Below are positions 1 to 64,000 of a stretch of 64,000 nucleotides of DNA, piece by piece. Location: positions 3,224,501 through 3,288,500 of the forward strand of contig NZ_CP019344.1 in NCBI RefSeq assembly GCF_002117125.1, written 5' to 3'. The DNA comes from Nonlabens spongiae (GTDB taxonomy: Bacteria > Bacteroidota > Bacteroidia > Flavobacteriales > Flavobacteriaceae). Every line of letters starts with the position of its first letter. Within the stretch, counting starts at the first letter, position 1. A program made the translations under genes and the position numbers. The notes beneath the pieces were generated by a model. The model did no database searches. It was not told where the DNA came from and was given only the letters and a program-made list of their open reading frames with translations.

Positions 1-302
1 ATGGAATCAATGATATTGTGATCGATGCTGGTTTTGGGTTTGCAAAAACGGTAGAACAAAATTATGAATTACTCAAAAAAATGAATCTGCTTAAAGCTCA
101 TGACGTTCCCATTCTCGCAGGCTTGTCCAGAAAATCCATGATATATAAGACGCTTGGGATTGAGGCAAAAGATGCGCTGAATGGAACCACCGCGCTTCAT
201 ATGGTGGCACTTCAAAAGGGTGCTTCTATATTAAGAGTTCATGATGTGAAAGAAGCGGTGGAGACCATTCAGCTTTTTCAGGCTCTTCAAAAATATGCCT
301 AA
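1..302 (+). CDS. folP: Dihydropteroate synthase, C-terminal part
   Basis: This is the 3' end of a gene that begins before the window; the reading frame is open from base 3. The encoded stretch has the family's D-x-G-F-G-F-x-K-T phosphate/pterin-binding segment near its start and the LSRKS segment about 35 residues later. The enzyme condenses p-aminobenzoate with dihydropterin pyrophosphate in folate synthesis. In this copy the usual DPG reads DAG. It is followed after 76 bp by cdaA on the same strand, a pairing that is common in Bacteroidetes. The family assignment is confident; only about 100 residues are visible. Confidence 0.9.
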   Translation, partial: GINDIVIDAGFGFAKTVEQNYELLKKMNLLKAHDVPILAGLSRKSMIYKTLGIEAKDALNGTTALHMVALQKGASILRVHDVKEAVETIQLFQALQKYA

Positions 303-378
303 ATGCCAATGTAGTGGCCAGTATTTCTTAGAAATACGGCATTGTTTTTAAGTTTATTTTTAGATTTGAATTTACCCT

Positions 379-1155
379 ATGGAGCTTCCCTCGTTTAGAA
401 TTTATGATCTGATTGATATTGTACTGTTTGCGGTGCTGATCTACTATTTATATCGATTGGTAAAGGGAACTGCGGCAATCAATATCTTTATAGGGATCGT
501 GATCATCTATTTGTTTTATGAGGTGACACTTTTCCTTGAAATGGAAATGCTTTCTAAAGCTTTGGGAACTTTTACGGGAGCTGGAGTATTTGCCCTAATC
601 GTAGTTTTTCAACAAGAGATACGCCGATTTCTCCTCATGCTGGGATCCACTAATTTTACGTCTCGCAGAAAGCTGCTTAACCAACTCAAGTTTTTTAAAA
701 ACGAAAGTGAAACGGACGACAAAGTAGTAGACGAAATAGTCAAAGCCTGCAAAAAAATGAGCGCCACTAAAACGGGTGCTCTTATAGGAATCAAACGTGA
801 TAATTCGCTGGATTTTGTAAAAAGTACGGGAGATGCGATGGATATTAAAGTCAATGCTCCCATCATTCAGAGTATTTTTTATAAAAACAGTACACTGCAC
901 GACGGTGCTCTGATCATAGAAGGAGATAGGATTACTGCCACAAGAGTGATTTTACCGGTCTCAGAAAATCGTGAAATTCCCCAGCGTTTTGGGTTGCGCC
1001 ACAGGGCAGCTGTAGGTCTTACAGAACGCAGCGGCGCCATTGCCGTGATCGTGAGTGAGGAAACCGGACAGATATCTCTGGTTCACGACGGTGCTTTTGA
1101 AGGCTACACAGACACTGAACAACTTGCTACCAAAATCAAAAAACTGCTGGAATAA
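379..1155 (+). CDS. cdaA: Membrane diadenylate cyclase CdaA
   Basis: The 258-residue product makes cyclic di-AMP from two ATP. Three hydrophobic segments fill roughly residues 10-85 and anchor it in the inner membrane. The DAC (DisA_N) domain follows, with the catalytic DGA motif near residue 175 and RHRAA near residue 207, both intact. The length matches the CdaA/DacA family. It follows folP and overlaps the next gene by one base (TAATG), so the two are probably translated together. No Shine-Dalgarno sequence precedes the ATG, as is usual in this phylum. Confidence 0.95.
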   Translation: MELPSFRIYDLIDIVLFAVLIYYLYRLVKGTAAINIFIGIVIIYLFYEVTLFLEMEMLSKALGTFTGAGVFALIVVFQQEIRRFLLMLGSTNFTSRRKLLNQLKFFKNESETDDKVVDEIVKACKKMSATKTGALIGIKRDNSLDFVKSTGDAMDIKVNAPIIQSIFYKNSTLHDGALIIEGDRITATRVILPVSENREIPQRFGLRHRAAVGLTERSGAIAVIVSEETGQISLVHDGAFEGYTDTEQLATKIKKLLE

Positions 1156-2000
1156 TGGAAAGGGAATGCAAGAATTGTGGTCAAGTCCTGTATGCTCAGC
1201 ATGATTTTTGTTTTCGTTGTGGTGCAAAATGGATTGAGAAGCGCATCACTATGAAGAATGTCGCACACGACTTCAGCGATATGTATCTGGGACTCGACAC
1301 TAAGTTTGTCCATACCTTTTTTGACCTTTTCCGTAAACCCGAAATGGTAATTAATGGATATATCCATGGTCGCCGTACCTATTATATGGACGCCATCCGA
1401 TATACTTTGCTGGCAATTTTTGTTTCAGGTATCAATGTTTTTGTGATGAAAAATTCGGGTGCGCTGGATAGTTTGATGAATGATCTTTATTCTGGTGAGA
1501 TTTATAGAGAGATTTATTCAGAAAAGCAATTGGAATTTCAAAAAAGTTTCCAAAGCAAATTTATGGACTATCAGGGATTCTTTATTCTGTTGACAATTCC
1601 GTTATTGGCTCTTGCTGCACGGATCACTTTTTGGGGAAAGAAATACTATAATTATACGGAGCAGGTGGTGTTCTATTTGTACACCTATGCCCACATGACC
1701 ATTGCAACAACACCCATTACCATTTTTTTACTGTATGTCAACGTGGAATTATTTCTTTGGTGGAGCACATTGGTATTCCCTGCGCAACTCTTATTTAACG
1801 CCCTTTGCTATAAGCGATGTTTTAATCTAAGTTTAGGCGCGACAGTCCTGAAAACACTTGTGGGTCTAATGGTTTTTACAATTCTACTAGTTTTAATTGC
1901 TCTAATAACTTTACTTGTGATTGCGCTGGTAACGATTATAGCGATAAAGTATTTTAACGTAGATCCAGAGGTGGTCAAACAAAGTTTTGGTGCAGGCTAA
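1155..2000 (+). CDS. DUF3667 family membrane protein
   Basis: The 281-residue protein starts with a zinc-ribbon-like segment (CKNCG, then CFRCG about 15 residues on) and continues with a long soluble stretch and four to five hydrophobic segments from about residue 70 to the end. This layout is that of the DUF3667 family of Bacteroidetes, whose function is not established. The ATG overlaps the stop of cdaA by one base, which suggests coupled translation. Its end overlaps the convergent ABC exporter by four bases. A role linked to c-di-AMP is only a guess from the neighbourhood. Confidence 0.8.
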   Translation: MERECKNCGQVLYAQHDFCFRCGAKWIEKRITMKNVAHDFSDMYLGLDTKFVHTFFDLFRKPEMVINGYIHGRRTYYMDAIRYTLLAIFVSGINVFVMKNSGALDSLMNDLYSGEIYREIYSEKQLEFQKSFQSKFMDYQGFFILLTIPLLALAARITFWGKKYYNYTEQVVFYLYTYAHMTIATTPITIFLLYVNVELFLWWSTLVFPAQLLFNALCYKRCFNLSLGATVLKTLVGLMVFTILLVLIALITLLVIALVTIIAIKYFNVDPEVVKQSFGAG

Positions 2001-3769
2001 GCCACCTCCTGCTGTGCAAATTGCACCTCGTACAGGTTGCGGTAGTAGCCATTCTCCTTTTCAAGCAACTCAGAGTGGTTGCCCATTTCCACGATCTGAC
2101 CGGCATCCATCACGATGATCTTATCGGCTTTTTTGATAGTAGCTAGGCGGTGTGCGATGATGATGGAGGTTCTTCCTTTAGTAATGATTTCTGTCGCTTC
2201 TTGAATCAGTTGCTCGCTGTGCGCATCTATGGAGCTGGTCGCCTCATCGAGAATCAGAATACTTGGATTTGAAACGTAAGCTCGCAAGAAGGCAATAAGC
2301 TGGCGCTGTCCAGAGCTGAGCATCACACCACGCTCTTTTACATTATAGTCGTATCCGTTTGGCAGGCTGGAGATAAAATCATGAACTCCTATTTTTTTTG
2401 CTGCTATAATTACATCTTCTTTTGAGATGGTTTCATCTTGAAGTGTGATGTTGTTAAGAATAGTATCTGCAAAGAGGAAAACATCTTGTAGCACCACCGC
2501 TATTTGTGATCGTAGGGAGTGAAGTTGGTACGCTTTCGCGGAAGCGGAATCAATCAAAATATCTCCACCGTTAATCTCATAAAACCTAGAAAGAAGATTG
2601 ATAATAGTCGATTTTCCAGCACCGGTCGCACCCACAATCGCAACAGTTTCTCCCGCATTTACTTTGAAGCTAAGGTTTTTTAAGACCAATTCATCCTCAA
2701 CGTAGCCGAAGTCAACATTCTTAAACTCAATCTCACCCTTAAGATCAGCTGCGATTTTTTCTCCTTGATCTTCAATTTGGGAATCGGTATCGAGAATGGT
2801 GAACACACGATTAGCGGCAACCATACCCATTTGAAGCGTATTGAATTTATCGGCGATCTGGCGCAGTGGTCTGAAAAGCTTCTGAGACAAATCGATAAAC
2901 ATGACTATCGTTCCTATTTCCACCATGCTGACCTCAGCACCTATATTCATGATCACACCTATGTACACGATGAGACCTATGGTGATACTGGACGCCATTT
3001 CAGCAATGGGGAAGAAGATGGAGTTGTACCAGACCGTTTTAACCCAAGCGTTGCGGTGCTTGTCATTAATTTCTTTGAAGCGCTGGTACTCTATCTTCTC
3101 CCGATTGAAAATTTGCACGATTTTCATGCCCGTGACACGCTCTTGTACAAAGCTGTTAAGGTTAGAAACCTGATTGCGCACATCTTCAAAAGCTTTTTTC
3201 ATAGCCTTCTGGAACACTCGGGTCGCATACAAAATAAACGGCATCACGATGAGAGCGATAAGCGTCAATCTCCAGCTGTTGAAAGCCATGAAGCCCAGCA
3301 CCACTATCATTTTAAGCAGGTCAGAAATGATCACAAATAATCCTTGTGAAAAAATACTTGCGATTGTTTCTATGTCACTTACAGCACGCGTGACCAATTT
3401 CCCCACCGCACTCTTGTCAAAATACTTCATCTTGAAGCCTAGCATGTGGTCAAAAAGCTTCAATCGCAGATCACGGATTACTTGTTGCCCGAGCCAGTTG
3501 GCATAATAGATAAAGCTCAATTGAAGCAGCACATCTGCGATCAAAACAGCGACCATAAGCCCGATTACCGTCATGAAACCCTGAAACTCTCGCGGTATTA
3601 TATGGTCATCGATCGCCACCTTAATCAAATAAGGCATTCCTATCGCGACAACTGCGGTAAGGATCGCGCTAAGTGCCACGAAATAGAAAGTCCCTCGATA
3701 CGGTTTAGTAAAGGAGATTAACCTCTTAAATAGGCGGGTGTCAAATGCATTTCCCGTGGTAGATGCCAT
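1997..3769 (-). CDS. ABC exporter, fused permease and ATPase (MsbA/MdlB type)
   Basis: The 590-residue half-transporter has a six-helix transmembrane domain over about residues 10-320 and an ATPase domain from about 350. Visible motifs are Walker A GATGAGKST near residue 379, the signature LSSGQRQL, Walker B ILILDEAT and a switch histidine in AHRLAT. It probably works as a homodimer exporting lipid or drug; the substrate cannot be told. Residues about 407-413 (SASAKAY), where relatives carry a D-G-x-D-I-R type segment, are encoded by a degenerate copy of the window's palindrome (2531-2546). The gene begins one base after the next upstream gene's stop. Confidence 0.9.
   Translation of the reverse strand: MASTTGNAFDTRLFKRLISFTKPYRGTFYFVALSAILTAVVAIGMPYLIKVAIDDHIIPREFQGFMTVIGLMVAVLIADVLLQLSFIYYANWLGQQVIRDLRLKLFDHMLGFKMKYFDKSAVGKLVTRAVSDIETIASIFSQGLFVIISDLLKMIVVLGFMAFNSWRLTLIALIVMPFILYATRVFQKAMKKAFEDVRNQVSNLNSFVQERVTGMKIVQIFNREKIEYQRFKEINDKHRNAWVKTVWYNSIFFPIAEMASSITIGLIVYIGVIMNIGAEVSMVEIGTIVMFIDLSQKLFRPLRQIADKFNTLQMGMVAANRVFTILDTDSQIEDQGEKIAADLKGEIEFKNVDFGYVEDELVLKNLSFKVNAGETVAIVGATGAGKSTIINLLSRFYEINGGDILIDSASAKAYQLHSLRSQIAVVLQDVFLFADTILNNITLQDETISKEDVIIAAKKIGVHDFISSLPNGYDYNVKERGVMLSSGQRQLIAFLRAYVSNPSILILDEATSSIDAHSEQLIQEATEIITKGRTSIIIAHRLATIKKADKIIVMDAGQIVEMGNHSELLEKENGYYRNLYEVQFAQQEVA
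2531..2546. repeat. Degenerate copy of the 16-bp palindrome, inside the ABC exporter gene
   Basis: The sequence is CGCTTTCGCGGAAGCG, one mismatch from the core palindrome. It is in frame and encodes ASAKA instead of AFAKA-type residues in the ATPase domain. Confidence 0.75.
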
Positions 3770-3770
3770 A

Positions 3771-4241
3771 CTAGCGATTGATATCTTTGAGTATTTGCTT
3801 TAATTCTTCTGGTCGTTGCGTTCCCACAACATATTCTTTGGTCTTGCTTTTATGGGAAACCTTAAAGTGCAGTCCTTTGCTACCTCTGGTATTATAAACA
3901 GTTCCGTATCCCGTCCAAATTCTGATACCCCACCCACCTACAAAACCGTAATCGATGACTTCTGGATCTTTCAAGTCCTCCCAGAACCATTTCTTGGTCA
4001 AGAATGGAACGTAATTGATTTTGATAAAGTCTTGAGTGATTTCAGTTTTTAAAACCAGTGCAAACATAAGTACGCTTATCGCTACTGGTAAAAGGCTTAG
4101 CAGAAGTTTAATAGGAAGTTCTAAAGTTGCTCCGTCCTCCTGAACAAGCCAGATCCCAATCAGGCACAAAACCATTAGTAAGGCTGTTCCCCACGTCACC
4201 CAAGGTGAAAAACGCTGCTTTTCTTGAAATAGAACTTTCAT
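3771..4241 (-). CDS. Small membrane protein of unknown function
   Basis: The 156-residue product has two hydrophobic segments (about residues 15-31 and 43-63) followed by a soluble domain with a WFWEDL segment and glycine-rich stretches, which could form a PH-like fold of the kind seen in other short membrane proteins; this is inference only. The ATG overlaps the truA stop by four bases (ATGA) and the stop is one base before the ABC exporter start, so truA, this gene and the exporter look like one operon. I do not recognise a named family. Confidence 0.8.
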   Translation of the reverse strand: MKVLFQEKQRFSPWVTWGTALLMVLCLIGIWLVQEDGATLELPIKLLLSLLPVAISVLMFALVLKTEITQDFIKINYVPFLTKKWFWEDLKDPEVIDYGFVGGWGIRIWTGYGTVYNTRGSKGLHFKVSHKSKTKEYVVGTQRPEELKQILKDINR

Positions 4242-4999
4242 GAATGTAAAGGTACGCGATCGGGATATACTATTTTGGTCAGGTAAAGTCCTTGACCTGG
4301 AGCGCTGGGACCTGCTTGATTACGGTCTTGAGATTTTATGATGTGGTCTAAATCCTCCACCATTTTCTTACCGTAACCTATTTCTAAAAGCGTTCCCATG
4401 ACTGCTCGTACCATATTCCGCAAGAACCGATCTGCAGTGATATGGAAAATAACGTGATGATCATCTATTTGGAACCGAGCTTCTGTAACTGTGCAGTTGT
4501 ACGTTTTTACCTGTGTTTTGCTTCGGGAGAAGCATTTGAAGTTTTTAGTGCCCAATAATTGGTCAGCCGCTTCTTGCATTAATCCAAAATCGGGTTTGCG
4601 GTAAAGAATGTAGCTGTTTTTATTGAAGAATGGATCAGGCCTTAGATGTATGTGGTATTCATAAGATCGGGAAATTGCATCAAAACGAGCGTGATCTTCA
4701 CTTCCTACTTCATAAAGATTAAAAACACTTATGTCTTCTGGCAGCCACCGGTTCAGGCGGTACACGATGTTCTCGATTTGAGCTGGTTTTTCAAGGTCAA
4801 AGTGGGCAAACATTTGCTTAGCGTGTACGCCAGTATCCGTGCGACCTGCTCCTGTTGTCAGTACGGGCTGCTTTAGAAGCAACTTTAATCCTTCTTCCAA
4901 TCTTTCTTGTACGGTAATGGCATCGGGCTGTTTTTGCCAGCCATGGTAGTTTGTGCCATCATAAGCAAATTCGATGAAATAGCGTCTAGAAGAACTCAT
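4238..4999 (-). CDS. truA: tRNA pseudouridine(38-40) synthase
   Basis: The 253-residue enzyme isomerises uridines 38-40 in the tRNA anticodon arm. The N-terminal YDGTNYHGWQ segment and the catalytic GRTDTGVHA motif (with the essential Asp) are intact, and the length is normal for TruA. It heads a probable three-gene minus-strand operon. A match to the Bacteroidetes -7 box ends four bases before the start codon, so the transcript may have almost no leader. Confidence 0.95.
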   Translation of the reverse strand: MSSSRRYFIEFAYDGTNYHGWQKQPDAITVQERLEEGLKLLLKQPVLTTGAGRTDTGVHAKQMFAHFDLEKPAQIENIVYRLNRWLPEDISVFNLYEVGSEDHARFDAISRSYEYHIHLRPDPFFNKNSYILYRKPDFGLMQEAADQLLGTKNFKCFSRSKTQVKTYNCTVTEARFQIDDHHVIFHITADRFLRNMVRAVMGTLLEIGYGKKMVEDLDHIIKSQDRNQAGPSAPGQGLYLTKIVYPDRVPLHS

Positions 5000-5003
5000 G
5001 CCG

Positions 5004-5011
5004 CAAAGATA
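5004..5011 (-). promoter_or_regulatory. -7 promoter box of truA
   Basis: On the minus strand the sequence TATCTTTG fits the Bacteroidetes TAnnTTTG element and lies four bases before the truA ATG. No TTTG at the usual distance upstream was found, so this rests on one box. Confidence 0.4.
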
Positions 5012-5185
5012 GGAATGCCTAGGTCAGAAGCTTTTGTCTCAACGCGACAGATTCACGATCGATTCTTTTTAAATCTAAACTTAAATCTAAACTCAAACTC
5101 AATTTTAATAAGCTAGAAAAGTATCACCGGAGAAAATTGTAAAATGCGAGAAATTACAAAAACTAGTTACTCCCAAGCTCACCAA

Positions 5186-5863
5186 CTAACCCTCCAGCTT
5201 TCTATTACGCATCCCATCCAGCAGGTGGATCGTACGTGTTCCGTAGGCAGCATTAGATTCAGAGTGTGTCGCTTGAATTATGGTGACACCCTCATTTTGA
5301 TTTAGATTCTTGAACAGCTCCATGATTTCGTTGCTCTGTTGCGAGTTGAGGTTTCCAGTAGGTTCATCGGCGAGGATGAGTTTGGCTCTTGCAACGAGAG
5401 CTCGAGCGACTCCCACAAGCTGCTGCTGGCCTCCGCTGAGTTGATTTGGAAAAAGATCTTTTTTACCTACGATGTTAAACCGGTCCAGGATGTCAGCAAC
5501 ACGGGCTTTGCGCTCACTGCTCTTGACGTTTTTATAGAGTAGGGGCGTCTCGATGTTTTCATAAACCGTGAGCTCATCGATCAGGTGATAAGCCTGAAAT
5601 ACAAAACCTATGTGTTCTTTATAGAGTCTGGACAACTGCTTTTCCTTGAGCTTGTGCACTGGTTCTCCTAGAAACTCATAACTTCCTTCCTGGAACCCAT
5701 CCAGCATCCCGATAACGTTCAGCAAAGTAGATTTTCCCGATCCCGATGGTCCCATGATGGAAATGAACTCCCCTTCTTTCACCCTTAAATTCAGATCATT
5801 GAGTAAAAAGATGCGGTTGCCACCTTGTTTGACCCACTTGTAAATGTTTTTCAGTTCAATCAT
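5186..5863 (-). CDS. ABC transporter ATPase (MacB/LolD type)
   Basis: The 225-residue ATPase has Walker A GPSGSGKST, signature LSGGQQQ, Walker B ILADEPTGN and a histidine in THSE. Such subunits power FtsX/MacB permeases that act by mechanotransmission rather than true transport. The residue after LSGGQQQ is Leu where most relatives have Arg, and the following VAVARA reads VGVARA. It lies at the downstream end of the efflux cluster, 300 bp after the nearest permease, so it may have its own promoter. Confidence 0.9.
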   Translation of the reverse strand: MIELKNIYKWVKQGGNRIFLLNDLNLRVKEGEFISIMGPSGSGKSTLLNVIGMLDGFQEGSYEFLGEPVHKLKEKQLSRLYKEHIGFVFQAYHLIDELTVYENIETPLLYKNVKSSERKARVADILDRFNIVGKKDLFPNQLSGGQQQLVGVARALVARAKLILADEPTGNLNSQQSNEIMELFKNLNQNEGVTIIQATHSESNAAYGTRTIHLLDGMRNRKLEG

Positions 5864-5920
5864 TTGATAGTTTCTTAATCGTTATGAATTTCAGTTATTT
5901 ATTGTTTGTTGTCCATTTTA

Positions 5921-5990
5921 GTTGTCAAGTCGATATTGATTTGATTTCGAGATTAATAACTCGTTCTCGACTACCGCTCAAATTGACACT
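5921..5990. repeat. Possible small dispersed repeat
   Basis: The ends TGTCAA (5923-5928) and TTGACA (5983-5988) are inverted, and the interior contains CGTTCTCGACTACCGCTC, close to CGTTCTCGGCTGCGCTCG at 58555-58572. This suggests two diverged copies of one small intergenic repeat. Confidence 0.35.
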
Positions 5991-6051
5991 TGCTTAATTT
6001 TTATTGCGCTTTCAGACTTGGACAAGCTCAGTATAAACTTCTTTTCGTTTC

Positions 6052-6067
6052 CGCTTTCGCGAAAGCG
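6052..6067. repeat. Core palindrome CGCTTTCGCGAAAGCG
   Basis: Perfect copy, 96 bases downstream of the stop of the 811-residue permease (on the minus strand). It is followed by a sequence also present at the other permease tails. Confidence 0.9.
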
Positions 6068-6163
6068 AACTCATAAAAATCTTCACCGCTACGATCGTCC
6101 TTCAACTTTTGTCTTACTGCTGTTCACTGAGCGGCGTCTGAGGTCAGCGATCTTTCCATTTTT

Positions 6164-8599
6164 TCATTCCGTTTTTAAACTTTCCACCGGATTTCTCATT
6201 GCGGTTGAAACGGTTTTAATACTCATTACCGCGAGAGCAATTACGGTCATTGCGGCGATGCTGCCCAAGAAAATCCAAATACTGATGTCCGTACGGAATA
6301 CAAAATCGTTGAGATAATCCTGAATGAAATAGTATGCGATGGGTGCGGCGATTAAGAAGGCGATTAAAATCAGAATGACAAAATCTCTACACAACAATAA
6401 ATTGATCTGCGCCACGGTGGCGCCCAGAACCTTACGTACTCCTATCTCTTTGCGACGTCGCTCGGTGGTATGTACCACGAGCCCGAGTAATCCAAGACAA
6501 CTGATCAAAATAGACAGTCCTGTTGCCCAGTTGAGCAATTTAGACAGGCGCTGGTCTTCACGGTAAAATCGTTCAATGCTCTCGTCTAGAAAGCCTACAC
6601 TAACATCGCTATCAGGAAAAATAGAGAGATATGTGCTTTCTATCCGATCAATGATGTCGGAAATATCTGAATTTGCCGCAGTTTTAAGGTGCACTGTGCT
6701 GAAGTATCCCCAGCCGCTGCGCGATAGGTCTCCCGTAAAAGCAAGTGGCATAATTTCATTTTTGGCAGAGGCCTGATGAAAATCTTTCATCACTCCTACA
6801 ACGGTAATCTTTTTGTCATCATAAGTCACTTGCTGATTGATAATTTCCTCAGGTGAGTTGAAGCCTAGAATCTTTGTAGCTTTTTCATTAAGGACAAATT
6901 CAGCGATGGTATCATTGAGCGGTACTCTACCGGCCAGTAAGTCAATATTGTACAATTCAAGATATTCTGTATCGCCGTACTGCATGCGCACCTCAGTTTT
7001 GTATTCCTGACCGTCGTGATTGATTTTCATCAAGTTCACATGGGTACTCATACTCGCTGGAGGCATGCTACCCAGACTGGTCATCTCAACACCTGATATT
7101 TTGCTCAATTCAATCTGAAGTGCGGCTTTTTTGCTAAAATCTTTCTCGCCCCACGGCATCTGTACAAATAGGCGGTTTTCTTTTTCAAAACCCATATCCT
7201 GATTTAATACAAAATGTATCTGTCGACCCACAAGAAGGGAACCGATGATGAATACCTGAGCTACACCAAATTGAAAAACCGTCAGTCCTTTACGTATAGT
7301 TGGATTGCCACTTGTAGATGAATATTCTCCTTTGAGAACTTTACTGGGTTTAAAACTTGACAAAACAAGGGACGGATAAAACCCTGCGGCAAATGTGACC
7401 ACTAGAAGCAACACTAATATCCCCATCAGAACAACAGGTTTTAATAAAAGACCTAGACTAATAGCATCTACAATATAATCAGAGAATATCTGGATCAACC
7501 AATAGGATAAGCCTACGGATAACGCTATGGAGAGCAAGGTGAGTAAGAAAGTCTCGCCTAGAAACTGTCTTATGAGTTGGCCTCTTGAACTACCCAGTGT
7601 TTTACGTACCCCTATCTCGCGCGCTCTTTGGGTTGCACTGGCGGTGTTTAGATTGATAAAATTTACGACGCCCAGCAAAAGAAGGAAAAGCGCAACGAAA
7701 CCTAATGAGGTAAGAACTGTTTTGTTGGCTTGGTTCCGGCTGTAATCATAAATACCATATTTAGTATTGAAATGAATGTCAGATAACGGTTGGAGCTTAT
7801 ACCATGACTTCATACCGAATTCTATGGACTCTTCATCCCATTGTGATTCAGCGAGGGTTGCCAATCTTTTGTTGATCGAAGCAACATCTGCATCAGGTCG
7901 CAATTGCACATAAAGTTGTGAACTGGAATTAATGCTGTCAAATCCTTGCTCGCTCATGCCTTTAAGGTCACTCTGGCTCACCGTTTCATAGGCAATGAAT
8001 TCTGTAAAAACCAGATCAGAATTGTTCTCAAAATCAGCTACAATGCCAGAAACATTAGCTTGAAATTCTGTGTAGTCCAGAGTTTGCCCTATTATCTCTT
8101 CAGGTGATAAATTAGGGAAATAGTAGGCTGCCTTTTGCTGGGTGAGAACCACATTGTTCGGAGTGCTGAGCGCTGTTTCTGGATTACCGGCAAGCCATTC
8201 ATAGTCAAAAATTGAGAAATAGCTACTTTCTGCAAAAATGACCCTATCGTTGATCTTGCTGGTTTTTTGAGTGCTGAGTGCGGTGATTTTTGCAGGGTTA
8301 TAAAGAATAAAGTGCGCTTTTTTCTCCACTTCGGGATATTCTGCGAGCATGGTTTCACCCAGTGGAATAGGAGTTCCCGGGTTACCGAAAGCATCATCAC
8401 CAAATTCTAAATCGCTTACCGCCCTATAAATGTGCTCACCATTTTTATGAAAACGATCAAATGTAAAATCGTGATACACCATCATGCCTATTACCAACGA
8501 GGCACTAAGGCCTATGGAAAGGCTTATAATATTGATTACTGAAAAGAATTTCTGCTTCCAGAGGCTTCTCCAAGCTATTTTAAGGTAGTTTTTAAGCAT
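6164..8599 (-). CDS. FtsX/MacB-type ABC permease
   Basis: The 811-residue protein begins MLKNYLKIAWRSL, has one membrane helix near residues 20-42, a large periplasmic MacB_PCD domain, three helices near residues 290-415, a second periplasmic domain and a final FtsX domain with ERRRKEIGVRKVLGA (about residue 700) and closing NPVESLKTE. This is the long duplicated FtsX permease form typical of Bacteroidetes. The cargo is unknown. Upstream (8600-8770) is a promoter region shared with the adaptor gene at 16579-17850, so both may answer to the same regulator. Confidence 0.9.
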   Translation of the reverse strand: MLKNYLKIAWRSLWKQKFFSVINIISLSIGLSASLVIGMMVYHDFTFDRFHKNGEHIYRAVSDLEFGDDAFGNPGTPIPLGETMLAEYPEVEKKAHFILYNPAKITALSTQKTSKINDRVIFAESSYFSIFDYEWLAGNPETALSTPNNVVLTQQKAAYYFPNLSPEEIIGQTLDYTEFQANVSGIVADFENNSDLVFTEFIAYETVSQSDLKGMSEQGFDSINSSSQLYVQLRPDADVASINKRLATLAESQWDEESIEFGMKSWYKLQPLSDIHFNTKYGIYDYSRNQANKTVLTSLGFVALFLLLLGVVNFINLNTASATQRAREIGVRKTLGSSRGQLIRQFLGETFLLTLLSIALSVGLSYWLIQIFSDYIVDAISLGLLLKPVVLMGILVLLLVVTFAAGFYPSLVLSSFKPSKVLKGEYSSTSGNPTIRKGLTVFQFGVAQVFIIGSLLVGRQIHFVLNQDMGFEKENRLFVQMPWGEKDFSKKAALQIELSKISGVEMTSLGSMPPASMSTHVNLMKINHDGQEYKTEVRMQYGDTEYLELYNIDLLAGRVPLNDTIAEFVLNEKATKILGFNSPEEIINQQVTYDDKKITVVGVMKDFHQASAKNEIMPLAFTGDLSRSGWGYFSTVHLKTAANSDISDIIDRIESTYLSIFPDSDVSVGFLDESIERFYREDQRLSKLLNWATGLSILISCLGLLGLVVHTTERRRKEIGVRKVLGATVAQINLLLCRDFVILILIAFLIAAPIAYYFIQDYLNDFVFRTDISIWIFLGSIAAMTVIALAVMSIKTVSTAMRNPVESLKTE

Positions 8600-8693
8600 G
8601 ATGTTGATGTTATTGCCTCAAAGATTACTTGATCTATGCCAGTTTTACAAATCAGTGAATTTCAGTATTTTGTAACAGATTTATAGAAATGAA

Positions 8694-8727
8694 GTGTCCG
8701 ATTTTGATACAGCTATGTGCGATTTTG
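8694..8727 (-). promoter_or_regulatory. Candidate upstream activator site, copy 1
   Basis: This 34-bp stretch is 28/34 identical to 17925-17958. Each contains two related 13-bp units (GTGTCCGATTTTG type) spaced 21 bp, i.e. two helical turns, and lies about 95-130 bp before a minus-strand start codon. The pattern fits an enhancer for an NtrC-type activator such as the one encoded at 18083-19426; that link is inferred. Confidence 0.5.
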
Positions 8728-8746
8728 GGAAAGTGGGTAAGAAGTA

Positions 8747-8762
8747 CGCTTTCGCGAAAGCG
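8747..8762. repeat. Core palindrome CGCTTTCGCGAAAGCG
   Basis: Perfect copy; with its flanks the inverted symmetry extends to 20 bp (TA...TA, 8745-8764). It lies just beyond the shared activator-site region, the same relative place as the copy at 17980. Confidence 0.9.
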
Positions 8763-8826
8763 TAAATAATTCAATCACTTGAAAACTGAAACAAATGAAC
8801 AAAGAGATGAGAATCAGAAATCAAAA

Positions 8827-9429
8827 CTATCGCGCAAACACCTCTGCCATCGAGACTTTAAGGTCGGGAAATAATTTACCTGAAACGAGGTCGGGACTGT
8901 TTCGTTTCTCAAAAAGCCCAAAGCGCTCATAAATATCGTTTTCTAGCGCGTAGATTTCAATGTAGAATAATTCTGGTTGAACCAACCAATATTCCTTTAC
9001 ACCATTTTCCTGATATAGATTAAACTTCTCATTGTAATCCTTCTTTGAAGTTGACTCTGAGAGAATTTCGATAATGAGATCGGGTGCGCCTTTGCAACCC
9101 GCATCGTCAAGTTTGCTAGGGTCGCAAACGAGGCAGATGTCTGGTTGAACAACCGTGTCTATTTCTTGATCTTTCTGGCCTTTGTTTTTAACTAAACGTA
9201 CATCAAAAGGGGAATGGTACACCTCGCAAGAATGATTTTCAAAGTGACTGTAAAACTTTGAACTAAGAACAGTTTCAGCTTTTTGATGCCATCGCTTGGG
9301 TGCCGGACTCATTTTATGAATCCAGCCTTTGATCAATTCCACCCGCTCGCTAAACTCCCACGTCAGATAATCTGCATAGGTGTAGCGTTTTTTAAGATCA
9401 AGTGAAGAAAAATCGGTTACTGGCTTCAT
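8827..9429 (-). CDS. Uma2 family (DUF820) putative endonuclease
   Basis: The 200-residue protein carries the Uma2 core: QPDICLV, then APDLIIEILSEST and KEYWLV, matching the D...E-x-K-type nuclease-fold layout of this restriction-endonuclease-like family. Its biological role is not established; genes of this family are often scattered as single copies. It stands alone between the permease at 6164-8599 and a decayed permease, with palindromes on both sides (8747 and 9489), so it may have been inserted into the efflux cluster. Confidence 0.85.
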   Translation of the reverse strand: MKPVTDFSSLDLKKRYTYADYLTWEFSERVELIKGWIHKMSPAPKRWHQKAETVLSSKFYSHFENHSCEVYHSPFDVRLVKNKGQKDQEIDTVVQPDICLVCDPSKLDDAGCKGAPDLIIEILSESTSKKDYNEKFNLYQENGVKEYWLVQPELFYIEIYALENDIYERFGLFEKRNSPDLVSGKLFPDLKVSMAEVFAR

Positions 9430-9488
9430 ACCCTACTAGTCTTTCCCAAAGTTAGCTATTTTTCACAACAATGGCTCAGATTCATATA

Positions 9489-9504
9489 CGCTTTCGCGAA
9501 AGCG
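9489..9504. repeat. Core palindrome CGCTTTCGCGAAAGCG
   Basis: Perfect copy, 71 bases from the stop codon of the decayed permease, matching the 71-base spacing at the two neighbouring permease genes. Confidence 0.9.
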
Positions 9505-9575
9505 AGAAAAATACATAGACTATCAAATTCATATTCCTACGATTAGCTTTCGTCATAGGTCATCAAGCAAAGGGG

Positions 9576-9905
9576 TCATACCTCGCTGCTTTGCTCACTC
9601 TTCAAACTCTTGATTAGATTTGCCACCGCTGCATGCACCGTTTTAAAACTTATGGTTAATAATGCGATCTATAGAGCAGTAAAACCACCGGTAGCAAAAA
9701 TGTGCCAGTGTAACTCTGTGCGGTACGGATAATACTGTAACCAATTATAAGTCAAGTAATAAGCAACGGGAAATGCAATAAGAAAAGCGATGCCTACCAG
9801 CTTTACAAAATCTAGGGACAGCAGCACGGTCACTCTTGCAACACTTGCACCTACAACTTTGCGTATGCAGATCTCTTTGCGGCGTTGAGCAACCATAAGC
9901 AGGGA
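9576..9905 (-). pseudogene. Remnant of an FtsX/MacB-type permease, C-terminal domain only
   Basis: Only about 108 codons of the last FtsX domain remain: VAQRRKEICIRKVVGASV, three hydrophobic stretches, then AAVANLIKSLKSEQ. An in-frame TAG (9669-9671) interrupts it, and reading on through it restores the conserved C-terminus to a TGA at 9576-9578. The homology ends abruptly near 9905. Its 3' flank keeps the CTACGAT sequence and palindrome seen after the intact paralogues, so it was once a member of the same tandem array. Confidence 0.85.
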
Positions 9906-10049
9906 ACTTTTTGGCCATGTAGAAAATGTTAGAAAAATCGAAGTCTACGAATTGAGCTTAGATGAAAAGTTGGAAAAAAGCTATGGCCCTCAATGACTTT
10001 AATATAACTGTTATTCTCTAAACAATTCAATATATTCTAGCAATCGTCC

Positions 10050-10432
10050 TCAGTTCCAGTTGAATTTATACTGACCACTCACCGATTTCATTTCAGTAAT
10101 GATCACTAACTCGCTATTTTCTAAATCTTTAAAATCCAGTTTGATTTGTTGCAGGCCGTCTAATTTGCTATAAGTTCTAGTCCACAATTCTTGATCATTT
10201 GAGATGATTTTAAGGGTAAGTGTACCTTTAAAAATTTCAGCAGATCCCTCAAAAGAAAAAGATTTATCCTCATTTAAAACTATCGTTCTTTGAAGGTTGC
10301 CATTGGATTTTTCAAGTCCATTTTGATCACGTTTTGCGGCAATTCTTTCTGTGAGGATTGCTGAACAATTCCATACACATATGCAGGAAGACTACAAATC
10401 AGTCCTATATAAATGATGATTAGACTTTTCAT
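10050..10432 (-). pseudogene. Small exported protein broken by a frameshift
   Basis: An ATG at 10432 opens a frame with a signal-peptide-like start (MKSLIIIYIGLICSLPAYVYG) that hits a stop after 58 codons. The -1 frame takes over and reads on to a stop at 10050, giving a plausible beta-rich domain (NEDKSFSFEGSAEIF, then QQIKLDFKDLENSELVIITE). The frames meet at an A5 run (T5 at 10308-10312 on the plus strand); one lost A would explain the break. Joined, the product would be about 127 residues and secreted or periplasmic. I do not recognise a family. A homopolymer sequencing error or programmed frameshifting are the alternatives. Confidence 0.6.
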
Positions 10433-10515
10433 ATCTTCTGTTTTTTGACGCCTGGAGTGGCGAGATATTCTTAGTATTCTGAGGTTAAATTGTCTTGCTC
10501 TTTTTGTGATGGTTA

Positions 10516-10564
10516 CGCTTTCCCTCGGTCGCCATAGGATTGCTGACGGCGCAGCGCGAAAGCG
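10516..10564. repeat. 49-bp extended palindrome
   Basis: The arms CGCTTTC and GCGAAAGCG of the core are separated by exactly 33 bp of GC-rich sequence, 23/33 identical to the insert at 27442-27474. It lies 71 bases from the stop of the 798-residue permease, where the paralogous genes have the 16-bp form. Confidence 0.85.
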
Positions 10565-10635
10565 GAATTATCAAAATCCAAAATGCTACGATAGTCTCTT
10601 ATCCTTTGTCTTATTGCGAAGCGGTCTTTCATCTT

Positions 10636-13032
10636 TTACTCCGTTTTCAAACTCTTCACAGGATTAGCCACTGCAGCTTTGATAGCTTGAAAACTCACAG
10701 TGATCAAGGTCAAAATCAGAGCTCCGATTCCAGCTAGTAGGAACACGTCCACACTTATATCTGTACGGTAACTGAAGCGCTCGATCCAACCGTTCATAAA
10801 GTAGTAGGCGAGTGGCGCCGCTATGAGTATACTGATGCATACGAGCAGCAGGAAGTCTTTGGAAAGTAGCAACCACAGGTTTGCAACGCTAGCGCCTAAT
10901 ACTTTGCGTACTCCTATCTCTTTAGTACGCTGCTCTGCCACAAATGATGCGAGGCCGAATAACCCTAAACAACTTATGATGATAGCGAGAATGGTAAATA
11001 ATTTTGATAATCCAGCAACTCGTTCCTCGTTTTCAAATTTTCTAGCAAAATTCTCGTCTATAAAATCGTACTGGAAGGGTACGTTGGGGAAATGTTCCTT
11101 AAATACTTTTTCAACTATAGCGAGGTTTTCCGCTACAGAATTTTCTGGGTTCAAGCGCATTTGATAGTACGCAGAATTATCATACTTGTCAAAAGGGTAG
11201 ATGTGTTGTTTTACAGGTTCGTACGGAGATTGTATAATGGCATCTCTCACCACTCCTATTATTTTTAAAGGTGGTTCAGGATCATCGCTCGCGTTATCTA
11301 TGAGTAGTTTTCCTATTGGATCTTGAATTTGCATGTACTTTACGGCAGTTTCATTAAGGATGACTGCATTAGAATCCGTGGCAAAATTTCTGCTGAAATC
11401 CCTACCTTCAATGATCTCCATCCCCATGGTTTCTATGTAATCCCATGAAACATGCGTCATGGCAAAATCTTCTTGAAATCCTTCTGGTTTTCCATCCCAT
11501 TTATATCCAGCGGTGTTAGACCATACCTCTGTAACCGGACTCAGGGAACTGGCAAAGGCTGTAACCGCTCCACAATTCATGAATTGCGTTCTACTGAAAT
11601 CATATTTTCCGTTGAAGTCATGACTGAAGATGGGTACTTGTATGAGGCCTGCTTTATCATATCCCATCGGTCGGTTCTTTGAGTATTCAATTTGACTTAA
11701 TACAATCAGGGTTCCTATGATCAAGGTAATTGAAACCGTAAACTGGGTCACCACAAGTATCTTGCGAGGTAATGCCGCATAACGCCCAGATTTAAAAGTT
11801 CCTTTCAAAACTTTTACTGGAGTGAATGATGATAGGTATAGCGATGGGTAACTACCTGCCAGGAGTGCGGTAACTAAAATGAATACTAAGGAAAATATCC
11901 AGAACCAGCCATTCAAATAGGGAAAAGAAATATTCTTATTGGCCATCTCATTGAAGTAGCTCAATGAAACTATAACGATAACAATGGCTAGAAAATAAGC
12001 TAACAAAACTACTAGAAACGACTCGCTCAAAAACTGTTTGATGAGTTGGGATCGAGTGGAACCTATGGATTTGCGAATACCCACTTCCAGAGATCTTTTT
12101 TCTGATCGCGCGGTACTTAAATTCATGAAGTTAATGCATGCCAGTATTAATACAAATATTCCTATGATGCCAAATAGCCAAACATTCTCGATACGCCCGC
12201 CAGCTTTTTTACCATCTATGTACTCACCGTATAGATGCCACTCTTCCATGGGGTTGATGTGTAGGGTAGGGTTGTGATCATTATCTGGTTGTGCGTTCTT
12301 TTTTGTGTCGGCGATTGCGGCGTCTGCCTGTGACATGGTGACGCCTTCCTTGAGCAGAACAAACATTTGAAATGAGTTGTTGTCCCAGTTATCTGCATTG
12401 GTTCTAATCCATTCTCTGGAAGAAGTGTAATATTCCCAGGGCATTAAATAGTGCATAGTGGAAAAAGAACCGTGTTGAGGTGGATTTTTATAAACTGCCG
12501 TAACTTTGAGGGATTCCCCTCTGTCTATACTGACCAGCTGACCTATAGGATCTTCTTTCCCAAATAAGGCTTCGGCAGACTGCTCAGAAATCATTAAGCT
12601 CTTTGGATCACAAAGGCCTCGCTCAACCCCCTTTATAACCTCTATATCCAGCACTTCTAAGATTTCCTTGCTCATAAAGAAACCGTTGAGAGAGAAGCTC
12701 TCGCCACCGTGATTGAAGAATTGGGCACTTTCCCAGCTAGACATTACTACATGCTCAAAAATATCAGAGTGTTTCTCCTTAACCTCAAACTCAAGCGGTA
12801 GTGGAATCGCTTGACCGGTACTTATTTGTCCATTAAAAGTCTGGCTTTGCCATACTTGGGCAATTCTAGCTTTGTTAGTGTATGCATTGTTAAATGTGAA
12901 CTCGTCATTAATCCAAAGACCTATCATGATCGTGACGGCCATTCCTAGTGCGAGTCCTAGAATGTTTATGGCAGAGTAAATCTTACTTTTAATCAGATTC
13001 CTCCAGGCTATTTTGAAATTGTTTTTTAGCAT
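10636..13032 (-). CDS. FtsX/MacB-type ABC permease
   Basis: The 798-residue protein has the same architecture as its neighbours: MLKNNFKIAWRNL and a first helix, a periplasmic MacB_PCD domain, a central three-helix group with ARSEKRSLEVGIRKSIGS (about residue 310), a second periplasmic domain, and the final domain with AEQRTKEIGVRKVLGASV and VANPVKSLKTE. It is 104 bp downstream of the 784-residue paralogue in the same direction. Tandem duplication is evident from protein ends and from the shared 3' flank. Confidence 0.9.
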   Translation of the reverse strand: MLKNNFKIAWRNLIKSKIYSAINILGLALGMAVTIMIGLWINDEFTFNNAYTNKARIAQVWQSQTFNGQISTGQAIPLPLEFEVKEKHSDIFEHVVMSSWESAQFFNHGGESFSLNGFFMSKEILEVLDIEVIKGVERGLCDPKSLMISEQSAEALFGKEDPIGQLVSIDRGESLKVTAVYKNPPQHGSFSTMHYLMPWEYYTSSREWIRTNADNWDNNSFQMFVLLKEGVTMSQADAAIADTKKNAQPDNDHNPTLHINPMEEWHLYGEYIDGKKAGGRIENVWLFGIIGIFVLILACINFMNLSTARSEKRSLEVGIRKSIGSTRSQLIKQFLSESFLVVLLAYFLAIVIVIVSLSYFNEMANKNISFPYLNGWFWIFSLVFILVTALLAGSYPSLYLSSFTPVKVLKGTFKSGRYAALPRKILVVTQFTVSITLIIGTLIVLSQIEYSKNRPMGYDKAGLIQVPIFSHDFNGKYDFSRTQFMNCGAVTAFASSLSPVTEVWSNTAGYKWDGKPEGFQEDFAMTHVSWDYIETMGMEIIEGRDFSRNFATDSNAVILNETAVKYMQIQDPIGKLLIDNASDDPEPPLKIIGVVRDAIIQSPYEPVKQHIYPFDKYDNSAYYQMRLNPENSVAENLAIVEKVFKEHFPNVPFQYDFIDENFARKFENEERVAGLSKLFTILAIIISCLGLFGLASFVAEQRTKEIGVRKVLGASVANLWLLLSKDFLLLVCISILIAAPLAYYFMNGWIERFSYRTDISVDVFLLAGIGALILTLITVSFQAIKAAVANPVKSLKTE

Positions 13033-13049
13033 TTGGTTTGTTTTAGTTT

Positions 13050-13065
13050 CGCTTTCGCGAAAGCG
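13050..13065. repeat. Core palindrome CGCTTTCGCGAAAGCG
   Basis: Perfect copy between two permease genes, 71 bases after the stop of the 784-residue permease and just before the start of the 798-residue one. Confidence 0.9.
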
Positions 13066-13136
13066 TAATTATTAAGATCTACACCGATACGATGGTCTTT
13101 ACTCCTTTATCTTTAAGCGAAGCGATTATTCATCTT

Positions 13137-15491
13137 CTATTCCGTTTTCAAGCTTTTGATGGGATTTGCAACTGCTGCTTTTATGGCCTGGAAGCTCACC
13201 GTGAGCAGGGCTATAGCAAGTGCTGAAAAAGCAGCCAAGAAAAATACGAGCGGATTGATCTCAATGCGGTAGGCAAAATCCTGCAGCCAATTTTCCATAA
13301 CGAGATAGCCGACTGGGATGGCGATTACCACTGCAATCCCTATGAGTTTCAAGAAGTCTTGTGACAGCAATTTCACGATATTTGTAACGCTGGAGCCTAG
13401 TACTTTGCGTACACCTATTTCTTTGCGACGCTGCTCTGCCGTGTAGGCCGATAGTCCAAAAAGCCCCAAACACGATATGAAAATTGCCAGTACAGCAAAG
13501 ATTTGTGATAGCTGACCGATCAGGTTCTCACTTCTGAAACGTGCCTCAAACTCATCGTCCACAAATCGATATTCAAGAGGGTAGCCTTCATTATGTTTAT
13601 CCAAAACCTTTTCAATCTCTGTGATGACGCTGTGGGTATCAATGCCTTCAGCAGGTTTTAGGTAGAGGTAGTTAGCGCCTTCTTTCTGGTGATAAAACAG
13701 CACGGGATCACTATCTGTATACATGTCGCCATATTGATAATTTGCTACGACTCCTTTTACGGTAAGTTGCATATCGCCCCAGGTTACAATAGAGCCTATG
13801 ATATCTTCCTTTTTCATGAGATCAGCAAAGGATTTTGAGATAAGGATACTGGTTGAATCTTTAGCCACGTCAGTTGAGAAACCTCGACCTTCCAGAATAT
13901 CTAAACCAGTAGTTTTAAAATAATCTTTTGTGATTGTATGGAAGGAAACGAGAATATCTTCATCTTCTGGCTTGCCGTCCCATTCTAGTCCAGAAGTGTT
14001 GTTCCCTTCAGAAAGCGCTTGCGAATTGCTAAGACCCGCACTAGAAATTACACCAGCCGATTTCAAGTCTTGCTCGATCAATTCGAAATTTTCAATGATT
14101 TGATCCGTATAAGGGATTTCGACCAGATTGTCTTTATCGATTCCCAAATCCCTGTTTTTAACATGCTGTACCTGTTGATATACCAGTATCGTACTGATGA
14201 TAAAAACGATGGATACTGAAAATTGAGCAACCACAAGTCCCTTGCGTATGAACGTAGCGCCTCCACTTGATTTAAAGGCACCTTTTAAAACGGATACAGG
14301 TTTGAACGAAGACAGATAAAATGCTGGGTAAAGTCCCGCTAGCAAACCACATAACAAAATTATAGAGGTCAAACTTATGATATGCAAAGGATCCATAAGT
14401 CTAAGCGAGACTCGAGCGTTGAGCATAGCGTTAAATTCCGGAATGATCAAGAGTAAAAGCCCCACGCTCAAGACTCCGGCTAGAAACGCAGTGACCAGCG
14501 ACTCTGATAAAAATTGAAAAATCAACTGATTCTTACTTGAGCCAAGCGCCTTGCGCATGCCTACTTCATTTGCCCTCTTCTCGCTGCGAGCAGTTGCGAT
14601 ATTCATAAAATTGATACAGGCAATGATGAGTATGATCAAGGCAATTGCGGCAAACAACCTTATAAATTCTATTTGCCCACCTACAATTTCACCATTTTTA
14701 AACGTATTCCTCAGATGCCAGTCTTCTGCAGAAAATAGTATGGCTTCTGTACTTGGATCGTTGGTTTTTGTAGGTAAAACGGCTTTTACCTTTTCATTTG
14801 TTGCGGTGTAATCAGCGCTGGGCTTAAGTTTTACAAAAGCATCTGTGAAATTGCTGTCGTAGCCTTGAGTCCACTCCTTGCCATCTGTAAAATTCTCGAA
14901 GGGTATAAATGAATCGAAAGTGTAAGTAGAGGACTCAGGTATATTTTTAATGACTCCCGTCACTTGATAGCTCTCGGTTTTGTTAATGAGTAAGGTCTGG
15001 TTTAATGGATCTTGATTTTGAAAAAGTCTAACTGCAAGGTCTTGAGTCAAAACAATGCTCTTTTTGTTTTGAAACGTACGCTCCGCATTTCCAGCAATGA
15101 ATTCAAGACTGAAGATGTCAAAAATATCTTCATCAGCATAGGCGCTATTGCCATTAAGAGCTGTTTCTCCTGCGGTTAGTAACAGATCTGTATTGCGCAT
15201 TCTTCCGGATTTTGCCACTTCTGGAATTTCGTCCTTCAGCACTTGTGCGAGAGGTCCCGGAGTCGCTTGATTAAAAGTGCGCCACTCTCCGTCATATTTT
15301 TGATTTGTAGGTATTGAATAGACAAGGTGTTTATCTTCAATATGCTGATCGTAGCTCAGCTCACCTTCAATCCATAGAAAAATCAATCCAGCACAAGTGA
15401 TTCCTATAGCGAGTCCTGCAATATTTAATAAAGAGTATCCCTTGTTTTTCCAAAGGTTTCTCAAAGCGATTTTGAAATAGTTTTTTAGCAT
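13137..15491 (-). CDS. FtsX/MacB-type ABC permease
   Basis: The 784-residue protein has the duplicated FtsX layout: a first helix within MLKNYFKIALRNL-, a periplasmic domain, a central helix group with ARSEKRANEVGMRKALGSSK, a second periplasmic domain and the final domain with AEQRRKEIGVRKVLGSSV and VANPIKSLKTE. It is the first permease after the ATPase at 15637-16344 and most likely its direct partner. The substrate is unknown; MacB-like and antimicrobial-peptide-resistance roles are both known for the wider family. Confidence 0.9.
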   Translation of the reverse strand: MLKNYFKIALRNLWKNKGYSLLNIAGLAIGITCAGLIFLWIEGELSYDQHIEDKHLVYSIPTNQKYDGEWRTFNQATPGPLAQVLKDEIPEVAKSGRMRNTDLLLTAGETALNGNSAYADEDIFDIFSLEFIAGNAERTFQNKKSIVLTQDLAVRLFQNQDPLNQTLLINKTESYQVTGVIKNIPESSTYTFDSFIPFENFTDGKEWTQGYDSNFTDAFVKLKPSADYTATNEKVKAVLPTKTNDPSTEAILFSAEDWHLRNTFKNGEIVGGQIEFIRLFAAIALIILIIACINFMNIATARSEKRANEVGMRKALGSSKNQLIFQFLSESLVTAFLAGVLSVGLLLLIIPEFNAMLNARVSLRLMDPLHIISLTSIILLCGLLAGLYPAFYLSSFKPVSVLKGAFKSSGGATFIRKGLVVAQFSVSIVFIISTILVYQQVQHVKNRDLGIDKDNLVEIPYTDQIIENFELIEQDLKSAGVISSAGLSNSQALSEGNNTSGLEWDGKPEDEDILVSFHTITKDYFKTTGLDILEGRGFSTDVAKDSTSILISKSFADLMKKEDIIGSIVTWGDMQLTVKGVVANYQYGDMYTDSDPVLFYHQKEGANYLYLKPAEGIDTHSVITEIEKVLDKHNEGYPLEYRFVDDEFEARFRSENLIGQLSQIFAVLAIFISCLGLFGLSAYTAEQRRKEIGVRKVLGSSVTNIVKLLSQDFLKLIGIAVVIAIPVGYLVMENWLQDFAYRIEINPLVFFLAAFSALAIALLTVSFQAIKAAVANPIKSLKTE

Positions 15492-15522
15492 TTTTAAGTT
15501 CGTTTGCTATTTGTTTTTGTTA

Positions 15523-15538
15523 CGCTTTCGCGAAAGCG
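15523..15538. repeat. Core palindrome CGCTTTCGCGAAAGCG
   Basis: Perfect copy in the gap between the ATPase at 15637-16344 and the permease at 13137-15491, 31 bases before the permease start. Confidence 0.9.
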
Positions 15539-15636
15539 GAAACCTTCTACGGCATTATCATAAATTCAATAAAGCAATGTGCTATCCAGAGAATGAAAGG
15601 GACCATGGGAATATTATTTTGATTGATGGGAAGCCG

Positions 15637-16344
15637 CTATACCGCTGCCGTTGCTTTTGCTTTATATTCTGAAAGCACATTTTCAGTCACTTTCTGACCG
15701 TCCAGCATCCTAATGATGCGGTGGCTGTACTTGGCATCGTGTTCACTATGTGTTACCATAACTATAGTTGTTCCAGCGGCATTGAGTTCAGTAAGCAGAT
15801 CCATGACCTCGTTACCGTTACTGCTGTCCAGATTACCCGTAGGTTCATCGGCAAGGATGAGCTTGGGATTATTGATTACAGCTCTAGCGACGGCCACACG
15901 CTGCTGCTGACCACCTGATAGCTGTTGCGGGAAATGATTGCGACGGTGCATGATCTGCATTTTTTCAAGTACCTCATCTACGCGTTTTTTGCGCTCTGAT
16001 GTCTTCACATTTGTGTAGATCAACGGTAACTCAACGTTTTCAAAAACGGTCAGCTCATCGATTAGGTTGAAACTCTGAAAAACGAATCCAATATTGTGCT
16101 TGCGCAACTGGGAACGTTTACGCTCGTTATAACCGCTCACCTCGGTGCCGTTGAAGATAAAGCTCCCGCCGTCTGGATCATCCAGCAATCCTAGGATATT
16201 GAGTAAGGTAGATTTTCCACAACCAGATGGTCCCATAATCGCGACAAATTCTCCTTCATTTACGTGAAAGGATAGTTTATTGAGAGCTACGGTGCGTACT
16301 TCTTCTGTAGCATAATATTTTTCAAGGTCTATAATCTTTATCAT
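15637..16344 (-). CDS. ABC transporter ATPase (MacB type)
   Basis: The 235-residue ATPase has Walker A GPSGCGKST, the signature LSGGQQQRVAVARA, Walker B LILADEPTGNLDS and the switch histidine in VTHSEH, all canonical. It sits between the membrane-fusion adaptor and the first permease, the order expected for a MacAB-like tripartite pump. The palindrome at 15523 lies in its short 3' flank. Confidence 0.93.
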   Translation of the reverse strand: MIKIIDLEKYYATEEVRTVALNKLSFHVNEGEFVAIMGPSGCGKSTLLNILGLLDDPDGGSFIFNGTEVSGYNERKRSQLRKHNIGFVFQSFNLIDELTVFENVELPLIYTNVKTSERKKRVDEVLEKMQIMHRRNHFPQQLSGGQQQRVAVARAVINNPKLILADEPTGNLDSSNGNEVMDLLTELNAAGTTIVMVTHSEHDAKYSHRIIRMLDGQKVTENVLSEYKAKATAAV

Positions 16345-16541
16345 TTTTCTGCTGATTAGATGATTATTAAAGGAATTTTAAATGCCTTTGTGGATTAAAA
16401 CTTGGGTGATTTAAATCTTTTCGTATGCGTGGTGATCTCTCTGGCAAAGGCCTTTGATCTCCATGATTTTTGTAGTCTAAGTGGTGCATCTATTATTTTC
16501 ATAGCAGTGTTTTTTAAATTGTTGATGATCAGTTTTATATT

Positions 16542-16574
16542 AGCTCACAGCTCACAGCTCACAGCTCATAGCTC
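16542..16574. repeat. Heptanucleotide tandem repeat
   Basis: AGCTCAC is repeated three times, followed by AGCTCAT and AGCTC, giving about 4.7 units. It lies in the 234-bp gap between the adaptor stop and the ATPase start. The rest of that gap contains no gene. Confidence 0.8.
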
Positions 16575-16578
16575 TTCA

Positions 16579-17850
16579 TCAATTCAGTACAAGTTCTTCT
16601 ACATCACCGTAGCTATCATAGCTATTTGTGATGACACGATCGCCAGGCTGTAATCCTTCAAGAACTTCATAGTATTTAGTATTCTGGCTTCCCAGTTTTA
16701 TGGGTACTTTGTATGCCCGATCACCATCTTGGCTCACTTTGAAAATCCAGTTTCCGCCTGTTTCTTGGAAAAAACCACCTTTTGATACGAGAAGCGCTTC
16801 TTTCTCTTGGCTCAAAGCCAGTCTTATTTGCAGGCTTTGTCCTCTTCTTATCTCTTCTGGTGTGGCGTTTACAAAAGTCATATCCACCTGAAAGCGTCCA
16901 TTGTTCACCTGGCTGTACACCTTTTTGATCTCCAGTTCATAGGTTTTTGAATCCATGTCAAAAGTTCCACGCTGACCTGCGTAGATGCGGGAGATGTAAT
17001 GCTCGTCTATATCCACACGCACTTTAAATCCATCGAGAACATCTATTTGTCCCAGACGAGCTCCCTTATTTATGGATTGCCCGATTTCTGCATCTAGCGA
17101 GGTGAGCTGACCATCTACCGGAGCACGTACTACAAGATCTGCCACTTTCCTACGCATTAGTTCAAGTGCATTTTGTGTGCGGGCGTAGGAACTCTGTGCT
17201 TGATTGTTCTCAATCTGAACGGCAAGTGAATCTTGTGCAAGGATCTGTTTAGAAAGTTCCATACGTTCTTTCTGGTAGTTGTAATTGTTCTCAGACTGAA
17301 TGAATACCTGTTTAGCAATAACGCCTTTTTCATACAGTCTTTTATTAAGGTCGTACACGCGCTTAGCTTCGATAAGACTGTTTTCAACATCAGTATTTTG
17401 GTTCAGGCGGTTGATGGTATTTTGACGCGCTTGATTCTGGGAGATCTGCATTTGTGTCAAGAGATTGTACACCGACGTTTCTTGATTGACTAGGCTTAAT
17501 TCTAAGTCGGTGTTTGACAATCTCATAATGGGTTCACCTTTTTTCATCATGGCGCCATCTTCGACAAATTTTTCCTCAACACGACCACCTTCAAGTGCAT
17601 CTAGATAAATGGTGTTTTTAGGCAGGACTACGCCGTTCACAGGTATGTTTTCCTGAAAAACACCTAGTGTTACCTCATTTATGGACAACCTTTCTTTTTC
17701 AACGTTTAATTTTGATGCTCCCGTGGTAGAAAGTAAAACAAAAACGATCAGGGCAATAATTGCCACACCACCTGCGATCATTAGTATCTTCCGTAAGTTG
17801 AATCTTTTCTTTTCTAAGGGTATATCCATGATTATCACATTCTCGTCCAA
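16579..17850 (-). CDS. Membrane-fusion (HlyD/MacA-like) efflux adaptor
   Basis: The 423-residue protein has an N-terminal membrane anchor (about residues 22-44), a split lipoyl-like domain (EGGRVEEKFVEDGAMMKKGEP near residue 90, VRAPVDGQLTSLDAEIGQSI near 245), a long alpha-helical hairpin rich in Gln and Asn between them, and beta-barrel and proximal domains to the end. It should bridge inner-membrane permease and an outer-membrane channel; no outer-membrane factor gene is in the window. It is the first gene of the minus-strand efflux cluster and diverges from the two-component genes. Confidence 0.9.
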   Translation of the reverse strand: MDENVIIMDIPLEKKRFNLRKILMIAGGVAIIALIVFVLLSTTGASKLNVEKERLSINEVTLGVFQENIPVNGVVLPKNTIYLDALEGGRVEEKFVEDGAMMKKGEPIMRLSNTDLELSLVNQETSVYNLLTQMQISQNQARQNTINRLNQNTDVENSLIEAKRVYDLNKRLYEKGVIAKQVFIQSENNYNYQKERMELSKQILAQDSLAVQIENNQAQSSYARTQNALELMRRKVADLVVRAPVDGQLTSLDAEIGQSINKGARLGQIDVLDGFKVRVDIDEHYISRIYAGQRGTFDMDSKTYELEIKKVYSQVNNGRFQVDMTFVNATPEEIRRGQSLQIRLALSQEKEALLVSKGGFFQETGGNWIFKVSQDGDRAYKVPIKLGSQNTKYYEVLEGLQPGDRVITNSYDSYGDVEELVLN

Positions 17851-17924
17851 GTGATCTTGATAAACGTGCCAAAACTATTTCCTGTTGATATTCAGTTATT
17901 TGTATTAGGGATTAACAGATTTGA

Positions 17925-17958
17925 GTGTACGGTTTTGATACAGTTGTGTACGTTTTTG
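17925..17958 (-). promoter_or_regulatory. Candidate upstream activator site, copy 2
   Basis: Partner of 8694-8727, with two GTGTACG-type units at 17925 and 17946 (21 bp apart). It lies 75-108 bp before the adaptor start and in the divergent region shared with the NtrC-type regulator gene. Confidence 0.5.
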
Positions 17959-17979
17959 TAAAAGGGTTTGAAGATGTTA

Positions 17980-17995
17980 CGCTTTCGCGAAAGCG
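17980..17995. repeat. Core palindrome CGCTTTCGCGAAAGCG
   Basis: Perfect copy in the divergent intergenic region between adaptor and response regulator, at the same position relative to the activator-site candidate as the copy at 8747. Confidence 0.9.
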
Positions 17996-18082
17996 GAAAA
18001 TTGACAGAGAACCTCCTGAATTATGAGAGACCGTTTATTTTTACAGGATAATTCTTCAAGAAATTCAATTGTAACTTTTGAC

Positions 18083-19426
18083 ATGCTTCTAAAATCTGCC
18101 AACATTCTTGTAGTAGATGACGATGAAGACGTGCTTACGGCACTCCGTCTATTACTAAAGTCTCGCACGGCCAAAGTTGTGACTAGTAAAAATCCTAATA
18201 CGATAGATCAACTTATGCGAGAGACCTCGTTTGACATCGTAATTCTAGACATGAATTTCAACGCAATGGTGAATACTGGTAATGAAGGTGTCTACTGGTT
18301 AAATCACATCCGTAAAAAGAAAAAAGACTTAGATATTGTCCTTATCACTGCTTATGCAGATATCGATCTTGCCATCAAATCTCTTAAAATGGGCGCTTCT
18401 GATTTTATGGTCAAACCATGGAGCAACAACAAGATGATTGAAACTTTGGGTGAACTACTCGACAAGCGCGAGAACAAAAATAAGCAGCCTGAAAATGTAT
18501 CAGATCAGATTGTAGGGAGCAGCGAGATCATGCAAGACGTGTTTGTTAAGCTACGCAAAGTAGCGCCTACAGATGCCAATGTTCTGATTTTGGGCGAGAA
18601 CGGTACTGGTAAGGAACTGGTCGCTCAAGCGATCCATAATAATTCGCTACGTAAGGACAAACCCTTTGTAAAAGTGGATGTGGGAGCACTGACCGAATCT
18701 CTTTTTGAAAGCGAACTTTTTGGGTATAAAAAAGGTGCTTTCACAGATGCTCGTGAAGATCGGCAGGGTAGATTTGAAGCTGCTCATGGCGGAACTCTTT
18801 TTCTTGATGAAATAGGTAACATTACCTTGAGGCAACAAGCCAGGCTGCTTAGTGTTCTTCAAAATAGAGCTGTTATCCCGTTGGGATCAAATACACCTGT
18901 TGCCGTAGATATACGTTTGATTTGCGCGACAAACCTAAGTCTTATGGAACTGAGTGATGAAAGCAGGTTTAGAAAAGATCTTATTTACCGCATCAATACG
19001 CTAGACATAGTTGTGCCTCCTTTACGACAACGCGGCGATGATATTCTAGAACTGGCTCGCTATTTTACAGATCAGTACGCTTCTAAGTATACTAAGGGGG
19101 ATTTGTCTTTTTCGGCCGATTTTGAGCGGAAGCTTCAAAAACATTCTTTTCCCGGTAATGTGCGAGAGCTGCAATATGCCATGGAGAAAGCCGTCATCAT
19201 GGGTGAAGGAAACATCCTTACTGCAGCAGATCTTTCTTTTTCAAATATCGAGGTAGCGTCACCTGCTCAGAAGCAAGAACACGTGAGTACTAACCTTGAA
19301 GATGTTGAAAAACAAACGATCGTTCATGTAATTGATAAAAATAATGGTAACATTACTAAATCAGCCAAAGAGCTGGGGTTGACCAGAACCGCCCTTTACC
19401 GCAGACTCCAGAAATATGACCTTTAA
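18083..19426 (+). CDS. NtrC-family sigma-54-dependent response regulator
   Basis: The 447-residue protein has a receiver domain (VVDDDED; phospho-acceptor Asp in VILDMNF; Lys in MVKPW), an AAA+ domain (Walker A GENGTGKE, Walker B GGTLFLDE) and a Fis-type helix-turn-helix at the C-terminus (NITKSAKELGLTRTALYRRL). The sigma-54 contact loop reads GAFTDA in place of GAFTGA, a known variant. I start at the ATG at 18083 because it lies close to the receiver domain; an in-frame ATG at 18023 would add 20 residues. It overlaps its kinase by 11 bases and probably controls the divergent efflux genes. Confidence 0.92.
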   Translation: MLLKSANILVVDDDEDVLTALRLLLKSRTAKVVTSKNPNTIDQLMRETSFDIVILDMNFNAMVNTGNEGVYWLNHIRKKKKDLDIVLITAYADIDLAIKSLKMGASDFMVKPWSNNKMIETLGELLDKRENKNKQPENVSDQIVGSSEIMQDVFVKLRKVAPTDANVLILGENGTGKELVAQAIHNNSLRKDKPFVKVDVGALTESLFESELFGYKKGAFTDAREDRQGRFEAAHGGTLFLDEIGNITLRQQARLLSVLQNRAVIPLGSNTPVAVDIRLICATNLSLMELSDESRFRKDLIYRINTLDIVVPPLRQRGDDILELARYFTDQYASKYTKGDLSFSADFERKLQKHSFPGNVRELQYAMEKAVIMGEGNILTAADLSFSNIEVASPAQKQEHVSTNLEDVEKQTIVHVIDKNNGNITKSAKELGLTRTALYRRLQKYDL

Positions 19427-20762
19427 AAGTTATGTCTTGCCACTAAGTCTGCGTATAAGTGTACTGCTAGGGACACTTATGATTCTGGCTTTTGGAATCG
19501 TTCAGGTAAAATATTATCTGATTATACTAGGCTCAACTTGCTCACTCATTGCAGTTTATTACCTCTACAGCTATGTAAAAAAACGCTTTCTAGAAGTAAG
19601 CGATTATTTTGAATCTATCAAATACCGTGACTTCTCCCGATGGTTTGTAGAGAGTAAAGGTCCTAAAGATATGCGTGAACTGCATGCTGGTTTTAATTTG
19701 ATCAATAAGACAATCAAATCCATAAATAGTGAGCGTCAGGCACAACTTGTATACCTCCAGAAAATCCTTGAAATGGTGGATGTAGGTATAGTCGCTTACG
19801 ATCTGGAAAAAGGCAACGTATTATGGATTAATGATAGCCTGCTCGAGACTTTGAATTTTCCGCATTTTAAGAATATTGATTTTGTAGAGGACCGCAGGCC
19901 AGAACTTTTTGAGGTATTGTTTGATCAACGCCATACAGGGGCATCTCCTGTTAATTTGCCTCTATCTCAAGATAGTCAGAAAGTGTTGATACTTGAAACC
20001 ATATTTGAAGTAGAGCAAAGTAGTTTCAGGTTAGTTGTGGTACAAAATATTGAAAATACCCTTAATAAAAATGAAGACGACTCCTGGAAAAAACTATTGA
20101 GTGTGATGACCCATGAAATCATGAATAGTATCGCACCTATCACTTCGCTGGCAGAAACCCTCGAGTTAGGCTTAAGGGAGAATTTTGAAAATTCAGGAGG
20201 AGGTAAACTGCAAACAGAGGATATTCTCAGCGGCGTTTCAAGTATCAAAAAACGGAGTGAGGGTCTTATGAAATTTGCTAAGACCTACCGCAGTTTAAAT
20301 AATGTAAATCAAATAAATACTTCAGTAATTTATGTTGAAGAATTTATGGATAGCGTGCAGGGGTTGATGATGACTACTATACCTGAGAAAGTTGAGATCA
20401 GTTTTAATATTTTGGATCGCAAGATGCAGCTCGACATTGATAGTTATTTGATAGAACAAGTACTAATCAATCTCATAATCAACGCTGTTGAAGCTACAGA
20501 GGGTATGGTAAGACGAGTTGTTGAAATCAAGACATTCAAGAACATGAGAGGCAGACCGGTGATTGCTGTAATCGACAATGGTCCAGGGATTTCTGATGAA
20601 ATTAAGGAGAATATATTTGTGCCTTTTTTCAGCACAAAAAAACGTGGGAGTGGGGTAGGACTCAGCTTAAGCAAACAAATCATGACTCTTCATAAAGGGC
20701 GTATACGCTTATTTTCTAAAGAATCAGGTGGTACTCAAGCCGAGCTTATTTTTAATGAGTGA
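19416..20762 (+). CDS. Sensor histidine kinase partner of the NtrC-type regulator
   Basis: The 448-residue kinase has two adjacent N-terminal membrane helices (about residues 10-52) with almost no periplasmic loop, a HAMP/PAS-like linker, the phospho-acceptor box MTHEIMNSIAP near residue 230, an N box LINLIINAVEA, G1 VIDNGPGIS and G2 GSGVGLSLS. With so short an external loop it may sense membrane state or an internal signal. Translation is probably coupled to the regulator through the 11-base overlap. Confidence 0.92.
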   Translation: MTFKSYVLPLSLRISVLLGTLMILAFGIVQVKYYLIILGSTCSLIAVYYLYSYVKKRFLEVSDYFESIKYRDFSRWFVESKGPKDMRELHAGFNLINKTIKSINSERQAQLVYLQKILEMVDVGIVAYDLEKGNVLWINDSLLETLNFPHFKNIDFVEDRRPELFEVLFDQRHTGASPVNLPLSQDSQKVLILETIFEVEQSSFRLVVVQNIENTLNKNEDDSWKKLLSVMTHEIMNSIAPITSLAETLELGLRENFENSGGGKLQTEDILSGVSSIKKRSEGLMKFAKTYRSLNNVNQINTSVIYVEEFMDSVQGLMMTTIPEKVEISFNILDRKMQLDIDSYLIEQVLINLIINAVEATEGMVRRVVEIKTFKNMRGRPVIAVIDNGPGISDEIKENIFVPFFSTKKRGSGVGLSLSKQIMTLHKGRIRLFSKESGGTQAELIFNE

Positions 20763-20763
20763 C

Positions 20764-21489
20764 TTAAACTCCTACAGCTTCCAGTTCTTTAAGGATAGAC
20801 AAGAACTGAGTTTTTCTATTTCTGCTTAGAGGCAAGACTTCGTTATCCAGTTCCACTGCTGTACTGCTATATTTTTGGATTTTATCCATATTCACAATAT
20901 ATGACTTATGGATACGCTGGAATTTATCGCTAGGAAGCGACTGCTCAAAAGCCTTCATGGTCGATAAAACAACAAGGGTTTCATGATTAGTTATCAATTT
21001 CACATAATCACCCAGCGCTTGAATATATCTTAGTTCGTTAAGGTAAACTTTTCTGCTTTTCAAGTTGCTTTTGACAAAGATGAAATCACCCGGATCTTCC
21101 TTGGGGAGTTCGTTAAATCGTTTCTTAAGTATAGCCTTTTCAGCGGCATATAAAAAACGCTCTTTCTTGATAGGAAGTTTCAGGTAATCTAAGGCATTAT
21201 ATTCAAAAGCCTTAAAAGCATCATCAGTATTGAATGAGGTAAAGATGATTGAAGCACCGCTGTCTAAGTAGTTAACGAGTTCAAAGCCATTCATTTTTTC
21301 CATCTCGATGGCTACAATAAGAAGATCAATTTTGGTGTCCTGAAGTTCTTCTTTAGCTTGAACAGGATTTTTGTAGTCCTGAATGAAATTAAGATTAGGA
21401 TGAGCATTGATTAAGTTAACAAGCATGGATCTGCACTCATCGAGAGGTTCCACTACGTAACAATTAAGTAAAGTTGATGGCATATACAT
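20764..21489 (-). CDS. LytTR-type response regulator
   Basis: The 241-residue protein has an N-terminal receiver-like domain (YVVEPLDECR; LLIVAIEMEKMNG, where the usual phospho-acceptor Asp position reads Ala or Glu, so phosphorylation is doubtful; KLPIKKERF) and a C-terminal LytTR DNA-binding domain from about residue 140 (IFVKSNLKSRKV, IQALGDYVKL, FQRIHKSYIVN). It is convergent with the kinase gene one base away. No LytS-type kinase is adjacent, so the input is unknown. Confidence 0.88.
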   Translation of the reverse strand: MYMPSTLLNCYVVEPLDECRSMLVNLINAHPNLNFIQDYKNPVQAKEELQDTKIDLLIVAIEMEKMNGFELVNYLDSGASIIFTSFNTDDAFKAFEYNALDYLKLPIKKERFLYAAEKAILKKRFNELPKEDPGDFIFVKSNLKSRKVYLNELRYIQALGDYVKLITNHETLVVLSTMKAFEQSLPSDKFQRIHKSYIVNMDKIQKYSSTAVELDNEVLPLSRNRKTQFLSILKELEAVGV

Positions 21490-21684
21490 CGTTTTTTGGT
21501 TTTTAGTTTGTTATATAGGGGGTTACAAATAAACTAAAATTTTTAAAACTCTTAATGAACATGATCTCTTCTTGCGATCAATTTGTAGACTAATATACGT
21601 AATTATCGATAAACGGGTTTTTTACGTGTTAGAATTTTTGAATAATCCATTTTTTTAGGAGTTTCTACGTGTTCTGGAAGTTTT

Positions 21685-21700
21685 CGCTTTCGCGAAAGCG
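21685..21700. repeat. Core palindrome CGCTTTCGCGAAAGCG
   Basis: Perfect copy upstream of the rpsF promoter, in the 290-bp gap between the LytTR gene and rpsF. Apart from this and the promoter the gap shows only AT-rich sequence. Confidence 0.9.
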
Positions 21701-21751
21701 AGATTACAGTAATTTTAATTCTGTCGCAGAAGTAATTACCAGTAAAAGTTG

Positions 21752-21759
21752 TACTTTTG
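21752..21759 (+). promoter_or_regulatory. -7 promoter box of the rpsF operon
   Basis: TACTTTTG fits TAnnTTTG and lies 20 bases before the rpsF ATG. A clear TTTG at -33 is not present, so confidence is moderate. Confidence 0.5.
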
Positions 21760-21779
21760 CAGCCGTTTAAATTATAATT

Positions 21780-22124
21780 ATGAATCAATACGAAACTGTT
21801 TTCATTTTGAATCCCGTTTTATCTGATGAGCAGGTAAAGGAAACAGTAAAGAAGTTTGAGGATTTCCTTACTGGTAATGGAGCCAAAATGGTAGCCAAAG
21901 AAGATTGGGGGCTTAAAAAACTTGCCTACACAATCGAAAACAAAAAAAGTGGTTTCTACCACCTTTTTCAATTTGAAGCCCCAGGCTCTATAATCGGAGA
22001 CTATGAGGTTGAATTCCGTCGTGACGAGCGCGTGATGCGATACCTTACTGTAAAGCTTGACAAGTACGCTATCGAGTGGGCAGAAAAGAGAAGAAATAGA
22101 ATGTCTAAAAAATCTAAAGCTTAA
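21780..22124 (+). CDS. rpsF: Ribosomal protein bS6
   Basis: The 114-residue protein has the bS6 start (YETVFILNPVLSDEQVKE) and the WGLKKLAY and R-D-E-R-V-M-R-Y segments of the family. bS6 pairs with bS18 on the 30S platform. In Flavobacterium bS6, bS18 and bS21 are known to hold the 16S 3' tail so that it cannot pair with Shine-Dalgarno sequences; this gene and its partners are all in the window. It leads a three-gene operon. Confidence 0.97.
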   Translation: MNQYETVFILNPVLSDEQVKETVKKFEDFLTGNGAKMVAKEDWGLKKLAYTIENKKSGFYHLFQFEAPGSIIGDYEVEFRRDERVMRYLTVKLDKYAIEWAEKRRNRMSKKSKA

Positions 22125-22127
22125 TCC

Positions 22128-22424
22128 ATGGCAACTTTACAACAACAAGCAAAGGGTAAGAAAGACGGTGACATACGTTACTTGTCTCCCCTCAAGATCG
22201 AGACTCAAGAGAGAAAGAAGTACTGCCGTTTCAAGAGAAGTGGTATTAAGTACATAGATTACAAAGATCCAGATTTCCTCATGGGATTGGTAAATGAGCA
22301 AGGTAAACTATTGCCTAGACGCCTTACCGGTACATCATTAAAATACCAGAGAAAAGTGGCTGTGGCTGTAAAACGTGCCCGTCATATTGCACTTATGCCT
22401 TACGTAGGTGATCTACTTAAATAA
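22128..22424 (+). CDS. rpsR: Ribosomal protein bS18
   Basis: The 98-residue protein has the bS18 core ([44 protein letters not shown] split here by position). It follows rpsF by three bases and binds bS6 in the 30S platform. No Shine-Dalgarno sequence precedes it. Confidence 0.97.
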
Positions 22425-22439
22425 AAACGCTACAGAATT

Positions 22440-22892
22440 ATGGAACTTATATTAAAGAAAGATGTAGAAAACCTAGGTTTTACTGATGATGTAGTAACAG
22501 TAAAGCCAGGCTATGGACGTAACTACCTTATCCCACAAGGTTATGCGGTGATGGCCACAAAAGGTGCTAAAAAACAACTTGAGGAAACTTTGAAGCAACG
22601 CGCTCACAAAGAAGCTTCAAACATTAAAGCTGCTCAATCACAAGCTGACAAAGTAAAAGAACTGGATATCAAAATACCTGCTAAAACAGGAGATGCTGAT
22701 AAACTTTTTGGTTCTGTTACAACGGCTGATGTTTCTGATGCACTTGCAAAAGAAGGAGTTGAGGTAGATAAGAAATTTATCACCGTTGCTGGTGGTAACG
22801 TTAAGAGACTGGGCCAGTATGAGGCTACAGTTCGTTTCCATAGAGAAGTAACTTCTGTATTCAACTTTGAGGTTGTTGACGCAGGAAACTAA
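22440..22892 (+). CDS. rplI: Ribosomal protein bL9
   Basis: The 150-residue protein shows the bL9 N-terminal domain (MELILKKDVENLG, VKPGYGRNYLIPQGYA), a long charged helix around residues 40-75 and the C-terminal domain with LFGSVT. It closes the rpsF-rpsR-rplI operon and is followed by a good intrinsic terminator. Confidence 0.97.
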   Translation: MELILKKDVENLGFTDDVVTVKPGYGRNYLIPQGYAVMATKGAKKQLEETLKQRAHKEASNIKAAQSQADKVKELDIKIPAKTGDADKLFGSVTTADVSDALAKEGVEVDKKFITVAGGNVKRLGQYEATVRFHREVTSVFNFEVVDAGN

Positions 22893-22908
22893 TTCATTAT
22901 AAATTATC

Positions 22909-22945
22909 AAAAGCCGTTTCATCACAAGTGAAGCGGCTTTTTTTG
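22909..22945 (+). terminator. Intrinsic terminator after rplI
   Basis: AAAGCCGTTTCA pairs with TGAAGCGGCTTT (one G-T pair) around a short loop, followed by a T-run. It separates the ribosomal operon from the next gene. Confidence 0.85.
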
Positions 22946-22961
22946 TACCTATCATTGCAAT

Positions 22962-23453
22962 ATGAAATACAGGAGACTTACTAAGGAACAGCTGGAAGAG
23001 ATGCATCCAGAATTCATCAATTTTCTCGCGACTCAATCCATCACGGCTCAGGAATGGGATGATATCAAAGCTAATAAGCCTGAGGTAGCAGAAGAAGAAA
23101 TAGATGTTTTCTCTGATCTAGTTTGGGAAGGTGTACTTTCTAAGGCTGAGTATCTAGAGCATATCTCGTCTAGTACGATGAATCTCTTCAAACTAGGAGA
23201 GAAGGAAATGGAGCTCATCTCCATTATGGTGGGTGATGAACTTATAGATATTACAACAGCGCAAGGCTACAAATGGCTTCAAAACAATCTACTGGATGAC
23301 ACCGTTAAAATCTTTACGGCTCAAAAAGAATACGGCGAAGACCCTAATGCCGACAAATTCAAACTCATCGAGACGGGAGCTGTAATCACTAAGGGTGAGC
23401 TCTACCGCTACTTTGATGATTTAATGGAGTTGGGAAAAGAAAATCTAGATTAG
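22962..23453 (+). CDS. Conserved flavobacterial protein (DUF6495-like)
   Basis: The 163-residue acidic soluble protein starts MKYRRLTKEQLEEMHPEF and has no signal peptide or membrane segment. I recall this start from a family found in Flavobacteriaceae and named DUF6495; the number is from memory. Function is unknown. It follows the rplI terminator and overlaps the convergent Nudix gene by nine bases. Confidence 0.75.
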   Translation: MKYRRLTKEQLEEMHPEFINFLATQSITAQEWDDIKANKPEVAEEEIDVFSDLVWEGVLSKAEYLEHISSSTMNLFKLGEKEMELISIMVGDELIDITTAQGYKWLQNNLLDDTVKIFTAQKEYGEDPNADKFKLIETGAVITKGELYRYFDDLMELGKENLD

Positions 23454-24023
23454 ATTTTCTTTATTTAATAGAAACCATTGAAGGCCTATAATTGTAATTG
23501 AATTATTGAAAAAGCCTTGAGGGAGTTTTTCTAGAGCCCGCTTTCGCGAAAGCGGAACTAATTTAATATCCTCTTTCTCGCTAGCCGCACCTCCACCATT
23601 ATTGACCTTATCGCCTGTTTCCACCTGAGCGAAAAATAGATGAATAACCTCGGAAGACATGCCAGGTGAAGGAAAGTAGGTAGAAATCTTTTCTAGATTA
23701 TCAATCTTGTATCCTATCTCTTCAAGAACTTCCCTTTGCGCAGCATCTTGAGCCGTTTCTCCATCATCAATGGCTCCCGCGGGCAATTCTAAAATAAACG
23801 GTACATTTCTTCTAGAACTGGGATAACGGAACTGTTCCGTAAACAGGAATTGATCTGTGTCCCTCTCGTAAATGAGAATTGCTACAGAATCACCACGATC
23901 TAAGGCGAGTCGTGTGGCCTGGATTTTTCCTTCATTCCTGTAGGTGTCATGTTCAACCTCGGCTTCAAAAACTTTCAGGAATTTGTCCAGAACAATCTTC
24001 TCGCTTTTGACCTTATAATCCAT
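23445..24023 (-). CDS. Nudix hydrolase, ADP-ribose pyrophosphatase-like
   Basis: The 192-residue protein has a complete Nudix box (G, then E five residues on, then REVLEEIG) near residue 85-107, preceded by FILELPAGAIDDGE, the layout of ADP-sugar/GDP-mannose pyrophosphatases. Residues about 157-161 (LSRKR) are encoded by a perfect core palindrome (23539-23554) in a region joining the Nudix fold to the C-terminal helix, so the protein carries an element-derived segment. Confidence 0.9.
   Translation of the reverse strand: MDYKVKSEKIVLDKFLKVFEAEVEHDTYRNEGKIQATRLALDRGDSVAILIYERDTDQFLFTEQFRYPSSRRNVPFILELPAGAIDDGETAQDAAQREVLEEIGYKIDNLEKISTYFPSPGMSSEVIHLFFAQVETGDKVNNGGGAASEKEDIKLVPLSRKRALEKLPQGFFNNSITIIGLQWFLLNKENLI
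23539..23554. repeat. Core palindrome inside the Nudix gene
   Basis: Perfect copy, read in the LSRKR frame of the minus-strand Nudix protein. Confidence 0.9.
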
Positions 24024-24038
24024 GCAGGCTTTTCTTTT

Positions 24039-24557
24039 TTAAAAGAGATTGCCCACCTCTTCTCTGATGTAGCTCAAAGCCGTGGAACTGGGCGCTCTAT
24101 GATCCATAACTTCATTAAGCACTGCAGAGCGTAGACCGTCAGCGGTATTTGACTTCTCTTTCATGGCAACCTGCCTTATAATTTTAATGGTTGTGTTTTT
24201 AGCAGATCTTATCACATTCCACGCTTCTTCACTTATATAGATTTGCTGAGCGATATTGTGTTCAAACTCCTGTTCTATGGAGGCGATAATTACCTGCTCG
24301 TAACCTGCTTTGTCCATTTCACCTGGCTTGATGCGAACCACGAGGTTCTCTGGCTTGATGCGCTCTAAAAAAAGCGTCATGCGCTCATAAGCTTGCATGC
24401 GTGAGGGTAAGGTTTTGGCCTGTGACTCTCTGACCGTGAGAAAACGTCTCCGTTTTTCCTCATTTTGCATAAATGAGCTGAAGAAATAATAGGCCAGTAA
24501 ACCTACGATTAGAGCGGGCAAGACTGTGGTAAATGCTTGTAAAATGGTTTGATCCAT
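24039..24557 (-). CDS. Conserved protein with N-terminal membrane anchor
   Basis: The 172-residue protein has one hydrophobic segment at about residues 10-30, then a basic stretch (NEEKRRRF) and a soluble alpha/beta domain. It has no motif that I can tie to a function; similar short anchored proteins are widespread in Flavobacteriaceae. It lies 15 bp upstream of the Nudix gene on the same strand, so the two may be co-transcribed. Confidence 0.75.
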   Translation of the reverse strand: MDQTILQAFTTVLPALIVGLLAYYFFSSFMQNEEKRRRFLTVRESQAKTLPSRMQAYERMTLFLERIKPENLVVRIKPGEMDKAGYEQVIIASIEQEFEHNIAQQIYISEEAWNVIRSAKNTTIKIIRQVAMKEKSNTADGLRSAVLNEVMDHRAPSSTALSYIREEVGNLF

Positions 24558-24600
24558 GGATTAATTTAAATCTGTAAATGTAATAAGCGTTTGCAATACC

Positions 24601-25476
24601 TTAATCAAGGTGCTTGTAATATCTAATCCAGTCCACCATCATTTTCTGTGGAAAAGGCGTAGAGTCGTCTGGTTCTCCAGCCCATAAGCCACCCACTGCG
24701 ATATTGAGCAAAATGAAATGCTCATGGTGAAATTCTAGATATTTCTCGCCTGTAATATCCTTCTCGCGATACAGTTTTCCGTCTACGAGCCACTTGAATG
24801 ATTTCTCAGTCCATTCCAGCTCAAAGACATGATAATCGTCCGCAAAAATGCCAGTCTCAAGCTCGTAGCTTATTGAACCCATAGCTTCATGCTGTCCACT
24901 TTCATTAGCATAGTGAATATTTGCCTCGACTACCGCATTATCTTTTGAACCATACAGCTCTAAAATATCGATCTCGCCACAAAACGGCCAGGGTGTGTCG
25001 CCTCCATTCTCATCTATATTATTGCCCAGCGTCCAGAATGCGGGCCAGATTCCATTGCCTTTAGGTAATTTGATCCGAGCTGAGATTTTGCCGTACTTAA
25101 AAGTTTGTTTGTGGGCGGTATTCAGGCGGGCAGAGGTGTAGTTGCCTTGCTCGTGAAGATCCCCCTTGTGCTTTGCAACTATGACGAGCTTGCCATTCTC
25201 CACATACGCATTTTCTTCATCATTTGTGTAGCGTTGCCATTCTTCGTTAAAACGCCCGGCGGGCTCTACTTGTCGGTTCCAGATTTTTGGATCGAGCTGC
25301 TCACCTTCAAAATTTTCTTCCCAAATGAGTTCCCACTCGTTATTCGCTTCTGTCATAATTTCTTTTTCTTGACTGTCTTTATTTAGTGGTTCACGAGGTG
25401 CTTGTTTTTCCTTGCATGAAAAGATGATCAAAAGTAAGGCAAGAAGATAACGAGAAGGTCTTTTGAATAATTTCAT
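24601..25476 (-). CDS. Lipoprotein glycoside hydrolase family 16 (beta-glucanase type)
   Basis: I start at the ATG at 25476, giving 291 residues with a lipoprotein signal (hydrophobic LLALLLIIFSC, lipobox Cys about residue 21); an ORF from 25551 would translate the palindrome at 25517 and is unlikely. The GH16 catalytic motif E-I-D-I-L-E is intact (about residue 168), with WPAFWTLG before it and FHHEHFILLNIAVGG after. Such enzymes cleave beta-1,3/1,4-glucans such as laminarin at the cell surface, a common diet of marine flavobacteria. No SusCD pair is adjacent. Confidence 0.92.
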   Translation of the reverse strand: MKLFKRPSRYLLALLLIIFSCKEKQAPREPLNKDSQEKEIMTEANNEWELIWEENFEGEQLDPKIWNRQVEPAGRFNEEWQRYTNDEENAYVENGKLVIVAKHKGDLHEQGNYTSARLNTAHKQTFKYGKISARIKLPKGNGIWPAFWTLGNNIDENGGDTPWPFCGEIDILELYGSKDNAVVEANIHYANESGQHEAMGSISYELETGIFADDYHVFELEWTEKSFKWLVDGKLYREKDITGEKYLEFHHEHFILLNIAVGGLWAGEPDDSTPFPQKMMVDWIRYYKHLD

Positions 25477-25516
25477 CTGGTAACTGATTAAGTGGTAGAA
25501 AGATAGTTGATTATTT

Positions 25517-25532
25517 CGCTTTCGCGAAAGCG
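25517..25532. repeat. Core palindrome CGCTTTCGCGAAAGCG
   Basis: Perfect copy 40 bases upstream of the GH16 start codon, between divergent genes. Confidence 0.9.
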
Positions 25533-25638
25533 GAATCACATCCAAAATCAAACACTACCTATAAACGCGGCGCATAAATCTGTCTTTTATCAATAAACTT
25601 TAAGCCTTTTATTATATTGCCTAACCAAATCACAGTTC

Positions 25639-26874
25639 ATGAAATTTGCATTGATCAGAGAAAGAAAAAATCCGCCAGATCGTAGGGTGGTCTTCAGTCC
25701 AGCACAGCTTGCTGCACTTAACTTGAAATATCGCGATCAAGCAAAATTTGTCGTGGAATCTTCGCCCATCCGCATTTTTACTGATGAGCAATATCGAGAC
25801 GCTGGGGTAGAAGTCGTTGATGATGTGAGCGATGCAGATGTGTTGTTGGGTGTGAAAGAAGTGCCTAAAGAGGATCTGATTCTCCATAAAAAATATTTCT
25901 TCTTCTCACACACGATCAAAAAGCAGCCTTACAATCGCGATCTTTTAAGGGAAATTCTCAAGAAAAATATTGAACTCTATGATCATGAGACCATTGTAGC
26001 AGAAACTGGAGGGCGACTTATAGGTTTTGGTAGATATGCTGGGATTGTGGGAGCATACAATGGATTCAGGGCGCTGGGTCTGCGAGATGGTATTTTTGAC
26101 CTACCCAAGGTAGAGTCCTTACCAGATTATGAAGCCTTGAAAAACGAACTTAGAGCGATTAAAACCAGCTTACCAAAAATCAACATTGCCATCACCGGTT
26201 CTGGGAAAGTGACGGGAGGAATTAGAGAGATTCTGGAAACATTGGGTGTTCATGAGGTCTTGCCTAAGGCCTATTTGCAACTCGGCCATTTTGAAAATAG
26301 ACAAACCGTTTTCACGCAGCTGGATGTTCACGATTACTATATCAGAAAAGACGGTCTCAAGCCTACAAAAACGGAGTGCTATAACAACCCGGAATTGCTC
26401 AAAAGTGACTTTATGAAATTTGCCACCGTGACGGATATGTTGATCACGGGTCACTTTTACGATCATAAGGCTCCTTACTTATTTACCCGAGAAGATGCGA
26501 AGCGTCCAGAGTTCAAAATAAATGTGGTGGCAGATGTGAGTTGTGATATAGACGGTCCGGTTGCTAGCACGATACGACCCAGCACCATCGCAGATCCTAT
26601 CTACGGTTACGATCCCAGAACAGAAAAAGAAACCGATTATAAAGATAGCGGAGCGATTACCGTAATGGCTGTAGATAATTTGCCTTGCGAGTTGCCTAAA
26701 GATGCCAGTGAAGGTTTTGGTGAGATGTTCCAGGAAAGTGTTTTACCTGCGTTCTTCAATGATGATGAAGACGGCATATTAGATCGTGCCCAAATGACAA
26801 CATCTAGTGGTACGCTTACTGAGCGTTTCTCTTATCTGGAGGATTTTGTAAAAGAGTACCGTACAAAGTTTTAA
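25639..26874 (+). CDS. Alanine dehydrogenase/saccharopine dehydrogenase-like NAD(P)-dependent oxidoreductase
   Basis: The 411-residue protein has the AlaDH/PNT-type N-terminal half (MKFALIRERKNPPDRRVVFSP, ADVLLGVKEVP) and a nucleotide-binding half with ITGSGKVTGG. The C-terminal DNLPCELPKDAS resembles lysine-forming saccharopine dehydrogenases more than classic alanine dehydrogenase. The substrate is therefore left open. It stands as a single gene divergent from the GH16 gene. Confidence 0.8.
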   Translation: MKFALIRERKNPPDRRVVFSPAQLAALNLKYRDQAKFVVESSPIRIFTDEQYRDAGVEVVDDVSDADVLLGVKEVPKEDLILHKKYFFFSHTIKKQPYNRDLLREILKKNIELYDHETIVAETGGRLIGFGRYAGIVGAYNGFRALGLRDGIFDLPKVESLPDYEALKNELRAIKTSLPKINIAITGSGKVTGGIREILETLGVHEVLPKAYLQLGHFENRQTVFTQLDVHDYYIRKDGLKPTKTECYNNPELLKSDFMKFATVTDMLITGHFYDHKAPYLFTREDAKRPEFKINVVADVSCDIDGPVASTIRPSTIADPIYGYDPRTEKETDYKDSGAITVMAVDNLPCELPKDASEGFGEMFQESVLPAFFNDDEDGILDRAQMTTSSGTLTERFSYLEDFVKEYRTKF

Positions 26875-26933
26875 TCACTTTAACAGACTCAGTTGGTCTC
26901 ACGAGCTAGTTTAGCTGATTAGATTCTACTCTT

Positions 26934-28010
26934 ATGAAGGCACGTTACATATCCCACACACTCCACTTCAAGCAACCATCGGGAACTTCTCGTGGTGTTT
27001 TGAAAACCAAGGACACCTTTTTCATCATTATTGAACATGAGGAAAACTGGGGAGTAGGAGAGGTGAACCTGTTCAGAGGACTTTCTTATGATGACCGTGA
27101 GGGTTTTGAAGAGAAATTGAAATGGACCTGTGAAAACATAGGCAAAAAACCCGCTGAAATGATGGAGGAGCTCAAGGAATGGCCTTCCATACTTTTTGGT
27201 TATGAGATGGCGGTTAAATCCTATCAGAGCAGCACGCCATTTGAACTTTTTCCTTCTCTTTTTACTCAGGGACAAGGTGCGATCAACATCAATGGGCTTG
27301 TTTGGATGGGAGATCAAGACTTTATGCAGCGGCAGATTGAGGAAAAACTAAAGCAAGGTTTTGATTGTATAAAGCTTAAGATAGGCGCGATAGACTTTGG
27401 TAAAGAATTGGAATTGTTGAAGTCGGTACGGTCTCGCTTTCCCTCGGCCGCCGAAGACTCGCCGAAGGCACGGCGCGAAAGCGAGATTACCTTAAGAGTA
27501 GATGCTAACGGAGCCTTTTCTCCTGATGAAGCGGCAGAAAAGCTTGAAAAACTTTCTCAATTTGACATTCATAGCATTGAGCAGCCCATCAAACAAAATC
27601 AATGGGAAGCTATGGCTCAAGTCTGTGAGATTTCCGCGGTAGACGTGGCTCTCGATGAGGAACTGATAGGGATTACAGATCGCGAGGAGAAAATTAAGTG
27701 TTTAGAAACTATAAAACCACAATACATCATCTTAAAACCTGCGCTCGTGGGAGGATTTCAATCTACGAGAGAGTGGATAGACCTTGCAGAGGCGCGCAAC
27801 ATAGGCTGGTGGATCACGAGTGCTCTGGAGTCTAATGTAGGCCTCAATGCCATCGCACAATTCACATATACTTTAGGAACTACGATGCCACAAGGGTTGG
27901 GAACTGGTGGACTTTTTACCAATAATATAGAGTGTCCTCTTGAGATCAAAAATGGAAAATTGATCTGTAACGCAAACCGCAAGTGGGACACTAACCTTTT
28001 CAAAGATTAA
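26934..28010 (+). CDS. menC: o-Succinylbenzoate synthase carrying an in-frame palindromic element
   Basis: The 358-residue enolase-superfamily enzyme dehydrates SHCHC to o-succinylbenzoate in menaquinone synthesis. Visible are the KLK base motif (CIKLKIGAIDF), metal-ligand segments RVDANGAF, SIEQP and LDEEL, and a second Lys in YIILKPALVGG. Residues 168-184, between the KLK strand and RVDANG, are encoded by a 49-bp extended palindrome (27435-27483) that reads RFPSAAEDSPKARRES. Catalytic residues are intact, so activity is plausible. menE lies two genes downstream. Confidence 0.9.
   Translation: MKARYISHTLHFKQPSGTSRGVLKTKDTFFIIIEHEENWGVGEVNLFRGLSYDDREGFEEKLKWTCENIGKKPAEMMEELKEWPSILFGYEMAVKSYQSSTPFELFPSLFTQGQGAININGLVWMGDQDFMQRQIEEKLKQGFDCIKLKIGAIDFGKELELLKSVRSRFPSAAEDSPKARRESEITLRVDANGAFSPDEAAEKLEKLSQFDIHSIEQPIKQNQWEAMAQVCEISAVDVALDEELIGITDREEKIKCLETIKPQYIILKPALVGGFQSTREWIDLAEARNIGWWITSALESNVGLNAIAQFTYTLGTTMPQGLGTGGLFTNNIECPLEIKNGKLICNANRKWDTNLFKD
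27435..27483. repeat. 49-bp extended palindrome inside menC
   Basis: Core arms CGCTTTC and GCGAAAGCG flank a 33-bp GC-rich insert (27442-27474). As 33 is a multiple of three, gaining it in a core copy would keep the frame. The only other such copy in the window is at 10516. Confidence 0.88.
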
Positions 28011-28012
28011 AT

Positions 28013-28975
28013 ATGTACATAGAGCAAGGATATAAAGGGAATTTAGGAGCGTGGAACTTTTTGATCATTCCAGGGTTGTTTAGTGCATTTATGCTGGTCA
28101 ATTATGTGATGACCATGAGCATGATCGAGCAGGGCGTGAGTGTGGAGGATACCATGCAGCAACTCATTGATCAAATAGGAAAATTACCAACGCTTGTTCT
28201 TAACCTTTCCATCTTTGTGATCGGAATCATAGGGATCTTCATTTGGGCTTTACTGATCAACCAGCAAAGTTTCAGAGGGATTACTACCTCTCGCAAAAAA
28301 GTAGACTGGAAACGTGTTTTCTTCATGTTTTTCTTCTGGGGGATTCTATCGGCTGGGCTCATTTTATTATCGGTTTATCTAGCACCAGAAAATTTTGAAT
28401 ATAATCTCGATTGGTCCAGGTTTTTACCGTTATTGGCGGTGGTCTTGATCATGCTGCCATTGCAAACCAGTTTTGAGGAATACCTTTTCCGCTCGCAAAT
28501 GATGCAGGGCTTGGGTATTTTGACAAAGACAAGATGGATTCCTTTTATTGTGAGCTCCGTTTTGTTTGGATTAATGCATGCCGCAAATCCTGAAGTGGAG
28601 AAATTAGGAATGGGCGTAATGGTTTTTTACATAGGAACTGGATTTTTACTTGGAGCAATGACTTTGCTCGATGAAGGTCTTGAACTCGCGCTTGGATTTC
28701 ATGCAGCAAATAACATCGTTGCGGCTCTAATGGTCACTTCAACCTGGACGGCTTTACAGACAGACAGTATTTATCTAGACGTTTCTGAGCCTACGGGAAT
28801 GGGAATTTCTGACTTTGCATCTGTATTGATAGGCTACCCGATTATTTTGATTATTCTAGGTAGAATCTATAAATGGAAAAACTGGAGCGAGAAATTGTTT
28901 GGTAGAGTGTTATCAAAAGAAGAATTCTTAGCTTTAGACCACCAAGAACAGCCTCTTCAAAATCAATCTTTATGA
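28013..28975 (+). CDS. CPBP family intramembrane metalloprotease
   Basis: The 320-residue membrane protein has about eight hydrophobic segments and the three CPBP/ABI motifs: EEYLFRS, FGLMHA and HAANN. These motifs form the metalloprotease site in this Rce1-like family. It lies two bases after menC and overlaps menE by four bases (ATGA), so it is embedded in the menaquinone operon; a functional link is not established. Confidence 0.9.
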   Translation: MYIEQGYKGNLGAWNFLIIPGLFSAFMLVNYVMTMSMIEQGVSVEDTMQQLIDQIGKLPTLVLNLSIFVIGIIGIFIWALLINQQSFRGITTSRKKVDWKRVFFMFFFWGILSAGLILLSVYLAPENFEYNLDWSRFLPLLAVVLIMLPLQTSFEEYLFRSQMMQGLGILTKTRWIPFIVSSVLFGLMHAANPEVEKLGMGVMVFYIGTGFLLGAMTLLDEGLELALGFHAANNIVAALMVTSTWTALQTDSIYLDVSEPTGMGISDFASVLIGYPIILIILGRIYKWKNWSEKLFGRVLSKEEFLALDHQEQPLQNQSL

Positions 28976-30024
28976 TACCTAAAGTCCACCCACGTTTTAA
29001 ACTTAACGGTCGATCTCTTGATCATGAGGGCCTCATGACTGTGGCTTATAGCTACGTAAAGGAAGGAGAAGACTGGGAAAAGGAGATAGGAGACTTTTTA
29101 TTGAACTGGCTGGACGATTTTGAGGTGCTTACGGTTTACAGCAGCGGTTCTACGGGAACTCCCAAAATCAATAAGCTGCAAAAAGAGCACATGATCAATA
29201 GTGCCAAAGCGACAAACACATGGTTCAATCTCCCAGAGGAATGTGATGCCTTGTGCTGTTTGCCGTTGTCTTTTATCGCTGGTAAGATGATGATGGTGCG
29301 TGCCTTGACTTTAGGATGGCAGCTGGATGTGGTAAAGCCGAGCGCATCACCTTTTAAAACACTTAGAAAGCGTTATGATTTTACGGCACTGACTAATTAT
29401 CAGGTATTGAATTCGCTTGACGATATTCACAAAAGTGTCAAAATCATCATAGGAGGTGGGCCGGTTGCTAAAAATCTACCCGAACTTCTTAAGAACAAGC
29501 ATACCAAGGCATACCACACTTATGGCATGACAGAGACGAGCAGTCACATTGCCATCCGTAAGATTCACCCGGTTTATGAAGAAGCTTACTGCACGCTTAC
29601 TGAAGATATTACCGTTAAGCAAGACGATCGCGGTTGCCTTGTAGTGCATGCTCCCTTTTTACTGTCAAATGATATTGTGACTAACGACATCGTGGAACTA
29701 ACAGGTGAAAGAAATTTCAAAATTCTGGGTAGGATAGACCGAGTGATTAATAGCGGCGGAGTGAAAATTTACCCAGAAATCGTTGAAGAAAAGCTTTCTG
29801 AACTAATTACCAGTCGGTTTTTTGTTACAGGGACGCCTTCTGATGAACTGGGTCAGGAAGTTGTTCTCGTAGTTGAGGGGGAGGAACGAGATTTGCCTGA
29901 ATTCAAAAATTTTGGAAAATATGAAATGCCTAAGAAAGTCTATTTCCTGAAAGAGTTCAAAGAAACCCACACTGGAAAAGTAGATAGAAAAGCAAGTCTT
30001 GAAGCGCTGCTTGCTATGAGATAG
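28972..30024 (+). CDS. menE: o-Succinylbenzoate-CoA ligase (AMP-binding)
   Basis: The 350-residue enzyme activates o-succinylbenzoate with ATP and CoA. It has the phosphate loop YSSGSTGTPK, the YGMTETSSH motif, the hinge GRIDRVINSGGVKIYP and the C-terminal catalytic Lys in HTGKVDRK. It is short compared with most acyl-CoA synthetases, as is usual for MenE in Bacteroidetes. With menC upstream the assignment to menaquinone synthesis is strong. Confidence 0.9.
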   Translation: MIPKVHPRFKLNGRSLDHEGLMTVAYSYVKEGEDWEKEIGDFLLNWLDDFEVLTVYSSGSTGTPKINKLQKEHMINSAKATNTWFNLPEECDALCCLPLSFIAGKMMMVRALTLGWQLDVVKPSASPFKTLRKRYDFTALTNYQVLNSLDDIHKSVKIIIGGGPVAKNLPELLKNKHTKAYHTYGMTETSSHIAIRKIHPVYEEAYCTLTEDITVKQDDRGCLVVHAPFLLSNDIVTNDIVELTGERNFKILGRIDRVINSGGVKIYPEIVEEKLSELITSRFFVTGTPSDELGQEVVLVVEGEERDLPEFKNFGKYEMPKKVYFLKEFKETHTGKVDRKASLEALLAMR

Positions 30025-30042
30025 ATAGCTTGATTTAGTTGA

Positions 30043-30058
30043 CGCTTTCGCGAAAGCG
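30043..30058. repeat. Core palindrome CGCTTTCGCGAAAGCG
   Basis: Perfect copy in the 48-bp gap between the convergent menE and phosphatase genes. No T-run follows on either strand. Confidence 0.9.
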
Positions 30059-30072
30059 TAACTAAAACAAAT

Positions 30073-30546
30073 CTATTCTTGAGGATCCAACCTTTTAGCG
30101 ATTACGGTAGTTACCTGATCAAGCATTCTGTACACGTTGTCAAAACCAGCCTTGCCACCATAGTATGGATCGGGAACGTCGAGCCCCTCACCAGGAAACA
30201 TCTCGTCCATAATTTTCTTGACTTTAGATTTTTGCTCATCGGTTTGAGCGATCTCGAGCAAATTGTTGTAGTTAGAACCATCCATCGCATAGATGATGTC
30301 AAAGTCTTCAAAATCCTGAGCGGTTACCCAACGACTCCTTTGCGCAGATATGTCTATATTGTGTTTCTGAGCTACTTTAATTGATCTTTTGTCAGGAGCT
30401 TCTCCTTTATGACCGCCACTGGTACCGGCACTGTCAATTTTGAACTTGGTAAAGTTTACCTTGTGCTTTAGCAAACCTTCTGCAAGCGGCGACCGGCAAA
30501 TGTTCCCCAAACAGACCATTAAGATATTTGTGGTGTCTTTGCTCAT
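30073..30546 (-). CDS. Low-molecular-weight protein-tyrosine phosphatase
   Basis: The 157-residue protein has the P-loop C-L-G-N-I-C-R-S near its start and the general-acid segment DPYYGG near residue 130, both complete. The length is normal. The ATG overlaps the dnaA stop by four bases, so it is translated from the dnaA transcript. Whether it acts on proteins or another phosphoester cannot be told. Confidence 0.93.
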   Translation of the reverse strand: MSKDTTNILMVCLGNICRSPLAEGLLKHKVNFTKFKIDSAGTSGGHKGEAPDKRSIKVAQKHNIDISAQRSRWVTAQDFEDFDIIYAMDGSNYNNLLEIAQTDEQKSKVKKIMDEMFPGEGLDVPDPYYGGKAGFDNVYRMLDQVTTVIAKRLDPQE

Positions 30547-31970
30547 CCCATCAATTTTTCACGGATGTCCTCAACGTATTTGTTGAACTGCTTGTCTGTA
30601 CTTGCCAAGTTGTTCACAGTCTTACAAGCATGCAATACTGTGGCGTGATCTCTTTTACCTATCTGTGATCCTATGCTGGCAAGTGACGCCTTTGTCATTT
30701 GCTTAGAGAAATACATGGCAAGCTGGCGGGCCTGAACGATATGTCTTTTTCTAGTTTTGGACTGCAGGGTTTCCACATCCATAGAGAAGTAATCGCTGAC
30801 CGTTTTTTGAATCTGTTCGATCGAGATTTCTTTTTTGGTATTCTTTACGTAGTTCTCAACAATCTTTTTTGCTAGATCTAGATCGATCTCCTTACGATTG
30901 AATGACGAGTGAGCAATGAGGGAGATGATTGCTCCTTCCAGTTCACGGATGTTGGATTTAATATTTTCGGCAACGTAATTCACGATTTTTTCTTCCATCT
31001 CTACACCATCTCTGTAAAGCTTGTTCTTGATGATGGACACACGTGTTTCAAAATCGGGCTGATTGAGTTCTGCACTCAATCCCCATTTAAAACGAGAGAG
31101 TAAACGCTGCTCAATGTCTTGCATGTCAACCGGTTTCTTGTCACTTGTGAGAATGACTTGGCGTCCATTTTGATGCAAGTGGTTGAAGATGTGGAAGAAC
31201 GCATCTTGAGTACTTGCTTTTCCAGCAAATAACTGAATATCGTCTACTATAAGAACGTCTACAATCTGATAGAAGTGGATAAAATCATTTCTTGTATTTT
31301 TTCTAACCGACTCTATATATTGCTGAGTGAACTTTTCAGAACTTATGTAGAGGACTGTTTTGTCCGGATAATTTTCTTTGATGCCTACCCCAATGGCGTG
31401 GGCTAAATGTGTCTTACCTAAACCTACACCTCCAAAAATCAACAATGGATTGAACGAAGTCCCTCCAGGCTTGTTAGCAACCGCCATTCCTGCACTACGT
31501 GCTAGACGGTTTGAATCTCCTTCAAGGAAACTATCAAAATTATAGGTAGGGTTGAGCTGCGACTCGATTTTTACATTGCGTATACCCGGGATGATAAACG
31601 GATTCTTGAGTTCTGGACTTTTACTTTTTACTGGAGCATCTACTGACTGTGAGCTTTTGATCGCTCGATTGCTACTAGGGATTTTTTCTGTGAAAGGCTC
31701 CATGCCTTTAAGCTTGTTCTCAACCTTTATAGCATAGATCAATTTAGCTCCCTCGCCTAGTTCTCTGGTAAGGGCAGTTTTGAGTAATTTGATATAGTGC
31801 TCTTCAAGCCACTCATAGAAGAATCTACTGGGAACTTGAATACTTAATGCGGTATCGGTTAACTTTACTGGTTTTATGGGTAAAAACCAAGTTTTATATG
31901 CTTGAGGATTAATGTTATCTTGTATAAATGAGAGGCAATTCTCCCACACCGATGCCGCCGTCGTTGCCAT
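30543..31970 (-). CDS. dnaA: Chromosomal replication initiator DnaA
   Basis: The 475-residue protein has domain I at residues 1-85, a variable linker, the AAA+ domain with Walker A GGVGLGKTH and Walker B VLIVDDIQ, and the DNA-binding domain IV with the signature KRDHATVLHACKT. All key motifs are intact. It is followed by the phosphatase gene with a four-base overlap. One perfect DnaA box lies upstream, which suggests autoregulation. Confidence 0.97.
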   Translation of the reverse strand: MATTAASVWENCLSFIQDNINPQAYKTWFLPIKPVKLTDTALSIQVPSRFFYEWLEEHYIKLLKTALTRELGEGAKLIYAIKVENKLKGMEPFTEKIPSSNRAIKSSQSVDAPVKSKSPELKNPFIIPGIRNVKIESQLNPTYNFDSFLEGDSNRLARSAGMAVANKPGGTSFNPLLIFGGVGLGKTHLAHAIGVGIKENYPDKTVLYISSEKFTQQYIESVRKNTRNDFIHFYQIVDVLIVDDIQLFAGKASTQDAFFHIFNHLHQNGRQVILTSDKKPVDMQDIEQRLLSRFKWGLSAELNQPDFETRVSIIKNKLYRDGVEMEEKIVNYVAENIKSNIRELEGAIISLIAHSSFNRKEIDLDLAKKIVENYVKNTKKEISIEQIQKTVSDYFSMDVETLQSKTRKRHIVQARQLAMYFSKQMTKASLASIGSQIGKRDHATVLHACKTVNNLASTDKQFNKYVEDIREKLMG

Positions 31971-32056
31971 GTAAAGTAGATTATTTGTCAGTTTATTGGT
32001 TAAAAAGTGAACTCTTAAGCAATTGTTAAATTGCGTTCTTTAGCCGAGGACAAATA

Positions 32057-32065
32057 TGTGTATAA
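32057..32065 (-). promoter_or_regulatory. DnaA box upstream of dnaA
   Basis: On the minus strand TTATACACA matches the TTATNCACA consensus exactly. It lies about 87 bp upstream of the dnaA ATG, directly before a near-consensus -7 box (CATATTTG). No second box was found in the 190-bp gap, so this is not evidence for oriC here. Confidence 0.6.
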
Positions 32066-32160
32066 AAAACCTTAAAAAAAACACTTTTTTAGGTTGATTT
32101 TTATCTAAAAAAGTTGCATTGAAATATCTTTTTTCTAAACCTAATTTTTGACTCTTAATT

Positions 32161-32565
32161 ATGCGAGAAAGCACTGTTAAAATCTCTACCCGATATTGTG
32201 AAACAGATCAAATGGGTATAATACACCATGCTAATTACTTGATTTACATGGAACAAGGTCGGGTGGCATGGCTGGATCAATTAGGGTTCTCTTATAAGGC
32301 TATGGAGGAGCAGGGCGTGCTTTTACCTGTGTATCATATAGATATAAAGTATAGAAGAAGTGCGCAGTTTGGAGATGAGTTAACAGTTAAAACACGGCTT
32401 CGTAAAATCCCCACTACTAAGGTTGAATTTGATTACGAAATCAAAAATTCAAAAGGTGAAATTTGCACAACGGCTTATCTAATTTTGGTTTTTACTAATG
32501 CTGAATCTTTTAAACCCATGCGTCCCTTAAATGACTTTTTGGAAAAGTGTAAGGAACTTTTTTAA
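32161..32565 (+). CDS. Hotdog-fold acyl-CoA thioesterase (YbgC type)
   Basis: The 134-residue protein has the 4-hydroxybenzoyl-CoA thioesterase pattern: YCETDQMGIIHHANYLIYME with the conserved Asp and the helix start, and a second half with IDIKYRRSAQFGD. It is the typical length for YbgC/FadM-like enzymes, which hydrolyse acyl-CoA thioesters. It is divergent from dnaA. Confidence 0.88.
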   Translation: MRESTVKISTRYCETDQMGIIHHANYLIYMEQGRVAWLDQLGFSYKAMEEQGVLLPVYHIDIKYRRSAQFGDELTVKTRLRKIPTTKVEFDYEIKNSKGEICTTAYLILVFTNAESFKPMRPLNDFLEKCKELF

Positions 32566-32581
32566 ACACCACTTCCTTTTT

Positions 32582-33091
32582 ATGCTTCCCAAATTATTTG
32601 ATAAGATAATCGACGAATGGAAATCCAGTTACAGAAATAGATTTCACCCTAATAAATATGTCGCACTTTCCACGATCGATCTAAATGGTTTTCCCAGATC
32701 GCGTACCGTTGCAGTGCGAGAAGTCCATGATAATCTAGATGTTATCATATTCACAGATGCTCGATCAGCCAAGGTGGATCAACTCAACAAGACTCCTAAA
32801 GCATGCATACTCGCTTGTAACCATAAAAAGTTAGAACAATTGAGATGGGATGGCGAGCTTTCTGTAATTCAAGATGAAAAAGAAGTCAAGAGATTGTTTC
32901 AAAAGGTAGGGCAGAAGTCTCTAAAGGATCACACTACTGTAAGTGCTCCAGGATCTGCCATCAAAAATCCTGATGAAGTAGAGTACTTGTCACGTAAAGA
33001 ATCCTATTTTATGGCACTACGTTTTAAATCAAAACGCCTTGAGTACCTTAAGTTGAAATGCCCTAATCATCTTAGGGCTCTTTTTACCTGA
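32582..33091 (+). CDS. Pyridoxamine 5'-phosphate oxidase-like flavoprotein, possibly shortened at the C-terminus
   Basis: From the ATG at 32582 the product has 169 residues; an earlier in-frame ATG at 32531 would overlap the thioesterase gene and add non-conserved residues. The split-barrel fold is recognisable by YVALSTIDLNGFPRSRTVAVREV and FTDARSAKVDQL. The frame ends at TGA right after LRALFT, and the next codons would read NEDWKGTWLTP, which resembles the normal end of this family (aromatic...W...L-x-P). One G-to-A change in a TGG Trp codon would produce this. Confidence 0.8.
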   Translation: MLPKLFDKIIDEWKSSYRNRFHPNKYVALSTIDLNGFPRSRTVAVREVHDNLDVIIFTDARSAKVDQLNKTPKACILACNHKKLEQLRWDGELSVIQDEKEVKRLFQKVGQKSLKDHTTVSAPGSAIKNPDEVEYLSRKESYFMALRFKSKRLEYLKLKCPNHLRALFT

Positions 33092-33123
33092 AACGAAGAT
33101 TGGAAAGGTACATGGCTTACGCC

Positions 33124-33729
33124 TCAAATATTTTCTTTTGCTATGATGGGATGCCAGCTGTTGAGGAGTTCAATATGTTCCTGAACCTTGGATTGTGGTA
33201 CGGAAATCACCATCTCACATGATGCGGTGAGGTTTTGTTTTTTGATAAGAAGCCCATTTTCATCAATCCATCGCATGATTTGGCTCATTTGTGGATACTC
33301 AAACTGAACAATGATATCTTCCGTAATTACTTTAGTGATGATTTCGGCTTTATCGAGAGCAAGAGCTGCGCTTGTTTTGTAGGCATTGATAAGACCGCTC
33401 ACTCCTAATTTAGTTCCTCCAAAAATTCTACTGACTACTACAGCGACATCACTTAGTTCATAACTCTGGATCTGACCATATATAGTAGCCCCAGCACTGT
33501 TTCTGGGCTCGCCGTCGTCGTTTATCCTATAATTGTCATCACCAGATCCTATTTTCCAGGCATAGCAATGGTGACCAGCTTTGGGATGCTTCTTATTTAG
33601 TTCACTCAGAATCTCGTTCATATCTTCCGGATCAGAAAGTGGGAATGCGGTGGCATAAAACTTACTACCCTTGTCTTTAAAAAGAATCTCTTCAGTATTC
33701 TTCTCTAGTGTTTTATAAGAATCGGTCAA
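33124..33729 (-). CDS. YigZ/IMPACT family protein
   Basis: The 201-residue protein has the UPF0029 (IMPACT) core: KGSKFYATAFP, HHCYAWKIG, DDGEPRNSAGATIYGQI and VVVSRIFGGTKLGVSGLINAYK, followed by the small C-terminal domain. Members are linked to translation-associated regulation in other organisms; the bacterial role is not settled. It is convergent with the preceding gene. Confidence 0.92.
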   Translation of the reverse strand: MTDSYKTLEKNTEEILFKDKGSKFYATAFPLSDPEDMNEILSELNKKHPKAGHHCYAWKIGSGDDNYRINDDGEPRNSAGATIYGQIQSYELSDVAVVVSRIFGGTKLGVSGLINAYKTSAALALDKAEIITKVITEDIIVQFEYPQMSQIMRWIDENGLLIKKQNLTASCEMVISVPQSKVQEHIELLNSWHPIIAKENI

Positions 33730-33798
33730 TTAAAGTTTGATTATGTTTGCTTTAAATAGCAACAGAGTTTCAATTTGCTAAAATATAAATAACTCCTT

Positions 33799-34350
33799 AT
33801 GAAAAAAGTTTTCGTTCTCATATTAGGCTTGGTTCTCATTTTTACATCATGCAGTGATGATGATTCTGATGGCAGTAGTGATCAGTTTGACCCATCTTTA
33901 ATTATCGGTACGTGGAATCTTGAGGATACCGATATAGACGGGACTACGTCTACCACCATTCAAAATCAACCTGTTCAATTTACCGCTAATACCGAGCTCA
34001 TGAGTGCAGATTTCACATTAACATTCGACTCGAATGGGGATTATGACGCTCAAGGTCAATCGTCTTACCGAGTCACTACCGCTTTGTTCCCTGAGCAGAT
34101 TATAGACTCTGATATTCAAAGCGCTACGGGAACCTATACGATCAATGATCGTGAAATCATTTTTACCGGTGATTCTTTCATAGGTGTTTTTGGTGATCAA
34201 GTACCTAATTTGGATGGCTTAGAGTTAACGATCAATACGCTCACGGACACCAGATTGATTTTAGATGTTGAGGGGACGGTACAACAACAACTATTTGGTA
34301 CCGAAGCTGATGTAGATGTAGATGGTTTTATCGAGTTTTCAAAAAGCTAG
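33799..34350 (+). CDS. Lipocalin-like lipoprotein
   Basis: The 183-residue protein has a lipoprotein signal with lipobox FTSC (Cys about residue 19), an Asp/Ser-rich spacer and a domain starting IIGTWNLED, the typical beginning of lipocalin-like domains in Bacteroidetes lipoproteins. The role is unknown. It ends eight bases before the convergent EamA gene. Confidence 0.8.
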   Translation: MKKVFVLILGLVLIFTSCSDDDSDGSSDQFDPSLIIGTWNLEDTDIDGTTSTTIQNQPVQFTANTELMSADFTLTFDSNGDYDAQGQSSYRVTTALFPEQIIDSDIQSATGTYTINDREIIFTGDSFIGVFGDQVPNLDGLELTINTLTDTRLILDVEGTVQQQLFGTEADVDVDGFIEFSKS

Positions 34351-34358
34351 TTAATTTT

Positions 34359-35225
34359 TTACGCTTTCGCGAAAGCGATAACAACAATAGCAGCAATCGC
34401 TAAACCTACACCTATGTAATTTCTCAGGCTCATGCGTTCTCTAAACAAAACAATCCCGAGAACCGAAGTTAGTAAAACGGTTCCCACGTGATTGATAGGC
34501 CAAACGACGCTACTCGCCATAGCTGTCTTAAGTGCCATGATAATGAAGAAAATCGAGAAATAATTAGGTATTCCTAGTACGACTCCTGCAATAACAGATT
34601 TACTTTTGATATAACGACCTTTAGAGGCCTCAAAAATCAAAATACCGATTCCTATAATAAAAGCGCTCAAAAAGCAAACTGCACTGAATAGAGGCTCTTT
34701 CCCATCAGAAACATAAGTCGTTTCAGCATATTTGATGATGGTGTCTATAGCGCCGCTTCCAGCAAAAAGGAGCAATGGCAAGATCAATAAGCTTTTATTT
34801 AATTTAGTGTTTTCTCTCTTCTTGAGTGAAGATAGCACAACGGATATCAGCGCCACGATTATTCCTATCGCCTTGATCCATCCCAGTGATTCTTCATAAA
34901 GCCAGATCCCTGCAATCACAGGAATGACAAGGGACATCTTGCTGGCTACAGCTGCGACTGATAAACCGCTTTTTTGACTGGTGAGCGCCATTACGTTGAA
35001 AATTGTAATGAATAAGATGCCCAAGCTAATAGAAAAAGGCAACCAGCCCGCATTCAGGATTTCGTCAAATAAAAAGTCTCCTCTATAGGCGATAATTCCG
35101 GTAATAAACGCCACTAAATAATTGAATACGATGGCGTGGAGACGATTGACATTAAATACTGCAAAATATTTGAAGATTACGTACAGCAGGCTGGACGTCG
35201 CTATACTCAACCCGAGCCAGATCAT
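34359..35225 (-). CDS. EamA/DMT family transporter
   Basis: The 288-residue membrane protein has about ten hydrophobic segments in two repeats, the DMT/EamA layout. Its last five residues (AFAKA) are entirely encoded by a core palindrome (34362-34377) directly before the TAA. It overlaps ribD by four bases upstream, so the two are translated together. The substrate is unknown. Confidence 0.88.
   Translation of the reverse strand: MIWLGLSIATSSLLYVIFKYFAVFNVNRLHAIVFNYLVAFITGIIAYRGDFLFDEILNAGWLPFSISLGILFITIFNVMALTSQKSGLSVAAVASKMSLVIPVIAGIWLYEESLGWIKAIGIIVALISVVLSSLKKRENTKLNKSLLILPLLLFAGSGAIDTIIKYAETTYVSDGKEPLFSAVCFLSAFIIGIGILIFEASKGRYIKSKSVIAGVVLGIPNYFSIFFIIMALKTAMASSVVWPINHVGTVLLTSVLGIVLFRERMSLRNYIGVGLAIAAIVVIAFAKA
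34362..34377. repeat. Core palindrome forming the EamA C-terminus
   Basis: Perfect copy between convergent genes, covering the last codons of the EamA gene in the AFAKA frame. Confidence 0.9.
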
Positions 35226-36229
35226 GATTTTCTATAAATTTTTAAAACATCATTCTCGATGATTTCTCTTGTGTGTAGTAGAAACTTCCCACTAAGTTTT
35301 GGCGTTTGAACGCCCTCATGGAATAAAACCTCTGTCCCCATAAACTGATAAGCCTCGTCCCACATTCCCTTATCGATAAACTCTTGAATCGTTTTTACAC
35401 CTCCCTCAATAATAACCGACTGAATACCATTCTGAAATAAATCTGATAGAATTCCATCTACTTCTCTTGTTTTGCGATTGAGAATAAGAGTTTGTGCCTC
35501 ATTACTGAATACCGCGCTGTCTTTTGATAAATTTTCCAAAGAATCTAGTACAACACGGGTGGGATGAAAACCTTTCCAAGATCTGCAGGTAAGCGACGGA
35601 TTGTCGTCTATCACCGTTTTTGCTCCTACCAGAATCGCCTGTTCCTGAGCCCTAAGTTTATGCGCTCGTTGCTTACTGTAAGAATTAGTAATCCAGACAG
35701 GGGATCTATCGAGCTTTTTTAAAGGTGCGATGTATCCATCGCTCGTTTCGGCCCATTTGAGAATGACATACGGCCTTCGTTTGCGATGATAAGTAAAGAA
35801 TCTTCTGTTAAGCTCTTTACACTCATTTGATAGAACTCCTATAATGCATTTAATTCCTGCAGACTCTAGCAATTTAACGCCGCGACCTGCAACCTTGTCG
35901 TGCGGGTCCAGCGTGCCTATTACCACTTTCTTAAATCCTTTTTTAATAATCATGCTGGCGCAAGGAGGCGTCTTCCCAGTATGTGAGCAAGGTTCCAGAT
36001 TGACGTAGATTGTGGCATCTGAGAAATCGCTATGACCTTTGTTCTCTGCATTGAGAACAGCATTCACTTCGGCATGGGGTTGCCCTGATTGATAATGCCA
36101 GCCTTCTCCTATTATTTTATTTTCAGAATTGAATATAACGCTTCCTACAAGAGGGTTGGGATACGTAGTGCCCAGACCATTTTTTGCAAGTTCTAGGCAC
36201 CGCTGCATGTATTTTTCATGATGCTGCAT
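35222..36229 (-). CDS. ribD: Riboflavin biosynthesis deaminase/reductase
   Basis: The 335-residue bifunctional protein has the deaminase zinc site HAEVNAV and PCSHTGKTPPC in the first half, and the reductase domain in the second (VILKWAETSDGYIAP, ILVGAKTVIDDNPSLTCR, VIIEGGVKT). It carries out two steps from GTP-derived pyrimidine to riboflavin precursor. The gene stands apart from other rib genes. An FMN riboswitch was looked for upstream and not seen. Confidence 0.95.
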   Translation of the reverse strand: MQHHEKYMQRCLELAKNGLGTTYPNPLVGSVIFNSENKIIGEGWHYQSGQPHAEVNAVLNAENKGHSDFSDATIYVNLEPCSHTGKTPPCASMIIKKGFKKVVIGTLDPHDKVAGRGVKLLESAGIKCIIGVLSNECKELNRRFFTYHRKRRPYVILKWAETSDGYIAPLKKLDRSPVWITNSYSKQRAHKLRAQEQAILVGAKTVIDDNPSLTCRSWKGFHPTRVVLDSLENLSKDSAVFSNEAQTLILNRKTREVDGILSDLFQNGIQSVIIEGGVKTIQEFIDKGMWDEAYQFMGTEVLFHEGVQTPKLSGKFLLHTREIIENDVLKIYRKS

Positions 36230-36320
36230 CAGGCAAATTTAGAATGAAGCAGTTGAATTAGACTTACAATGATCTTAATTTCAAACTTCTATTGATATAA
36301 AAATTATGTAATTTGACCTC

Positions 36321-37589
36321 ATGCGCGAGGACTTTATTCATTACCTGTGGAAGTTCAAAAAACTGAACGGTCTAGAATTGTTGACCACGACTGGAAAACG
36401 CATTGTGATTAAATCGCTGGGTCAGCATAACCACCATTCAGGACCTGATTTTTTTAATGGTCGCTTGAGTATAGATGGTCAGGAATGGGCAGGGAATATA
36501 GAAATGCATTTGAAGGCGAGCGACTGGTTTCTTCACGGTCACGATGATGATCCAGCCTATAATAATGTGATCCTGCACGTGGTCTGGACACATGACGCAG
36601 ATATTGCTACGCGCGACGGGCTTAAAATTCCTGTTCTAGAAGTCTCCAGATACGTCGATCCTGATTTGTTGAAATCCTACCAAAATCTATTCAAGGTAAA
36701 GCAGCAACAATTTATCAATTGCGAAAATAGTATTCCTCAAATTAATCCGTTTAAAATTTCTCAGTGGAAAGAGAAGCTTTTTATTGAACGATTGGAGCAA
36801 AAATCGCTACGCATATCAAAGTTGCTAGAGAGAAACACTGGCGACTGGGAGGCAACTTTTTTGCAGTTGCTTGCACGTAGTTTTGGCACAAAGGTTAATG
36901 CTGATGCTTTTGAGCAGACTGCGCGCAGCATGGCACCATCGGTCGTGCGCAAACTTGCAAAGGATGCGTTTCAGCTTGAATCTACCTTGCTTGGGCAGGC
37001 TGGTTTGCTAGAAAAAGATACTGAAGATCAATACATGGTGGATTGTAGGAGAGAGTACGCTTTCGCGAAAGCGAAACACTCCTTAAAACCCATCGACACG
37101 GCCATGAAATTCTTCAGGATTCGGCCGGTAAATTATCCTACGATCAGACTCTCCCAACTCGCAAGGTTATATCATTTTAACCCTTTACTATTTGGTGAGG
37201 TGTTGCTCTGTAAGAATCTTGATGAGCTTTACGATTTGTTCAATGTTAAAGCAAGCTCTTACTGGGATGATCATCACGTTTTTGGCAAGCAGTCAAAGAA
37301 TCGGGAGAAATATTTGTCCAGAGATTTTGTGGATCTTCTCATTATCAACTGTGTCGTACCGATAAAGTTTGCTTATGCGCAGTATGAGGGTAAGGATAAT
37401 GTTGAAGACCTCATGGAGTTACTCTCAGTGCTCAAACCAGAGAACAATACCATAGTAGAAGGATTCATGCGCTTGATTACTGTGGATAACGCCGTGGACA
37501 GTCAGGCTGTTCTACAATTGAAGCCTAATTACTGTGACGTGAATAAGTGTCTCTCTTGTGATATAGGAGTTGGTCTATTACGAGGCTAG
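36321..37589 (+). CDS. DUF2851 family protein
   Basis: The 422-residue soluble protein begins MREDFIHYLWKFKKL and has the family segments HHSGPDFFNGRLSIDGQEWAG-type and GNIEMHLKASDW, plus a Cys cluster near the end (CDVNKCLSCDIG) that may bind metal. Function is unknown. Residues 247-251 (AFAKA, in REYAFAKAKH) come from a perfect core palindrome (37058-37073). Confidence 0.85.
   Translation: MREDFIHYLWKFKKLNGLELLTTTGKRIVIKSLGQHNHHSGPDFFNGRLSIDGQEWAGNIEMHLKASDWFLHGHDDDPAYNNVILHVVWTHDADIATRDGLKIPVLEVSRYVDPDLLKSYQNLFKVKQQQFINCENSIPQINPFKISQWKEKLFIERLEQKSLRISKLLERNTGDWEATFLQLLARSFGTKVNADAFEQTARSMAPSVVRKLAKDAFQLESTLLGQAGLLEKDTEDQYMVDCRREYAFAKAKHSLKPIDTAMKFFRIRPVNYPTIRLSQLARLYHFNPLLFGEVLLCKNLDELYDLFNVKASSYWDDHHVFGKQSKNREKYLSRDFVDLLIINCVVPIKFAYAQYEGKDNVEDLMELLSVLKPENNTIVEGFMRLITVDNAVDSQAVLQLKPNYCDVNKCLSCDIGVGLLRG
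37058..37073. repeat. Core palindrome inside the DUF2851 gene
   Basis: Perfect copy read in the AFAKA frame. Confidence 0.9.
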
Positions 37590-37621
37590 AAGTATATTTG
37601 ATTAATAAACCACACGGTAAA

Positions 37622-37849
37622 ATGAGTATTGTAACAAATTTGCGCCATTATATGGAGAAGTATGGCTTCTACGTCTCTACCCGTCTGGCAGATCGTATGG
37701 GAATCAAGGCTCGCAACGTGCGCATTACTTTTATTTACTTTACGTTTGCCACATTAGGGGCTGGATTTGCCATTTATCTGATAATAGCGTTTTGGCTGAA
37801 GTTAAAAGATTTGATCTACGTAAAGCGCAGTTCTGTTTTTGACCTATAA
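37622..37849 (+). CDS. PspC domain protein
   Basis: The ATG at 37622 gives 75 residues; a TTG at 37598 is less likely. The PspC pattern is visible: GFYVSTRLADRMGIKARNVR followed by one hydrophobic helix (about residues 40-62). Proteins of this kind are thought to act in envelope stress. It is ten bases before the potassium-channel gene. Confidence 0.75.
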   Translation: MSIVTNLRHYMEKYGFYVSTRLADRMGIKARNVRITFIYFTFATLGAGFAIYLIIAFWLKLKDLIYVKRSSVFDL

Positions 37850-37858
37850 GATTGTCTT

Positions 37859-38869
37859 GTGAGTAGAAAGATCAAAATTGCAGCTCTACTGGTGCTAACA
37901 GTGTTGATTACCGGTGTGGTAGGATTCAGGATTACGATGGATCTATCATGGGTCGATGCACTCTACATGACGGTGATAACGGTAACTACTGTAGGGTATC
38001 GTGAAATTAACGATCCCACTCCAGAAGCTAAGATTTTTACAATACTCCTCATCTCGATAAGTGTAGTGATAGTGGGTTATGCAGTCTCAGTGATCACAGA
38101 ATTTTTGCTTTCAAAAAATAACGCCGAAGAAATAAGACGGAAGCGCTCTGAAAAACATCTTAAGAATATGAAGAACCACATCATTGTCTGCGGTTATGGA
38201 CGTAATGGAAAACAAGCTGTTCAAAAACTGCTGGATTACAAAAAAGATTTTATCATCGTAGAACAAGATCAACAAGTGATTGACGATTGTGGGCTGGATC
38301 AGGTGAATTTCATCAGAGGGAACGCAAATGAAGACGAGGTACTCATTAAAGCGGGCATAGAAAAATCTTCAACCCTTATCACAGCTCTACCTGAAGATGC
38401 TGATAATCTTTTTATAGTTCTGAGTGCTCGACAGCTCAATAAGGATTTAAAAATCATATCACGCGCCACGGAAGATACCTCATATAAAAAATTAAAACTT
38501 GCAGGAGCTGATAATGTAATCCTACCCGATACCATAGGAGGTCAGCACATGGCGTCGTTGATTGTTAGCCCAGATTTGATTGAATTTTGGGATCAATTGT
38601 CATACGGTGGGAGTGAAGGTGTGAATTTAGAGCAAGTGAGTTTTGAGCAAATGTTTGATGAGCAGCGAGAGTGTTCCATTCTTGATCTTAACATGCGTCA
38701 AAAAACAGGTTGCACCATCATAGGTTACAAATCTCCAGATGGAGAATATATCGTGAATCCAGACCCTTCCCAAAAACTTACTCAAGGATCTAAAATCATC
38801 GTTGTAGGAAATACTGATCAGATACAGCAGTTACAGCGTGCATACCGTATTAACACTGAGGTAACATAA
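37859..38869 (+). CDS. Two-helix potassium channel with RCK (TrkA-N/C) domains
   Basis: The 336-residue protein (GTG start) has a membrane helix at residues 5-24, a pore loop, a second helix at about 58-82, an RCK_N domain (IIVCGYGRNGKQAVQ) and an RCK_C domain at the end. The selectivity filter reads TTVGYREI where most potassium channels have TVGYGD; this GYRE form also occurs in other bacterial channels, but ion choice should not be assumed. The RCK domain should bind a nucleotide. Confidence 0.88.
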   Translation: MSRKIKIAALLVLTVLITGVVGFRITMDLSWVDALYMTVITVTTVGYREINDPTPEAKIFTILLISISVVIVGYAVSVITEFLLSKNNAEEIRRKRSEKHLKNMKNHIIVCGYGRNGKQAVQKLLDYKKDFIIVEQDQQVIDDCGLDQVNFIRGNANEDEVLIKAGIEKSSTLITALPEDADNLFIVLSARQLNKDLKIISRATEDTSYKKLKLAGADNVILPDTIGGQHMASLIVSPDLIEFWDQLSYGGSEGVNLEQVSFEQMFDEQRECSILDLNMRQKTGCTIIGYKSPDGEYIVNPDPSQKLTQGSKIIVVGNTDQIQQLQRAYRINTEVT

Positions 38870-38936
38870 ACGTTAACAAAACTTTCAAAAGGCATTTTTT
38901 TGTTGCATATTGCCAATTCAAAATTTTAGATTCATA

Positions 38937-41003
38937 ATGAAGAAGATATTTCTATTAAGTTGTTTTGCACTTTTATCTGCAGTTGGCTTGGCTCAAGAGC
39001 TTGACCTTGAAGCAGTTGTGTCAAATCCTTCAAATGAAATAAATGATGGTGTTGTTGAGGTAAAGGTTTCTGGCGGACAAGCACCTTATACCTATAAGTG
39101 GTCTAACCAAGCAACTTCTTTAAAATCCGCTAAAGCAGAAGAATTAACGGAAGGAATCGATTATACCGTTATTGTTACTGATTCACAAGGTGAATCTGCT
39201 ACAGGTGTTTATAGGGTCGGTGCTGAAAGTATCCCAGAAATATTCAATGGTACAGCGGTACCTGCCGTTCAGGGTCTAGGGAGTATTTTGTTTTGGGACC
39301 CGTTTTCGGCCATAGGGATTTATGATCCAGTAATCTATGCAGAACAAAAGAATATACCCGTTCCAGGATGGGAAGCAGGTACTGAAGATAAATACACGCT
39401 GCAAAAATGGCTTGTAGCCGATGGGAAAAAAGTAACTAAAGGTCAACCTATCGCTGTAATTACTACTAACGGCTCTAATGAAACGACCATCGAGTCACTA
39501 GCTAAGGGAACGTTGATCCACAATACTGCTGAGGGAGAAGTCATCTATGACGGTAAAGATACCGCTGACTTAATTGAGCGCGGTGCCCACTTTCTTGCAA
39601 GTGTAGAATATGATGAAAAAATTCCTATCGTTCACCCTAATGGAGATCCTGTAACTAAGCCGATCTTTTTTATTGTAGTGTGGCTCGTTCTGGGAGCTAC
39701 GTTCTTTACTATTAGAATGGGCTTCATCAATCTAAGAGGATTTAAACACAGTTTTGATCTTGCTCGCGGAAAGTTTGATGATCCTAATGCTCCTGGTCAA
39801 GTAACGCATTTTCAAGCTTTGGCTACTGCTGTTTCAGGAACCGTAGGTTTAGGAAATATTGCGGGTGTCGCCGTAGCAATATCGGTAGGTGGTGCCGGAG
39901 CGACATTCTGGATGATTATTGCTGGTCTTTTAGGTATGTCGTCAAAGTTTGTAGAGTGTACGCTTGGGGTTAAGTATCGTAAGATATTACCTGATGGGCG
40001 CGTTTTCGGTGGGCCTATGAACTATTTGAGAGATGGACTTTCTGCTCAAGGAAAAGGAAACTTAGGTAAAGCGCTTGCTGTATTGTTTGCCATTCTCGCG
40101 GTAGGAGCATCCTTCGGTGGAGGAAATATGTTCCAGGCTAATCAATCTTTTGAGCAGTTAGAATCACAATTCCCAGTGCTCGCTGGTCAAGGTGTCTGGT
40201 TTGGTGTCATCACGGCAGTGTTAGTAGGTGTAGTTATCATCGGTGGAATTCAAAGTATTGCCAAGGTTACAGGTAAGGTCGTACCCATCATGGCCGGAAC
40301 ATATATTGTTGCCGCTCTAGTAGTTATTATTATCAACATAGAAAATGTAGGACCGGCACTAGAAGCTATATACGACGGAGCTTTCAGTCCATCTGCCTTA
40401 AAAGGTGGTGTGATAGGAGTTTTAATAACAGGATTTAGAAGGGCAGCCTTCTCAAATGAGGCGGGTGTAGGTTCTGCCGCAATCGCACACAGTGCTGCAA
40501 AAACAAACCATCCGGTTTCTGAAGGTTTTGTGGCGCTATTAGAGCCGTTCATCGACACGGTAGTGGTTTGCACACTTACAGCCTTAGTATTGATTTTTAC
40601 AGGAATGCATGAAGTTCAAGGTATGGGTGGCGCAGAGCTTACCAGTACGGCTTTCGGTAGCGTGATTTCTTGGTTCCCGTATGTTCTCGCCATTGCCGTA
40701 TTCCTTTTTGCATTTTCAACCATGATCAGTTGGTCTTACTACGGTATGCGTGCATGGACTTACTTATTCGGTAAAAGCAAAAAGTCTGAGTTGATCTATA
40801 AATTGATTTTCTTAGTGTTTGTAGTGGTAGGAGCTAGTGTAAGTCTAGGAGCAGTTCTAGATTTCTCAGATATGATGATACTAGCCATGTCGTTCCCTAA
40901 CATAATTGGATTATTGTTGATGTCTGGTGAGGTGCGCAGAGATTTGAGAGAGTACATGCGCAAGCTCAGAGCTGGAGAACTTGGTCTGAAAAAAGCTGCA
41001 TAA
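38937..41003 (+). CDS. AGCS-type sodium:alanine symporter with SprB-like and lipoyl-like N-terminal domains
   Basis: From the ATG at 38937 the product has 688 residues. A signal peptide ([17 protein letters not shown]) is followed by one SprB-like repeat ([14 protein letters not shown]...[10 protein letters not shown], about residues 25-95), a hammerhead/lipoyl-like domain ([19 protein letters not shown]...[14 protein letters not shown], about 135-195), and an AGCS symporter domain from about 225 ([34 protein letters not shown]). Ordinary AGCS proteins are 450-500 residues. The extra domains should lie in the periplasm. Their purpose is unknown. Confidence 0.85.
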
Positions 41004-41009
41004 TTAATC

Positions 41010-41870
41010 ATGAATTTGTTTAAGTCCCTCTTTGCTTTCGATACCCGTCAGCGCAGAGGGATTTTTATTTTAATTCTACTTTTAGTAATCGTTTTAGCGG
41101 TAAGATTTTATTTTGAAAAAGATCACGATGAAACTCCTCTGGAATACTCTGTTAATGAGAAATATCAGCAAAAAATTGATTCCATTAAAAGGAGTCATGC
41201 TGCAAAAAGAGATACCATTTATCCTTTTAATCCTAATTACATCACAGACTATCGCGGGTATAAACTGGGATTGAGTCTAGAAGAGCTGGATCGATTGTCT
41301 CGCTTTCGCGAAAGCGGAAAATTCATCAACAGTCCCGCCCAGTTCCAGCAAGTGACACAGGTAAGCGATCAATGGCTGGACAGCATCTCGCCTTATTTTA
41401 AGTTCCCTGCTTGGGTAAACAACAGGAATCGCAATAAGTATAAAACTGGAAACCCGAGCAAACCCTCAAAACCTCAGGACCTGAACAAAGCCACTGCTGA
41501 TCAACTTAAAGAAGTCTATGGAATAGGTCCCGCACTTTCCAAGAGAATCATTGAAGAAAGATCACGACTGGGCGGGTTTATTGATATAAAACAAATGCGT
41601 ACTATATATGGCCTAACCGATTCCACCACAACCAGGATCATGGAGAAATTCTACATTTCAAAGAATTCAAATGTGAAGTTGATCGCTCTAAATCAGGCTA
41701 CTAAAGACGAGCTGTTAAGCATTCCCTATTTTAACGACTATCTGGTTAATGAATTAATCAAGCAACGCACGTTGAGAGATGGTTTTAACTCATGGGATGA
41801 AGTGATGCTGACTTCCCGATTTCCAGAGGAAAAATTGCCTTTAATTCAGCTATATTTGACGCTTGATTAA
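41010..41870 (+). CDS. Helix-hairpin-helix (ComEA-like) protein
   Basis: The 286-residue protein has one membrane helix (residues 15-33) and several helix-hairpin-helix segments, the clearest being LNKATADQLKEVYGIGPALSKRI near residue 155. This is the long ComEA-like form of Bacteroidetes, possibly DNA-binding in the periplasm. Residues 98-102 (RFRES) come from a perfect core palindrome inside an HhH-like repeat. It begins seven bases after the symporter gene. Confidence 0.85.
   Translation: MNLFKSLFAFDTRQRRGIFILILLLVIVLAVRFYFEKDHDETPLEYSVNEKYQQKIDSIKRSHAAKRDTIYPFNPNYITDYRGYKLGLSLEELDRLSRFRESGKFINSPAQFQQVTQVSDQWLDSISPYFKFPAWVNNRNRNKYKTGNPSKPSKPQDLNKATADQLKEVYGIGPALSKRIIEERSRLGGFIDIKQMRTIYGLTDSTTTRIMEKFYISKNSNVKLIALNQATKDELLSIPYFNDYLVNELIKQRTLRDGFNSWDEVMLTSRFPEEKLPLIQLYLTLD
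41301..41316. repeat. Core palindrome inside the helix-hairpin-helix gene
   Basis: Perfect copy read in the RFRES frame (LSRFRESGKF). Confidence 0.9.
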
Positions 41871-41887
41871 AATTACGAAATCGTTAT

Positions 41888-43057
41888 ATGTATTCAAAAT
41901 ATTTTACCGAAGAGCACAACGTGTTCAGAGAGAGTTTTAGAGAGTTTTTAAACAAAGAAGTTGTTCCGCACGTAGACCGTTGGGAAGAAACCGGTCAGAT
42001 AGACCGTGAGATTTTCCGAAAGATGGGGGAGATGGGCTACTTTGCTCTTTACTATCCTGAGGCATATGGTGGTCTTGATCTAGACTTTTTCTATACGGTT
42101 ATATTTCTTGAAGAAATGCAACGTATCAACTCAGGTGGATTTGCAGCAGCGATGTGGGTGCAGGCATTTCTAGGTGCACAACATTTACTAAAAGAAGGAG
42201 ACGAGCGTATCAAGCAAGAGTACCTTGTCCCTACGTTAACTGGTGAAAAGATAGGTTGTCTTGCCATTACCGAACCTTTTGGCGGTAGTGATGTTGCGGG
42301 AATGCGCACCACGGCGGTAAAAGAAGGTGACCATTATATTATCAATGGTTCAAAGACCTTTATTACAAACGGTGTTTATTCTGATTATCTAGTAGTTGCT
42401 GCAAAAACAAATCCTGAAGCTAAAGGGCGAGGAATTTCCATCTTTGTAATGGATCGTGATACCCCAGGTATCAGCGCTACAAAACTGAACAAACTGGGCT
42501 GGAGAGCTAGCGACACCGGTGAGATAGGTTTTGACAATGTGAAGATACCTGCTGAGAACCTTATGGGTAAAGAGGGAAAAGGGTTCCCTTATATCATGCA
42601 GCACTTTGCGCTGGAACGTCTAATCATGGGAATCAACGCACACGCTCGAGCAGAATATGCCATCGAGTATACTATTGAATATATGAAGGAGCGTACGGCT
42701 TTTGGCCAATCGCTTAACAAGTTCCAGGCATTACGTCACAACCTTTCTGACATGTTGAGTGAGGTAGAGATGGCAAAATGTTTCAATTACGCAATTTCAG
42801 AGGAACTGGATAAAGGCTTATATCCTGTAAAGGAGGCCAGCATGTCAAAATTGCTTTCCACAAAAATTGCTGATGAAGTAATTTACAAGTGCCTACAATA
42901 TTTAGGTGGATACGGCTATATAGAAGAATATCCGCTTGCACGTATGTGGCGAGACAGTCGTCTAGGTCCTATAGGTGGTGGAACCAGCGAGATCATGCGT
43001 GAGATAATCGCAAAGATGACGCTGGATGGTAAGGATTACAAGCCTGTGGCGGGTTGA
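41888..43057 (+). CDS. Acyl-CoA dehydrogenase
   Basis: The 389-residue flavoenzyme has the ACAD signatures AITEPFGGSDVAGM (near residue 120) and QYLGGYGYIEEYPLARMWRD (near 340), and the ending RLGPIGGGTSEIMREI. The catalytic Glu lies in the ADH-type position of the second signature. It oxidises the alpha-beta bond of an acyl-CoA; the chain length cannot be inferred. It is a single gene before rpsU. Confidence 0.92.
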   Translation: MYSKYFTEEHNVFRESFREFLNKEVVPHVDRWEETGQIDREIFRKMGEMGYFALYYPEAYGGLDLDFFYTVIFLEEMQRINSGGFAAAMWVQAFLGAQHLLKEGDERIKQEYLVPTLTGEKIGCLAITEPFGGSDVAGMRTTAVKEGDHYIINGSKTFITNGVYSDYLVVAAKTNPEAKGRGISIFVMDRDTPGISATKLNKLGWRASDTGEIGFDNVKIPAENLMGKEGKGFPYIMQHFALERLIMGINAHARAEYAIEYTIEYMKERTAFGQSLNKFQALRHNLSDMLSEVEMAKCFNYAISEELDKGLYPVKEASMSKLLSTKIADEVIYKCLQYLGGYGYIEEYPLARMWRDSRLGPIGGGTSEIMREIIAKMTLDGKDYKPVAG

Positions 43058-43068
43058 TTTGAAAATTC

Positions 43069-43084
43069 CGCTTTCGCGAAAGCG
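43069..43084. repeat. Core palindrome CGCTTTCGCGAAAGCG
   Basis: Perfect copy between the acyl-CoA dehydrogenase stop and the rpsU promoter, ten bases before the -33 box. Confidence 0.9.
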
Positions 43085-43093
43085 GTAAAATCA

Positions 43094-43124
43094 TTTGTAG
43101 GTTTGAAATAAAGAACTATCTTTG
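43094..43124 (+). promoter_or_regulatory. rpsU promoter
   Basis: TTTG (43094-43097), 19 bases, then TATCTTTG (43117-43124), an exact fit to the Bacteroidetes primary-sigma consensus. Confidence 0.8.
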
Positions 43125-43137
43125 CCGTCCCAAAGAG

Positions 43138-43147
43138 AGGAGGTGAT
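43138..43147 (+). promoter_or_regulatory. Strong Shine-Dalgarno sequence of rpsU
   Basis: AGGAGGTGAT is complementary to ten contiguous bases of the usual 16S rRNA 3' end and lies six bases before the ATG at 43154. Other genes in the window lack such a site. In Flavobacterium johnsoniae rpsU is known to be one of very few genes with a strong Shine-Dalgarno, used for autoregulation. Confidence 0.9.
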
Positions 43148-43153
43148 GACACT

Positions 43154-43348
43154 ATGTTAATTATACCAGTAAAGGACGGAGAAAATATCGATAGAGCTCT
43201 AAAGCGTTTCAAAAGAAAATTTGATCGTACGGGCAAAATGCGTGAGTTGCGTAGCAGACAGCAGTTTACCAAACCGTCTGTAGCAAAGAGAGCTCAAAAA
43301 ATCAAAGCTCAGTACGTCCAGCAACTACGTGACGCAGAGAACATCTAA
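43154..43348 (+). CDS. rpsU: Ribosomal protein bS21
   Basis: The 64-residue basic protein has the bS21 pattern (IDRALKRFKRKFDRTGKMRELRSRQ split across helices). In Bacteroidetes bS21 helps hide the anti-Shine-Dalgarno tail of 16S rRNA; ribosomes lacking it translate rpsU through its strong Shine-Dalgarno, forming a feedback loop. The promoter, Shine-Dalgarno and a downstream terminator are all visible. Confidence 0.96.
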   Translation: MLIIPVKDGENIDRALKRFKRKFDRTGKMRELRSRQQFTKPSVAKRAQKIKAQYVQQLRDAENI

Positions 43349-43373
43349 GTAGTCACTAGTCTTTAAATTATTT

Positions 43374-43419
43374 TGCGCTATCGTGTAAATGTTTACATTT
43401 ACCTGATAGCGCTTTTTTT
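43374..43419 (+). terminator. rpsU terminator abutting the recombinase start codon
   Basis: GCGCTATC pairs with GATAGCGC and, inside a two-base mismatch, GTAAATG pairs with CATTTAC around a TTTA loop; seven Ts follow and run directly into the ATG at 43420. Confidence 0.85.
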
Positions 43420-44304
43420 ATGTATCTAATTGAATTCATAGACTATCTCTCTTTAGAGAGGAACTATTCAAAACATACGGTTGCTGCTTATAAAAGCGAT
43501 CTCGTACAATTTTTTGAATTTTTAGATATAGAAGAGGTTGAGAGCCCTATTCTTGTAAATTACAGTATTGTTCGTGGCTGGGTCGCTACACTGCTAGAGG
43601 AGGAGCTTTCTAAACGGTCAGCCAATAGAAAAATAGCATCAATAAAGGCTTACTATAAATTTCTATTGAGTCAGGAATTAATTGAAGTGAATCCACTTTC
43701 TTCTCATAGGGGTCTCAAAGAAGATCGTCAAGTGGAAGTTCCTTTTTCAGAAGAAGAGGTCCGTACCCTTCTGGATGCTGAAGTAAATAAAGATGATTTT
43801 GAAGCTTTACGTGACCGGATCATTATTGAGTTGTTGTATGTAACTGGCATGCGTAGATCTGAGATCATCAACCTCAAAGTCCAGGATGTAGATTTTACTG
43901 GTAGAGTGATCAAGATTTTGGGAAAGCGTAACAAGGAGCGTAGAATACCGCTTTTAGGAAACGTTGCTGAGCATTTAAAACAATATCTAGAGTTAAGATC
44001 AATGGTAACCCAATCTGATATTCCAGAAATGTTGGTCACTGACAAAGGGCTCAAAATGTATCCAAATTTTGTTTATCGTAAGATAAAGTCTTACTTTAGA
44101 TCAATATCTCTTAAAGTAAAGGTCAGTCCACACATATTGCGTCACAGTTTTGCGACGCATTTATTGAACAATGGAGCTGATCTTATTTCTGTAAAAGAAT
44201 TACTGGGACATAGTAGTCTTTCATCTACACAAGTTTATACCCACATGGGAATGCAGGGTTTAAAAGAGGTTTATGGCAAGGCACATCCCAGGGCAAATAA
44301 ATAA
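43420..44304 (+). CDS. xerD: XerD-type tyrosine recombinase
   Basis: The 294-residue recombinase has the N-terminal SAM-like core-binding domain (FIDYLSLERNYSKHTVAAYKSDL-type start) and the catalytic domain with Arg in TGMRRSEI, HILRHSFATHLL, GHSSLSSTQ and nucleophile Tyr in QVYTHM. It is most likely the chromosome-dimer resolution enzyme XerC/D, judged by length and by its place among housekeeping genes. The start codon directly follows the T-run of the rpsU terminator. Confidence 0.88.
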   Translation: MYLIEFIDYLSLERNYSKHTVAAYKSDLVQFFEFLDIEEVESPILVNYSIVRGWVATLLEEELSKRSANRKIASIKAYYKFLLSQELIEVNPLSSHRGLKEDRQVEVPFSEEEVRTLLDAEVNKDDFEALRDRIIIELLYVTGMRRSEIINLKVQDVDFTGRVIKILGKRNKERRIPLLGNVAEHLKQYLELRSMVTQSDIPEMLVTDKGLKMYPNFVYRKIKSYFRSISLKVKVSPHILRHSFATHLLNNGADLISVKELLGHSSLSSTQVYTHMGMQGLKEVYGKAHPRANK

Positions 44305-44322
44305 TAACTAAAACTAACGACT

Positions 44323-44622
44323 ATGAAGGTAAACACGCAAGCAGTAAATTTTGATGCAGACATTAAACTCATCAATTTTGTTGAAAATCGTTTAGCCAAG
44401 CTGGAGCTGTTCTACAGTAAGATCATCAGTGCAGATGTGTATATGAAGGTGCAAAAAACATCAGCGCCTGAAAATAAGATCACTGAGATAAGATTATTTG
44501 TCCCAGGAGATGATATGGTAGTTAAAAAGATCTGTAAGAAATTTGAGCAATGCGTTGACGAGTGTGCCTCTTCTTTAGAAAGGCAACTGAAGAAAAGAAA
44601 AGAAAAACAAGCTGCCCGTTAA
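44323..44622 (+). CDS. hpf: Ribosome hibernation factor, HPF/RaiA type
   Basis: The 99-residue protein is a short-form HPF (VNTQAVNFDADIKLINFVENRLAKLE; ENKITEIRLFVPGDDMVVKK). Such proteins bind the 30S decoding centre in stationary phase. It lies 18 bp after the recombinase gene and is probably in its operon. Confidence 0.9.
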   Translation: MKVNTQAVNFDADIKLINFVENRLAKLELFYSKIISADVYMKVQKTSAPENKITEIRLFVPGDDMVVKKICKKFEQCVDECASSLERQLKKRKEKQAAR

Positions 44623-44640
44623 TTTTTTTTCCATTTTTGC

Positions 44641-44670
44641 TTTGTCAATAAAAAAATAGGCTTACATTTG
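44641..44670 (+). promoter_or_regulatory. Promoter of the tRNA cluster
   Basis: TTTG (44641-44644), 18 bases, then TACATTTG (44663-44670). It fits the Bacteroidetes consensus and precedes the first tRNA by 62 bases. Confidence 0.7.
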
Positions 44671-44732
44671 CAGTCCGTTAGAAATAGCGGACTTTTTTAT
44701 GCCTTTAAAAAGCGTGTAAAAAGTACTTAAAA

Positions 44733-44806
44733 GCCGATATAGCTCAGCTGGCTAGAGCAGCTGATTTGTAATCAGCAGGTCGTGGGTTCGAGTCCCTCTA
44801 TCGGCT
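44733..44806 (+). tRNA. tRNA-Thr (TGT)
   Basis: Cloverleaf with acceptor GCCGATA/TATCGGC, anticodon loop TTTGTAA and T-loop GGTTCGAGTCC. First gene of the cluster. Confidence 0.96.
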
Positions 44807-44833
44807 CAAGTTTTTTGAAATTTTTATTTCATT

Positions 44834-44914
44834 GGGGAGATACTCAAGCGGTCAACGAGGACGGACTGTAACTCCGTTGGGCAACCTTCGCAGGTTCGAA
44901 TCCTGCTCTCCCCA
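44834..44914 (+). tRNA. tRNA-Tyr (GTA)
   Basis: Acceptor GGGGAGA/TCTCCCC, anticodon loop CTGTAAC, and a long class II variable arm. Confidence 0.96.
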
Positions 44915-44951
44915 CTTTTAACCTTTCTGTCTTAATTAGATGGATAAACTC

Positions 44952-45024
44952 GCGGGAGTAGCTCAGTTGGTAGAGCGTCAGCCTTCCAAGCTGAATGTCG
45001 CCGGTTCGAACCCGGTCTCCCGCT
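44952..45024 (+). tRNA. tRNA-Gly (TCC)
   Basis: Acceptor GCGGGAG/CTCCCGC, anticodon loop CTTCCAA. Confidence 0.96.
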
Positions 45025-45076
45025 CAAGAAGAGCTTGCGAGATCATCTTGCTTACGCTCAAAGCTTATGACGGGTG

Positions 45077-45092
45077 CGCTTTCGCGAAAGCG
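45077..45092. repeat. Core palindrome between two tRNA genes
   Basis: Perfect copy in the 80-bp spacer between tRNA-Gly and tRNA-Thr(GGT), 12 bases before the latter. Confidence 0.9.
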
Positions 45093-45104
45093 TGCTTAAC
45101 AAAG

Positions 45105-45176
45105 GCCGGTGTAGCTCAGGGGTAGAGCGTTTCCTTGGTAAGGAAGAGGTCACGAGTTCAAATCTCGTCATTGGCT
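45105..45176 (+). tRNA. tRNA-Thr (GGT)
   Basis: Acceptor GCCGGTG/CATTGGC (two G-T pairs), anticodon loop TTGGTAA. It precedes tuf by 113 bp, the usual arrangement. Confidence 0.94.
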
Positions 45177-45289
45177 CTTATTTGAAATTAACGGTCTCTT
45201 GCGAGGCCATTACTAGTATAAGCTGATTTGGTTTAGTGCCCTTGTCAGCCTTTTAAATTGAAACACTAATATAAACTAAGATTTAAGTT

Positions 45290-46477
45290 ATGGCTAAAGA
45301 AACGTATGATCGTTCGAAACCCCACCTTAATGTAGGTACTATTGGTCACGTAGACCACGGTAAGACTACCCTAACAGCTGCAATTACAAAGGTACTTGCT
45401 GATAAGGGGTATTCTGAAGCTTCTGCGTTTGACCAAATCGACAACGCTCCTGAAGAAAAAGAGCGTGGTATTACAATTAACTCTTCACACGTAGAGTATC
45501 AAACTGAAAATAGACACTACGCACACGTAGACTGTCCAGGTCACGCCGATTATGTAAAGAACATGGTTACTGGTGCTGCTCAAATGGATGGTGCGATTCT
45601 TGTTGTTGCTGCGACTGATGGTCCTATGCCACAGACTCGTGAGCACATTCTTCTAGGTCGTCAGGTAGGTATCCCACGTATCGTTGTTTTCTTGAACAAA
45701 GTTGATATGGTGGATGATGAGGAGCTGCTTGAGCTAGTTGATATGGAGGTTCGTGATCTATTGAATTTCTATGAGTATGATGGGGACAATGGTCCGGTAA
45801 TTTCTGGTTCTGCTCTAGGTGCTCTTAATGGCGAAGAGAAATGGGTGAATACTGTTATGGAATTGATGGATGCTGTTGATTCTTGGATTGAGGAGCCTGT
45901 GCGTGATATGGATAAGCCTTTCTTGATGCCTATCGAGGATGTATTCTCTATTACTGGTCGTGGTACGGTAGCAACTGGTCGTATCGAAACTGGTGTAGCA
46001 AATACTGGAGATCCAGTTGAGATCATCGGTATGGGTGCTGAGAAGCTAACTTCTACAATTACTGGTATTGAGATGTTCCGTCAAATCCTTGATAGAGGTG
46101 AGGCTGGTGATAACGCTGGTATTCTTCTAAGAGGTATTGAGAAAACTCAGATCTCTCGTGGTATGGTAATCACTAAGCCAGGATCTGTTACTCCACACGC
46201 TAAATTTAAGGCTGAGGTTTATATCCTTAAGAAAGAAGAAGGTGGTCGTCACACTCCTTTCCACAACAACTATCGTCCACAGTTCTACGTTCGTACAACT
46301 GACGTAACTGGTAATATTTCTCTACCAGATGGTGTTGAAATGGTAATGCCAGGTGATAACTTGACGATTAACGTTGATTTGATTCAGCCTATCGCGATGA
46401 ACATCGGTCTGCGTTTTGCTATCCGTGAAGGTGGTAGAACAGTAGGTGCTGGTCAGGTTACTGAGATCTTAGACTAA
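45290..46477 (+). CDS. tuf: Elongation factor Tu
   Basis: The 395-residue GTPase has G1 GHVDHGKTT, switch I RGITI, G3 DCPGH, G4 NKVDM and G5 SAL, and domains II-III of normal length. It delivers aminoacyl-tRNA to the ribosome. Codon use is strongly biased, as expected for a highly expressed gene. It lies within the tRNA-tuf-tRNA-secE transcription unit. Confidence 0.98.
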
Positions 46478-46497
46478 TTACAGTCCATTGAATATTT

Positions 46498-46528
46498 AAG
46501 TATCCCGTCTTTTTAAGATGGGGTACTT
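46498..46528 (+). terminator. Hairpin after tuf
   Basis: AAGTATCCCGTCTT pairs with AAGATGGGGTACTT (two G-T pairs) around a TTT loop. The following bases are not T-rich, so it may be a processing or 3'-stabilising hairpin before tRNA-Trp instead of a full terminator. Confidence 0.5.
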
Positions 46529-46565
46529 TCACTTTATAAGGGCAGATTAAATTTTGTCCTTTGTT

Positions 46566-46638
46566 GCGGGTTTAGCTCAGTTGGTAGAGCACTGGTCTCC
46601 AAAACCAGGTGTCGTGAGTTCGAGTCTCGCAACCCGTG
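46566..46638 (+). tRNA. tRNA-Trp (CCA)
   Basis: Cloverleaf with anticodon loop CTCCAAA and T-loop TTCGAGT; position between tuf and secE is conserved in bacteria. Confidence 0.96.
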
Positions 46639-46697
46639 CAAATAGGTGCTTAAGTGCATTTCCTTTAAGTGGGTCGCAACCACATAATATTAAGTCC

Positions 46698-46895
46698 ATG
46701 GGATTAGCAACATACATAAAAGAATCATATAACGAGCTTACAAATCATGTAACCTGGCCTACTTGGTCAGAGGCTCAAAAGCTAACTGTAACGGTGGCTG
46801 TTTTCTCCTTAGTTTTTGCTCTTATAATAGCAGGTATAGATTATGTTTTCAAAAATGCTATTGAAAACTATTTCTTCTGGATCAAAAACTCCTAA
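46698..46895 (+). CDS. secE: Preprotein translocase subunit SecE
   Basis: The ATG at 46698 gives 65 residues; longer frames run back into tRNA-Trp. The pattern YIKESYNELTNHVTWPTWSEA followed by one membrane helix is that of the short SecE form. It is part of the SecYEG channel and precedes nusG, as in most bacteria. Confidence 0.95.
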   Translation: MGLATYIKESYNELTNHVTWPTWSEAQKLTVTVAVFSLVFALIIAGIDYVFKNAIENYFFWIKNS

Positions 46896-46904
46896 TTTGT
46901 AGCT

Positions 46905-47459
46905 ATGAGTGAAGAGAAAGATGTGATGAAATGGTATGTCGTAAGATCTGTCAGTGGTCAAGAAAATAAGATTAAGGAATATATTGAATCCGAAATCGCG
47001 CACCACAATCTTAATGATTACCTGAAACAAATTCTGGTTCCTACTGAAAAGGTCATACAAATCAGAAATGGTAAAAAATATAATAAGGAGAAGGTTTATT
47101 TTCCTGGTTATATTATGATTCAGGCTCGTTTAGAAGGTGAGGTTCCTCACGTTATTAAAAGTGTCAATGGAGTTATAGGTTTCTTAGGTGAAACAAAAGG
47201 AGGTGATCCAGTGCCATTGAGACGTTCTGAGGTAAATAGAATGTTAGGTAAGGTAGATGAGTTGTCTGAGCAAATTGACAATATCGCAATTCCTTTTAAG
47301 ACTGGAGAGACAATCAAGGTTGTGGATGGACCTTTCAATGGTTTTAACGGGACTATTGAAAACGTAAATGAAGAAAAGAGAAAGCTTGAGGTTATGGTGA
47401 AGATCTTTGGACGTAAGACTCCATTAGAGCTTAGCTATATGCAAGTAGAAAAAGTATAA
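46905..47459 (+). CDS. nusG: Transcription antitermination factor NusG
   Basis: The 184-residue protein has the NGN domain (KWYVVRSVSGQENKIKEYIE, FPGYIMIQ) and the KOW domain (GETIKVVDGPFNGFNGTIE). The order secE-nusG-rplK is standard. Confidence 0.97.
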   Translation: MSEEKDVMKWYVVRSVSGQENKIKEYIESEIAHHNLNDYLKQILVPTEKVIQIRNGKKYNKEKVYFPGYIMIQARLEGEVPHVIKSVNGVIGFLGETKGGDPVPLRRSEVNRMLGKVDELSEQIDNIAIPFKTGETIKVVDGPFNGFNGTIENVNEEKRKLEVMVKIFGRKTPLELSYMQVEKV

Positions 47460-47527
47460 ATGTTACAATTTATAGGTTTTATCGAGGCTTCCACTTGGGT
47501 AAAATCACTAATTGAAATAATTTAAAA

Positions 47528-47968
47528 ATGGCTAAAGAAGTATCGAAAGTTGTCAAGCTTCAAGTACGTGGTGGGGCCGCAAATCCCTCTCCACCGGTTG
47601 GTCCTGCGTTAGGTGCCGCTGGTGTGAACATCATGGAGTTTTGTAAGCAATTCAACGCTAGAACTCAAGACAAACAAGGAAAGGTTCTTCCTGTAGCTAT
47701 CACTGTTTATAAGGATAAGTCTTTTGATTTTGTTATCAAGACTCCTCCTGCTGCGGTTCAAATTCTTGAAGCAGCTAAACTTAAAGGTGGTAGTGGTGAA
47801 CCTAATAGAAAAAAAGTAGGATCTATCACATGGGATCAGGTAAAGGCAATCGCTGAGGATAAAATGCCTGATCTTAATGCTTTTACTGTAGAGAGCGCTA
47901 TGAGAATGGTTGCTGGAACAGCTAGATCTATGGGTATTAACGTAAAAGGTGGCAACGCCCCTTCTTAA
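47528..47968 (+). CDS. rplK: Ribosomal protein uL11
   Basis: The 146-residue protein has the uL11 N-terminal domain ([21 protein letters not shown]) and the rRNA-binding C-terminal domain ending [10 protein letters not shown]. It forms the base of the 50S stalk. Confidence 0.97.
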
Positions 47969-47978
47969 TTCTGAAATC

Positions 47979-48677
47979 ATGGCAAAATTGACAAAGAATC
48001 AAAAGGCGGTAAGCGGAAAGATTGATAACAATCAAACTTATTCTGTAGCAGAAGCCTCTAAATTAGTAAAAGAAGTTACTACTACTAAGTTTGACGCTTC
48101 AGTTGACTTAGCAGTACGATTGAACGTTGATCCTAGAAAGGCAAATCAGATGGTACGTGGAGTAGTGACGCTTCCCCACGGTACAGGTAAAGATGTTAAA
48201 GTACTTGCTCTTGTAACGCCAGACAAGGAGGAAGAAGCAAAAGAAGCTGGTGCTGATTATGTAGGTCTGCAAGAATATCTTGATAAGATTAAAGGAGGTT
48301 GGACTGATGTTGATGTAATCATTACCATGCCAGCCGTTATGGGTAAGTTGGGACCTCTAGGTCGTATCTTAGGTCCTCGTGGTCTTATGCCTAACCCTAA
48401 AACGGGTACGGTGACGATGGATGTTGCTAAAGCTGTACAAGATGTAAAGGCCGGTAAAATTGACTTTAAAGTTGACAAGACAGGTATTGTGCATGCTGCA
48501 ATCGGAAAAGCTTCTTTTGACGCAGAGAAGATTGCTGGTAACGCCAGAGAGTTGATTAATACATTGGTGAAATTAAAACCTACTGCTGCTAAAGGCGTGT
48601 ATATCAAAAGTATTTACATGTCTAGTACGATGAGTCCTAGTATAGAAGTGGACACTAAACGTTTTGCAGACGATTAA
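47979..48677 (+). CDS. rplA: Ribosomal protein uL1
   Basis: The ATG at 47979 gives 232 residues; an upstream in-frame ATG would overlap rplK and is not conserved. The signature segments [10 protein letters not shown] and [20 protein letters not shown] are present. uL1 often represses its own operon in other bacteria; no leader site was identified here. Confidence 0.97.
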
Positions 48678-48687
48678 AATCTAGATC

Positions 48688-49203
48688 ATGACAAGAGAAG
48701 AAAAAGCACATGTTATTGAAGGATTGACTGCAACGCTAGGTGAGAATAACACCATCTATCTAACAGATATATCTGGATTAAACGCACAGGAGACATCAAA
48801 TCTACGTAGAGCTTGTTTTAAAGCAAACGTTACGATGTCAGTAGTAAAGAACACATTGCTTTCAAAAGCAATGGAAGCTTCTGATAAAGATTTCGGAGAA
48901 TTACCTACTCTATTGAAAGGTAACACCTCAATCATGTTATCTGAAGTTGCAAATGCCCCTGCTAAGGTCATAGAAACTTTCAGAAAGAAATCTGAAAAGC
49001 CTATTCTTAAAGGAGCTTATATAGAGGAAGCTGTTTATGTGGGTGATGATAAGATCGCTACCTTGAGCAGTATCAAGTCTAAGGAAGAAATGATCGGTGA
49101 GATCATTACTCTTCTCCAAAGTCCAGCTAAGAATGTTGTTTCTGCACTTCAATCTGGTGGTGGAAAACTTGCTGGAATCCTTAAAACGTTATCTGAAAGG
49201 TAA
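48688..49203 (+). CDS. rplJ: Ribosomal protein uL10
   Basis: The 171-residue protein has the uL10 N-terminal domain (IYLTDISGLNAQETSNLRR, VVKNTLL) and the C-terminal helix that binds bL12 dimers. It lies ten bases after rplA. Confidence 0.96.
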   Translation: MTREEKAHVIEGLTATLGENNTIYLTDISGLNAQETSNLRRACFKANVTMSVVKNTLLSKAMEASDKDFGELPTLLKGNTSIMLSEVANAPAKVIETFRKKSEKPILKGAYIEEAVYVGDDKIATLSSIKSKEEMIGEIITLLQSPAKNVVSALQSGGGKLAGILKTLSER

Positions 49204-49252
49204 CACTGAATTAGTACGCACTCAATTATTTATAAATTAAAACGATAGTAAA

Positions 49253-49630
49253 ATGGCAGATTTAAAAGATTTCGCTGAGCAGTTAGTTAACTTGACTGTA
49301 AAAGAAGTAAACGAATTAGCAGATATTCTTAAAGAAGAATATGGAATTGAGCCAGCTGCAGCTGCAGTTGCAATGGCTGGACCTGCTGCCGGAGGTGGTG
49401 GTGACGCTGCTGAGGAGCAAACTGAATTTGATGTAATCCTTAAAGCAGCAGGTGGTGCTAAACTTGCTGTAGTTAAGCTTGTAAAAGAACTTACAGGAGC
49501 AGGATTGAAAGACGCTAAAGGTTTAGTTGATGATGCACCATCTACAATCAAAGAAGGTGTTTCTAAAGACGAAGCAGAAGCTCTTAAAGCTCAGCTAGAA
49601 GAAGCTGGTGCTGAGGTTGAGTTGAAGTAA
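49253..49630 (+). CDS. rplL: Ribosomal protein bL12
   Basis: The 125-residue acidic protein has the N-terminal dimerisation domain, an Ala/Gly-rich hinge near residue 45 and the C-terminal factor-binding domain ([25 protein letters not shown]). Confidence 0.97.
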
Positions 49631-49653
49631 TTACTTCACTCCCTGACAATATC

Positions 49654-49690
49654 GGTTTAGACCTGATGAGGTGGCTCTCAGGTCTAGACC
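49654..49690 (+). terminator. Hairpin between rplL and rpoB (attenuator or processing site)
   Basis: GGTTTAGACCTGA pairs with TCAGGTCTAGACC over 13 bp (one G-T pair). It is followed by ATTTTG without a long T-run, so partial termination or RNase III cutting is more likely than full termination. Confidence 0.6.
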
Positions 49691-49753
49691 ATTTTGCGTA
49701 TAAAGATGAGACGTCGTCTTCAACGCTTTTTTAATAACTAATACCGTGCATTG

Positions 49754-52700
49754 ATGCTAGCAACAAACACAGAGAGAATTAATTTTTCAACGGTAAATTC
49801 TAAACCAGAATATCCGGATCTATTGGATATTCAAATTAAATCCTTTCAGGATTTTTTCCAGCTTGAGACCAAGTCGGATAAAAGAGAAGTTGAAGGTCTC
49901 TATAATACCTTTATGGAGAACTTCCCAATTACTGATACGCGCAATCAGTTTGTACTGGAATTTCTTGATTACTTCGTAGACCCTCCACGTTACTCAATCC
50001 AAGAATGTATCGAGAGAGGTCTTACTTATAGCGTGCCACTAAAGTCACGTTTAAAATTATACTGCACTGATCCAGAACATGAGGATTTTGAGACTATAGT
50101 GCAGGATGTTTATTTGGGGACTATTCCCTATATGACTCCGTCAGGTACTTTTGTGATAAATGGAGCTGAACGAGTAGTCGTTTCACAGTTGCACCGATCT
50201 CCTGGTGTATTCTTCGGTCAGTCATTTCACGCAAATGGTACTAAGTTGTATTCTGCTCGAGTGATCCCTTTCAAAGGATCTTGGATAGAATTTGCTACTG
50301 ACATCAATAGTGTAATGTATGCTTACATTGACCGTAAGAAAAAGTTACCTGTTACCACGCTTTTCCGCGCTATCGGATTTGAGAGAGACAAGGACATTCT
50401 TGGAATCTTTGACCTTGCTGAAGAGGTTAAAGCTACCAAAACAGGTTTAAAGAAATATTTAGGTCGCAAGCTTGCCGCTCGTGTTCTTAGAACGTGGCAC
50501 GAGGATTTCGTTGATGAAGATACAGGTGAAGTAGTTTCTATCGAGCGTAATGAGATCATCCTTGATAGAGATACAGTTCTTGAAAAAGAACACATTGACG
50601 AAATCATGGAAGCTCAGGCTAAGACTATTCTTCTTCACAAAGAAGATAATATGTCAGCGGACTATGCGATCATCCACAATACATTACAGAAAGACCCTAC
50701 CAATTCTGAAAAGGAAGCGGTAGAACATATCTATAGACAATTACGTAACGCTGAGCCGCCAGATGAGGAAACTGCTCGCGGTATCATCGACAAGTTATTT
50801 TTCTCTGATCAGAGATACAACTTAGGAGAGGTAGGTCGTTACAGAATGAATAAAAAGCTTGGTCTTGATATCGAAATGGAGAAGCAAGTGCTTACCAAGG
50901 AAGATATCATTACTATTATTAAGCACTTGATCATGTTGATCAACTCAAAAGCTGAGATTGATGACATCGATCACTTATCAAACCGTCGTGTACGTACGGT
51001 AGGTGAGCAATTAAGTTCACAATTTGGCGTAGGTCTAGCGAGAATGGCTAGAACTATACGTGAGCGTATGAACGTTAGAGATAATGAGGTTTTTACACCT
51101 ATCGATCTTATTAATGCTAAGACGCTTTCTTCTGTGATTAACTCTTTCTTCGGAACTAATCAGTTATCGCAGTTCATGGATCAAACTAACCCTCTTGCTG
51201 AGATCACGCATAAGCGTAGATTATCTGCACTTGGACCAGGTGGTCTTTCTCGTGAAAGAGCAGGTTTTGAGGTTCGTGACGTTCACTATACACACTACGG
51301 TCGTTTATGTCCTATTGAAACGCCTGAAGGTCCTAACATTGGTTTGATCTCTTCATTAGCCGTTTTCGCGAAAGTGAACAGCATGGGATTCATCGAGACA
51401 CCTTATAGAGAGGTGAAAGATGGGGTTATAGACATAGATAGTGATCCAGTCTATCTAAGTGCTGAAGAAGAAGAAGGAATGCATATTGCTCAAGCTAACT
51501 TGCCTCTTGAGGACGGTAAAATTGCAGATGATAAGGTAATTGCTCGTATGGAAGGTGACTTCCCGGTAATCGACCCATCTGAAGTTAAATATGCCGATGT
51601 TGCTCCTAATCAGATCGCCTCTATTTCTGCTTCTTTGATTCCTTTCCTAGAGCATGATGATGCAAACCGTGCCCTGATGGGATCAAACATGATGCGTCAG
51701 GCGGTACCATTATTGAGAGTAGATGCACCTATCGTAGGAACTGGTCTAGAAAGACAAGTCGCTAGTGATTCTCGTGTATTAATTAATGCTGAAGGTGACG
51801 GTGAAGTTACTTATGTAGATGCTCAAAAAGTGGTTATTAAATACGATCGTTCTGAGAGAGAGCGTGCTATTAGTTTTGATGATGAAGAGACGACTTACAA
51901 CCTGATCAAGTTCCGTAAGACTAATCAAGGGACAAGTATTACGTTGAAGCCTATCGTAACTAAAGGAGACCGAGTTAAGAAAGGTCAGGTACTTTGTCAA
52001 GGTTATGCAACTGAGGCTGGAGAACTTGCTTTAGGTCGCAATATGAAAGTGGCGTTCATGCCATGGAAAGGTTACAACTTTGAGGATGCGATCGTGATCT
52101 CTGAAAAAGTGGTACGTGAAGATATCTTTACGTCGATCCACGTAGATGAGTACTCACTTGAAGTACGTGACACTAAATTAGGTAACGAAGAACTTACTGC
52201 TGATATTCCTAACGTAAGTGAAGAAGCAACAGCAAACCTTGATGAGCACGGTATGATACGTATCGGTGCAGAGGTAAAGCCTGGAGATATTTTGATAGGT
52301 AAGATTACCCCTAAAGGAGAGTCTGATCCTACTCCAGAAGAAAAGCTTCTTAGAGCCATATTTGGTGATAAAGCAGGTGATGTCAAAGATGCTTCACTTA
52401 AGGCATCTCCATCGCTACGTGGTGTCGTGATTGACAAGAAATTGTTCTCACGTGCTGTAAAGGACAAAAAGAAAAGAGCTCAGGACAAAGAAGATATCGC
52501 ACGACTTGAAGCGCAGTACCAGTCTAAATTTGATGGGTTGCGTGATCGTCTAGTTGAAAAACTCTTTGAAATTGTAAGCGGTAAAACTTCACAAGGTGTC
52601 TTTAACGACCTAGGTGAAGAAGTTCTTCCTAAAGGGAAGAAGTACACGCTTAAGATGTTGAACTCTGTAGATGATTATACCCACCTGATTTCTGGGACTT

Positions 52701-53563
52701 GGACTACAAGTAAAGAAATCAATGAGATGGTTGCAGATCTTCTGCACAACTATAAGATTAAAGAAAACGATCTTCAAGGTTCTTTGAGACGTGAGAAGTT
52801 CACCATCTCTGTAGGAGATGAGCTTCCTGCTGGTATCATCAAACTTGCTAAGGTTTACATCGCTAAGAAGCGTAAACTTAAAGTAGGAGATAAGATGGCA
52901 GGACGTCACGGTAACAAAGGTATCGTAGCACGTATTGTACGTCAGGAGGACATGCCATTCTTGGAAGATGGAACTCCGGTTGATATCGTCTTGAACCCAC
53001 TTGGGGTACCTTCTCGTATGAACATTGGTCAGATTTATGAAACCGTGCTGGGATGGGCAGGTCAGAAACTCGGTAAGAATTTCGCGACACCTATCTTCGA
53101 CGGTGCTACGTTAGATCAGATCAATAGCTATACAGACGAAGCGGGTATTCCACGATTCGGTCACACTTATCTATATGATGGTGGTACTGGTGAACAGTTT
53201 GATCAACCTGCAACAGTAGGTGTGATCTACATGTTGAAACTAGGTCACATGGTAGATGATAAGATGCACGCACGTTCTATAGGTCCTTACTCTCTGATCA
53301 CGCAACAGCCACTGGGTGGTAAAGCTCAGTTTGGAGGTCAGCGATTTGGAGAGATGGAGGTATGGGCACTTGAGGCTTATGGAGCTTCAAGCACCTTGCG
53401 CGAGATCTTGACGGTAAAATCTGATGATGTGGTAGGTAGAGCAAAAACTTACGAGTCTATCGTAAAAGGCGAGCCTATGCCAGAACCTGGGTTACCAGAG
53501 TCGTTTAACGTATTGATGCACGAGTTGAAAGGTCTAGGACTGGATTTAAGACTTGAGGATTAA
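49754..53563 (+). CDS. rpoB: RNA polymerase beta subunit
   Basis: From the ATG at 49754 the product has 1269 residues, normal for Bacteroidetes. The rifampicin region reads [17 protein letters not shown] and [13 protein letters not shown], i.e. sensitive-type residues. Conserved segments GRHGNKG and [24 protein letters not shown] (given in parts) are present. A chance near-match to the palindrome at 51361 is explained by the conserved VFAKVN residues. Confidence 0.98.
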
Positions 53564-53590
53564 TCATTTTAATGGTGGTTGTGGGGTTCT

Positions 53591-53606
53591 CGCTTTCGCG
53601 AAAGCG
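53591..53606. repeat. Core palindrome between rpoB and rpoC
   Basis: Perfect copy in the 90-bp rpoB-rpoC spacer, 47 bases before the rpoC ATG. Confidence 0.9.
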
Positions 53607-53653
53607 GGATCTCTCAAAATCATCTCACTTTAACAAAAATTAGTACCATAATT

Positions 53654-56600
53654 ATGGCTAGACATAGAGACAACCAAGTGCAGAAGAAATTCAATCAGAT
53701 TTCAATAGGTCTTGCATCTCCAGAGTCGATTCTTGCGGAATCACGTGGAGAGGTTTTAAAGCCTGAGACTATTAATTACCGTACGCACAAACCTGAAAGG
53801 GACGGTCTTTTTTGTGAGCGCATCTTCGGTCCTGTAAAGGATTATGAGTGTGCCTGTGGAAAGTATAAGCGCATCCGTTACAAAGGTATCGTTTGTGACC
53901 GTTGTGGTGTAGAGGTAACAGAAAAGAAGGTGCGTCGTGATCGTATAGGTCACATCAACCTTGTAGTGCCAGTTGCGCACATCTGGTATTTCAGAAGCCT
54001 TCCTAACAAGATAGGTTATCTACTAGGACTTCCTTCAAAGAAACTGGATATGATCATCTACTACGAGCGATATGTAGTGATCCAGCCTGGTATTGCAAAA
54101 AATGCCGAGGGTGATCCAGTTCAGGAAATGGATTTCTTGACTGAAGAGGAGTATCTAGATATTTTGGACAGTCTTCCACAGGAAAATATGTATTTGGAAG
54201 ATAATGATCCTAACAAATTCATCGCTAAGATGGGTGCAGAATGTCTTATCGAGATCCTGCAGCGCATCGATTTAGAATCGCTTTCTTATGACTTACGTCA
54301 CAAGGCAAATAATGAGACTTCTAAACAAAGAAAGACAGAGGCTCTTAAAAGACTTCAGGTTGTAGAAGCTCTGAAAGAATCTAATGAGCGTCGCGAGAAT
54401 AAGCCAGAGTGGATGATCATGAAAGTGATACCAGTTATCCCACCTGAGCTTAGACCTCTGGTTCCACTTGACGGTGGTCGTTTTGCAACTTCTGACTTAA
54501 ATGACCTTTACCGTCGTGTGATCATCAGAAACAATCGTTTGAAGCGATTGATGGAGATCAAGGCGCCTGAGGTAATCTTGCGTAACGAGAAGCGTATGCT
54601 TCAAGAATCTGTGGATTCACTTCTTGACAACACAAGAAAATCAAGCGCGGTAAAAACTGACTCTAACCGTCCATTGAAGTCACTTTCTGACTCATTGAAA
54701 GGTAAGCAGGGACGTTTCCGTCAGAACTTGCTTGGTAAGCGTGTTGACTATTCAGCCCGTTCTGTAATCGTCGTAGGTCCCGAGCTTAAATTGTATGAGT
54801 GTGGTCTTCCTAAAGACATGGCTGCTGAACTTTACAAGCCGTTCATCATCCGTAAGTTGATCGAGCGCGGTATTGTTAAGACAGTAAAGTCGGCTAAGAA
54901 GATCATCGACAAGAAGGAACCTGTAGTTTGGGATATTCTTGAAAATGTATTAAAAGGACACCCGGTTCTGTTGAACCGTGCTCCTACGCTTCACCGTTTA
55001 GGTATACAGGCATTCCAGCCTAAACTGATAGAAGGTAAGGCGATACAACTTCACCCACTTGTTTGTACAGCATTTAACGCAGACTTTGATGGTGACCAGA
55101 TGGCGGTACACCTGCCACTTGGACCAGAGGCAATTCTTGAAGCACAGCTATTGATGCTGGCTTCTCACAATATCTTGAACCCTGCAAATGGTAGCCCTAT
55201 CGCGGTACCATCTCAGGACATGGTATTAGGTCTTTATTATATGACCAAATTGCGTAGAACTGATGAAAAGCACACTGTAAAAGGTGAAGACTTGACATTC
55301 TATGGTCCGGAAGAATTGATCATTGCATTTAATGAGAAACGTGTAGATATTAATGCGCCTGTTAAGTGTAGGATCGAACTTCTTCAAGAAGATGGAACTT
55401 ACAAAAAAGAGCTTATCGAGACTACTGCAGGTCGCGTAATCTTTAACGAGAAAGTTCCTAATGAAGCTGGTTATATCAACGAAGTATTGACTAAGAAAGC
55501 ACTACGTGATATCATCGGTGATATTTTAAAGGTAACTGATGTGCCTCGTACAGCAGCTTTCCTTGACGAGATCAAAGATCTTGGTTATGGATTTGCATTC
55601 CGTGGTGGACTGTCATTCTCTCTTGGAGATATTATGATTCCGGAGGAGAAGCAGGCCATGATCGATGAGGCAAATACTAAAGTAGATGCTATCCGTAACA
55701 ACTACGGGATGGGTCTTATCACTCAGAACGAGCGTTATAATCAGGTGATTGATGTTTGGACTGCGACTAATGCGCAGCTTACAGAGCTTTCCATGAAAAA
55801 TATCAGAGAGGATCAGCAAGGATTCAACTCGGTGTACATGATGCTTGACTCTGGAGCTCGTGGATCTAAGGAGCAGATTCGTCAGCTTACCGGTATGCGT
55901 GGATTGATGGCTAAGCCTAAAAAATCCAACTCTGGTGGAGGCGAGATTATTGAAAACCCTATTCTTTCTAACTTTAAGGAAGGTCTTTCCATCCTTGAAT
56001 ACTTTATCTCGACACACGGTGCTCGTAAAGGTCTTGCAGATACCGCTCTTAAAACGGCAGATGCAGGTTACTTGACACGTCGTTTACATGATGTGGCACA
56101 AGATGTAATCGTGAGTGTGAAAGATTGTGAAACTTTAAGAGGTATTGAAGTTTCTGCATTGAAGAAGAATGAAGAGGTAATGGAAAAACTAGGATCTCGC
56201 GTCCTAGGTCGTACAGCTCTTCATGATGTTATAGATCCAGCAACTCAAGATGTAATTGTTGCTGCAGGTGAGTTGATCACTGATAAGATTGCTGATGCTA
56301 TTGATGCTTCTGATCTTGAAACTGTTGAAGTACGTTCTCCATTAACTTGTGAGGCTCCTAAAGGAATTTGTGAAAAATGTTATGGTCGCAACCTAGCGAC
56401 TAACAGACCGGTAATGAGAGGTGAGGCTGTAGGTGTAATCGCTGCACAGTCCATCGGTGAGCCTGGTACACAGCTTACATTGAGAACATTCCACGTAGGA
56501 GGTGTTGCTGGTAACGTTTCAGAAGAAAATACCATCGTTGCTAAGAATGAAGGTATTCTTGAAATCGAGGATCTTAAAACCGTAACTGGTGAGAACAGTG

Positions 56601-57961
56601 AAGGTCAGCAAGTAGAGGTAGTAATCTCACGTACGGCTGAATCTAAATTGATGCACCCAAAAACGGGAATCTTGTTGAACAGTAACAACATTCCTTATGG
56701 TTCTGAGCTTTACGCTAAGCCTGGTGCTAAGATTGCTAAGGGTGACCTAATTGCTAAATGGGATCCATTTAACGGTGTAATCATATCTGAATTTGCAGGT
56801 AAGATCAAGTTTGAGAATATCATTCAGGGTACTACATTCCAAGTAGAGACTGATGAACAAACTGGATATGAAGAGAAAGTAATTTCTGATTCTCGTGATA
56901 AGAAATTGATACCTACGCTTCACATTGTTGATAGCAAAGGAGAAACATTGATTTCTTACAACTTACCAGTAGGTGCACACCTTATGGTTAATGATGATGA
57001 TAAGATTAAAGTAGGTAAGGTGCTTGTGAAGATTCCACGTAAGTCTGCCAAGGCGGGTGATATTACAGGAGGTCTTCCACGTGTGACAGAGCTCTTTGAG
57101 GCACGTAACCCATCAAATCCAGCTGTTGTGACTGAAATAGATGGTGTAGTTTCCTTCGGTAAGATCAAGCGAGGTAATCGTGAGATCATCATCACCTCTA
57201 AAACTGATGAGACTAAGAAATACCTAGTGAAACTCTCTAATCAAATTCTTGTACAAGAAAATGATTATGTAAGAGCAGGTATGCCACTATCTGATGGTTC
57301 CATTACTCCGAAAGATATTCTTGCTATCAAAGGGCCGAGTGCTGTACAACAGTACTTAGTAAATGAGGTACAGGAAGTTTATCGTCTACAAGGTGTGAAG
57401 ATCAACGACAAGCACTTTGAGGTAGTTGTGAGACAGATGATGCGTAAAGTACGTATCGTTGATCCAGGAGATGGAGTATTCTTAGAAAACCAGATGGTTC
57501 ACAAAGAAGATTTCATCCTTGAAAACGATCGCCTATACGGAATGAAAGTAGTAGAAAACGCAGGTGATTCTGATAACTTGAAAGAAGGACAGATTGTTTC
57601 TCCACGTGAGTTGAGAGATGAGAACTCCATCTTGAGAAGAGAAGACAAAACTCTTGTAGAAGCAAGAGATGTGATGCCAGCAACGGCAGAGCCAGTTCTT
57701 CAAGGTATCACTCGTGCATCGCTACAGACTAAATCATTTATTAGTGCAGCATCGTTCCAGGAAACAACTAAGGTTCTTAATGAGGCAGCTGTAAGTGGTA
57801 AAGTAGATACGCTAGAAGGTCTTAAGGAAAATGTGATCGTAGGTCACAGAATCCCTGCAGGTACTGGTATGCGCAGCTATAATAACATCATCGTAGGTTC
57901 AAAAGAAGAGTTTGAGCGTTTGATGCAGGCTAAAGATGAACCACAAGTAAATTATAACTAG
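53654..57961 (+). CDS. rpoC: RNA polymerase beta' subunit
   Basis: The ATG at 53654 gives 1435 residues; a longer frame would translate the palindrome. The zinc site ([16 protein letters not shown]), the Mg-binding NADFDGDQM and the trigger-loop/bridge-helix segments are all intact. It ends two bases before the DUF3467 gene. Confidence 0.98.
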
Positions 57962-57963
57962 TA

Positions 57964-58275
57964 ATGGCAAACAATAATCCAGATCAAAACAAGATCAACA
58001 TAGAGGTTGATGAAAAAACGGCAGAGGGACAATACAGCAACCTAGCTATTATCAACCATTCAGTTTCGGAATTTGTTGTTGATTTTGTGAACATCATGCC
58101 TGGAAATCCCAAGTCAAAGGTGAAGTCCAGAATAATTCTGACTCCGCAACACGCTAAGCGACTTGCTAAAGCATTGAGCGATAACGTGAGGAAGTTTGAG
58201 AATGCTCATGGTGAGATCAAGGATTATGATCAACCGCCCATTCCTTTAAATTTTGGCCCTACGGGTCAAGCATAA
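57964..58275 (+). CDS. DUF3467 protein
   Basis: The 103-residue protein has the DUF3467 core (YSNLAIINHSVSEFVVDFVNIMPG, ILTPQHAKRLAKAL). It is found directly after rpoC across Bacteroidetes, which suggests a role linked to transcription, though none is established. A terminator follows. Confidence 0.88.
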   Translation: MANNNPDQNKINIEVDEKTAEGQYSNLAIINHSVSEFVVDFVNIMPGNPKSKVKSRIILTPQHAKRLAKALSDNVRKFENAHGEIKDYDQPPIPLNFGPTGQA

Positions 58276-58280
58276 AACAA

Positions 58281-58309
58281 AACCCGGCTCGTGAGAGTCG
58301 GGTTTTTTG
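58281..58309 (+). terminator. Intrinsic terminator after the rpoBC operon
   Basis: AACCCGGCT pairs with AGTCGGGTT and is followed by a T-run, immediately after the DUF3467 stop. Confidence 0.85.
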
Positions 58310-58317
58310 TTTAGTGC

Positions 58318-58447
58318 TATCTGTCACTCTGAACCCGACGATGGGAGGGATTCAGAATCTCTAACTATAAGTCTCGATACATTTATCTCCCTACGTCCCA
58401 ATCAAGTAGATGCTGAATCGCGTTCCACTTGTCCAGCATGACAGATA
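58318..58447. repeat. MITE-like element with inverted ends
   Basis: TATCTGTCA (58318-58326) and TGACAGATA (58439-58447) are perfect inverted ends. The similarity extends inward for about 45 bp on each side (GATTCAGAATCT on one arm, GATTCAGCATCT on the other strand). No coding capacity. It resembles the GTCAT-CTGAA-type dispersed repeats of flavobacteria. Confidence 0.6.
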
Positions 58448-58531
58448 GATAGTAAGTTTTGTTTAGATGAACGCATCTCCAGGTCTTATAACGCGAAAAA
58501 GTTTGAGGGCTGAGGCACTCGATGCTCATTA

Positions 58532-58581
58532 TTGTTAGGGAGGAAAATTCAAATCGTTCTCGGCTGCGCTCGACCTAACAA
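58532..58581. repeat. Short inverted repeat element
   Basis: TTGTTAGG (58532-58539) and CCTAACAA (58574-58581) enclose a segment with CGTTCTCGGCTGCGCTCG. A diverged relative may lie at 5921-5990. Confidence 0.45.
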
Positions 58582-58615
58582 CTAATTTAAATGTAATATT
58601 CCCTATTTTCCCAAT

Positions 58616-59548
58616 ATGAAAAAGGTGTGGTGTGTATTGGTTTATCTCGCTTTCGCGAAAGCGTTACTAGCACAGCAAGATCTTCAATACACACATTATA
58701 GGTACAATCCGACCCTGATCAATCCAGCCTACGCGGGATCAAGGGAAGCGGCAACAATCACGGGAATGTACCGAGCGCAATGGGTAGGGCTGGACGGTGC
58801 GCCGGTCACTCAGGTTCTCACAGCGCACTCACCGGTGGGAGAAAGTGGAGTAGGACTGGGGCTGAGCTTATTTCAAGATCAGATAGGACCCGCCAGAGAA
58901 ACTTTTGTGGGAGTAGATGGAAGTTATGCTTTGGATTTTGAGAATGGAAACAAGCTTTACTTCGGACTAAAAGCTGGATTTCAATTATTAGATGTAGACT
59001 TCAATCGAGCCAATATTTTTGACCGGACTGATCCGGAATTGTTGCAAAATGTCGATAATGAATTCGCTCCCATAGTAGGAGTAGGGCTTTTTTATCAGAG
59101 TGATCGATGGTATGCCGGCCTGAGCACACCAAATATGTTTCAAAATGAACATTTCGACGAAGACTCAGATCTAAACGACCGCTTTATTGCTCGAGAATCC
59201 ATTCACTTTTATGCAACCGGTGGCTATGTTTTTGACATCAATAATGCGATCGAATTGATGCCGGCAACGATCTTAAAATACGTTGAGGAAGCTCCGCTAC
59301 AAATAGACCTCACGTCAAACGTGCGATTCTATGAGCGCTTTACGCTGGGCGTTGCCTACCGGTGGGATGCTGCGGTGAGTGGATTGGCTGCGTTTCAAAT
59401 CAACAATAACTTTCTGGTAGGTTTTGCGTATGATCGTGAAGTGACTGATCTGGGCAATACGCAGTTCAATAGCGGTAGTTATGAAGTGTTTTTACGTTAT
59501 GAGATTTTTAGTAACCCGAGGGTGATGAACTCGCCGAGGTTTTTTTGA
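58616..59548 (+). CDS. PorP/SprF-like outer membrane protein
   Basis: The 310-residue protein has the PorP/SprF start after its signal peptide (DLQYTHYRYNPTLINPAYAGSRE) and a beta-rich body ending with ILRYEIF-like strands, as in type IX secretion partner proteins. These often anchor a neighbouring secreted adhesin, but none is adjacent here. Residues 12-16 (AFAKA), within the signal peptide, are encoded by a perfect core palindrome, which puts a Lys into the hydrophobic part. Confidence 0.9.
   Translation: MKKVWCVLVYLAFAKALLAQQDLQYTHYRYNPTLINPAYAGSREAATITGMYRAQWVGLDGAPVTQVLTAHSPVGESGVGLGLSLFQDQIGPARETFVGVDGSYALDFENGNKLYFGLKAGFQLLDVDFNRANIFDRTDPELLQNVDNEFAPIVGVGLFYQSDRWYAGLSTPNMFQNEHFDEDSDLNDRFIARESIHFYATGGYVFDINNAIELMPATILKYVEEAPLQIDLTSNVRFYERFTLGVAYRWDAAVSGLAAFQINNNFLVGFAYDREVTDLGNTQFNSGSYEVFLRYEIFSNPRVMNSPRFF
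58648..58663. repeat. Core palindrome inside the PorP-like signal peptide
   Basis: Perfect copy, AFAKA frame, 11 codons after the start. Confidence 0.9.
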
Positions 59549-59632
59549 ATCGAAAAGTCGGTAAATTGTATGTATCCTTGTCTTAACAGAATCATTTTGT
59601 AAGAAATATATTACTTGGATAAATTTAAATTT

Positions 59633-59655
59633 AACATATTTTTCAAAAATATGTT
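59633..59655. promoter_or_regulatory. Perfect inverted repeat upstream of an unrecognised gene
   Basis: AACATATTTTT and AAAAATATGTT are separated by one C, giving a perfect 11-bp dyad. It lies just upstream of a -7 box TAGTTTTG (59663-59670), so it could be an operator or a weak hairpin. Confidence 0.5.
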
Positions 59656-59687
59656 TTCTAGGTAGTTTTGTTCCTCAAATTTAAGTC

Positions 59688-60098
59688 ATGAGAAAAAGAG
59701 TCAATCGACCATCGAAATCATTACAAAAAGGGGCGATATTCCGTTCAGAACTTCCTGGAGTGTCAGGTGATCACGTCTGTTTTTTGTTACAAGATGTTGA
59801 AGATACCTCAATTGTAGATTGCTTACCTGTTTGCAACTTGACGAGTAATCCAGGTAATCAATTCGATTTTGTGTTGGAAGTGAGTATGTTTCACCTACCA
59901 GATAGGTGGTTCGATGTTAAAAAGAGAGCATCTTATGTAGTAAGTAATCTAAATGATTGTATAAATGAGTGGGTACTAAAAAGAGTAAATATTTTGGGCA
60001 ATCTAGTTCAATACCAGCCAACTCTTTGGAGTTATATTTGCTATAGTATAAGGAATAACCACATTTCTGATAAATTTAATTCAATTTGCGATTGTTAA
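59688..60098 (+). CDS. Unrecognised 136-residue protein
   Basis: The product starts MRKRVNRPSKSLQKGAIFR and has a beta-rich middle (HVCFLLQDVEDTS, FDFVLEVSMFHLP). I see no signal peptide, membrane segment or known motif. A distant PemK/MazF-like toxin fold is conceivable from the GAIFRSELPG...VCFLL opening, but no antitoxin is adjacent. The surroundings are AT-rich, unlike the flanking housekeeping genes, and the gene has its own promoter-like box and dyad upstream, which suggests recent acquisition. Confidence 0.6.
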   Translation: MRKRVNRPSKSLQKGAIFRSELPGVSGDHVCFLLQDVEDTSIVDCLPVCNLTSNPGNQFDFVLEVSMFHLPDRWFDVKKRASYVVSNLNDCINEWVLKRVNILGNLVQYQPTLWSYICYSIRNNHISDKFNSICDC

Positions 60099-60230
60099 TA
60101 AGCAAATTTATTGATGATGTAAGTAGATTCATTAGAAAGTAATTCTACCAGCTGTTACTTTTGCTTGTTACAGGAAGATTTATTGTGTTTCCTTTATGAT
60201 TTAATTTTTTCTAATTTATTTGCCGCTGGC

Positions 60231-60247
60231 GCCGAGTTGCACTCGGT
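60231..60247. repeat. GC-rich hairpin, possible repeat remnant
   Basis: CCGAGT and ACTCGG pair around TGC within a GC-rich patch (60222-60259) that stands out in an AT-rich 170-bp gap. It lies 20 bases from the methyltransferase stop and could also serve as its transcript end. Confidence 0.4.
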
Positions 60248-60268
60248 GACCACGCAACCTTGATAATC

Positions 60269-60922
60269 CTACCTTAAAGTAAACAATTTAGTCACTATCC
60301 TCCCCATCTTACCACCTAAATCAACCGCCAGTATCTCCTTCTCCTCAACAACATCCAATTCGAATGGCGGCTCAGTAAGAACCACACCGCTATTCCTCTT
60401 CAATCGCGTTCCTTGACCTGAGATGATGTCTAGATTCGGGACGAATTCACCATTAGGTAAATGTTCAGTCAGTATAAGATACTTGTAGGTTTTGAGTTTA
60501 GCTACAATGGCTGAGATCTCAGCATTCGATAAATGCTGCAGGACTTGGCGTAAGAATACGCAATCGGCTGGGGGAAGGGGAACTGTTGCGATATCGAGGC
60601 ACTTAAATTGTAACTTGGGGTGGTGAAAGTTGGATCTGTTATGATTAATCAAATCTTGAACAATATCAACCGCTGTATAACTGAAAACCTGATCAAGAAA
60701 ATGTCTGCCCACATTGAAATCGCCGCAACCCAAATCGCAAACGGACAATTTGTTTTCAAAAGAATTCAAAAATTCTTTAACCACTTGGATATACGGCGCA
60801 ATTATTTCATGATCGTGAGAACCTTCTCCAGAATAGAATGCGTCACCGTTCTTACCCCATAGACCTAATTTATAGATCTGGTCCATTGCGGCTTTGGTGG
60901 GCCATGGTTTTTTGGTTTTCAT
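60269..60922 (-). CDS. Class I SAM-dependent methyltransferase
   Basis: I start at the ATG at 60922 (217 residues); an in-frame ATG at 61015 would add 31 residues that cross the divergent gene's start. The SAM-binding motif LSVCDLGCGDFNVG is near residue 70, and motif post I TAVDIVQD follows. The substrate is unknown. It is divergent from the toxin-antitoxin pair. Confidence 0.82.
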   Translation of the reverse strand: MKTKKPWPTKAAMDQIYKLGLWGKNGDAFYSGEGSHDHEIIAPYIQVVKEFLNSFENKLSVCDLGCGDFNVGRHFLDQVFSYTAVDIVQDLINHNRSNFHHPKLQFKCLDIATVPLPPADCVFLRQVLQHLSNAEISAIVAKLKTYKYLILTEHLPNGEFVPNLDIISGQGTRLKRNSGVVLTEPPFELDVVEEKEILAVDLGGKMGRIVTKLFTLR

Positions 60923-61002
60923 GATCTTACATTGAAAAGTTGAAGTTAATTTTACAAGTCGGTTCGAACAGATTAAATTAAATTTGAATAAACGACTCTC
61001 CC

Positions 61003-61215
61003 ATGAAAATTTCAAAAATCAGAAAAAAACTTCGTGATTATGTAGAAATAGGGGATGAAGAATTTTTGAATGTATTGATGGAAACAGCTAGCGTTTACAT
61101 TGAACAAAAAAAGCTGGATCAATCTATAGCTGAGGGAGAACAGGATATCGCAAAGGGTAATTTACACTCCCAGTCTGAGGTTCAGAAAATGATTGAAGCT
61201 TGGACAGAAAATTAA
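61003..61215 (+). CDS. Putative antitoxin of a ParE/RelE-type module
   Basis: The 70-residue protein is mostly helical and charged (EQKKLDQSIAEGEQDIAKGNLHS). It has the size and C-terminal 'EGxxDIxxGxxxS' pattern of antitoxins that accompany ParE-like toxins. Its stop overlaps the toxin start by 16 bases. A -7 box (TAAATTTG, 60979-60986) lies 16 bases before the ATG. Confidence 0.75.
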   Translation: MKISKIRKKLRDYVEIGDEEFLNVLMETASVYIEQKKLDQSIAEGEQDIAKGNLHSQSEVQKMIEAWTEN

Positions 61216-61523
61216 AACCCGTCAAGTGGACTTCTAGGTCACTCAAGGATTTGAAAAGTATCACGGAGTTTTATATTGAATTATATAGCTCTTCAAAGAC
61301 TAGGGAGATCATCACTAATATTAGGAAAAGCACCGAGGTTTTAGAGCGTGAAAATCCTGAAAGTTCCGAGATTGGCTCAGTCGATACTGCTTTTAATCAT
61401 CCAAAATTTGAATATCGCAAATTGACCAACCATTACTGTAAAATCACCTATCGAATAGGTAAAGATGACATATATATAGTGCGTGTTTTTGACCTTAGGC
61501 AAAACCCTAAAAAGAATTTGTAA
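61200..61523 (+). CDS. ParE/RelE-type toxin
   Basis: The 107-residue protein (TTG start at 61200) has the RelE/ParE pattern: VKWTSRSLKDLKSITEFY at the start, EYRKLTNHYCKITYRI in the middle and YIVRVFDLRQNPKK at the end. Such toxins inhibit gyrase or cut mRNA. The overlap with the upstream antitoxin gene supports a two-gene module. Confidence 0.82.
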   Translation: MDRKLKPVKWTSRSLKDLKSITEFYIELYSSSKTREIITNIRKSTEVLERENPESSEIGSVDTAFNHPKFEYRKLTNHYCKITYRIGKDDIYIVRVFDLRQNPKKNL

Positions 61524-61534
61524 CTAGTTTTACC

Positions 61535-63145
61535 CTAGGCCTTCCTCTCAGACAAGCGCTCAAACTCACTCACAAAATGAAATTTGATACCGGGATATTT
61601 CTGCTGGGTCATTTGGAGTGAAAAAGCCGAGTCGGCAAAAAAGACCAGTTGGCCTCTTTTGTCCTTAGCAAGAAATTTTGCCTTGACGCGTTTGAAATCG
61701 TTGAATTCTTCACTTTCCCAGTCCGCTGTATCCACCCAGCAGGCTTTGTGAACATTCAAGTTTTCGTAAGAACATTTTGCCGAGTATTCATGCTCTAGTC
61801 TGTACTGGATTACCTCAAACTGCAGCGCACCTACAGTTCCTATAACCTTACGGCCATTGAGTTCCAGCGTAAACAACTGTGCGACTCCCTCATCCATCAG
61901 CTGGTCGATACCCTTGGCGAGCTGCTTGGATTTCATCGGGTCAGCATTGTTGATGTATCTAAAGTGCTCTGGAGAGAAGGATGGAATTCCTTTGTAATGC
62001 AATTCTTCTCCAGAGGTAAGTGTATCGCCTATTTTGAAATTACCGGTATCGTGAAGTCCCACGATGTCACCAGGATAGGAAACATCAACAATTTCTTTTT
62101 TCTCAGCAAAAAAGGCGTTGGGGCTGGAGAACTTCAGGTTTTTACCTAAGCGAACATGCTTGTAGGCCGTATTACGCTCAAATTTCCCGCTCACGATCTT
62201 AACGAATGCCAATCGATCACGGTGTTTAGGATCCATATTTGCATGGATCTTAAAAACAAAACCGCTGAAATCGTCTTCAAGAGGTTTTACTTCACGCTCT
62301 TCGGCATTTTTGGGACGTGGTGGTGGAGCTATTTCAATAAAGCCGTCGAGTAATTCTTTAACTCCAAAATTGTGCAATGCACTCCCGAAAAATACCGGTT
62401 GTAGATTCCCAGCTAGATATTCCTCTCTGTCAAAGTCTGGATAAATTCCCTGCACCAGTTCAAGTTCTTCTCTCAACTGATCTGCCGATGTATCGCCTAA
62501 AAGCTGATTTAATTTAGGATCGCTTAAATCTGAGATTTTAACCGTGTTATGAATATCTTTTGAGGTTTCGCCAGTGAAAAGATTAACATTCTTCTGGTGA
62601 AGGTTGTAAATTCCTTTCAAATCATAACCCATTCCTATGGGGAAGCTTAGTGGAGTAACGTGCAAACCTAGCTTTTGCTCAATCTCATCCAGCAGATCAA
62701 AAGCATCTTTACCCTCACGATCCATTTTGTTAATGAATACAATCATGGGAATCTGTCGCATACGACACACTTCAACCAGCTTTTCTGTTTGCTCCTCCAC
62801 ACCTTTTGCCACATCTACAACGACTATCACGCTGTCCACGGCAGTAAGCGTCCTAAAAGTATCTTCAGCAAAGTCCTTGTGGCCCGGTGTATCGAGAATA
62901 TTGATTTTTGTGCCATCATACTCAAACGCAAGTACTGAAGTAGCTACAGAAATTCCTCTCTGTCGCTCAATCTCCATAAAGTCACTCGCCGCACCTTTCT
63001 TTATCTTGTTGGACTTTACCGCACCCGCCTCTTGAATAGCGCCTCCGTAAAGAAGTAACTTCTCTGTAAGTGTGGTTTTACCAGCGTCTGGGTGAGAAAC
63101 AATACCAAAGGTTCTACGTCGCGCGACTTCGTCTTTAAACTTCAT
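61535..63145 (-). CDS. prfC: Peptide chain release factor 3
   Basis: The 536-residue GTPase has G1 SHPDAGKTTLTE, switch RQRGISVATSV, G3 DTPGHKDF and G4 NKMDREG, and the RF3 insertion AIQEAGAVK that distinguishes it from EF-G. It recycles RF1/RF2 after termination. It is a single gene convergent with the toxin gene. The 247-bp gap upstream holds no feature I can name. Confidence 0.96.
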   Translation of the reverse strand: MKFKDEVARRRTFGIVSHPDAGKTTLTEKLLLYGGAIQEAGAVKSNKIKKGAASDFMEIERQRGISVATSVLAFEYDGTKINILDTPGHKDFAEDTFRTLTAVDSVIVVVDVAKGVEEQTEKLVEVCRMRQIPMIVFINKMDREGKDAFDLLDEIEQKLGLHVTPLSFPIGMGYDLKGIYNLHQKNVNLFTGETSKDIHNTVKISDLSDPKLNQLLGDTSADQLREELELVQGIYPDFDREEYLAGNLQPVFFGSALHNFGVKELLDGFIEIAPPPRPKNAEEREVKPLEDDFSGFVFKIHANMDPKHRDRLAFVKIVSGKFERNTAYKHVRLGKNLKFSSPNAFFAEKKEIVDVSYPGDIVGLHDTGNFKIGDTLTSGEELHYKGIPSFSPEHFRYINNADPMKSKQLAKGIDQLMDEGVAQLFTLELNGRKVIGTVGALQFEVIQYRLEHEYSAKCSYENLNVHKACWVDTADWESEEFNDFKRVKAKFLAKDKRGQLVFFADSAFSLQMTQQKYPGIKFHFVSEFERLSERKA

Positions 63146-63392
63146 GTGATCAATGTAAAGGGCTGCAAAAATACGAGGTTAGTTCATGTGCATCAATGAT
63201 TTTAAGGGGTCTTTTATTTACTGCGATAACAGCGAGAAAAATTCAAAATAGACCTGTGATTTTTGATGAATCCGCAGTTGAAATCAAGCTACAGGGCTTT
63301 CTGGTAATAAGTTTGTTATTTTAATCTCTCATAAGCTCCCAAAATTGCAGCAACAATTATATTCGTAGCTTACTTAAAACAGAAGTCGCATT

Positions 63393-64000
63393 ATGGTAAC
63401 GCTTAAAGATTTAGCCACTACGCTAGGTGTTTCAGTTTCTACGGTGTCTAAAGCGCTGAAAGACAGTCCGGAAATTAGTGAGGAAACCATAAAGCGGGTA
63501 AAGAATATTGCTAAAGAACTCAATTACAGACCCAACACACTAGCCCTAAGCCTCAAAAATCGCAAAACGATGACTATAGGGGTTTTGATACCAGACATAT
63601 TAAACAAATTTTTCTCAAAAATTCTTTATGGCCTTGAACTGGAGGCTCAAAAATCGGGTTATCAGATCATCACTTGTTTAACAAATGAATCACTTGAACG
63701 GGAGAAAAAAGCGCTGGATCTACTCTCAAATGGTAGCGTTGATGGTTTTATACTATCATGCGCCAGAGAAACTCAAACTGAAAACAGCATCGACCATTTT
63801 AAAAATATTATAGACCAGGGGACACCCATCGTTATGTTTGACCGTGTGGCAAATGATGTAGATTGTGATAAGGTCATTATGGATGATTATAAAGCCGCTT
63901 ACCAAGCTACTAAAAAACTGATTAGTGAAGGGCGTGAGAACATTGTGCTTTTTGACCGATTAGAGGGTTTGAGTGTAGGTAAACTACGCATTTTGGGCTA
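63393..64000 (+). CDS. LacI family transcriptional regulator, N-terminal part
   Basis: The frame is open from the ATG at 63393 to the window end (202 codons). The LacI helix-turn-helix (VTLKDLATTLGVSVSTVSKALKD) is followed by the hinge helix region (NYRPNTLALSLK) and the periplasmic-binding-like domain (TIGVLIPDI, VDGFILSCARE, IVMFDRVANDVDCDKV). It probably controls a sugar-use locus beyond the window; the effector is unknown. Confidence 0.93.
   Translation, partial: MVTLKDLATTLGVSVSTVSKALKDSPEISEETIKRVKNIAKELNYRPNTLALSLKNRKTMTIGVLIPDILNKFFSKILYGLELEAQKSGYQIITCLTNESLEREKKALDLLSNGSVDGFILSCARETQTENSIDHFKNIIDQGTPIVMFDRVANDVDCDKVIMDDYKAAYQATKKLISEGRENIVLFDRLEGLSVGKLRILG

Follow-up and report, generated by a model that had tools for sequence, protein, structure and literature searches.

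Results

A split palindrome downstream of duplicated permease genes

Downstream of duplicated permease genes in Nonlabens spongiae, the same 16-bp palindrome, CGCTTTCGCGAAAGCG, occurs in a plain form and, at one site, in a 49-bp form. Did the long form arise by insertion into a pre-existing palindrome, can the insert leave again, and what carries it? These questions were addressed starting from a 64,000-nucleotide stretch of the chromosome, hereafter the window.

The 49-bp form consists of a left arm, CGCTTTC (10516..10522), a 33-bp insert (10523..10555, + strand, a member of the family here called A, with a junction ambiguous by 1 base) and a right arm, GCGAAAGCG (10556..10564). A second split palindrome lies within an ORF, with its left arm at 27435..27441, an in-frame 33-bp insert adding 11 residues at 27442..27474 (+ strand) and its right arm at 27475..27483. 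This ORF (26934..28010, + strand, 358 aa) has a domain match to the enolase superfamily (MR_MLE_C), and its product is presumably dipeptide-epimerase-like. Plain 16-bp copies stand at 6052..6067, 9489..9504 and 13050..13065. The coordinates and sequences that the initial annotation gave for these three copies and for both long forms are correct, and so is its description of the long forms as two arms plus 33 bp, with inserts identical at 23/33 positions.

The filled site at 10516 lies downstream of an FtsX/MacB_PCD permease gene (10636..13032, - strand). Paralogs identified by the same domain match have empty sites downstream: 13137..15491 (- strand), whose site at 13050 is the best aligned, and 6164..8599 (- strand), with its site at 6052. 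The plain copy at 9489 has a gene-side flank resembling that of 10516 and probably marks a permease remnant. Immediately before the core at 6052 stand a half palindrome, CGCTTTC, and then a CTTGGACAAGCTCAG-TATAAACTTC piece (together 6007..6051, + strand). The whole of 6007-6067 reads as a half palindrome, a CTTCGACAAGCTCAG-type hairpin and a ATAAACTT piece, then the plain core; the half palindrome, CTTCGACAAGCTCAG hairpin and ATAAACTT arrangement also occurs in tandem in L024, around 1501-1600.

The four sites had been said to share their flanks, and this holds for one side. Gene-side flanks of 130 bases align between 10516 and each of 13050, 6052 and 9489 (0/1000 composition-preserving shuffles as high in each case), the alignment with 13050 starting at the second flank base. 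Flanks of 60 bases on the other side show no significant alignment (the observed score was reached by 603 shuffles in 1000 for 13050, 63 for 6052 and 423 for 9489), so the argument from paralogs is one-sided. The reported distance of 71 bases from palindrome to stop codon was confirmed at 9489, 10516 and 13050, where a stop triplet stands 72 bases on with 71 between; for 6052 one stands at 97 bases. In the congener G002, the counterpart of 13050 is filled with an insert of that genome's own longer family. Its counterpart of 10516, also downstream of the permease, is a core with one mismatch, but it lies at a different distance and was for that reason not counted as an aligned empty site.

Empty and filled states at orthologous sites

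Orthologs give much firmer support than paralogs for an insert in a pre-existing palindrome. The 11 residues encoded by the insert at 27435 are absent from 22/22 congeneric orthologs, which at that point carry the exact CGCTTTCGCGAAAGCG (15), a core one base off (5) or no core (2). Empty and filled states thus exist at the same site, and the proposal that the 33 bp entered an existing palindrome is borne out.

Further pairs of states came from two genomes of the genus, G004 and G008, which are ∼94% identical (88.6-95.8% per aligned piece). Over 66 kb of alignment, in stretches picked in part for a long form in one of the two genomes, 17 sites carry a 36- or 37-base form in at least one of them; 12 are common to both genomes and five differ by exactly 21 bp, four being filled in G004 and one in G008. 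The empty partner at these five sites is an exact core in four and a one-mismatch core in one, and the four 36-base forms in the alignments are all common to both. A 24-bp hairpin found in G008 at another point of the palindrome was kept apart from the 17 sites. Empty/filled differences within a close pair are therefore established.

Two of the five differences (L123 and L127) could be polarised and three remain unpolarised. At L123, filled in G004, a plain core is present in G008 and G020 and a one-mismatch core in G018; G022 has a 20-bp insert at the position that corresponds by distance, beyond its aligned part. At L127, G004 alone is filled; the ORF there is glycosyltransferase-like, by Pfam matches that fall short of the curated cut-offs. 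The 14-base centre of the palindrome stands at the same codon in five further genomes and G008 has a one-mismatch core there, indicating that G004 gained 7 residues. Fourteen other orthologs are coreless at that codon (12/14 have a core at codon 24) and hence uninformative on polarity.

The initial annotation had envisaged two interconvertible states, with possible loss by precise deletion. The three polarised sites (27435 in N. spongiae, L123 and L127 in G004) are instead all terminal-lineage gains, which establishes derived gain at orthologous sites; precise loss is demonstrated nowhere, though three of the five G004/G008 differences are unpolarised.

The target is a hyper-abundant, evenly spaced palindrome

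The window holds 17 intact copies of CGCTTTCGCGAAAGCG and 18 matches to the 10-mer TTTCGCGAAA, including those 17. Copies of the 14-base centre, GCTTTCGCGAAAGC, number 779 in the 3.39-Mb genome (∼1 per 4.4 kb), whereas its reversed sequence is absent from the same 3.39 Mb. In 464 kb of this genome (L060-L079 and the window), 113 copies were observed against 0.002 expected from trinucleotide composition, which rules out chance. All 23 genomes of the genus, N. spongiae included, carry 288-857 copies. Counts fall to 0-17 copies per genome in 66 sampled genomes from other genera of the family, and GCTTTCGCGAAAGC is absent from 59/59 sampled genomes of other families. Three Dokdonia genomes carry 857, 685 and 827 copies; in a single-gene tree Dokdonia falls outside this genus, yet among genomes of its family. 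Dokdonia also shares the 20/21-bp hairpin described below, at the same palindrome junction (L246-L252, L254). Among viral contigs, 41 stretches carry the palindrome 16-mer.

Within the 464 kb, the spacing of the palindrome is even (coefficient of variation 0.53 against 0.90 for random placement; 0/2000 simulations). Gaps below 1 kb number 5 where 23 would be expected, which gives the impression that copies are maintained every few kb. Flanks are T-rich before the palindrome and A-rich after it. In ORFs called mechanically at ≥150 codons, which served for all position counts of palindromes and inserts, lie 63/113 copies, compared with 82% of random positions (3424/4176); 40/63 of these ORF-internal cores are read in the frame AFAK.

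Within genes, substitutions that leave the length unchanged seem to be the source of cores. In the epimerase-like gene, orthologs from 23 other genera and from the 3 Dokdonia genomes are coreless at the 27435 point with equal protein length; these 26 outgroup sequences make substitution, rather than insertion, the most likely origin of the core itself. In the glycosyltransferase-like gene (L134:8408-9688 and relatives), 13/14 coreless orthologs are of equal length at codon 78; two species groups have the core at different codons of this gene, 78 versus 24.

No paper containing the 16-mer CGCTTTCGCGAAAGCG was found, and among the papers listed for REP/RAYT/Bacteroidetes, HIP1, uptake sequences, Nonlabens, Dokdonia and Flavobacteriaceae repeats none reports it. 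The 10-mer TTTCGCGAAA does appear in ten papers, none of them apparently relevant by title and abstract opening.

Insert lengths are not random

The pattern GCTTTC-N19..49-GCGAAAGC gave 42 matches in the N. spongiae genome, against 3 for a reversed-pattern control. Fourteen belong to the 33-bp family A and eight to a 24-bp family B. Excluded from these family counts are three other forms (another 33-bp sequence, a 24-bp insert in which a further piece is nested and a longer hairpin), one apparent chance match and 16 matches with a plain core at their start or end (one such core has a mismatch, and two of the matches are one place on both strands). A search with the family-A centre irrespective of arms, allowing ≤3 mismatches, recovered 14 copies in the genome, all between arms and all in a single orientation, 10 with exact arms and 4 with 1-2 altered arm bases; the divergent members at 27435 and 596634 are known from the arm-pattern search. 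Family A thus totals 16 copies, each of 33 bp, including two with altered arms added by the centre search. Its target specificity and fixed orientation are established by these counts. One further family-A copy (L061:13279) bears a nested piece; this insert and that at G000:C1:2252535-2252596 themselves contain a nested hairpin piece.

Across the genus, the exact-arm pattern CGCTTTC-N18..48-GCGAAAGCG, which includes forms merely ending in a plain core, was matched in 18/23 genomes. Congeners with most matches are G004 (37) and G008 (35, one place counted twice), and G001, G007 and G015 have 1, 2 and 2. Families are lineage-specific. Among the matches listed, those of G004 and G008 are mostly a 20/21-bp hairpin of the type CCTGCCTG...CAGGCAGG, which G019, G022, G020 and G005 have as well; G006 has its own 24-bp piece, akin to family B; and longer inserts occur in G002, G011, G005, G016, G006, G008 and G020. 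In stretches of G004 and G008, chosen partly for known long copies, 39/41 CAGGCAGG-type hairpin matches lie inside arms (≤1 mismatch per 6-base arm), the two exceptions being one with decayed arms and one poor match. Insert lengths are not random, and that of family A is fixed, at 33 bp in all 16 copies. The value of 33 bp is not universal, however: among the matches listed, the genus has inserts of 20, 21, 24, 33 and ∼38-47 bp.

Among the ORF-internal inserts are forms whose length is divisible by three. Inside ORFs lie 8/16 entries of the 21-bp form (L124 and L140 being one ortholog pair), 4/5 of the 24-bp form (of 8 copies) and 4/16 of the 33-bp form; the 20-bp form is not found in ORFs (0/4).

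The N. spongiae genome also has REP-like pieces that resemble the 24-bp family but lie outside palindromes. At L076:2698 and L161:168, another hairpin, CCCGATAGCTATCGGG, stands directly 3' of CGCTTTCGCG with the right arm lost. A Saprospiraceae MAG contig (L253) holds a hairpin copy with one (left) arm in a genome without the core, which may reflect transfer or a misbinned contig.

Most inserts share one junction

The usual insertion point is CGCTTT-CGCG^AAAGCG or, as written for the other strand, CGCTTTCGCG^insert^AAAGCG. The three unrelated families of 33, 24 and 20/21 bp have this junction in common, which is thereby established. In the predicted core hairpin, CGCTTT pairs with AAAGCG around a CGCG loop, so that the insert would enter at the border of loop and 3' stem; the 21-bp hairpin is predicted to stack on the core stem with CGCG bulged. 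The junction is not universal. A G008-specific 24-bp hairpin sits at CGC^TTTCGCGAAAGCG, three bases from the usual point, and the CGCG side is not exactly kept in the longer families among the matches listed. The five exact empty/filled pairs have no duplication beyond an ambiguous base; one 40-bp form in G008 has CGCG on both sides.

Predicted folding of the window's long forms is not exceptional against shuffles (z-scores -0.2 to -1.9, both strands), and structure was therefore not used as proof. Hairpins predicted for the inserts are clear in the 20/21-bp family and weak in the 33- and 24-bp families.

Discussion

A palindrome as a probable landing site

The reading we favour, and consider probable, is that very small non-autonomous modules use a hyper-abundant palindrome as their landing site, mostly at one fixed point. 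CGCTTTCGCGAAAGCG would be the pre-existing, hyper-abundant palindrome of the genus, and modules of 20-33 bp, sometimes ∼45 bp and mostly able to form hairpins, would be inserted into it. Their main entry would be the predicted loop/3'-stem border of the hairpin formed by the palindrome as a single strand, and the 33-bp family seen at 10516 and 27435 would have spread within this species. Insertion may take place on single-stranded (e.g. lagging-strand) palindromic DNA, where a hairpin-recognising nuclease or transposase, as a candidate agent only, would act in trans.

A more far-reaching version is offered tentatively, as something we hold to be possible but would not expect. Two Flavobacteriaceae genera would have acquired by substitution an evenly spaced palindrome with a signal function (comparable to HIP1, or serving uptake or chromosome organisation), and an unrecognised non-Y1 enzyme would depend on its single-stranded hairpin as the point of entry for several unrelated modules of 20-33 bp. 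If true, the inserts would be among the smallest mobile DNAs with a demonstrated target, junction and polarity.

A serious rival to any enzyme remains ectopic template switching, which we judge rather unlikely overall. A nascent strand stalled at the palindrome would anneal to another copy, copy its centre and return; with arm identity of 10 + 6 bases, an existing insert could spread without a dedicated enzyme. Each genome offers hundreds of identical arms, family A and the 20/21-bp inserts are located between arms, and two genomes lacking a detected Y1_Tnp still differ at sites, all of which fits such copying. It explains spread, though, and not the common starting point of unrelated families: the junction shared by the 33, 24 and 20/21-bp families requires that separate founding insertions struck one position more than once. 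An arm length of 6-10 bases would also seem very short for such an exchange, and REP-like pieces exist outside palindromes too.

Mobilisation of REP elements by a RAYT (REP-associated Y1 tyrosine transposase) that prefers this palindrome is less probable still. The insert families look REP-like, and N. spongiae has 9 Y1_Tnp matches. Across the genus, 17/23 genomes have a match, but at E 0.001 none was obtained in G004, G008, G019, G022, G009 and G001, and the first two of these have the most pattern matches and nevertheless differ at five sites. Conversely, G014 has 6 Y1_Tnp matches and 0 filled-pattern matches, and no filled palindrome lies within ∼600 bases of the 12 Y1 loci inspected (of 54 matches). 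A Y1 transposase was accordingly rejected as the mover, its presence being unrelated to the number of filled-pattern matches. A search for full-size IS elements in a split core found none in the loci sampled, where CGCTTTCGCG stands in 770 distinct contexts, counted by strand. Of these, 694 run on into a core (≤2 mismatches) and 55 are closed again within 61 bases. By eye, the remaining 21 look like decayed cores or like small hairpins in which an arm has changed or another insert is nested.

That arms and insert move together as a composite MITE, the plain core being the remnant of precise excision, we regard as very improbable, even if all 14 centre-found family-A copies have both arms and the Saprospiraceae hairpin has a left arm in a genome without the core. 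At 27435 and L127 several species share the core and a single one has the insert, a pattern for which a MITE would need many independent exact excisions. Nor do the inserts have terminal inverted repeats of their own, since at the polarised sites the arms belong to the pre-existing target; and no target-site duplication exists at the five exact pairs beyond the ambiguous base. Finally, the one-sided paralog evidence might have left room for the 10516 form being a single accident of sequence between two arms, or an error of assembly. Both are refuted by the genome's 16 related inserts of 33 bp and by exact empty sites in relatives.

Insertion of small modules into an existing palindrome bears on a wider problem, as the spread of REPs and other very small repeats is poorly understood. 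Here the empty and filled states can be read in close relatives, mostly at one junction and also in frame, so that the reaction could be assayed directly. Hyper-abundant palindromes in general perhaps invite such modules. The evenly spaced palindrome is itself a larger question than the inserts.

Comparison with known systems

The closest parallel is in cyanobacteria, where the SDR5 repeat module is described as inserted precisely between nucleotides 3 and 4 of HIP1 (PMC4390886; original Elhai et al. 2008). In both systems, as far as that description goes, a very small repeat sits at an exact position within a palindrome that is iterated many times in the genome, and our data suggest a counterpart in Bacteroidota of the SDR5/HIP1 relation. 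The very small inserts are repeated in the genome (families of 20, 21, 24 and 33 bp) and enter at one point of the palindrome, except for the stray G008 hairpin and the longer families. Compared by description only, the systems differ in phylum and in target, an 8-bp palindrome there and a 16-bp one here, and N. spongiae and its relatives have several unrelated families at one point and polarised gains in coding DNA. HIP1 itself is presented as a perfect palindrome vastly over-represented in one lineage (PMC4390886). Strong over-representation in one lineage is also found for CGCTTTCGCGAAAGCG, which at 16 bp against 8 bp occurs ∼1 per 4.4 kb.

REPs inside target palindromes have been described for T. 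roseum GTAG-23, A. variabilis GTAG-15 and H. neapolitanus CGTC-1, the target of GTAG-23 being present in hundreds of genomic copies (PMC3733652). These cases, as described, share with ours a short palindromic repeat inside a second palindrome. They differ in that the inserts here have tens of copies and apparently no constant GTAG/CGTC tag, and in that empty and filled orthologous sites and a genus-wide, evenly spaced target are available. Measured against REP/RAYT systems generally, a palindromic unit of 20-40 bp is clear in the 20/21-bp family and weak at 33 and 24 bp. By eye, CGTC stands next to the arm in the 24-bp family of G006 and in some 33-bp copies, and GTAG/CGTC is absent from the 21-bp and the N. 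spongiae 24-bp forms. Copy numbers stay below the usual >100 per genome (16 for family A; ≤37 in congeners with exact arms), and no Y1_Tnp match was obtained at E 0.001 in six of the 23 genomes, G004 and G008 among them.

Palindromic inserts kept inside ORFs are reported for intragenic REPs and the Rickettsia palindromic elements (PMC3733652). The inserts within ORFs seen here are similar in this respect; a difference from the elements as described there is that, at the two polarised coding sites, the insert entered a palindrome already in the gene. IS elements that target REPs likewise make a repeated palindrome an insertion hot spot, according to PMC1525189, but the present inserts are too short for a gene and no IS was found at split cores in the loci sampled.

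The inserts thus belong to the same kind as SDR5/HIP1 and the REPs inside palindromes. The present case adds polarised gains at orthologous sites, one junction used by unrelated inserts, a target that is evenly spaced and present throughout the genus, and site differences between two close genomes without a detected Y1 transposase.
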